Below, piece by piece: positions 1 to 30,549 of a stretch of 30,549 nucleotides of DNA; position 1 is the stretch's first letter, and every line of letters starts with the position of its first letter. The translations under genes and the position numbers were made by a program. The stretch is from positions 1 through 30,549 of the IMG/VR virus record IMGVR_UViG_3300042924_008538. One strand, given 5' to 3'. Under the pieces are notes generated by a model, which did no database searches, had not been told where the DNA came from, and was given only the letters and a program-made list of their open reading frames with translations. The stretch is from a virus.

Positions 1-191
1 ATATAATTAACTATTTAAATACTAATAGCATAAAAGATGGGGAAATTGTCACTTTAAAGGTTAAAGTGGATAAAATTGGATATAATTTAGTAGCGCATAA
101 AGAAGAAAATGAAATGACAATAGTATTTAAAAAGGGAAGAAGAGAAGGAACTTATTTTATTATTGATGTATTTGTCGGCAATAATTCCTAA
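1..191 (+). CDS. Hypothetical protein, 3' end only
   Basis: A plus-strand frame (codons from base 3) is open from the window edge to a TAA at 189-191 and encodes the last 62 residues of a protein whose start lies outside. The tail is rich in Lys, Val and Ile and alternates hydrophobic and charged residues (for example VTLKVKVDKIGYNLV), which suggests a beta-rich domain. I do not recognise a family. Its stop overlaps the stop of the minus-strand gene at 188-505, so the two genes converge with no space for a terminator between them. Reality is supported by the clean open frame and by the exact tail-to-tail fit. Confidence 0.6.
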   Translation, partial: IINYLNTNSIKDGEIVTLKVKVDKIGYNLVAHKEENEMTIVFKKGRREGTYFIIDVFVGNNS

Positions 192-505
192 ATAATATCC
201 TCATCTATTGTATATTCTAATGTTAAATTCTCAGGAAGAACATTTTCATTAATATACATGTGGCAATCTAAATCTGCATCTGCATCAAGTATTAATTTGC
301 TTTCAGGCATAACAAATGACCAAATATCAACATGATAAAACCCTACATAATCAAATCCTAAATTATTTTCATCAATAGAAAAACATAATCTGTTTTCGTA
401 TCCAAAATATTCGGAATCAGAAGTCAGTAAACCTTTTTCTAAAATGGATTGTCTATTTACCATGCGAGAAACATGAAAACATTTTACTAATCTTTCAGCT
501 TGCAT
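188..505 (-). CDS. Small ADP-ribosyltransferase-like protein (105 aa)
   Basis: The frame could be read from an ATG at 568, but that start lies inside the nuclease gene. The ATG at 505 sits 10 nt after that gene's stop and is the natural start. The protein begins MQAERLVKCFHVSRMVNRQ and continues with SILEKGLLTSDSEY, an ...R.CFSID segment, DIWSF, then LILDADADLD and ENVLPENLTLEYTI. This order (FHxS, SILEKGL, hydrophobic strand, D-x-W, late acidic strand, xxPENL) resembles small ADP-ribosyltransferase-fold proteins of the DarT or RNA 2'-phosphotransferase kind, in which the His near the N-terminus contacts NAD. T4 also carries ADP-ribosyltransferases (Alt, ModA, ModB), so the role would fit a phage. 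No catalytic Glu can be assigned with confidence, so the activity is a guess. It is probably co-transcribed with the gp47-like gene upstream. Confidence 0.55.
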   Translation of the reverse strand: MQAERLVKCFHVSRMVNRQSILEKGLLTSDSEYFGYENRLCFSIDENNLGFDYVGFYHVDIWSFVMPESKLILDADADLDCHMYINENVLPENLTLEYTIDEDII

Positions 506-515
506 AAAAATCTCT

Positions 516-1349
516 TTATTGGTTAATAAATTTAAAATTTCCTGATAATGCCTCTTCAAAAGAATCAATCTTTACTTTATAAAGGGCATGTGAGATATCC
601 ACTTCTTTAAATTTAAATTTCTTAGTATCTACATCCCATAATAAATACCCATGACCTTTCACTGTTTCTCCAAAATTCAATTGGTATAAACTACCACTAT
701 AAGCAACAGGAACTTTATATTTTATCACTTGGTGCTTATGTATATCTCCCATCATAACAAAGTCACATCCGTTAAAAACATCAGGAGTAGTTACCCCTTC
801 ATGATGCTGTGTCAAATCGTAATCAAAAAAGTTGGTAGAACCTTGAACTACATCATGAAATAAACCTATATGAACTTTATCTGAATTCTCTTCTAAACTC
901 TTTTCAATATCAGGTCTTAAATTTCCATCGTAGTTTGAATAGTTACAGAAGACCACATTCTCATCTTCAAAAATACATGAATGCTTCAAATAAGTTATTT
1001 CATAATCCCAACCCAATTCTTTGAAAGTTTCATAGACAGGTGTGATACAATCCATTTTTGATTTGTTATTCACATCGTAGTCATGGTTTCCGATTGTTAT
1101 AATAGTTTTATATTTTTCAGATAACCTTTTCAGCGTTTTAAACATAATAGAAAACGCTTCATTTGAAGGTTCTTTGCTTCTATTGTCAAATAAATCCCCT
1201 ACGATAACAAGCCTTGACTCTTCATAGTCTAAATGACCGATTTCTTTATCTATAGAAGCAATAAAAGCATCTATTGCATCTTGGAATCGCTTGTGGTTTT
1301 TGTATGGCTCTAAATGCCAATCTGCAGTATGAATTATTTTTTTTATCAT
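516..1349 (-). CDS. SbcD/T4 gp47-like recombination nuclease subunit (277 aa)
   Basis: A calcineurin-like metallophosphoesterase of the Mre11/SbcD/gp47 type. Visible metal-site motifs are TADWH (D10, H12), VGDLFD (D52), IGNHD (N88, H89), H165 in LFHDV, and GDIHKH (H204, H206). SGSLYQLNFGE and GHGYLLWDV after the last motif are typical of SbcD and gp47. In T4, gp47 pairs with the ATPase gp46 to resect DNA ends for recombination-dependent replication; no gp46 partner is in this window. An in-frame ATG at 1397 exists, but the promoter at 1367-1398 lies between it and the ATG at 1349, and MIKKIIHTADWH begins the domain, so 1349 is the start. The protein ends about 25 residues after the phosphoesterase core and is shorter than T4 gp47 (339 aa), so the C-terminal domain seems missing or reduced. 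Confidence 0.85.
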   Translation of the reverse strand: MIKKIIHTADWHLEPYKNHKRFQDAIDAFIASIDKEIGHLDYEESRLVIVGDLFDNRSKEPSNEAFSIMFKTLKRLSEKYKTIITIGNHDYDVNNKSKMDCITPVYETFKELGWDYEITYLKHSCIFEDENVVFCNYSNYDGNLRPDIEKSLEENSDKVHIGLFHDVVQGSTNFFDYDLTQHHEGVTTPDVFNGCDFVMMGDIHKHQVIKYKVPVAYSGSLYQLNFGETVKGHGYLLWDVDTKKFKFKEVDISHALYKVKIDSFEEALSGNFKFINQ

Positions 1350-1366
1350 TTTGTGTTTGTTTGATA

Positions 1367-1398
1367 CAAAGATAGATAATGTTTTTGATGAAACCAAA
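1367..1398 (-). promoter_or_regulatory. Bacteroidetes host-type promoter of the gp47-like gene
   Basis: On the minus strand TTTG (1395-1398) is followed after 20 nt by TATCTTTG (1367-1374), which matches the Bacteroidetes primary-sigma consensus TTTG-N19-21-TAnnTTTG. The leader to the ATG at 1349 is about 10-15 nt. The -7 element is followed by a weak palindrome, TTTGT-ATCAA-ACAAA. The motif matches are direct; expression early in infection by the host polymerase is inference. Confidence 0.75.
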
Positions 1399-1469
1399 TA
1401 TTTTAAAAGAAAATATTTTCGAAGTCTTTTTATTTAGAGATATAGAATTCTCAAAAGTATAGTAGAAAA

Positions 1470-2387
1470 CTATTTTAAGATATAGTTTCTCAATACATTA
1501 TAATAGTTTTCTGCACCATTTTTTTGATACAGACTTGATAAATCTTCATCTTTAGGTAAGGCTACCAAATGAACCTTGTCTTTAATATTGCCAAAATCCA
1601 ATTGTTTTTTAAGAGCTATTGCACTATCTAATGCATCCCCATCTAAAGCGATATAAAGATTGCCTTTTAGATTCTTTTGGATATTAACAATAAGTTTTTT
1701 TGAAATAGTCTTCCCAAGTATAGGAATTGAATTGTAAGTTACTATATGGTCGAATACTCCTTCCACAAGAAACAAAGAAGCATCCCAATTGATAAAATAT
1801 TCATTGAATATAATATCTTGCTTTTGATTGGTATGGTTATAATATTTTAATTTATTATTTCCTGTATAATCTCTTCCAATGAAATAATTCAAATCTCTAA
1901 ACATATCAAATGAAGGTATTATTATTCTGCCTGAGTACTTCCCATCGGAACAAAAACCTATATGATATTTTTGGATTATTTCTTCAGATAAACCTCTTTC
2001 CAAAAGATAGTTCAATGCTTCTTCATATCCTTTTTGATTGATATGTCTTTTAGAGAATCTTTTATATTCCAAAGGGAGTATAACCTCTTCATTTGACTTC
2101 TCTAAGGTTTTAAAGGTTAAATTGGGGTAGATGTCATTATAATATTTAAAATCGTCTAAAGAGCCATATTTCTTTATTAACCATCTTAAATCTCTTCCCT
2201 TGACACCATCATCATTATCCCTACATGCCCAACAGGAATAAATATTCTTGGCTATATTGATTTCAAGATTTCCTTTGTGGTGTCCACTATCACAAACAGG
2301 GCAATCAACACTGATTTGCCCTATTAGGATATTCTTTTTTTTCGGAGCTCCGAAAGTTCTTATTATGATATTGAATATATCTTCCAT
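1470..2387 (-). CDS. DnaG-type DNA primase (305 aa)
   Basis: A primase that makes RNA primers for the lagging strand. A zinc ribbon is visible at the N-terminus (C29-x2-C32, C52-x2-C55). It is followed by the DnaG-core signature RGLSEEIIQKYHIGFC (residues 131-146), GRIIIPSFD and FIGRDY (around 153-173), and the Toprim metal site (LFLVEG with E209; ALDGDA with D249 and D251; LPKDEDLSSL near 277). At 305 residues with no helicase domain it is close in size to T4 gp61 (342 aa) and shorter than bacterial DnaG (about 600 aa). The start at 2387 is supported by the promoter just upstream. The gene lies downstream of the leader-bearing gene at 2457-2906 but has its own promoter. A second, unrelated candidate priming domain is found at 24946-28992. 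Confidence 0.9.
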   Translation of the reverse strand: MEDIFNIIIRTFGAPKKKNILIGQISVDCPVCDSGHHKGNLEINIAKNIYSCWACRDNDDGVKGRDLRWLIKKYGSLDDFKYYNDIYPNLTFKTLEKSNEEVILPLEYKRFSKRHINQKGYEEALNYLLERGLSEEIIQKYHIGFCSDGKYSGRIIIPSFDMFRDLNYFIGRDYTGNNKLKYYNHTNQKQDIIFNEYFINWDASLFLVEGVFDHIVTYNSIPILGKTISKKLIVNIQKNLKGNLYIALDGDALDSAIALKKQLDFGNIKDKVHLVALPKDEDLSSLYQKNGAENYYNVLRNYILK

Positions 2388-2396
2388 TTAAGATTT

Positions 2397-2420
2397 TTTG
2401 TTTCTAAAGAAACAAATATA
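2397..2420 (-). promoter_or_regulatory. Host-type -7 element with overlapping palindrome before the primase
   Basis: TATATTTG on the minus strand (2413-2420) matches TAnnTTTG. A clear -33 TTTG is missing; only T-runs occur at the expected distance. A perfect 8-bp inverted repeat, TTTGTTTC-TTTA-GAAACAAA (2397-2416), overlaps the last four bases of the -7 element and covers the likely start site. It could be a repressor site or a 5' leader hairpin. The sequence is certain, the function is not. Confidence 0.55.
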
Positions 2421-2456
2421 AGAACTTTAAATGGAAAAATAAAAATTTAATTAAAT

Positions 2457-2906
2457 TTATTCAAAATAATAAGAAATTACTATTCTTTTTAATAAATTAT
2501 ACATATCTACTATAGCATAATCTTCAGAGGACATATCTTCTTTATAATCCTTATATTTATCCATAATTTTTTTCATAACTTCAGCAAAAAACTTTCTACT
2601 GTGTTCATAATAAGAAAGAAGATGTGATACTGGTTCGTATTCTTTTTCTCTATCATCAAAAACTCCTAAATCCGCTAAAGATTCTTCTATAGTCGAAATT
2701 ATAAGTCTTTTATTTTCATAAAATGCATCTTCACTGTTTGTAAAAGTAGGCTCTTCACCAATTTTTAACTCTTCTACCTTTTCTTTAGCAATGCTAAATA
2801 GCATTTTACTCCAACCTTCAAATGTATTCTCTAAAACACCTTGTGATACTTCTTCTCTAATAACACTTTTTACAAGTTGTCTTAGTTCGTTTAAAGTTAT
2901 TTTCAT
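2457..2906 (-). CDS. Small protein with shared 18-residue leader (149 aa)
   Basis: The protein starts MKITLNELRQLVKSVIRE, the leader also found in the genes at 2967, 4613 and 29759. The rest is a charged, mostly helical-looking sequence with many Glu and Lys residues (SIAKEKVEELKIGEE, EVMKKIMDKYKDYKEDMSSED) and no similarity to the other three bodies. No enzyme motif, signal peptide or membrane segment is visible. I infer that the leader is a capsid-targeting peptide with a possible prohead-protease site at I16-R17-E18, which would make this an internal head protein. A late-type motif lies 25 nt upstream. Otherwise unknown. Confidence 0.75.
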   Translation of the reverse strand: MKITLNELRQLVKSVIREEVSQGVLENTFEGWSKMLFSIAKEKVEELKIGEEPTFTNSEDAFYENKRLIISTIEESLADLGVFDDREKEYEPVSHLLSYYEHSRKFFAEVMKKIMDKYKDYKEDMSSEDYAIVDMYNLLKRIVISYYFE

Positions 2907-2920
2907 AGTTTAATTTTTTA

Positions 2921-2932
2921 TTTATAAATATC
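2921..2932 (-). promoter_or_regulatory. Late-type motif GATATTTATAAA
   Basis: Read on the minus strand, GATATTTAT begins at 2932; the core ATATTTAT starts 25 nt before the ATG at 2906. The same core recurs before seven other genes in this window. The site is nearly palindromic, so TATAAATA can be read on both strands here. Late-promoter function is inferred from recurrence and position. Confidence 0.6.
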
Positions 2933-2966
2933 AAAAAAAAAACATAATATTTTAAATTATTGAAAA

Positions 2967-3263
2967 TTAATCTTCATCACCCTCACCAACTTTTACCATT
3001 AACCTATGAAGTTCGTCTTTAGTTACTACTTCTTCATTTGAATCTATTTTATTTTCCTCACGTAAATATGTTGTTAAAAACTTTTCAATATTTGGAATCG
3101 ATAAAAATGCTTTATTTTTTAATGTTGTTACTAATTTAGATTTCCAATTATAAATTTCAATACCATTTTCAGTTTTTTTATAAAAATACTTATTACCTAC
3201 AGAATATGTTTCTTGAATAACATCTTTGACAATTTGACGAAGTTCTTTTAATGTAATTCTCAT
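2967..3263 (-). CDS. Small protein with shared 18-residue leader (98 aa)
   Basis: Begins MRITLKELRQIVKDVIQE, the shared leader, with I16-Q17-E18 at the conserved IxE position. The body (KYFYKKTENGIEIYNWKSK, then a segment with FLSIPNIEKFLTTYLREE and a Glu-rich tail VVTKDELHRLMVKVGEGDED) has no recognised domain. YFYKKTENGIEIYNWKSK looks like two short beta strands. The gene lies between two other late-motif genes on the same strand, and its late-type motif overlaps the end of the DUF192 gene upstream. I infer a virion-internal protein; the function of the body is unknown. Confidence 0.75.
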   Translation of the reverse strand: MRITLKELRQIVKDVIQETYSVGNKYFYKKTENGIEIYNWKSKLVTTLKNKAFLSIPNIEKFLTTYLREENKIDSNEEVVTKDELHRLMVKVGEGDED

Positions 3264-3275
3264 AATTATATTTTA

Positions 3276-3698
3276 TTAATAAATATTCATAACTTCCTCT
3301 TTAATAATATTTCTTATGAAATTTTTTAAGGTTTCATTACCCTCTTTTAACTGCAATGGCAATGTAACTTTATCTCCTTTTTTTATTCCTAAATTTTTAC
3401 AAGTACCGCCTTCTACTTCAAAAATGTAATTACCATAACCGCAATAACGTTTATTGTCTTTATCGTTAGAAGGTTTGCAATTATGATGAATCTTTGTTAT
3501 TGTATCTCCATCGATAAAAATAATATCTAAAGGAATGATACAATTTTCCATTATAAAGCAATGTTCTTCTAATTGCTTTACAAACAACATTCCATTGAAG
3601 GTTTCATCAAAAGTTTTAAACATCATTCCCTTTCTTAATTCCTTTGAAGATGTTTGAACTTTTATTTTAAATTTATTATCGTTTATAGTTAAATTCAT
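3276..3698 (-). CDS. DUF192 family protein with C-terminal leader-like helix (140 aa)
   Basis: The family pattern is clear: SKELRKGMMFKTF (18-30), GMLFV (36-40), CFIMENCIIPLDIIFID (47-63), a P in CKPS, YIFEVEGGTC (91-100) and GIKKGDKV (104-111). DUF192 proteins are small beta-barrel proteins of unknown biochemical role found in bacteria, archaea and some phages. Most bacterial ones have a signal peptide; this one does not. After the domain, residues 121-137 (ETLKNFIRNIIKEEV within them) resemble the 18-residue leader that starts four other proteins in the window, but here at the C-terminus. A late-type motif sits only 12 nt before the ATG, so the transcript may have almost no leader. Confidence 0.85.
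   Translation of the reverse strand: MNLTINDNKFKIKVQTSSKELRKGMMFKTFDETFNGMLFVKQLEEHCFIMENCIIPLDIIFIDGDTITKIHHNCKPSNDKDNKRYCGYGNYIFEVEGGTCKNLGIKKGDKVTLPLQLKEGNETLKNFIRNIIKEEVMNIY
3279..3288 (-). promoter_or_regulatory. Late-type motif GAATATTTAT
   Basis: GAATATTTATTAATAAAA on the minus strand; the core ATATTTAT starts 23 nt before the ATG at 3263. It overlaps the last codons of the DUF192 gene, so the promoter is embedded in coding sequence. Same class as the other late-type motifs; function inferred. Confidence 0.6.
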
Positions 3699-3702
3699 GT
3701 AT

Positions 3703-3711
3703 ATAAATATC
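3703..3711 (-). promoter_or_regulatory. Late-type motif GATATTTAT before the DUF192 gene
   Basis: GATATTTATATAC runs almost into the ATG at 3698. The core-to-start distance is 12 nt, the shortest of the set; the others are 19-28 nt. If it is a -10-type element, the mRNA would be leaderless or nearly so. Confidence 0.5.
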
Positions 3712-3718
3712 TGAATAC

Positions 3719-4531
3719 TTACAATTCTACATTCAGATATTTTTGAATTTCAAATATTTCATTCAAATATTTCCCTTTGACTTTTATTTTTTCATCAGGA
3801 GTAAGTTCTTTATTCTTTTCAATATGAATAGATGAGAATTTTTCATAGGCAACATTTTTCTCAATGATTTCAATACATTTTTCATAGGAAAAATCTGCAC
3901 CTTCCCAAAAATCAACATTACCCATTTCAAGCCATTTGCCTTCTTTAATCATATACCCTAATCCTGCAACAACGCTATCGGCTCTATCGAAATTCTTCTT
4001 GTTTATTTTCAATGCATTATTGAGTAACCATTTGATTCCTTTATATCTTTGGCTTACCAAATACATAATAAGGAACTTGCTCCATTCATTTTTGCCCAAA
4101 TCTGAAATCTTCTTAGGGAAATCTGACATCATTTTTCCATTCTTACCCATTAGCTCAGGTAAAGCATATCTTCTTGCATCATCAACAGTGATAAAATCAA
4201 CTGCGACACCCATTCTTTTAGATAATTTATTTGTCAAATATTCATTGAACATCTCAAGAAGTTTTGCCACCTTTTGAGATATAGAATTTAGCAAAGGTTT
4301 TTCTACAATTATCTTATGAATGTTATAGGAACTGAAGTCTTGATAGATTTTATCTACACATAAATCAGCTTTCTCTTTCAATCTTTCAAGTTGAGTTTCA
4401 GGTTCAGGATTTATTTTAGGTTCAAAATGTGTAAGAATAATTAACTTTCCCACATTTCCTAAATCTTCAAAGAGTGAAATTCCGATTGTAGATGTACTTA
4501 CATCCAAAGATAAAATATATTTAGAGTCCAT
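3719..4531 (-). CDS. RuvC-like Holliday junction resolvase (270 aa)
   Basis: An RNase H-fold nuclease of the RuvC type, expected to cut branched DNA during recombination and before packaging. Acidic residues in the canonical order are visible: D10 in LSLDVSTSTIG, E77 in IIVEKPL, and D182 with D185 in FDRADSVVAGLGY. The first motif with its STSTIG run and the final D-x-x-D followed by a small-residue helix are typical of the family. The protein is longer than E. coli RuvC (173 aa) because of an insert (about 120-180) and a C-terminal extension with no recognised motif. The gene starts shortly after the terminator at 4567-4591. A related but imperfect upstream motif, GATATATT, lies 19 nt before the ATG; no good TAnnTTTG is present, so its promoter class is unclear. 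Confidence 0.8.
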   Translation of the reverse strand: MDSKYILSLDVSTSTIGISLFEDLGNVGKLIILTHFEPKINPEPETQLERLKEKADLCVDKIYQDFSSYNIHKIIVEKPLLNSISQKVAKLLEMFNEYLTNKLSKRMGVAVDFITVDDARRYALPELMGKNGKMMSDFPKKISDLGKNEWSKFLIMYLVSQRYKGIKWLLNNALKINKKNFDRADSVVAGLGYMIKEGKWLEMGNVDFWEGADFSYEKCIEIIEKNVAYEKFSSIHIEKNKELTPDEKIKVKGKYLNEIFEIQKYLNVEL

Positions 4532-4566
4532 TTTTTTATTTTAATATATCATTTTTTATAGAAAAC

Positions 4567-4591
4567 AAAAAAAACCTCCCAAAAGGAGGTT
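4567..4591 (-). terminator. Rho-independent terminator
   Basis: On the minus strand the stem AACCTCC-TTTTG-GGAGGTT (4573-4591) is followed by a T-run (4567-4574). It lies about 20 nt after the stop of the gene at 4613-4939 and separates it from the RuvC-like gene. The 7-bp stem contains five G/C pairs, strong for this AT-rich sequence. Confidence 0.85.
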
Positions 4592-4612
4592 CATTTATTT
4601 TTTTGAGGTTGT

Positions 4613-4939
4613 TTATTTAGGTAATCCTTCTAATCCTAACATCATAACTGCAAGTTTAAATTCTCTATCATTTATAGTGCTAAAATTGGTAGTTTTACCT
4701 CCATTCACTTGAATTGTATTTGCAAGATTATTTGAACGTTTCATTACAACAGTATTATTGTCTTTTTTTAGTTCTATTGAAGACATTTCAGGTTGGTTAT
4801 TAGATTTTAAAACTTCATATCCATTATCGATAAATATATCAGTTGCACCTCCCATTGGAGGGTTGTTTGCTTCAGATAAAAGATTTTCCTTAATAACATT
4901 TTTAATAAATTGTCTTAGTTCACTTAAAGTTATTTTCAT
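4613..4939 (-). CDS. Small protein with shared 18-residue leader (108 aa)
   Basis: Begins MKITLSELRQFIKNVIKE, the shared leader with I16-K17-E18. It is followed at once by NLLSEAN, in which L21-S22-E23-A24 matches the full T4 prohead-protease pattern (L/I-x-E before G or A). After the leader comes NNPPMGGATDIFIDNGYEV, then alternating strands (SSIELKKDNNTVVMKRSNN, NTIQVNGGKTTNFSTI) and a final helix. No family recognised. It has its own late-type motif and terminator, so it forms a single-gene transcription unit at the end of the virion gene cluster. I infer a head-internal protein. Confidence 0.78.
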   Translation of the reverse strand: MKITLSELRQFIKNVIKENLLSEANNPPMGGATDIFIDNGYEVLKSNNQPEMSSIELKKDNNTVVMKRSNNLANTIQVNGGKTTNFSTINDREFKLAVMMLGLEGLPK

Positions 4940-4952
4940 GGCACTTTTTAAT

Positions 4953-4962
4953 ATAAATATTC
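4953..4962 (-). promoter_or_regulatory. Late-type motif GAATATTTAT
   Basis: GAATATTTATATTAAAAAG on the minus strand; the core ATATTTAT starts 21 nt before the ATG at 4939 and sits in the 31-nt gap after the 694-aa structural gene. Together with the terminator at 4567-4591 it defines a one-gene transcript. Confidence 0.65.
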
Positions 4963-4970
4963 AGTATTTT

Positions 4971-7055
4971 TTAAAAATCCAAAGAAACTTCTATTGCAAA
5001 TTTAGTATCTCTATCCATTTTTATTGGTCTGCTTATTTTTGTAATTGCAACCAATTCTTGTTCATCATCATAAAGCCCTATTTCCGAAAAATACAAATCA
5101 TCTCCTGAAGCCCAAGTAGGATTACTTGATTCAATATAAAGATTTGCATCAATTAATAACTTGAAAACAGTTCTATAAATACAAGCTCCAATGTAGGTAT
5201 CTAAATTTCCAAAGAAAAATCTTTCATCTCCAAATTGCAAATCTTCGGGGCAGTTCATCAAAGGAATATTCAATACACTTAAACTATATGGAATCCCTGT
5301 TATAAATTTCGCATTTGTAAGAATGAAATTAGTTTGTTGGATATTTTGGTTTTCAAATAGCAATGGGTTGATTGTATAACCATTTGCACTTGTAATAGCA
5401 TTTGTTGTATAGTTTATTGCTACCCATCCATCAGGGTCAGGTCTGTCATCAGGATTGTCTACCATTTGCACAAGAACTTTAAATCTATGAGCATAAAATC
5501 CTAATCCATCATATCCACCTTGTTCAAACTGTCTCATATAAGGAAGAAGTCCTGTATCTTCCAATGAAAATTCAATATCTCTATCGATTTTAGAGTTATT
5601 TATGAACTTAGTATATTTCTGTTGAGGTAAAGTGTACTGAAGACCATTATTTGCTTCTAAAGCATAAGTCATATACATTGTTTTACCTTTTGGTAAAATT
5701 CCTGTATTCAATCCATTTATAGGGAAAATTAACCTACCATCTAATCTTGGCAAAGTGAAATTTCTACTTGACTTATAAGACATAGTTGCAAGCAATTCTT
5801 CATCATGAATAACAACTACTTTCAAATCAGGGAATACTCTTCCAACTGCAATAGGTGTTCCTGAAGGTTGTATCAATGAAGGGTCTTCAAATAACTCATA
5901 ATATTCAATATTACTTTCAGGAACAGTTTTAGTATCTCCTGAAGTAATAAAGTTCATTCCTATAACATTACCTGCACCTGAACCCCCAAACCATCTTCTA
6001 TGCCACATAACTGTTGGCATTTTTATAGTTAAAGGATTTGATTCATTATGGTTTATATAATATTTTTCACCGTAATCATTTGAAATATTAAGGTTTGTAA
6101 AGTGAATGATTCCAATCCCTTTGATATAGTTGTCATATACACTTAAAAATTTATCTTCACAATCTATTCCACTATTTAAAGCTTCAGGTAAATCTATGTT
6201 ATATCCAAAGTATTCCTTTTGACCTACATAATCCATTGAACCGTAATAATGGTAATCTTCATTGTTAGATTGAGTTCCCAACATGCTTTCATTCCAAACA
6301 TTGTTCATGTTTAAAACGTTGACATCATATTGGGAAACATCACAGGTTGTGATAAATTCAAGAGTTTCTTTATTCCAATAAGGAATTGTTGAACCACTAC
6401 CATAATATTCAAGTATAGACTCTCCTTTAGGAAAAATGTAATAATTGACAGAAATATCAGCCAAAAATGAGAAGTATGGCAAATATCTATCAACAGTTAT
6501 AATAGTTGAAAGCGGAGTCTTTTCTATTTTGTACCAAAGATATAATACAGGGGCTTCAGTTTCTTCAGGAGTTAAAGTTCCTACAATAGGATTATTTATT
6601 TTGAATAAGATATAATCTCCATCTTCAAAATTAACAGTTCCAATGTCAATTGTATTACTCCCATTGAATTGAGAAAGCAATACAGTTCCTGATGTTCTCA
6701 GATAATCGCTGCTTGTAATCAATTCATCGGTAGTACCACTGAAAAAACCTCTTTCAATTGCTCTATCTTTAACGCAGCATTCGATTGTTTGTCTTTCACC
6801 TGCAGCAATAGGAGATAATATTGCACATTCAGCTTTTTCTAAGAAAGTTTTGGTGTTCGGTTGAAAATCTTTTGGTTTCAAAATATTTGAAGTTCCAAAT
6901 TCAGAAGGAATATCTTCAATATTTTTATAATCAACTTCAGAATCACCCAAACTCCAAAAACCCCAAGTAAAAGTTCCTCTTGCGATTTTCTCTCTTCCTT
7001 TGGCTGTCAATCTTGTTAAAATTAATGGACTCTTCTTTTCTATTATATAAGACAT
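4971..7055 (-). CDS. Phage structural protein, probable tail or baseplate component (694 aa)
   Basis: Last gene of the large virion cluster. The N-terminus, LILTRLTAKGREKIARGTF followed by WGFWSLGDSEVDY, is a pattern I associate with virion proteins of large marine-type phages, but I cannot name the protein. The C-terminal half has FYAHRFKVLVQMVDNPDD, then IPLMNCPEDL, FFGNLDTYIGACIYRTVFKLLIDANLY, and ends DLYFSEIGLYDDEQELVAITKISRPIKMD, a tail-fibre-like ending also seen in T4-type fibre tips. It is rich in aromatic residues, Asn and Gly, lacks membrane segments and a signal peptide, and looks mostly beta. It starts 14 nt after the preceding gene with no promoter of its own, so it is co-transcribed. 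Role inferred from position and composition. Confidence 0.65.
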   Translation of the reverse strand: MSYIIEKKSPLILTRLTAKGREKIARGTFTWGFWSLGDSEVDYKNIEDIPSEFGTSNILKPKDFQPNTKTFLEKAECAILSPIAAGERQTIECCVKDRAIERGFFSGTTDELITSSDYLRTSGTVLLSQFNGSNTIDIGTVNFEDGDYILFKINNPIVGTLTPEETEAPVLYLWYKIEKTPLSTIITVDRYLPYFSFLADISVNYYIFPKGESILEYYGSGSTIPYWNKETLEFITTCDVSQYDVNVLNMNNVWNESMLGTQSNNEDYHYYGSMDYVGQKEYFGYNIDLPEALNSGIDCEDKFLSVYDNYIKGIGIIHFTNLNISNDYGEKYYINHNESNPLTIKMPTVMWHRRWFGGSGAGNVIGMNFITSGDTKTVPESNIEYYELFEDPSLIQPSGTPIAVGRVFPDLKVVVIHDEELLATMSYKSSRNFTLPRLDGRLIFPINGLNTGILPKGKTMYMTYALEANNGLQYTLPQQKYTKFINNSKIDRDIEFSLEDTGLLPYMRQFEQGGYDGLGFYAHRFKVLVQMVDNPDDRPDPDGWVAINYTTNAITSANGYTINPLLFENQNIQQTNFILTNAKFITGIPYSLSVLNIPLMNCPEDLQFGDERFFFGNLDTYIGACIYRTVFKLLIDANLYIESSNPTWASGDDLYFSEIGLYDDEQELVAITKISRPIKMDRDTKFAIEVSLDF

Positions 7056-7069
7056 ATTATTTTATTTTA

Positions 7070-7699
7070 TTATGATATTGTTATTTTTTCATCGAAACCT
7101 ATTGGATAATTATTTGGATTACTTAAAGAACTCCCAAAAAGCCCTCCTGCAGCAAAATAATTTCTATAAATATTTATTTTAGTGCCAAGATTAGAATTAT
7201 ATCTACATCCATCCGCAATAATTGTTATATTTACAGGTAATTCTGCAATAATTAAATCTACATTATTCATATCAGTATCAGTTTGCTTGTAACCTGTAGG
7301 AGAGATTGTAGATATTGGTACTTGAAATGTTTGCGAAGTTAATCTCATATCTAAAGGCGATGGACATGGTGGTGCAGGAATAGTACATGATGAATATAAG
7401 TCTACAATTGCATTAGGTGTCATAGTATCTAAATGTATAACTTGTGGTCTTCCATTTGTAAACATTTCTTCAATATATCCACCTTGTAAGTTAGGTGTTA
7501 ATAACCATTCTGAAAATGTGCCATCTTTCCAAGGAAATGCATAAAATTCAATAAACATATCAAAAGTTCCAATTGTTTGATTACATTCGACTTGTAAAAC
7601 ATGTATTAAAAATTCTCTTTGAAATCCATCAGAATCGTTTCCATCTAAATCAACATGTGAAGTTCCAAAAATATTAACATCAAAAGTGGTAAATGGCAT
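7070..7699 (-). CDS. Hypothetical virion protein (209 aa)
   Basis: Lies between the 694-aa and 961-aa structural genes with gaps of 14 and 3 nt, hence part of the same transcript and probably of the virion. It starts MPFTTFDVNIFGTSHVDLDG. Recognisable pieces are only compositional: a strand-rich N-terminal half (FDMFIEFYAFPWKDGTFSEW), a proline and cysteine stretch (CTIPAPPCPSP) and a C-terminal LPVNITIIADGCRYNSN. No membrane segment or enzyme motif. The N-terminal GNDSDGFQREFLIHVLQVEC could form a beta domain. Function unknown. Confidence 0.6.
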   Translation of the reverse strand: MPFTTFDVNIFGTSHVDLDGNDSDGFQREFLIHVLQVECNQTIGTFDMFIEFYAFPWKDGTFSEWLLTPNLQGGYIEEMFTNGRPQVIHLDTMTPNAIVDLYSSCTIPAPPCPSPLDMRLTSQTFQVPISTISPTGYKQTDTDMNNVDLIIAELPVNITIIADGCRYNSNLGTKINIYRNYFAAGGLFGSSLSNPNNYPIGFDEKITIS

Positions 7700-7702
7700 A
7701 TC

Positions 7703-10588
7703 TTAAAAAATTGTTGAAGTAACTGTTGTTGAAGTATCATTTGCAGGTATAGTTAATGTAATAGAATTTTTATGAACACAAAAATCTTCATCAAATAATG
7801 CAATATCAATTGTAATAGTATTTCCTACAATGAAATTAGGATTATCAGTGGCAAAAGTAACATTCTTAAAGAAATTTTGATACCAAGGTGAATCGGTTGC
7901 TCCTGCAGTATTAGCATCTCCACTTGGAGTTAATTGATTAAATCCAAATTCTAAATAATTACTCAATTCAACATCAGGAGTATAATCTGCACCACTATGA
8001 TATCTTTCTTTTGCGACCAAAATAGCATTAGTAAAATTCAAATCTGATATTTTGTAACTTCCTGTTAACGTGCCTAAATATGATGTTGGAGAAGTTAAAT
8101 TCACTTCAAAAACATAAGAATCAATTCCCGAAATAACTCCACTAAAATCATTAGTCAATTTAACCTCCAATTGGAACTCATTATCTCCACAAGTAACAGG
8201 GGTACAATTATCCAAAGGAATAGGGCAATCTATCTCTATGAAGTTATTTGTGCTTGTACAACCATTAGCATCTTCTACAGCAATTATTACAACCTCATCG
8301 TGTTCAGCTTCAAAAGTAACACTTCCACCTTCAGTAGGAATAGTTCCCGAATAATATCCTGTAATAGTATAAGGTGCTTGACCTCCTGAAACTGTCAAAG
8401 TTACATCTGCAAAACCTGTGTTTATACTTTCAATTTGAATACATTCATATGAAAGATTTGCTACTATTACTACACTCTCACAAGTATCTCCTGTAGGTAT
8501 AGGTTCACCTGTTATACATTCAAAATCATTGAAACCAATATAATTTTCAATAGTATTCTCACCATTTTCATTTGTGGAATATTGTACCAATTTTCCTGAG
8601 AAATTCCCTTCTCCACCTGAACCTGAATATCCAATTGTGCCACCTGTAAAAATGGAAGTACATTGAACATTTCCAAAATCAAAACTTAAAAATCCATCGA
8701 TACTATCAAAGCTTTCTGATAAACATTTATCACTCACAACGGTACAAACAACAGTTACTCCTGAAGGAGAATCAATTTCAGTATCACTTTCGCCACCTAA
8801 AGTATATTTTTTGTATGTATGCTTTGGTTTATGAAAAATATTGTTTTTATAAGTATATTGTGCCTCATTCCATATAGTTGTCGCAGGAAGCAATTGTTTT
8901 ACTGCAGAATACCAATAGTCTCCTGTATTATTTATGATTTCAATTCCATAAGGATAATCTAATGCTTTCGTTGGAGCACAATCTAATCCATCTAAATATT
9001 GTTCATAGATAGTATTTAGGAACGGATATTGTCTAATAAATTGCCTTCCAACAGGATTAATAGCTTCGTATGTAATATAGTTTTTAGTAAGAGTAGTATA
9101 TCTTTCATCTATAGCAATAAAAAACTTTCTATAATATTCATAATAAGAAAGTACATCTGATTCTATATATTTTACAGGATTGATAGTTAATTCTAATTCT
9201 TTTGTATTAAAAATCAATCTTGAATCAAAATCTTGATAATTTGTTTCTTGATTTTCAAATTCATAAGTTCTACTTGTTAATTCTTCAGAGTATAACCATC
9301 CTTTCTTATTATCAATAACCTTATCAAATTCTAATCCGTATTGACTTGGAATAATCACACATTTAGTTTGATTATTACTGCATAATTTTGAAACTTTCAC
9401 ATTATCCAAATGAACACAAGCTCCAAAATTGAAATTGGCAAAATTTAAATTGAATTTAGTGAAAGAACCCACTAAATCAGAATTTAAAATGAAGGTGCTC
9501 TTTGTCCAAGAACCTTTAAATCTATTTTCTATATCTACATCTGAAACACAATCTAATCCTAATTCTGTTGAAATTAAATCATTGACAAAAGCGCAATCTT
9601 CTTCAGAACCTGTTGTACCAATTCCATAAGGAACAACCGCTGAATCAAAAGTATATAAATTTTCATCTTGAGCTAAAAGATATGTAGTATCTCCTGTATA
9701 AGAGATAGTTCCACCTGTATAATCTAATATCAATCCTTCTTCATCTGTTAATACAAATGCCTGAGCATTAACAGCTAAATCACCTAAAACTTCTAATATA
9801 GTTCTTGTATCAGTTTGAAGATATTCAATCAATTTTCCACAATCAATTTGTGCAAACCAATCAAATTCAAAAAGATATTGACAATTAGATTCTATAACAA
9901 AACTTTCTCCTGATAACTGATTAAAGTTTAATTGAACGTTTATATCACCGCATTCACATGAACCATCATCAATTACTGCAATAAGGTCATAATTTACTGC
10001 AACAGGATTTGTACATCCTGAAGCAAAAATACAAGACCCATCATTATAATCAGCATTAGGATTATAATTTACTGCAAGAGGATTTGTGCAGCCAAATACA
10101 GGCTTTAACAATGAACAACTACCATCATCAAAATTTGCATTAGGATTGAATTCATAATAAAGCGGATTAGTACAACCCGAAATTACTTCATATCCTTGAA
10201 CAAATATATCACAATATGAAAAATCTTCAGTAGGATTAGGTGTCAATAATACATGACTACAAGTATGTTCATAAAAACAATCTTCAACTCTTATTTTTAC
10301 TTTTATGTTTATAACGACATTAATAGGTTCAGTTGAAGGATAATAAAAATTGAAATTAAAAGTATCTCCTGTTGAAGTAATGTACTGTGTCTCGGAAATA
10401 GAAGCATCTTGAAGATTAACAACAGGTAAATCTCTTACTCTATCCACAATAACTTCACCTGAAATAGGGAATCCGTAGGTGTTGAAAATTTCAACATCTA
10501 ATTGCCCTTGAACCAACCCATTTACTAAATCAGGCGTGGAATCATAAGTTACCGTTTGTTTTATTCTTACATTCTGTAAACAAGCCAT
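7703..10588 (-). CDS. Large tail or adhesin-type virion protein with GCTNP repeats and a SprB-like segment (961 aa)
   Basis: A multidomain structural protein. Residues 138-211 hold three 21-residue units GCTNP(x)12DGSC. Around 725-785 lies a SprB-repeat-like segment (TVSGGQAPYTITGYYSG, then AVEDANGCTS). Both motifs are common in Bacteroidetes surface adhesins and secreted proteins; the Asp- and Asn-rich GCTNP unit may bind Ca2+ and its paired Cys could form disulfides. The middle (about 230-640) has a region ending FNLNFANFNFGACVHLDNVKVSKLC that looks like a jelly-roll, then a Tyr-rich part (SYYEYYRKFFIAIDERY, YPYGIEIINNTGDYWYSAVKQLLP). The C-terminal 170 residues are beta-rich. No membrane segment or signal peptide. 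The gene is tightly packed within the virion operon. A host-binding role is inferred. Confidence 0.7.
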   Translation of the reverse strand: MACLQNVRIKQTVTYDSTPDLVNGLVQGQLDVEIFNTYGFPISGEVIVDRVRDLPVVNLQDASISETQYITSTGDTFNFNFYYPSTEPINVVINIKVKIRVEDCFYEHTCSHVLLTPNPTEDFSYCDIFVQGYEVISGCTNPLYYEFNPNANFDDGSCSLLKPVFGCTNPLAVNYNPNADYNDGSCIFASGCTNPVAVNYDLIAVIDDGSCECGDINVQLNFNQLSGESFVIESNCQYLFEFDWFAQIDCGKLIEYLQTDTRTILEVLGDLAVNAQAFVLTDEEGLILDYTGGTISYTGDTTYLLAQDENLYTFDSAVVPYGIGTTGSEEDCAFVNDLISTELGLDCVSDVDIENRFKGSWTKSTFILNSDLVGSFTKFNLNFANFNFGACVHLDNVKVSKLCSNNQTKCVIIPSQYGLEFDKVIDNKKGWLYSEELTSRTYEFENQETNYQDFDSRLIFNTKELELTINPVKYIESDVLSYYEYYRKFFIAIDERYTTLTKNYITYEAINPVGRQFIRQYPFLNTIYEQYLDGLDCAPTKALDYPYGIEIINNTGDYWYSAVKQLLPATTIWNEAQYTYKNNIFHKPKHTYKKYTLGGESDTEIDSPSGVTVVCTVVSDKCLSESFDSIDGFLSFDFGNVQCTSIFTGGTIGYSGSGGEGNFSGKLVQYSTNENGENTIENYIGFNDFECITGEPIPTGDTCESVVIVANLSYECIQIESINTGFADVTLTVSGGQAPYTITGYYSGTIPTEGGSVTFEAEHDEVVIIAVEDANGCTSTNNFIEIDCPIPLDNCTPVTCGDNEFQLEVKLTNDFSGVISGIDSYVFEVNLTSPTSYLGTLTGSYKISDLNFTNAILVAKERYHSGADYTPDVELSNYLEFGFNQLTPSGDANTAGATDSPWYQNFFKNVTFATDNPNFIVGNTITIDIALFDEDFCVHKNSITLTIPANDTSTTVTSTIF
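9956..10177 (-). repeat. Three GCTNP...DGSC coding repeats
   Basis: Three protein units of exactly 21 residues (138-158, 166-186, 191-211 of the 961-aa protein), each from GCTNP to DGSC, with spacers of 7 and 4 residues. Units 2 and 3 share near-identical DNA over about 30 bases (around 9988-10018 and 10070-10100), which suggests a fairly recent duplication; unit 1 is more diverged. They are translated domains, not a CRISPR or regulatory array. Confidence 0.85.
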
Positions 10589-10589
10589 A

Positions 10590-13265
10590 TTATGGTAATA
10601 CTATTTTTGTTTCTGTGACATTATCACCTAATTGTCTCGGATTAACTGTCATATTTGTAAATGATTCAGTGTATTCACATCCATTTGTAAATGTTACATC
10701 AATATCAATATCAAATGAAATAGTTGTTGGTATTGGTTGAGCAGGGTCAGCTTCACATAAAGCACTGAAATCTAAATCAACTGTTTCTACTCCTGCAAGT
10801 AAGTTAAATGTTGTAATTACAGGTGAGCCTACAACATAAGCATCATCTCCACCATTACCTGTAATTGTTAATTGTACTGTGTCTATAATATGTCCTGCAG
10901 GAAGTGGGTCTAAATCGAAGACAACGTTTACTTTACCTGAACATGGTGATTCTAAAGTAACACTTGTTGTTTCAACTGACATATCTATAGTTATGGCTTC
11001 ACATTCTACTTCTTCAGGCAGAGGACAATCTATCAACACACTTTCGGTTACTTCACAGCCAAAAATATCGTAAACTGTTATAGTTGCAAATTCACCATCG
11101 TTTATTATATCCCCATCTTCAATTCCTGTTGAAGAAACTCCATTATGTGTTACTGAAACTGTTGCAGTACCATCATTTTGACCGAATTCGTCAAGATTAC
11201 AGATATATGTAATAGTTGCAAATAAGTCTGTGGTCAAACATGGGTCAACACATTCAATTGTAACATTATATGTATCAGAAACACATCCATTTTCATCTGT
11301 ACCATAAATAGCAAATGTATCGCCTGTGGAAACAATTTGACCATCTGTTGCACCTGAAATTGAAACAACTCCCTTTCCCCCATAAGAATTTATATGCAAA
11401 ACCGCAGTATCCCCACTTGCATTGCAATCATACCAAATATCTAATATGATATTAGTGCAACCTGTGAATATTGTTGGAGTAGAGCAAATTTTTAAAACTT
11501 TATCTGAAATAGGTAAAGGACATCCACAATCATCCAAAAATATTTCAGGATAAGGGTCTGTAACAGTTTCACCTGAAACAGTGAAACATTCATTATGAAT
11601 CAAATTGTTATCAACTATATCATAAGCTAAATTAACTCCTGTCATTTCCCAATTTTGTTCAAAAAGAACTTTATAACTTTCTACATTTTCAGTATAAGTT
11701 AAAGTAGTTCCTGTAAATTCACTTGGGAATAAATTTACATACTTATAAAAATATGATAAACCTCTATCTAATTTACCGTATCTTTGAAAATAATCAATTT
11801 CGTTATCAGGATAAAATTTTGGATAACCTTCCTCATCTATAGGTAGAGTATTAATATCAAATGTAACATTTGGGTTTATAAGGTTATAATAAAATCTTAA
11901 TTTATCAACGTCTACAGGTTTTTTTGCTCTGATGACATATTCATTAAAATCAACTATTTCTTGAGGAATCCCTAAGAAATTTAACATAAAATCTATAGCA
12001 TTCCTTGTTCCTTTTGATTTAAATACCCAAGCAGAGTTTAATGCTAATAATCTCAATAAATCATTTGGAAGTGGTGGATTAATGTTCATGTCCCATCCTA
12101 AAGATTTAATAAAATCAAAAAGCAATGCTTCAGGCATACTATCTCTTTTTGTATAAGTTACTGAATTCAAAGTTCTAATACCTTCTATATAATAGTTGAT
12201 ATCGTCTAAATTTCTTCCATATACTATTAAAAGTCTATTGACTTCGCCATAAGTGGGGTATTCTGCATTAAGGTCTTCCAAAGTAACACTTTGCACACTT
12301 TCGGGGACTAATTTTCTCATTAAGAGATTACCCTTTTTATCATCAAATTTTTTAGCAAATTCAACTAAGTCTGCCACATAGATATCATAAAAAGCTGAAA
12401 CTATATCAAGATTATAATCATCTGCTTTAGGAAATTGTAGTTCCAAGTTATAATCTAAAAACAATCCACCATCAACTTCTTCAGTTGTTTGAAAGATTGC
12501 GCTGAAATTATTATCTTTGTTCAAAAGATATGCTTCAAAATCATCTAAGGAATCATAAAAAAGATTTATCTCAGAATCCATAGGTTTAATATAGAATTCT
12601 TTAGAACTGTTTCCAAGGTCAAAAGGATTTCCTTTGATTTTTATTTTGACAAAATCGTTTGTAGTTGTTTGAGAAGGAGTGAAATTCAAAATAGGATATT
12701 TCACTCCATCAACTACTAATTCATATTTATTAAAATTTTTGGTTAAATTTCTTAATGAAGGAATTCTTTCATCGGGAAATTTATAGTCAGGATTGCTTTG
12801 ATGATAGATTCCAAAAGGATTTGAAAAGAAACTTACATTTGCAGAAAATGTAGTTGTTTCATCAATAAAATAATATCCCGAATTAATTATATTTTGACCT
12901 ATAACTCCTAAAACATTTGTTTTTGAGTATATAGATGCAGGATATGTTAAAAGAATTGTTTCTAAAGAAACTCTTACTAATTCCAAAAGAGAACTATACT
13001 TTGAAAAATACTTTGGATTTGTTTTATCCAAATAAAGTTTTAATGACTTCTCAGGATTGAATACAGTATTCTTTAAAGAAACAGTCTCTACGTTTTCTAA
13101 AGTGTAAAACGTAGAGAATTTTGGAGGTAAAAAGGTTCTTGCTCTTGGTGGATTTAAATTTGTAGTGACTTCCACTCCGCCAATTGTAGATATTACAGTT
13201 GCGGTATTATTTAGTGCTAAGTCATTAGTTTTGTGTGGAACTTCTCCTACATATTTTTCAGCCAT
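10590..13265 (-). CDS. Baseplate protein with tail protein I-like region and SprB-like C-terminal domains (891 aa)
   Basis: Residues about 395-445 (NDLLRLLALNSAWVFKSKGT, then RNAIDFMLNFLGIP) resemble the core of phage tail protein I (P2 gpI family), where a helical W..K.KGT signature precedes a segment linking the baseplate to the fibres. The N-terminal 390 residues are structural-looking with no recognised motif. The C-terminal third carries beta domains with SprB-like endings: YGTDENGCVSDTYNV near 650, VYDIFGCEVTESVLIDCP near 735, and a final all-beta domain. The start codon shares the TAATG junction with the stop of the upstream gene, indicating translational coupling. I infer a baseplate-to-fibre adaptor. 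A 12-bp perfect hairpin lies in the mRNA near residues 50-61. Confidence 0.65.
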   Translation of the reverse strand: MAEKYVGEVPHKTNDLALNNTATVISTIGGVEVTTNLNPPRARTFLPPKFSTFYTLENVETVSLKNTVFNPEKSLKLYLDKTNPKYFSKYSSLLELVRVSLETILLTYPASIYSKTNVLGVIGQNIINSGYYFIDETTTFSANVSFFSNPFGIYHQSNPDYKFPDERIPSLRNLTKNFNKYELVVDGVKYPILNFTPSQTTTNDFVKIKIKGNPFDLGNSSKEFYIKPMDSEINLFYDSLDDFEAYLLNKDNNFSAIFQTTEEVDGGLFLDYNLELQFPKADDYNLDIVSAFYDIYVADLVEFAKKFDDKKGNLLMRKLVPESVQSVTLEDLNAEYPTYGEVNRLLIVYGRNLDDINYYIEGIRTLNSVTYTKRDSMPEALLFDFIKSLGWDMNINPPLPNDLLRLLALNSAWVFKSKGTRNAIDFMLNFLGIPQEIVDFNEYVIRAKKPVDVDKLRFYYNLINPNVTFDINTLPIDEEGYPKFYPDNEIDYFQRYGKLDRGLSYFYKYVNLFPSEFTGTTLTYTENVESYKVLFEQNWEMTGVNLAYDIVDNNLIHNECFTVSGETVTDPYPEIFLDDCGCPLPISDKVLKICSTPTIFTGCTNIILDIWYDCNASGDTAVLHINSYGGKGVVSISGATDGQIVSTGDTFAIYGTDENGCVSDTYNVTIECVDPCLTTDLFATITYICNLDEFGQNDGTATVSVTHNGVSSTGIEDGDIINDGEFATITVYDIFGCEVTESVLIDCPLPEEVECEAITIDMSVETTSVTLESPCSGKVNVVFDLDPLPAGHIIDTVQLTITGNGGDDAYVVGSPVITTFNLLAGVETVDLDFSALCEADPAQPIPTTISFDIDIDVTFTNGCEYTESFTNMTVNPRQLGDNVTETKIVLP
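13085..13117 (-). other. Perfect 12-bp inverted repeat inside a coding gene
   Basis: TCTCTACGTTTT (13085-13096) and AAAACGTAGAGA (13106-13117) are perfect reverse complements with a 9-nt loop. They lie about 150 nt into the 891-aa gene and would form a stable hairpin in its mRNA. No T-run follows, so a terminator is unlikely. Confidence 0.7.
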
Positions 13266-14167
13266 TATAAGTTACTAATATTATTGAAATCTTTTGAAAA
13301 GTCTATTGTTTCTTTTTCTTCTTTTACTTCATACAATTTTTCTGCGCCAACCTCATCCTTGATAACATATTCAGTAAACTGTTTGTAAATCTGATTATTC
13401 TCATTATAGTAAGTTCTTGTTCCATCTGCAACAGCTTTAGTTTGATTTCCAAACAATCCAATTGCCAATGTATCAAAGTCATGTTCTACTAATTCTATTT
13501 CCAAATGAATTGGGTCAAATATTGTAGGAATCAAAAATACTTCTTGATTCGGCAATCCAATAAATGGCACTGCATTTGGTTTTACTGAAGGGGCAGAAGA
13601 TGGCGTTACGGTACAAAAAACTAAAGTGCTATTATCATTCAATCGATATTTTACAGATTTCTGATTAGTATTATTCAAAGTTTCACTTATAGGTTCTACT
13701 TTGTTATTAGATGTAATAATTCTAAAAAGATTTTGAATTTTCTTTTCATCCGCACTTGTATTTGTAGTCACATACTCAATTCTATATCCAATTAAATTAC
13801 TATTTTCAAATTTAGAAACATCTTCAGCAGGAATTGATGATAAATCAAATAACACCCCTCTGATATCAGGTTTTGAAGCTAATACACCGCAATCTGTAAT
13901 TCTTACTCTTAATCTTCTTGGTCTTATAATAATATTATAAAATCCTTTTTTATTAAATATAGAAGTTGGTAAAATAAGATTGTATAATCCTCCAAGAATT
14001 AATCCTGAATCCGTAGGGTCATCAAGTTTTTCTAAAACTTGTGCAGGATTTAAAGATAAAACTTCAGTAGTGTTAGTTGCTCTATCAGTACTGTACATAT
14101 AAAAAATTTCACAATCTTGTACTCTAAAATCAGCACTTCTTTTTGTTCCAAATACGCCTGTTGCCAT
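13265..14167 (-). CDS. Hypothetical baseplate or tail protein (300 aa)
   Basis: First gene of a second virion transcript, with a late-type motif 28 nt upstream. It starts MATGVFGTKRSADFRVQDCE and has a positively charged stretch, IIIRPRRLRVRITDCG, near residue 95. The segment around 205-225 (VPFIGLPNQEVFLIPTIFDP) is hydrophobic but looks like beta structure rather than a membrane helix. The last 40 residues are rich in Lys and Glu. No family recognised. TAATG coupling to the 891-aa gene suggests that the two products are made in a fixed ratio and may assemble together. Function inferred from position only. Confidence 0.65.
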   Translation of the reverse strand: MATGVFGTKRSADFRVQDCEIFYMYSTDRATNTTEVLSLNPAQVLEKLDDPTDSGLILGGLYNLILPTSIFNKKGFYNIIIRPRRLRVRITDCGVLASKPDIRGVLFDLSSIPAEDVSKFENSNLIGYRIEYVTTNTSADEKKIQNLFRIITSNNKVEPISETLNNTNQKSVKYRLNDNSTLVFCTVTPSSAPSVKPNAVPFIGLPNQEVFLIPTIFDPIHLEIELVEHDFDTLAIGLFGNQTKAVADGTRTYYNENNQIYKQFTEYVIKDEVGAEKLYEVKEEKETIDFSKDFNNISNL

Positions 14168-14187
14168 TATGTTTTTTTTATTTTAAT

Positions 14188-14196
14188 ATAAATATC
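14188..14196 (-). promoter_or_regulatory. Late-type motif GATATTTAT inside the virion cluster
   Basis: AGATATTTATATTAAAATAAAA on the minus strand is in the 46-nt gap between 14214 and 14167, with the core ATATTTAT 28 nt before the ATG. It follows a hairpin at 14212-14246, consistent with the end of one late transcript and the start of the next. Confidence 0.65.
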
Positions 14197-14211
14197 TAAT
14201 TTCAAATTTCA

Positions 14212-14246
14212 AATCAAAATTTTTTTACATTAAAGAAATTTTGATT
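14212..14246 (-). terminator. Possible weak terminator hairpin spanning a stop codon
   Basis: AATCAAAATTT (14212-14222) and AAATTTTGATT (14236-14246) are a perfect 11-bp inverted repeat with a 13-nt loop, covering the stop codon of the gene at 14214-15065. The stem has only two G/C pairs and no long T-run follows, so termination would be partial at best. Its place directly before a late-type promoter supports a transcript boundary. Confidence 0.35.
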
Positions 14247-15065
14247 ATATCTTACCAATTGTTCAACAGAATCTATTTCAGACATCCTTAAATGTCTTTC
14301 ATTTACATTCACTGTTCCTCTATCAAAAAGTAATTCATTTTCAATTGTAGGCTCTGCTACAACATTTAAATATTTTTCTTCATGAATTAGAGCCATCAGC
14401 ACAGTATTATAATCTCTAAAACCTTTAGTGTAATATTTGAAAGTTGTATATGGTACTTCTGAATATTCACCTGTTAAAGGATTTTGAACCAATTTATTGT
14501 ATAAAAATGTTTCATAAATAATTCCTGTATTAGTAACATAATTTCCTGAATTATCTAATTGCCCTCCAATAACATAAATGATACTGTCAGTTGTAATAGT
14601 TAAAACTCCTGTGAATTCATCAGAAGGACTATCAGAAACATTTAACCCTACAACATAAGGATTATTTTGACTATACATTTGAACAAACTCTATTTGAGAT
14701 TCTGTTGTACCTGTAACTAAATATTCATCAAAAGTATAATAGTATTCAACATTCAAACCTGTTTTTCTTGTGAAATAATCAGGTTCTGAATTAATTAAAT
14801 CATCTGCAGCAATAAATTCTTCATTTGTGAATAAGCCTATATTCTCAAATGTCTGAGTAAAATAAATAGGAAAATAAATAAAACTTCTATCTATTTTCCC
14901 ATATTTTTCATTTTTATTAACATATGCATCCGCACCTAAAGGTACTGATTCAATATGATTCCCATGTTCATCAGTATTAACAGTTGTATCTATTCCTGCT
15001 CTGATTATAGGATAATCCCTATTTATAAAAGGTTCTAATGATATTTTTTTATATATTTTTATCAT
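14214..15065 (-). CDS. Hypothetical baseplate or tail protein (283 aa)
   Basis: Last gene of the first virion transcript. It begins MIKIYKKISLEPFINRDYPI and has a Gly- and Thr-poor beta-rich core (GVLTITTDSIIYVIGGQLDN). The C-terminus is a probable helical tail (RHLRMSEIDSVEQLVRYNQ, ending FFNVKKF). The ATG overlaps the stop of the upstream gene by 4 nt (ATGA), so translation is coupled. No family recognised, no membrane segment. By synteny with T4-type phages, genes after gp6 and gp7 encode further wedge or fibre-attachment proteins; this is the only basis for the role. Confidence 0.65.
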   Translation of the reverse strand: MIKIYKKISLEPFINRDYPIIRAGIDTTVNTDEHGNHIESVPLGADAYVNKNEKYGKIDRSFIYFPIYFTQTFENIGLFTNEEFIAADDLINSEPDYFTRKTGLNVEYYYTFDEYLVTGTTESQIEFVQMYSQNNPYVVGLNVSDSPSDEFTGVLTITTDSIIYVIGGQLDNSGNYVTNTGIIYETFLYNKLVQNPLTGEYSEVPYTTFKYYTKGFRDYNTVLMALIHEEKYLNVVAEPTIENELLFDRGTVNVNERHLRMSEIDSVEQLVRYNQNFFNVKKF

Positions 15066-15907
15066 GAAATTCTAATTGGATACAATGTTATTGTTAAAGT
15101 GTTACCTGTTACATTTATAGTTCTATAATTTGTTCCTGTTGATGAGTCTAAACTTGTTATTGAATAAACATTATTATTATTTATGCTCGATAACAAATAT
15201 TTTACACTATTATAATTGTTATATAAATTTATAGGTAAAGTTGGGGCAAAAGGGTTCACAAAACCATCTGTAGTATCATATGCCATCAAAGGAGTGATTA
15301 TACCATCTGCAGCATTGTTATATGTTGCAGTCATATAAAACTTCTTTGGATAAGATGTAGAAGTGTTTTTAAACCAATAAAGATAATAGCCTTCAGATAA
15401 GCCTTTTCTTATAGTTACAGGGTCAACCAATCTATAAGAAATCGGCATTGCCGAAACTGATAATAAATTGCCGTTTATATCTCTTTGGTCTTCGTTTAAC
15501 TGATTATAAATTATCTGTTGAAACATTAATCGTTTATCAGAAGGATTTGCCGAATCATAAAAATTTAATTTAATAAAAGAATTTTTAAAACGATTTCTAA
15601 AGAATTTAACATCGCTATCTGAATAACCTAAATTGAAAGTTGAAGTAGGAATTGTATCCCCATAATAAAGAGGGGTGCTTCCAAAATTATTCAAATTTAT
15701 AATAATCTCATTTATTCCATTAAAAGGATAGAATCTAACTTTTTCATAATCGTCAATAGGATTAACAGATTCACCTGTTGCATCATTAAGAAACTGATTT
15801 TCGGCAATTTCAGAATTATCCATAGGAGAAAAATTTTGTCCTATGGGAATTTTTATAAAGTTATTTTCTTGACTTAAATTATTTAAACTTAATTTATATT
15901 TTTCCAT
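15062..15907 (-). CDS. Hypothetical baseplate or tail protein (281 aa)
   Basis: Shares overlapping start and stop codons with both neighbours (ATGA downstream, TAATG upstream). The sequence starts MEKYKLSLNNLSQENNFIKI and shows a hydrophilic N-terminal third, a beta-looking middle (DGITEIIINL-like strand pattern, read as FNGINEIIINLNNFG), a segment YRLVDPVTIRKGLSEGYYLYW around 165-185, and a Ser/Thr/Asn-rich C-terminus ending in strands (YRTINVTGNTLTITLYPIRI). Nothing identifies a function beyond membership of the virion operon. Confidence 0.65.
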   Translation of the reverse strand: MEKYKLSLNNLSQENNFIKIPIGQNFSPMDNSEIAENQFLNDATGESVNPIDDYEKVRFYPFNGINEIIINLNNFGSTPLYYGDTIPTSTFNLGYSDSDVKFFRNRFKNSFIKLNFYDSANPSDKRLMFQQIIYNQLNEDQRDINGNLLSVSAMPISYRLVDPVTIRKGLSEGYYLYWFKNTSTSYPKKFYMTATYNNAADGIITPLMAYDTTDGFVNPFAPTLPINLYNNYNSVKYLLSSINNNNVYSITSLDSSTGTNYRTINVTGNTLTITLYPIRIS

Positions 15908-17544
15908 TAATCGCAGAAATTATTTGTTGGAACTACCTCTGTAAATTGTTCATTTGTGCCATCACCGCATATACCTGTAACTTTATTAATATTTTGGTTA
16001 AAATAAATATTACATGGGTCTTGCCTTTGAATAAGTAGATTTATATTATTGTAAATATAATGACAACCATTTAAAAATGGTATTGTGCTTCCATTACTAA
16101 AATCATTTGGTTCAATATCTCTCCATATATATCTACCATCTCCCATATTAACTGTATAAAAAGGTATAGTTTCAGCGTTTTCAAATTCTACATTTAAATA
16201 ATTTGCAAATTTTCTAATTTGATTTTTATAATGTACTTTATAATAATATCCTTCTAAGAAATTATTAGCTTCCCTATTGACAGTATTGAAACGATGATAA
16301 GCAACCTCTAAAACCCTTTCAAGTTGTGAAACTTTGTTATACTCAATAATATCTCCAAATAAATAATCAGTTATAGCATTTACATTACTTTCAATAGAAT
16401 CATTTAAGCTAATTGAAGTGATAGTATTGATATCGTATTCAGTATTTATTGTAACAGTTTTAAGACCACTTTCCACTAAAGTCCATACTTGACCTCCACT
16501 TGGATAATAATCTTGTCTCTTTGCAAAGGAAACATAAACTTCAGTCAATGGTCTTCCTAAATAATCAAGGTATAAATTTAAATCAATATCTTTTTTGAAA
16601 TTATATGAGAAAATTTGGTCGTTATATATATTGGTTGCAAATGCAGTATTATAAAGCTCAATATCGGATAGTTTCGTTATTTTTTCAAACCATCTTCCAT
16701 GATATTCAGATTCTTGCCCATCAATAACTTTTTTGAAAGAAGTTCTTGTATTGGCAAATACATTAGCAGGTGGTGCAGGAAATACAGGGATAACGTAATC
16801 AATGATAAATGTATTTGATTCATAAGTACCATCTCCAAATCCTAAAGCATAAACATTAAAAGTTCCTTCGTATCCTGTATCTGTTGCAGGTAAAATTGGA
16901 TTACTTCTTATGATTATTTCATCTCCTACGGATAAACCATGATTAATTGAACATATTAATGCTGTCATTGGTCTATCATCAATAGTGACAGTTGTTCCTG
17001 AATATATCGCAATTCCATCACTTAAAGGAACACCATTAAACTCTAAAGCAACTAAATCAATTTCTTTTGGATAAGTTAACCAAATATTCCAATTATTTTC
17101 CCCATCAAGATTATATGGATAAAATCTATCAGGTACAGGCTCTAAATAAACTTTATCACAGGAAATAGTATCTCCTGTATTATTATAATAAAACCAACCA
17201 TCTTTTTCTTTTAAAATTTCATCCTGAGTAAAAACATATTCATCTGTTGAATCAAGTTCTCCTGTATCATAATCCATTAATGCTAATACGTTTTGATATG
17301 ATTGAGCTCCATCCCAATTGAATAAAACATTTGATGCTACAGTATTTATATTACCAAGAAATCTGTATATAGTAGAATTTTGTCGTTCAATGCTAAAATA
17401 ATCAGGAACATTTATTTCCTCATCAATAGGTTCAATTGGAACAAGGTTATGCGTTTGATGAAAATCTTGTTTCAATTGAATGTCAAGATTTACATCATTT
17501 TTTGATTTAAAGGAGTTTAATACTATTCTTTCGTTAGATTCCAT
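15907..17544 (-). CDS. Baseplate or tail structural protein (545 aa)
   Basis: Directly downstream of the 1187-aa gene (3-nt gap) and coupled to the next gene by TAATG. It starts MESNERIVLNSFKSKNDVNL. A beta domain near 195-240 (VTIDDRPMTALICSINHGLS, VGDEIIIRS, YEGTFNVYALGFGDGTY) has a pattern seen in repeated fibre-like or OB-like virion domains. The region near 400-450 (LERVLEVAYHRFNTVNREAN, NFLEGYYYKVHYKN) is helical. It is in the position of T4 gene 8 relative to 6 and 7, but I see no sequence proof that it is gp8. No enzyme motif. Confidence 0.65.
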   Translation of the reverse strand: MESNERIVLNSFKSKNDVNLDIQLKQDFHQTHNLVPIEPIDEEINVPDYFSIERQNSTIYRFLGNINTVASNVLFNWDGAQSYQNVLALMDYDTGELDSTDEYVFTQDEILKEKDGWFYYNNTGDTISCDKVYLEPVPDRFYPYNLDGENNWNIWLTYPKEIDLVALEFNGVPLSDGIAIYSGTTVTIDDRPMTALICSINHGLSVGDEIIIRSNPILPATDTGYEGTFNVYALGFGDGTYESNTFIIDYVIPVFPAPPANVFANTRTSFKKVIDGQESEYHGRWFEKITKLSDIELYNTAFATNIYNDQIFSYNFKKDIDLNLYLDYLGRPLTEVYVSFAKRQDYYPSGGQVWTLVESGLKTVTINTEYDINTITSISLNDSIESNVNAITDYLFGDIIEYNKVSQLERVLEVAYHRFNTVNREANNFLEGYYYKVHYKNQIRKFANYLNVEFENAETIPFYTVNMGDGRYIWRDIEPNDFSNGSTIPFLNGCHYIYNNINLLIQRQDPCNIYFNQNINKVTGICGDGTNEQFTEVVPTNNFCD

Positions 17545-17547
17545 TTT

Positions 17548-20500
17548 TTAATCAATACATCTGTCAAAATAATTTTTTCTTAATTTATCTAAAGAAGACT
17601 GTCCTTGCCTTATACCAAAATACATATAGTATGGTGGCATTTTTTCTGATGGTTTTGCTGCATCATCAAATCCTGTACATTCATCTATTGTAAATTCTAA
17701 AATATCATTAGGGTCAGTATCAAGTGAAACTTCTTCTACATAAGAAGCTAATGGGTCATCCGCAGGAATTTCAGTTGATGTATAAGTTCTTGAAACACCA
17801 TAATAATCAAAATTCTCACATAATAACCTTCTCAAAACTATATCAGCCCTATCAAAAATTATAATTCCATTATTTTCATCATAATCAGGTACATATTCAT
17901 TAGCAGGAGATAATGCACCAACTAAGTTATATTGTTCACCATCATCGCCAATCAAAATTGGGTTATCTCCTGCCTCAGCAAATGCTATTTCGATACCTGC
18001 TTGACTCATTAGTTGAGTTCCATATCTATTTATAGGACATGAAGTAAAACAATCAGAATAATCATATAATACCCCTATTCCATCGTCTTTTTGATAGGTT
18101 GTAGATTCTAAACTATTAACTACAAAAGGTTCTCCATCTCTATCACATGTAACCATACTTCCGAGTTCAATTAAATTGGTAGCAAAAAGTAAATTATATT
18201 TTTCAGCAACTGTTAAAGTGTTAGCACTCAAATTTGCATTTGTAACAGTATTTATATCAATATCATGTCTTGCAGCATAATATAATATTCCATCATATTC
18301 AATTACTAAACCTCTTCCTTGTTGTTGTGATTGTTCAGGGGAATATATTTCAGTCATTTCCCACAAATTAACATCTTCATTACAAACTGAACGAGGTTCA
18401 TCATTGAAAATATAACTTTCTGCAATATATGCATTATAACATCTATTTCTTCTACGTTTATAATTAGGGTCTTTTTCAGGTGGTGATGTTGGGCAAAATG
18501 CAGAAACACTAACATTTGGAGCTCTACAATTGTAATCACAATATCTTTCAAGAGATTTTCCCTTCTTTTTAAATTTAGATTTATAATCAAAAAGTCTTGA
18601 ATACAATGAACCAATAACCCAATCATTATAAAAATCAAATTTAACTATTCCTAAGTTTTCTGCTAAATTTTCTTTTACACAGTTTGCCCAATCATAAACA
18701 TTTTCATAGGTAATACCATTAGCATCACATGTTAATTCAATTATTGAAATAGGGCAACTATCACATTCACCTTCACAATCTGAAATATCAAAATTTTCAC
18801 AATCAACAGTAATACCATCTACTACTGTTACGGTTTGAAATGCATCATATGAAAATCCAAAAGATTTAGGGCTTACTGCACCTAAATCTATTGCAGGAAT
18901 TGTAAATACTTCTAAAGTTGGAAAGGTTGAATTATATGGAAAATACAAATCACCCTCATTAGGGTTAAAAACTTGTATATTTTGTAATTGCCCATCTGCA
19001 TTGATAGTCACTTCAAATACAACTCCACCTCCATTTCCTAATCCATATGTATACATTGTGTCATCAATTCCACTATAGGTTGCAGCAGCAGCATCTGCAG
19101 GGTCACTTAAAATAATAATTTCTTGTGGAGTTAATGTAAATGCAACACTTGTAGCAGTTCCCCAAAATGCAGGATTAACATATGAAGCAGGAGTTAATGT
19201 AAGTGTATAATTTGTACTATAAGTTGAAGGAATAGTACCTAAACCTGATTGATTAATAATAAGTACTTTAGATAAATACCCACTTCCATCTGTTTGTAAT
19301 ATAAATTGATAACCTGTATTTGTTGGTACAGGGGATATTGAACTGAAATTTCCACTCCCTACTGTAGCTGTTTGACTTATACCTAAAAGTCCACCACCAT
19401 CAACAGTTATTGCTATAGAAGGAGGCAACAAAGTTGTGGGACTTGGTTTAAAAGAATAAGATGAGCTTGATGTAGTGCCATCATCACTTGCATCATAACA
19501 TACTGCACATTCTATACAATCGGGACATGGAGAAGTTGCCGATGGTAGCCAAGCAGGAGGAAATGAAGGACTTGGAGGCTCTTGTAGACCGCTTTCCAAT
19601 TCAAAACAAGCATTGCATCTACACGCACCTCTTTTTGCACTATTTCTCCAATGTTTTAAATAACATACAAATTTTAAAACAACACCAAATACAATTAATC
19701 GAAGTAATCTATTTATAATATTGATAACAAATGCAAAAAACGTAATAAAAATACAAAGAATTGTAAAAAGAAATGTTGGATTTAAATCTAATCGATTAAA
19801 AGGAAAAGACTGCGTATTTTCACATTCTCCAATATCTTTTATTCCTGTATGCAATCTTGTTGCACTCCCTGTAGCTTTTTGGTATCTTGGAATATAATTT
19901 GTGACAGTATAAGTCTTCTTCCAACGCATATCAAAGAAATCAAAATCTTCAGTGTCGCTACCAAATTGATAATTATTATACATATTTGGTATTAAATAAT
20001 GCGCACTTCTAAATTTTATAGCATCTTTTTGTTCATCCAATGCCATTCTAAATCTTACTTTAGCAGTTGTACCAATTCCTACATTTGGGTCTTCAGAAAG
20101 AATTAAATTGCCAAATTCATCCGTAACTAATTTAGTTAGATTCATTGGAACAGTAAATGCCCAATTTCCATTTTCATCAATTTGCTTAGATTCAATTTCC
20201 ATGTATTCAACTTCATTAGAAGTATCAGATACTCTTCGAATCATCTCTATTCTACCTATACCTGTTGCTAAATCGCAGTTTTTACCTACAGTCTTCCTTG
20301 GCTGACATTTTTTTCTAATGGAGGATTTTTTTGAATCTGTAAATATAGAACCAAAAAATGTTGCATTAGGAATAATCTCGGTATTCAAATTAAAATCAAC
20401 TCTATTTATTCCTATTTCGTTTTCTTCTAAATCTCCCCAAAAAGGTAAAACATTTACAGCATAGTCATTTGATTGAACTTGCACTAAAGAAGCTAAATCA

Positions 20501-21111
20501 GTTCCTGTTTTAAATGTAGTTTTTGATTCAAATAAATTTTCAGTATAACCTTGCTCAATTAAATCATAAGGTTTTAAAGAAACATAATCTATATTGCTGT
20601 AATCTACATCCATATGCATATTTTGGTTTCCTGTAGGAACACCAAAAATCATAAAATCCCCTGCGAAATTCGTAGAGGTTGTAAATTTATAATATTTATC
20701 ATATATTTCAAGCCATACATCATTATCTAATACTTTCCTTTTATTTGGAAAAGTTCCAACAGGGTTATGGCAGGGTCTTTGAGCGGTATCTTCTAATAGA
20801 TTATACCTTACTCCATCAAAATTAGTGTCTTTTGTTGTTTGATAAGGGTATAATTCTTTTATTAAAGGATTGGTTTCATTAGCATCCAAAGGAATAAAAA
20901 CAGAAACTTTAGCATTTGGAATACCAAATCCTCCATTTGCAATAACTCTCCCCACAATAACACCATAGTCCGCTGCAAATTTTCTATATACATCGGCTTG
21001 AGTTAATCTTAATGATAAAATTTCAAGAAAATCAAATGAATGTTCAAGTTTAACTTTTACATACTTGTCTCCATCATTCGGTTTCGTCTGTATTCGTATG
21101 TTCCGTGACAT
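17548..21111 (-). CDS. Large baseplate wedge-type protein with internal membrane-like segment and Cys clusters (1187 aa)
   Basis: Occupies the position of T4 gene 7 (1032 aa) after a gp6-like gene. The N-terminus (SFDFLEILSLRLTQADVYRK) is followed by VGRVIANGGFGIPNAKVSVF (about 52-72), a carboxypeptidase-regulatory-like beta fold. Residues about 442-487 are strongly hydrophobic (TFLFTILCIFITFFAFVINI, then LLRLIVFGVVLKFVCYL), enough for one or two membrane helices. A Cys cluster follows (CRCNACFE; CPDCIECAVC, about 494-540), then an inserted region with two G-x-L-x-x-hhhh repeats (about 545-760), a second Cys cluster (CEGECDSCP near 790) and a C-terminal RYCDYNCRAP, NRCYNAY region. The start overlaps the upstream 95-aa gene by 38 nt in another frame. 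The wedge role is from synteny; the membrane-like segment is seen directly. Confidence 0.7.
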   Translation of the reverse strand: MSRNIRIQTKPNDGDKYVKVKLEHSFDFLEILSLRLTQADVYRKFAADYGVIVGRVIANGGFGIPNAKVSVFIPLDANETNPLIKELYPYQTTKDTNFDGVRYNLLEDTAQRPCHNPVGTFPNKRKVLDNDVWLEIYDKYYKFTTSTNFAGDFMIFGVPTGNQNMHMDVDYSNIDYVSLKPYDLIEQGYTENLFESKTTFKTGTDLASLVQVQSNDYAVNVLPFWGDLEENEIGINRVDFNLNTEIIPNATFFGSIFTDSKKSSIRKKCQPRKTVGKNCDLATGIGRIEMIRRVSDTSNEVEYMEIESKQIDENGNWAFTVPMNLTKLVTDEFGNLILSEDPNVGIGTTAKVRFRMALDEQKDAIKFRSAHYLIPNMYNNYQFGSDTEDFDFFDMRWKKTYTVTNYIPRYQKATGSATRLHTGIKDIGECENTQSFPFNRLDLNPTFLFTILCIFITFFAFVINIINRLLRLIVFGVVLKFVCYLKHWRNSAKRGACRCNACFELESGLQEPPSPSFPPAWLPSATSPCPDCIECAVCYDASDDGTTSSSSYSFKPSPTTLLPPSIAITVDGGGLLGISQTATVGSGNFSSISPVPTNTGYQFILQTDGSGYLSKVLIINQSGLGTIPSTYSTNYTLTLTPASYVNPAFWGTATSVAFTLTPQEIIILSDPADAAAATYSGIDDTMYTYGLGNGGGVVFEVTINADGQLQNIQVFNPNEGDLYFPYNSTFPTLEVFTIPAIDLGAVSPKSFGFSYDAFQTVTVVDGITVDCENFDISDCEGECDSCPISIIELTCDANGITYENVYDWANCVKENLAENLGIVKFDFYNDWVIGSLYSRLFDYKSKFKKKGKSLERYCDYNCRAPNVSVSAFCPTSPPEKDPNYKRRRNRCYNAYIAESYIFNDEPRSVCNEDVNLWEMTEIYSPEQSQQQGRGLVIEYDGILYYAARHDIDINTVTNANLSANTLTVAEKYNLLFATNLIELGSMVTCDRDGEPFVVNSLESTTYQKDDGIGVLYDYSDCFTSCPINRYGTQLMSQAGIEIAFAEAGDNPILIGDDGEQYNLVGALSPANEYVPDYDENNGIIIFDRADIVLRRLLCENFDYYGVSRTYTSTEIPADDPLASYVEEVSLDTDPNDILEFTIDECTGFDDAAKPSEKMPPYYMYFGIRQGQSSLDKLRKNYFDRCID

Positions 21112-21361
21112 TCTTTTGTTTTTTTGTATTTTTTCCGTAAACTGCTATGTAAAATACATACACTGCAGCTAAATTTATAATTGGTGTTAATGCACAAACT
21201 AATAAAATTAAAAAGAAGAAAAATTTTCCTAATCTTCCGCTAAAGATAGCTTGATTTGTTGTTGCATTTGCAACCAATTCACTAAAATCACCATTTTCAT
21301 TACTGTTTAAACTTTGTTTCAGTTTAACATTCTTTTTTTTGTTACAAGTACTACAAGCCAT
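21074..21361 (-). CDS. Small membrane protein in the baseplate operon (95 aa)
   Basis: Starts MACSTCNKKKNVKLKQ with a CxxC pair, then a polar stretch. A long hydrophobic region (residues about 44-76: GKFFFFLILLVCALTPIINL, then AAVYVFYIAVYG) is long enough for one long or two short membrane helices, with Lys/Asn/Thr/Glu-rich ends (NTKKQKNVTEHTNTDETE). Only 4 nt separate it from the gp6-like gene, and its 3' end overlaps the 1187-aa gene by 38 nt, so it is almost certainly made with the baseplate. It could be a holin-like or a virion channel protein; the neighbour's similar hydrophobic segment favours a role in membrane contact during infection. This is inference. Confidence 0.7.
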   Translation of the reverse strand: MACSTCNKKKNVKLKQSLNSNENGDFSELVANATTNQAIFSGRLGKFFFFLILLVCALTPIINLAAVYVFYIAVYGKNTKKQKNVTEHTNTDETE

Positions 21362-21365
21362 AATT

Positions 21366-23189
21366 TTAAATTGAGAATCTTATTTTAATATCCTTTTCAG
21401 GGTATTTTATTTCAAAAATTTCATCGTAATCCGAAAATATTGCATTTTGACCCAATAAATCAATTTGACCTGTTGTTGCATCAGTCAATGGTTGACCTGT
21501 TGTGTTCAATGAATATATACCAAATCCGACTTTATTATAAACTCTAAAATCAATAACATTTAATACCCCTCCTATACTGTTTATAATTTCAACAAGTTGT
21601 GATAAATAAATGTCTTGACCCATTATTAAATTTTGTTCCTGAATGAAATTACTTGCAGCATTTATTACTTCTGAAGCAATTTCGTTTCTATTGAAGTTAG
21701 GGTCAATAAATAAATCAAATTCAAAACCAATATTCAATATTTTACCATCCTTAACTGAAATATAGTCATTCAAAGATTTGAATTTTGAAAGATACGTTGA
21801 AAGATTTTCTTTCATTGTATTGGTTGATTGATTTGTCAATTTCCCATCTGAATCAACCCCAAGAATTGATATTTCGATTTTATTTGCAATCTTAGCTACA
21901 GAAGCTTTATATGGAACACCAAATTTACCACTCATTTGATAAATCCTTGAATAGTAATCCTGAAGAGTAATACATCTATTTTGAGCAGCGAAATTGTATC
22001 TTACAATATTTCGCATTTCTTCTACAGAAGGCTCATCTGAACCTCCAAATGCAGGTAAAGGATTATTTACTGTTAAAGAAGATTTTACTCTTTGATTTGT
22101 ACCATTATTTTGACCTGTAACGAAAATAGTATAATTTCCTAAAGAAGTAAGTGTATTAACACCAATATTACTTGTTAAACCTCCACCTACTCTATATTTT
22201 ACAAATAAAGTTGAATTAGCTTTAGGAATATCTCCTAATGAGTTATCGAATACATAATCTTGTATTGATTTCAAAAATACATCTGAATCAGTTACATATT
22301 CGCTTGAAGTAGAAGTATCTTGAACGCCATTACCGAATCTGATAGTGACAAATCCTCTATCAGAATATTCATACATAAATCTTCTTGTAATTGTTTCCCA
22401 ACTTCCCACCAATACACCTTGCTTATCCGAAGGAAGCAATGGTTTCTCTATGAATATTTTACTTTCTGCCAACGAATCAACATTGTACCAAAGATTATTT
22501 GGGTCAGTTTGTTCAGACAATGTTGGAAGTCTTTGATAATTTGTTCCATCTAAAGAAATAATTGATTCTACAGATAATACATCACTATCAGGTAAATCTA
22601 TTTCAAAGAATTTTGTAACTTCACTTGAAGTGATAGCTCTTTTGAAAAACTTAGTTTTTCCTGCAACAACTAATTCCCTCTTAGTCAAAGTATAAGTTGC
22701 TATTCCACCTGTATTATCTACATTTGGAATAATAATTCTATTAGATACGCCTTGAGCGTTATAAGGTGAAGAAAAGTCAATATCATATAATGTTTCAAAA
22801 GATTGGCCGCCACCTAAAACTTCAGCACCTCTAATAATCAAAGGAGCATAATTCAAATCAAAAGTATCAGAATTTGTAGGGACTTCTACACTAAAATCAC
22901 AAATAGTTACTGCAGGTCTTTTGTAAGGAACTCTAAGCCCAAATGTTCTTGCTAATGCTAAAATTGAGCGTCTTTCTTGAGCATAGCTAATCAAGTTTTC
23001 TTGAGCTACTTTATCAATATTAAATGAAAGCATATCGCCTAAAGCTGCATTCAACTCTATCAAAAGCATACCTATTGAGGCATCATCAAATTCTGTATAA
23101 GTATTAGGAAAATGTTTTTTAGTATAATTAATTAGTTCTGCACGGATTCCTGCAAAATCTCTTGTATAATAATTAATTTTCTTTTGCAT
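21366..23189 (-). CDS. T4 gp6-like baseplate wedge protein (607 aa)
   Basis: The N-terminus is a clear match to the gp6/baseplate J pattern of contractile-tailed phages: NYYTRDFAGIRAELINYTKK, then DDASIGMLLIELNAALGDML, FNIDKVAQENLISYAQERRS, ILALARTFGLRVPYKRPA. gp6 dimers form the inner ring that holds the wedges around the hub; T4 gp6 is 660 aa. The middle region has GFVTIRFGNGVQDT and VKYRVGGGLTSNIGVNTL, typical of the J-like domain. The C-terminal part (ISVKDGKILNIGFEFDLFID, ...QDIYLSQLVEIINSIGGVLNV) fits as well. The first gene of the leftward virion cluster, with a late-type motif 22 nt upstream and the divergent phosphoesterase operon on the other side. Confidence 0.9.
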   Translation of the reverse strand: MQKKINYYTRDFAGIRAELINYTKKHFPNTYTEFDDASIGMLLIELNAALGDMLSFNIDKVAQENLISYAQERRSILALARTFGLRVPYKRPAVTICDFSVEVPTNSDTFDLNYAPLIIRGAEVLGGGQSFETLYDIDFSSPYNAQGVSNRIIIPNVDNTGGIATYTLTKRELVVAGKTKFFKRAITSSEVTKFFEIDLPDSDVLSVESIISLDGTNYQRLPTLSEQTDPNNLWYNVDSLAESKIFIEKPLLPSDKQGVLVGSWETITRRFMYEYSDRGFVTIRFGNGVQDTSTSSEYVTDSDVFLKSIQDYVFDNSLGDIPKANSTLFVKYRVGGGLTSNIGVNTLTSLGNYTIFVTGQNNGTNQRVKSSLTVNNPLPAFGGSDEPSVEEMRNIVRYNFAAQNRCITLQDYYSRIYQMSGKFGVPYKASVAKIANKIEISILGVDSDGKLTNQSTNTMKENLSTYLSKFKSLNDYISVKDGKILNIGFEFDLFIDPNFNRNEIASEVINAASNFIQEQNLIMGQDIYLSQLVEIINSIGGVLNVIDFRVYNKVGFGIYSLNTTGQPLTDATTGQIDLLGQNAIFSDYDEIFEIKYPEKDIKIRFSI

Positions 23190-23203
23190 GTCAAATTTTT
23201 CTA

Positions 23204-23212
23204 ATAAATATC
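23204..23212 (-). promoter_or_regulatory. Late-type motif GATATTTAT of the virion cluster
   Basis: TTTAGATATTTATTAGAAAA on the minus strand; the core ATATTTAT is 22 nt before the ATG at 23189. It shares a 106-nt divergent control region with the host-type promoter at 23246-23276 on the plus strand. Confidence 0.7.
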
Positions 23213-23245
23213 TAAAAACCGATTTTATATTAAATTATGTAAAAA

Positions 23246-23276
23246 TTGGAAAAACTAAATTTTTTTGCTATATTTG
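23246..23276 (+). promoter_or_regulatory. Bacteroidetes host-type promoter of the phosphoesterase operon
   Basis: TTG (23246-23248), 20 nt, then TATATTTG (23269-23276) match the -33/-7 consensus. The leader to the ATG at 23296 is about 13-15 nt and purely A/T. Its position inside the longest possible reading frame shows that the true start of the next gene is 23296, not the upstream ATG at 23188. Confidence 0.75.
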
Positions 23277-23295
23277 TAAAATAAAAATAAAAATT

Positions 23296-24042
23296 ATGAA
23301 CGTATTAAGAATAAATGAAAATCCTTTAAGTTTCTTAGGAGATATACATGGTAATTGGAGCATAATTCAAAACCATTTTGAAAAAAATGATATTTCAAAT
23401 ACAAATCTTATTCAAGTTGGTGATTTTGGTATAGGCTATAAAAAGAAAGATGAGGAATCAAGTCTATTAAAAGAATTATCTTCAAATTTAAAGAAAAGAA
23501 ATAACTTTTTATATATCATCAGAGGAAATCATGATGACCCAAGTTATTTTCAAGCATCAAATGTAGATTTATATTCAAATATTATCTTTTTACAAGATTA
23601 TTCAATTCTTCAAAATAGTATTCATAATATCCTTTGTGTTGGAGGAGCTGTTTCTATAGATAGAAGAGTTTCAAAAGAACAAAGTATAGTTATCGGAAGA
23701 AACTTATGGTGGGAAGATGAAAAATTTGATTATAACGAAGTAGAAATCGATAACATTCTTGAGAAATTACATATAGATATTGTAGTTACTCATACAGCTC
23801 CTAAGATTTTTTATCCACAAAACTTTAATAACATTGTAAATCACTATGCAAAAGATGATGCTATGTTGATTTATGATTTGACACTTGAAAGAAATTTGGT
23901 ACAAAATCTCTATGAAAAATTTTATGATAAAATGATGCCTCAATATTGGTTCTATGGGCATTTTCATGCTTCAAAAACTGAAAATGTTGAAGAAAAAGTT
24001 ATAGCAAAACTGCTAAATATTGAGGAATTCTACTATTTATAA
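23296..24042 (+). CDS. Calcineurin-like metallophosphoesterase (248 aa)
   Basis: Full set of motifs: FLGDIHGNW (D16, H18), VGDFG (D43), IRGNHDDP (N78, H79), THTAP (H166) and YGHFH (H222, H224), the usual two-metal site. GGAVSIDRR and NLWWEDE between the motifs are found in a group of small bacterial and phage phosphoesterases with unknown substrates. The length is typical of a single-domain enzyme. It would hydrolyse phosphoesters of nucleotides, nucleic acid ends or phosphoproteins. First gene of an operon with the Nudix gene (9-nt gap) and the gene at 24512; expression by the host polymerase is likely from the promoter at 23246-23276. A frame extension to 23188 has no support. Confidence 0.85.
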   Translation: MNVLRINENPLSFLGDIHGNWSIIQNHFEKNDISNTNLIQVGDFGIGYKKKDEESSLLKELSSNLKKRNNFLYIIRGNHDDPSYFQASNVDLYSNIIFLQDYSILQNSIHNILCVGGAVSIDRRVSKEQSIVIGRNLWWEDEKFDYNEVEIDNILEKLHIDIVVTHTAPKIFYPQNFNNIVNHYAKDDAMLIYDLTLERNLVQNLYEKFYDKMMPQYWFYGHFHASKTENVEEKVIAKLLNIEEFYYL

Positions 24043-24051
24043 TGAAAAATA

Positions 24052-24507
24052 ATGGAAATATCATGTGGCTTTGTAATTTTTCACGAACCATCCAATAGTG
24101 TCCTTATGGGTAGAGCAACTCGTTCAGGAAGTGAATGGTCTATCCCAAAAGGAAAAAAAGAAGATGAAGAAAATGATTATCAAACAGCTTTAAGGGAACT
24201 AAAAGAAGAAACTAATGTTGATAGCGAATATATCAAGAAATGTAAAGTTTATCGATTGGATGCTTATCCTTATAAAAGTAGAAGAAAAATTTTAAAACCG
24301 TATTTAGCAATAGCATCTAATAAAAAATGTAAGGATTTAAAATGTAATTCTTTTTTTGATACCGAAGAAGGCGAATCTTTGCCTGAATTTGATAAAATAG
24401 AATGGGTAGATTTTGATTCAATTCTTAAAGGAATGTTAAATATCCATGATACCCAAATGAAAATGTTTTTAGAAGTGAAAAAAATTGTTGATTCTTTAGA
24501 ACTTTAA
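24052..24507 (+). CDS. Nudix hydrolase (151 aa)
   Basis: Complete Nudix box at residues 34-56: G34, E40, R48-E49-L50, E52-E53 and N55-V56. The last Gly of the consensus (EExGU) is Asn here; the catalytic Glu residues are present. The N-terminus, EISCGFVIFHEPSNSVLMGR, and WSIPKGKKE before the box have the standard strand layout. Length is normal for the family. Nudix enzymes cleave nucleoside diphosphates linked to another group; the specificity cannot be read from the sequence. GSEWSIPKGKKEDEENDYQT resembles diadenosine polyphosphate or (d)NTP-type members. T4 carries a Nudix hydrolase (NudE), so there is precedent. It lies between two genes of the same operon. Confidence 0.9.
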   Translation: MEISCGFVIFHEPSNSVLMGRATRSGSEWSIPKGKKEDEENDYQTALRELKEETNVDSEYIKKCKVYRLDAYPYKSRRKILKPYLAIASNKKCKDLKCNSFFDTEEGESLPEFDKIEWVDFDSILKGMLNIHDTQMKMFLEVKKIVDSLEL

Positions 24508-24511
24508 AATA

Positions 24512-24823
24512 ATGGGCAGAAAGAAAAAAGAAATTCTTATAGAAGAGCCTCCTAAAAGTAAATTTCAAGATATTAAAGTAGGAGATTTGTTTCTATGTGA
24601 ATTTAAAACCTACAAATATGTCATTGAGGTTGAATGGGAAAAAAGAGGTCACTTTTGGTTAAACATACAATATTTGAAAAGTAAAATTTCTAAAAGTAAA
24701 AAACAGGAAGAACAATACGGATTCCTTGCTACCATAGAATCTGCTCATAAAACTGTTGAAGAAAAGTCTTATGAGAAAATAAGCAGAAATCTGTACAAAA
24801 AATATTTGACTGAAGGCATTTAA
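24512..24823 (+). CDS. Small hypothetical protein (103 aa)
   Basis: Follows the Nudix gene after 4 nt and has a Lys-rich N-terminus (MGRKKKEILIEEPPKSK). The core IKVGDLFLCEFKTYKYVIEV, then EKRGHFWLNIQYLKS, suggests a small beta-barrel (SH3-like or translation-factor-like) and the tail is helical and charged (KSYEKISRNLYKKYLTEGI). The high Lys content could mean nucleic acid binding. No family recognised. Membership in the host-promoter operon suggests an early product. No terminator is visible after it. Confidence 0.65.
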   Translation: MGRKKKEILIEEPPKSKFQDIKVGDLFLCEFKTYKYVIEVEWEKRGHFWLNIQYLKSKISKSKKQEEQYGFLATIESAHKTVEEKSYEKISRNLYKKYLTEGI

Positions 24824-24843
24824 AGGTCTCCAAAAAAAATTTA

Positions 24844-24852
24844 ATAAATATC
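24844..24852 (-). promoter_or_regulatory. Orphan late-type motif GATATTTAT facing left
   Basis: AAAAGATATTTATTAAATTT on the minus strand, with no minus-strand gene start within reach; the plus-strand genes at 23296-24823 lie downstream of it in antisense. It is immediately next to the -33 element of the rightward promoter at 24854-24884. It could drive an antisense transcript or be a chance match in AT-rich sequence. Confidence 0.35.
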
Positions 24853-24853
24853 T

Positions 24854-24884
24854 TTTGGTTTTAAGAAAAAAGATTTTATCTTTG
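24854..24884 (+). promoter_or_regulatory. Bacteroidetes host-type promoter of the primase-helicase
   Basis: TTTG (24854-24857), 19 nt, TATCTTTG (24877-24884) match the consensus. The leader to the ATG at 24946 is about 55 nt, the longest in the window. It also holds GTTATTTATAAAAAG (from 24917), a degenerate relative of the late-type motif 27 nt before the ATG, so the gene might be expressed in both phases. Confidence 0.7.
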
Positions 24885-24945
24885 TTGTGAATTTCTCCGA
24901 TTTTCTCAATTGGGTAGTTATTTATAAAAAGCAAAAAATAGCAAG

Positions 24946-27900
24946 ATGCAAAAAATATCAACTTTTGAATGTTTAGATAAAAGTTCGAAACCCATTGGTA
25001 GCTTTACCATAGATGAAGCATTAAATTATATAAAAGATAACCCAAAGAAAGATTTAATTTCGGATTGTAAATTTAATCCTGAAACAGGTGGCAAAAAAAA
25101 CCCTTTGATAAAATTCAAAGATAGACTTTGGGATTCTAAAGAAAGAGAATTTAAATTTGTCGGAAGAAATTATTATACTCATGTGAAACAAAAAGAATGT
25201 ATTGTTGTCACATGGAACTGCTTTGTAGAAGAAAAACGAATGAAGGATAAAATTCAAGCTCCTTCAGGATATATTTATTGTGATGTTGATGATTTTTCTA
25301 AACTGATAAACTCAGGTAAAGCTGCAAATAATACTGAAGCTAAAGACTATGTAAAAAAACAACTTTCTTCAAACAGTTTGAAATTTGTTAAAGCTGTTTG
25401 GGATTCTTTTGGCGGAGATGGATTAGGCTTTCTTGTGAAAGTTACAGATATTAATTTGAATAACTTTACTTCTACTTGGAAAGCATTAAATGAGATGTTT
25501 TTACAATGGAATATTGTAATAGACCCACAAACAAAAGATATTACAAGATGTAATGTCTTACCATATGACACAACAATTTTTATAAGAGATGAACAAAATA
25601 TTATTCCTTTTGATGCAGTTGAACCTAAAACTGAAAAATTTATTACTATCGAAACAAGTGGAATTCCTTTGGAAATTGTTTCAGATGTTCTAAAGTATGA
25701 ACTAAATTCCCTATACAGAAAAGATTCCTCTTGGTCTAACAATCATATATCTTACAAATTTTATTTTGATTACTTTGTATTCTGTAATCAAATGGGTATT
25801 GATTTGGATGATGCTTTGAATTATTTGATTGAAAATGTCAACAACTATCCTGCTTTATTTAAGCATAGGGATATCCATGCAGTAAATTCTGAAATAGTTT
25901 CAAATATTAAAAAATATTATAGTAATCAATTTGGATTAAGAAAGATTGTTTCTAAAGATAAAGATTATACTATCTATTCCATATATAAGCAATATTCAAG
26001 CGATATAGATTTAAAACTTGAATATACTTGGAATAACATTAAAGGAAAACTGTACGAAAAAAATAAAAAAATAAGCATGTTTGTAAGAACTGCTAAAGAG
26101 CATGGTATTCTTAAAAAACCTGTTCTTAAATTCTTAGAGGCAATTCTTGATTTCGATGATTCTTTATATAAAATAGTTGATAAAATCTATGGGGATAGTA
26201 ATATTCTCTTTGGAGTTGTAAAAGTTATCAATGAAGAAGGATTAAAATCCAAAAAGGAATCATTTATCAAATGGGCTAATGAAAACTCAATGAAAGTTCT
26301 CGAAATGGGAACTTTTAGTGGAGACTTGAATAAAACTCTTAACAAATTAGTTGATGAGGCTAACAATATTTTCCAATCTATTTCAAATGAAAATATTTAC
26401 CATTACTTCAACTACTATTATAAGAATTCAAAATCTTACGCTATTTCAAAAGAAGATTCTTTGAATCATTTCTTAGACATTATTTCAGATGAAAACTTTA
26501 ACGATATCATTCGTATCAATAATAAGATTTCTACTTTTGAAAAGAAAAACTTCATTCAGAAATTGAAGTCTGTTTGTGATTTTGTTTCAAATGAAATTTA
26601 CCTTAATGACACTTGGAAATTTGGATTAAGAACTATCAAAGTTTTAACTCCTGAAAAAATCCGCTCAAGATTCAATATAACTGAAGAATATTTTTTAGAG
26701 AATGGTCATTATATAAATGAACTCAATATTCCTGATAGGGACAATCAAGTTATTTGGGGTAATACAGGTCAAGGAAAGACAACTTGGATATGTGAGCACA
26801 CAAAAGGAAAAAGATTGATTCTCGTGCCAATTATCCCACTTCTAATGAATATTGATAACGATTATAATGCTTCAGTTTTCTATAGAGATAAAAAGAATGT
26901 ACATGAGGGTGATGAACTTATTGTATGTACATATAGCAGTTTCCCTAATTTGTTGAAACAAATGAAAAAATGGGAAAATTGTAAGGTTTCTGATTATGCA
27001 TTATATATCGATGAAGAACATAATAATGCCGTAAGTTCTAATCCTGAATTTAGAGGATTTGAATTAAATTTTATCGTTGATAATATGCATCTTTTCAAAA
27101 GTAGAAGATTGCTCACAGGAACAAAGTTTCCTGTATTGCATCCTGCTTTCAATGATTTTGAAATTGTCAGAGTGAATTGGAAACAGACTCCTGTGAAATC
27201 CTGCACTCCTGTGAAATATACAAATATTCTTTATGCAATAGAACAAAATCTTTCCAAGAAAGGTAAAAATTTGATTTATCTTCAAAACAAAAAAGAAGAA
27301 GGTCAAATGGGTGCTTTGATGGACTACCTTATTATGAAAGGTTGGAACAAAAAGAAAATATGGTGTATCAATGCAGATGAAAAGAACAGTGAAAATTTTA
27401 ACAAATTGATGAGAAATCAAGCTGTTGATGACGATGTTCAAATTGTAATCTGTACTTCAGTTATTGTGGAAGGGGTTAATATTAAAAATGATGACTTCAA
27501 AACGGTACATTTTATGACTTCTGAAAGTTCTATCAATATGGAACAAATGGTAAATCGTTTGAGAAGTATCTATACCAAAAGTATGGATTCTGATTCGATG
27601 ATTTATATCTATAATCCTATTGATGCTGTAAGAGAAAAAGATACAGACCATGTGGATGTTATCGAAGTTCAAAAGAAACTTATTGAAACTGCTGAAAGAG
27701 GATTAGAGCTTTTTTCTAAAGCTTATATCACAGGCGATAGTTTAAGTTATAAATCAGGTATAAAAGTTTTTAACCAACAATTGTTCGGTAAAAGTGGGCT
27801 ATATAGAAATAACAATGGCGTTTGGGAAATAGATTATCTTTCTATTGCAAATATGGCTTATAAAGAAGAAAAAATCTATGCCAATAAGAACATAGAATTC

Positions 27901-28992
27901 ATGCAGATATTATTACATGAATACAATTGGCAATTTAAAGATGAAATAATTATCAGTGAAGAAATTAATTCTGCAGAATTAGAAACTATTAAGAAATTAA
28001 AAGCTGAAAGAAAAGAAGGATTACAACAAGATGTTCTTCAAATATTAGAACAAATCAGAAATGAAGGTGAAATTGAATGTTGTAACAAAGTTGAAGATGA
28101 TGTAGTATTTGAATTGGAAAAACTTCCAAGACCTACTTATCAAGTCAATTTAAGAGCTAAAGTAAAATATCTATGTAATAATATGGAATTTGATTCTGCT
28201 TGCGATTTGGTAGAAGAGTGGATAAATGACCATAAAATGAGCGATAGGATTTGGAATAAAATTACTCGCCAAATAACAATACAGCTTACAGGAAAATTGA
28301 AATCTTTTGATAAGGCAAAAGATAATACTTCTGAGTTTGCCAAAGAATTGATTGCTAAATTCAAGACGCTCAAAAAAGATAAAAAACATCTTAGTTTAGA
28401 TGTAAAAAGTATCAAAGACCTTGTAAATAATATAAAGATAAAACTTAAAGATAACCTTTGCGGAGAAGAGGAATCTGTAAAAGTTATAAAACAGTTTTTT
28501 GACGTTGAAGAAATTTTAGAAGATGATGGTATTCATTATCAAATAAATGGTATTAAGATTATAAATGAAGTTGCAAGTTTCACTTGGAAGTTGCAAAAAT
28601 GGGCTAATGAATTATATGAAAATGGTAGAGCTATAACAAATGAAGAATTGGCTAATAGACTAAATAAATTCAGAAGTGATTTACCTATCCTCAGTATGTA
28701 TAAACTTAATAGCAGAAACTCTATGAGATTGATTCATGACTATTATGAATTTGAAAGAGTTGGTTCTAAGAAAGTAAAAAATAAAAATGTGAACACTTAT
28801 GCTATTACCAATCTTTCACCAAAAGAAATTTCCAAATATGAAATTATTCCTTTGAGAAAAGTGGATTTAGCTAATAAACACTTAGAGGATATGACTGATG
28901 AGGAAAGAAAAGTATGCCTTATGGAAGACTCTATGAACAATCTTAATTATCAAGTTTGCATGAAAAATGATGAGTATGCTCTACCCTTTTGA
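24946..28992 (+). CDS. Primase-polymerase-like and SF2 helicase fusion protein (1348 aa)
   Basis: The N-terminal 230 residues look like the BT4734/VirE-N type of archaeo-eukaryotic primase fold: GYIYCDVDDF (D113, D115 as hhhDhD), SFGGDGLGFLVKV (about 155-167), then DPQTKDITRCNVLPYD (about 193-208). The centre is a superfamily 2 helicase: Walker A GNTGQGKTT (605-613), DEEH (689-692), LTGT (723-726), VIVEGVNI (motif V, near 843), EQMVNRLR (motif VI, 866-873). The order and spacing recall herpes-type origin-binding helicases. The last 470 residues are charged and helical (for example VEEWINDHKMSDRIWNKITR) without a recognised domain. It probably opens and primes an origin of the phage genome. 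Longest plus-strand gene of the window, under a host-type promoter. Confidence 0.8.
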   Translation: MQKISTFECLDKSSKPIGSFTIDEALNYIKDNPKKDLISDCKFNPETGGKKNPLIKFKDRLWDSKEREFKFVGRNYYTHVKQKECIVVTWNCFVEEKRMKDKIQAPSGYIYCDVDDFSKLINSGKAANNTEAKDYVKKQLSSNSLKFVKAVWDSFGGDGLGFLVKVTDINLNNFTSTWKALNEMFLQWNIVIDPQTKDITRCNVLPYDTTIFIRDEQNIIPFDAVEPKTEKFITIETSGIPLEIVSDVLKYELNSLYRKDSSWSNNHISYKFYFDYFVFCNQMGIDLDDALNYLIENVNNYPALFKHRDIHAVNSEIVSNIKKYYSNQFGLRKIVSKDKDYTIYSIYKQYSSDIDLKLEYTWNNIKGKLYEKNKKISMFVRTAKEHGILKKPVLKFLEAILDFDDSLYKIVDKIYGDSNILFGVVKVINEEGLKSKKESFIKWANENSMKVLEMGTFSGDLNKTLNKLVDEANNIFQSISNENIYHYFNYYYKNSKSYAISKEDSLNHFLDIISDENFNDIIRINNKISTFEKKNFIQKLKSVCDFVSNEIYLNDTWKFGLRTIKVLTPEKIRSRFNITEEYFLENGHYINELNIPDRDNQVIWGNTGQGKTTWICEHTKGKRLILVPIIPLLMNIDNDYNASVFYRDKKNVHEGDELIVCTYSSFPNLLKQMKKWENCKVSDYALYIDEEHNNAVSSNPEFRGFELNFIVDNMHLFKSRRLLTGTKFPVLHPAFNDFEIVRVNWKQTPVKSCTPVKYTNILYAIEQNLSKKGKNLIYLQNKKEEGQMGALMDYLIMKGWNKKKIWCINADEKNSENFNKLMRNQAVDDDVQIVICTSVIVEGVNIKNDDFKTVHFMTSESSINMEQMVNRLRSIYTKSMDSDSMIYIYNPIDAVREKDTDHVDVIEVQKKLIETAERGLELFSKAYITGDSLSYKSGIKVFNQQLFGKSGLYRNNNGVWEIDYLSIANMAYKEEKIYANKNIEFMQILLHEYNWQFKDEIIISEEINSAELETIKKLKAERKEGLQQDVLQILEQIRNEGEIECCNKVEDDVVFELEKLPRPTYQVNLRAKVKYLCNNMEFDSACDLVEEWINDHKMSDRIWNKITRQITIQLTGKLKSFDKAKDNTSEFAKELIAKFKTLKKDKKHLSLDVKSIKDLVNNIKIKLKDNLCGEEESVKVIKQFFDVEEILEDDGIHYQINGIKIINEVASFTWKLQKWANELYENGRAITNEELANRLNKFRSDLPILSMYKLNSRNSMRLIHDYYEFERVGSKKVKNKNVNTYAITNLSPKEISKYEIIPLRKVDLANKHLEDMTDEERKVCLMEDSMNNLNYQVCMKNDEYALPF

Positions 28993-28999
28993 TATTTAT
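28991..28999 (+). promoter_or_regulatory. Late-type motif GATATTTAT before the PPP phosphatase
   Basis: GATATTTATATTAAAAGTG overlaps the TGA stop of the primase-helicase gene (28990-28992). The core ATATTTAT is 19 nt before the TTG at 29011. Sequence almost identical to the sites at 4953 and 14188 on the other strand, including the ATTAAAA extension. Confidence 0.65.
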
Positions 29000-29010
29000 A
29001 TTAAAAGTGT

Positions 29011-29715
29011 TTGAAAGGTAGAAAATCTAAAAGTAAAACTTATGTTATAGGTGATATACATGGTGCTTATTTACCTTTGGAAGATTTGTTAACCAAAGGA
29101 AATATTAATAAAAAAGATGATAAAATAATCTTCATTGGGGATTTAGCTGATGGACTCCCTGATTTTGATAAATGCTTAGAACTGTTGTTATCTTTTGACA
29201 ACTTTATACCCATCATAGGAAATCACGATTTTTTCCTTATGGAGTTTCTTAAATATGGAACAATAAATGAAGAATGGATTCCTTCAGGAGGAGTAAGCAC
29301 TATTGAGAAATTAAATAATCCTCACATAATTTCCAATCTAAAGACATATTTTTCAAAAGCTGACTACTATCATGTACATGATAACAAAATCTTCTTACAT
29401 GGAGGATTTAACCCTAAGAGAGCTATAGATTCCCAAAGAAGAAGAAAGTTTTCTTTGAATAGAAAACTTTACTCCCTTGCGAAGACTTATCATCAACAAA
29501 AAAGAAAAATTCCTGTATCATTTAAAGACACAGGAATTATTATCGATGAAATTTTTATCGGTCATTCCACAACAAGAAATTTTAAACCTGATTTTGTATC
29601 AAACCTTATTAATGTTGATACAGGTATAAAATGTGGTGGTAAATTGACTCTTATGGATGTTGATACAAAACAGTATATCCAAAGTAAAAATACTGAATAT
29701 TATTATAAAAAATAA
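29011..29715 (+). CDS. PPP-family protein phosphatase or ApaH-like hydrolase, TTG start (234 aa)
   Basis: Signature motifs of the PPP family: GDIHGAY (D15, H17), GDLADG (D44), GNHDFF (N71, H72), HGGFNPKRA (H130) and GHSTT (H185). Lambda-type phage phosphatases and ApaH share this layout; HGGF with an R in the next few residues and the short length fit lambda phosphatase. In the canonical motif GDLADG would read GDLVDRG, so the Arg is missing. The start must be TTG at 29011: an in-frame TAA at 29002-29004 blocks any earlier start and no ATG or GTG occurs before GDIHG. Expected substrates are phosphoproteins or dinucleoside polyphosphates. Carries a late-type promoter, in contrast to the phosphoesterase at 23296. 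Confidence 0.82.
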   Translation: MKGRKSKSKTYVIGDIHGAYLPLEDLLTKGNINKKDDKIIFIGDLADGLPDFDKCLELLLSFDNFIPIIGNHDFFLMEFLKYGTINEEWIPSGGVSTIEKLNNPHIISNLKTYFSKADYYHVHDNKIFLHGGFNPKRAIDSQRRRKFSLNRKLYSLAKTYHQQKRKIPVSFKDTGIIIDEIFIGHSTTRNFKPDFVSNLINVDTGIKCGGKLTLMDVDTKQYIQSKNTEYYYKK

Positions 29716-29736
29716 TTCAATATTCTAAAACATTAA

Positions 29737-29745
29737 GATATTTAT
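29737..29745 (+). promoter_or_regulatory. Late-type motif GATATTTAT before a leader-bearing gene
   Basis: AAGATATTTATTAGTAAAAA in the 43-nt gap after the phosphatase gene; the core ATATTTAT starts 21 nt before the ATG at 29759. The flanking TTAG matches the site of the gp6-like gene on the opposite strand. Confidence 0.65.
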
Positions 29746-29758
29746 TAGTAAAAATATT

Positions 29759-30253
29759 ATGAAGATTACACTAAGAGAACTCAGACAAATTGTAAAAACA
29801 GTTATTAAAGAAGAGAAAAAAAGTATTAAACAGGAAAATGTAATTAATGCTGTTAATGCAAAATTACAAGGAATCGCTGCAGGTTTAGGTGCACGTCTTA
29901 GGACTGACAAAAATAATGCTCAAATCCAAAAATATGCAACACAGGTACTTACAAGGTATAGTAATGTTTCAACAGCATTAAATAGTGGATTGATTGAAGT
30001 TACTAAATTTAAACAAGCCATATCTGCTTTGCAAACTAATGGTGCTCCTGAATATAAAGCGCAAATTGATACATTACTTGCTACATCCGATGAATATTTA
30101 AATGCCATACAAACTATAAGAGCTGCAGGGATGAAATTTTATAGTTTAGTTGCAGGAATGCAAAGAAGCGCAAACTCTCAAGGTTTAGCTAATAAACAAG
30201 CTGCAACGGCTCAGACTACAACTCCTGCTGCAGGTACTACTCAGGCAAAATAA
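29759..30253 (+). CDS. Small protein with shared 18-residue leader and Ala/Thr-rich tail (164 aa)
   Basis: Begins MKITLRELRQIVKTVIKE (I16-K17-E18). The body is almost all helical in appearance and rich in Ala, Gln and Asn: NVINAVNAKLQGIAAGLGAR, QIQKYATQVLTRYSNVSTAL, MKFYSLVAGMQRSANSQGL. The last 25 residues are low in complexity (Ala, Thr, Gln). Two or three amphipathic helices could form a bundle or coiled coil. It is unrelated in its body to the other three leader proteins and is the only one on the plus strand, far from them (about 25 kb), with its own late-type motif and a strong terminator. I infer a head-internal or scaffold-associated protein. Confidence 0.78.
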   Translation: MKITLRELRQIVKTVIKEEKKSIKQENVINAVNAKLQGIAAGLGARLRTDKNNAQIQKYATQVLTRYSNVSTALNSGLIEVTKFKQAISALQTNGAPEYKAQIDTLLATSDEYLNAIQTIRAAGMKFYSLVAGMQRSANSQGLANKQAATAQTTTPAAGTTQAK

Positions 30254-30257
30254 CCCC

Positions 30258-30278
30258 CTTTGAAATAGTATTTCAAAG
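30258..30278 (+). repeat. Inverted repeat before the terminator
   Basis: CTTTGAAAT (30258-30266), AGT, ATTTCAAAG (30270-30278): a perfect 9-bp hairpin directly after the stop of the leader-bearing gene and 3 nt before the terminator stem. It may protect the mRNA 3' end or act with the next hairpin. Confidence 0.6.
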
Positions 30279-30281
30279 TCG

Positions 30282-30313
30282 ATGCTCCCTCTTTCAAGGG
30301 AGCATTTCTTTTT
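30282..30313 (+). terminator. Rho-independent terminator
   Basis: ATGCTCCCT (30282-30290), a 6-nt loop and AGGGAGCAT (30297-30305) form a perfect 9-bp stem followed by TTCTTTTTT. It ends the plus-strand block and faces the convergent gp25-like gene. On the minus strand no T-run follows, so it works mainly in the plus direction. Confidence 0.9.
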
Positions 30314-30549
30314 TAGAATAATATTTTTAATTCATCATTATCTTTCAAAATTCCATCAGTGATAGAATATCTTATTTGAAGTCCAATAAGATTTTGAGAT
30401 TCGCTAACATCCAATTGAACGTTTTCAATTTTTACATCTGTTAAGTATTTCTCAACAGTATTAATGATTTCTTGCCTCACTTGATTGTAAGTCATTTCAT
30501 CCATAGGCATAAATAGAAACTGTTCAATATTTAAGCCGAAGTCAGGTTT
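30313..30549 (-). CDS. T4 gp25-like baseplate wedge protein, partial (C-terminal 78 aa)
   Basis: The frame is open to the window edge and can be read 13 codons beyond the internal ATG at 30510. The visible sequence is KPDFGLNIEQFLFMPMDEMT, then YNQVRQEIINTVEKYLTDVK, IENVQLDVSESQ and IGLQIRYSI. This is the typical GPW/gp25 pattern: a conserved FG...FLF segment, a helix with an I..T...Y motif and the final beta strands. T4 gp25 (132 aa) joins the wedge to the sheath and shares an ancestor with type VI secretion TssE. The N-terminal part lies outside the window. It belongs with the gp6-like gene but is separated from it by the 7-kb plus-strand block. Confidence 0.8.
   Translation of the reverse strand, partial: KPDFGLNIEQFLFMPMDEMTYNQVRQEIINTVEKYLTDVKIENVQLDVSESQNLIGLQIRYSITDGILKDNDELKILF

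Follow-up and report, generated by a model that had tools for sequence, protein, structure and literature searches.

In phage T4, the internal proteins and Alt bear an N-terminal capsid-targeting sequence (CTS) of 10-20 residues, which binds the prohead core and is removed by gp21 (passages of PMC7411985 and PMC9026906); Alt, a ribosyltransferase with such an N-terminal CTS, is head cargo (passages of PMC7411985). According to passages of PMC9026906, blocked cleavage can leave targeting intact, it is the N-terminal part of the CTS that mainly determines targeting of IPIII, and the C-termini of Alt and gp21 are processed too. For the SPN3US protease gp245, a C-terminal propeptide was proposed to target the protease into the prohead core (passages of PMC7411985), and these passages contain no statement that the propeptide has the same sequence as N-terminal targeting peptides. 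In phage P1, a short N-terminal signal of DarB suffices to bring a reporter into the head (passages of PMC9024508). Neither the leaders treated below nor a cargo protein with a capsid targeting peptide at its C-terminus is described in the literature listings or in the passages of PMC3012670, PMC5694885, PMC9024508, PMC10229621, PMC10052503, PMC7411985 and PMC9026906.

At the locus described here, a DUF192 protein ends in a tail that resembles leaders at the N-termini of other proteins of the same phage. As with the T4 CTS, the element is short (10-20 residues in both cases), is common to otherwise unrelated small proteins and has a glutamate where cleavage could occur, and the likeness extends to relatives with T4-type head protease and capsid genes and tagged ADP-ribosyltransferases. 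Unlike the T4 CTS, it is C-terminal here (internal in relatives), has a different sequence, would form a longer basic amphipathic helix and is a putative signal for packing and cleavage. With the C-terminal segments of T4 Alt and gp21 and the SPN3US gp245 propeptide it shares a place at the end of a protein, such head-protein segments being removed or proposed to target (passages of PMC9026906 and PMC7411985); however, the gp245 propeptide has 64 residues and belongs to the protease itself (passages of PMC7411985). The DarB signal differs in being N-terminal and in having no consensus even among Dar proteins (passages of PMC9024508). Head proteins processed at their C-termini have been published (T4 Alt, the SPN3US protease), and the tail would be a variant on this theme. 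We class the tail as CTS-like but outside the T4 family, because the N-terminal position is missing and the cleavage-site evidence is mixed. Labels for packing into the head are otherwise known almost solely at the fronts of proteins.

The DUF192 protein has a C-terminal addition outside its domain

DUF192, a domain of unknown function, is widespread. In the window, as we call the whole 30,549-base stretch of viral DNA that was analysed, PF02643 matches residues 10-112 of a 140-residue protein, scoring 73.5 bits (gathering cut-off 27). The core of the AlphaFold2 model of this protein has the DUF192 fold, as judged from its Foldseek match to 3m7a_A (E 6e-9, TM 0.71), and both solved DUF192 structures, 3m7a and 3pjy, match it. 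The protein is thus like other members of DUF192/COG1430 (PF02643) in domain, fold and length as far as the GDKV motif at residues 108-111; TLPLQLKEG follows, and then NETLKNFIRNIIKEEVMNIY (residues 121-140). It differs from them in this extra helix at its C-terminus, which is 20 to 30 residues long. PHROGs offered no family for the window DUF192 protein, nor for the nine leader proteins submitted.

A preliminary description of this DNA had read residues 121-137 as NETLKNFIRNIIKEEVM, with which our reading of the 140-residue open reading frame agrees; its residues for the tail were right, while its placement at 3276-3335 was slightly off (exact positions in Table 1). It had also taken the tail for an addition to the DUF192 fold, and this is borne out, as PF02643 stops at residue 112 and the tail is modelled as a separate helix of low confidence. 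In the model of the window protein this helix spans residues 115-137, after the last strand; pLDDT over the tail is near 50, and the tail is not placed within the DUF192 fold with confidence. In the model of the orthologue from a related genome (G001), a helix follows the last strand at residues 115-145, with block means of 56-74.

The window domain departs from its relatives at four positions that are near-invariant among phage DUF192 proteins, being conserved without defining the family. W49 is replaced by I (W in 43 of 43 other viral rows) and K51 by E (K in 42 of 43), while C77 and C82 are replaced by S and N (C in 40 of 43 other viral rows each). All four residues are kept in the L014/L015 orthologue.

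Table 1. Positions of the tail, the DUF192 gene and leader-bearing sequences (window positions unless G006 is named)
Feature	Position	Strand	Basis or remark
Window			30,549-base virus record
DUF192 (COG1430) gene, 140 aa	3276..3698	-	PF02643 and Foldseek
DUF192 domain, residues 10-112	3363..3671	-	PF02643
LKE, residues 117-119, between domain and helix	3342..3350	-	possible [LI]xE site, as read from the letters
C-terminal tail, residues 121-140	3279..3338	-	lacking in 157 of the 159 distinct DUF192 proteins compared
Leader-like helix core TLKNFIRNIIKEE, residues 123-135	3294..3332	-	leader-only profile 17.7; helix in models
Leader MKITLNELRQLVKSVIREE of 149-aa protein 2457-2906	2850..2906	-	sequence and profile
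Leader MRITLKELRQIVKDVIQET of 98-aa protein 2967-3263	3207..3263	-	sequence and profile
Leader MKITLSELRQFIKNVIKEN of 108-aa protein 4613-4939	4883..4939	-	sequence and profile; L015 homologue has internal leader
Leader MKITLRELRQIVKTVIKEE of 164-aa protein 29759-30253	29759..29815	+	sequence and profile
G006 PF18760 ADP-ribosyltransferases with leader-like N-termini	41257-41826, 47633-48454	+	Pfam
G006 PF18760 ADP-ribosyltransferase with leader-like N-terminus	119219-119812	-	Pfam

The tail matches the N-terminal leaders

Judged by its sequence, the tail belongs to the family of this phage's N-terminal leaders. We built a position-specific profile from eight such leaders (four of the window, two of G001 and one each of G007 and G008), leaving both known DUF192 tails out, and ran it over the 347 proteins predicted for the lineage, in 100,782 scanning windows. 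Next in rank after the training leaders came the tail of the G001 DUF192 protein (19.5), an N-terminal leader that had been held out (18.7), a leader at an internal position (18.4) and the tail of the window protein (17.7). The last value was reached somewhere in 14 of 400 shuffled proteomes; at the C-terminus, taken as the final 25 residues, none of the 400 had a protein that reached it. Among 1648 distinct proteins of other viral loci, 19 matches scored above 14, namely 13 N-terminal, six internal and no C-terminal ones. A residue-class pattern of the helix core, which was composed with the tails already in view and which the internal leaders do not match, was run over 3085 proteins with some 750,000 residues and matched 17 times: 15 matches are N-terminal, two are the DUF192 tails and none is internal. 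By set, these were 11 N-terminal matches and the two tails in 358 lineage proteins and four N-terminal matches in 1448 other viral proteins, with none in 217 immuto proteins and none in 1062 bacterial proteins.

The earlier view of the tail as a copy of the leader helix at the C-terminus is well supported by the leader-only profile and by the retention of the helix in the other orthologue; the details of the likeness required correction. The proposed register, which paired TLK with ITL, requires a gap, and the gap-free match lies three residues off, placing L124-K125-N126-F127-I128-R129-N130-I131-I132-K133-E134-E135 on leader positions L8-R9-Q10-(L/I/F)-(V/I)-K-x-(V/I)-I-(K/R/Q)-E-x. The leader consensus had been written with a final EE, which holds for two of the four window leaders, the others ending in ET and EN. 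The tail has no counterpart of the leader's first five residues (MKITL), and it shows neither the MK-I-x-L start of the leader family nor its N-terminal position. On the DNA, tail and leaders are 0.45-0.67 identical over 42 nucleotides, mostly below the identity of leaders with each other, and for this reason we claim no recent copying.

Among the DUF192 proteins compared, the tail is confined to one lineage

A second tailed DUF192 protein was found in G001 (IMGVR_UViG_3300017778_008710), with the tail SKLKNLVKKIVKEELKNKKLF. The copy in IMGVR_UViG_3300027892_005230 is identical to the G001 gene over 441 of 441 nucleotides (L014 against L015), so the independent tail sequences are only two. Window and G001 proteins are 61% identical, and 65% in the domain (73 of 112 residues); the helix core is retained in G001, and the linker before the tail is of other length and sequence.

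We compared the last 60 residues of 159 distinct DUF192 proteins among the matches listed (45 viral and 114 cellular), in which the tailed pair scored 19.5 and 17.7 and the remaining 157 at most 4.4. Alignment with homologues had been suggested earlier as a way to see whether the tail is phage-specific, and among these 159 proteins it was seen in two viral ones only. None of the 114 distinct cellular proteins among the matches listed carries it, and a cellular origin of the tail, tried as a candidate, was rejected on these scores. The preliminary description had named a cellular copy of the tail, or its packing as part of the DUF192 fold, as what would refute its reading; neither was observed. 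The cellular proteins were found by a DNA pattern for WMKNxxIPLD (at least 118 stretches); a scan of genome contigs with a DUF192 alignment gave no relative. Some cellular DUF192 proteins (e.g. L222, L249 and L273) have other C-terminal extensions, which are not leader-like. Viral relatives that have no tail, with identities reaching 72%, stop within a few residues of the GD motif. A DNA pattern of the tail, run over the viral contigs, found no third record beyond the two known. In a tree of 44 viral DUF192 domains the tailed two join with modest support (80/79) within a set of 22, and a single gain of the tail is possible. On these comparisons the tail is conserved in its lineage and limited to it within the collections searched.

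At 38 of 78 untailed viral DUF192 loci (L030-L107), a loose pattern picks out an N-terminus of leader type in the flank (KIVRLTESDLxxLVKRIIKEQ and the like), so DUF192 tends to neighbour such genes.

Relatives with T4-type head genes make a head-targeting role of the tail plausible

Head genes were observed in two relatives and neither in the 30.5-kb fragment of the window nor in G001. The nearest isolate by the baseplate protein (30% identity) is Flavobacterium phage immuto, which is annotated with T4-like gp20, prohead protease and gp23. Between its tail genes and primase, i.e. in the same place as the leader cluster of the window, immuto has proteins starting with MKKSELVKLIKEEL and MKKSQLREIIRKEL, and its gp080 starts with MKKSQLRQIIKEAL. 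A closer relative is G006 (184,534 bases; baseplate protein 75% identical), in which PHROGs recognised two head proteins, namely a T4-type maturation protease (phrog_207, 6e-32) and the major capsid protein (phrog_138, 2e-62). Pfam searches with Peptidase_S77 (PF03420) and Gp23 over six records matched nowhere, not even in the controls, and so carry no weight. G006 also has a terminase, a portal and, between the protease and capsid genes, just before the latter, an acidic scaffold-like open reading frame (36995-38161). Ahead of the conserved part of its capsid protein, a possible cleavage site between LVE and S was noticed by eye. Ten proteins of G006 and immuto, picked for such N-termini or for position, were compared with Pfam; G006 supplied eight of them, of which three are ADP-ribosyltransferases (PF18760; Table 1).

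We consider it about an even bet (a probability of roughly 0.5) that the tail represents a portable helix for head targeting, similar in kind to the T4 CTS and placed at the C-terminus of DUF192. From what is established for the T4 CTS, together with the precedents of C-terminal processing and of a C-terminal propeptide, the tail would most likely dock the DUF192 protein on the prohead core. That the helix docks on head or scaffold, the DUF192 protein being putative virion cargo, is plausible because the relatives have T4-type head genes and leader-like N-termini on ADP-ribosyltransferases. In this scenario, the basic amphipathic helix would dock on the prohead core in assembly and bring the DUF192 protein into the head alongside the N-terminally tagged proteins, and the DUF192 protein would later be ejected into the host. 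Release in the window phage could follow by a cut at LKE119 and/or IKE134, and in the relative with VKE only the tag may simply stay on. On the other hand, the tail has no MKITL counterpart and IPIII depends mainly on the N-terminal part of its CTS, which counts against the head-targeting reading. So do the finding of head genes in G006 and immuto but not in the window or G001, a cleavage motif that is not conserved in L015, the lack of clear [LI]xE enrichment in G001 and the window, and the small number of independent tails.

Cleavage at the tail is less certain than the proposed docking

The window protein has both LKE119 and IKE134, whereas the L015 tail has only VKE and its linker no conserved motif. 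The [LI]xE motif was counted in residues 6-25 of the proteins of four proteomes, each set against 500 controls. It is enriched in G006 (74 of 180 proteins, control mean 46.9, reached by none of the 500 controls) and in immuto (52 of 176, control mean 37.6, reached by one control). There was no enrichment in G001 (12 of 58, control mean 13.8, reached by 388 controls) and no clear enrichment in the window (9 of 25, control mean 6.1, reached by 67). The evidence for cleavage at the tail is mixed, and we infer such cleavage with less assurance than docking.

These counts bear on another explanation, in which leaders and tail are one docking tag for a different partner, be it a host target, the inner membrane or a phage complex for replication or late transcription, to which the DUF192 protein would be sent in the infected cell. 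It would agree with the fact that it is the helix, rather than the cleavage site, that is conserved ([LI]xE not being enriched in G001), and with the surroundings of the DUF192 gene, which together with three leader genes of the window sits amid replication-type genes (RuvC-like, primase, phosphoesterase); head localisation is a prediction for every tagged protein. But three tagged proteins of G006 are ADP-ribosyltransferases and so of the kind of ejected cargo that T4 Alt represents, and the enrichment in G006 and immuto fits prohead-protease sites. We judge a partner other than the head to be unlikely, at perhaps one chance in a few.

Leaders also occur inside proteins

In G001, a 250-residue protein (L015, 7151-7903, plus strand) starts with a leader at residue 1 and contains another near residue 150, and the stretch after the internal leader is 48% identical to the window protein at 4613-4939, which in the window has an N-terminal leader of its own. 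Two open reading frames of L327 (316 and 7964, plus strand) contain internal leaders that retain their Met (MNKKEIRQMIKEEL and MKKSELRQLIKEM), as though cargo genes had run together through loss of their stop codons. The internal leaders of L015 and L327 mean that the element need not start a protein.

It is tempting, though we hold it only tentatively, to go one step further and propose a single position-independent head-targeting helix that may stand N-terminally, between fused cargo domains or C-terminally, so that its addition to either end would make any gene cargo, DUF192 having been recruited in this way. The leaders would mark sets of small phage proteins of unknown function as probable head cargo delivered at infection. 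If true, the C-terminal and internal forms of the helix would imply targeting without need for a free N-terminus, the recruitment and fusion of cargo genes would be explained, and the ejected proteins of uncultured phages of this type could be listed by a rule based on sequence. A DUF192 version delivered with the genome, if true, would also give a handle on DUF192 function.

Loss of a stop codon would be a simple source of fusions, and the DUF192 tail could share that origin. Taken alone, the same event gives a further explanation, in which the stop codon ahead of a leader gene disappeared, the leader became the end of DUF192, its cargo was lost in turn and the helix is now idle. A leader gene does lie directly downstream, starting 12 nucleotides from the DUF192 stop, L015 and L327 do contain leader-bearing fusions (some with an internal Met), and the loss of W49, K51, C77 and C82 in the window may mean that the whole protein is decaying. 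However, the helix core is retained across domains that are 65% identical although the linker length changed, and the L015 domain has all four near-invariant residues and yet is tailed, which makes an idle relic improbable. Least probable of all is an ordinary amphipathic helix, for oligomerisation or fold capping, with a chance likeness to the leaders, since, short as the motif is and although 14 shuffled proteomes reached its score somewhere, no shuffle did so at a C-terminus, no C-terminal match above 14 occurred in the other loci, the pattern was never internal and was absent from the bacterial proteins, and untailed DUF192 proteins evidently manage without a tail.

Additional features of the related genomes

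A second class of leaders was noticed in G006, where open reading frames at 3520-10275, 43872-47632 and 73143-75323 have a different common N-terminus (of the MDIKKLNEIMKKRLDEGFFGNIQEEE type). The portal protein of the same genome (800 residues; 31157-33559, plus strand) has, by eye, an intein-like insert at about residues 150-330. Four further open reading frames of G006 (at 11205, 41936, 70310 and 170132) resemble, again by eye, transposon-associated TnpB genes, three of the four starting with MQYKSLKIRLEPT. In L016 (2173-6558, minus strand) and L017 (1113-1805, plus strand), the gene for the large subunit of ribonucleotide reductase appears by eye to be broken into intein-like halves with an endonuclease-like open reading frame between them, and a helicase open reading frame of L016 (7640-8845) likewise has, on inspection by eye, an intein-bearing look.
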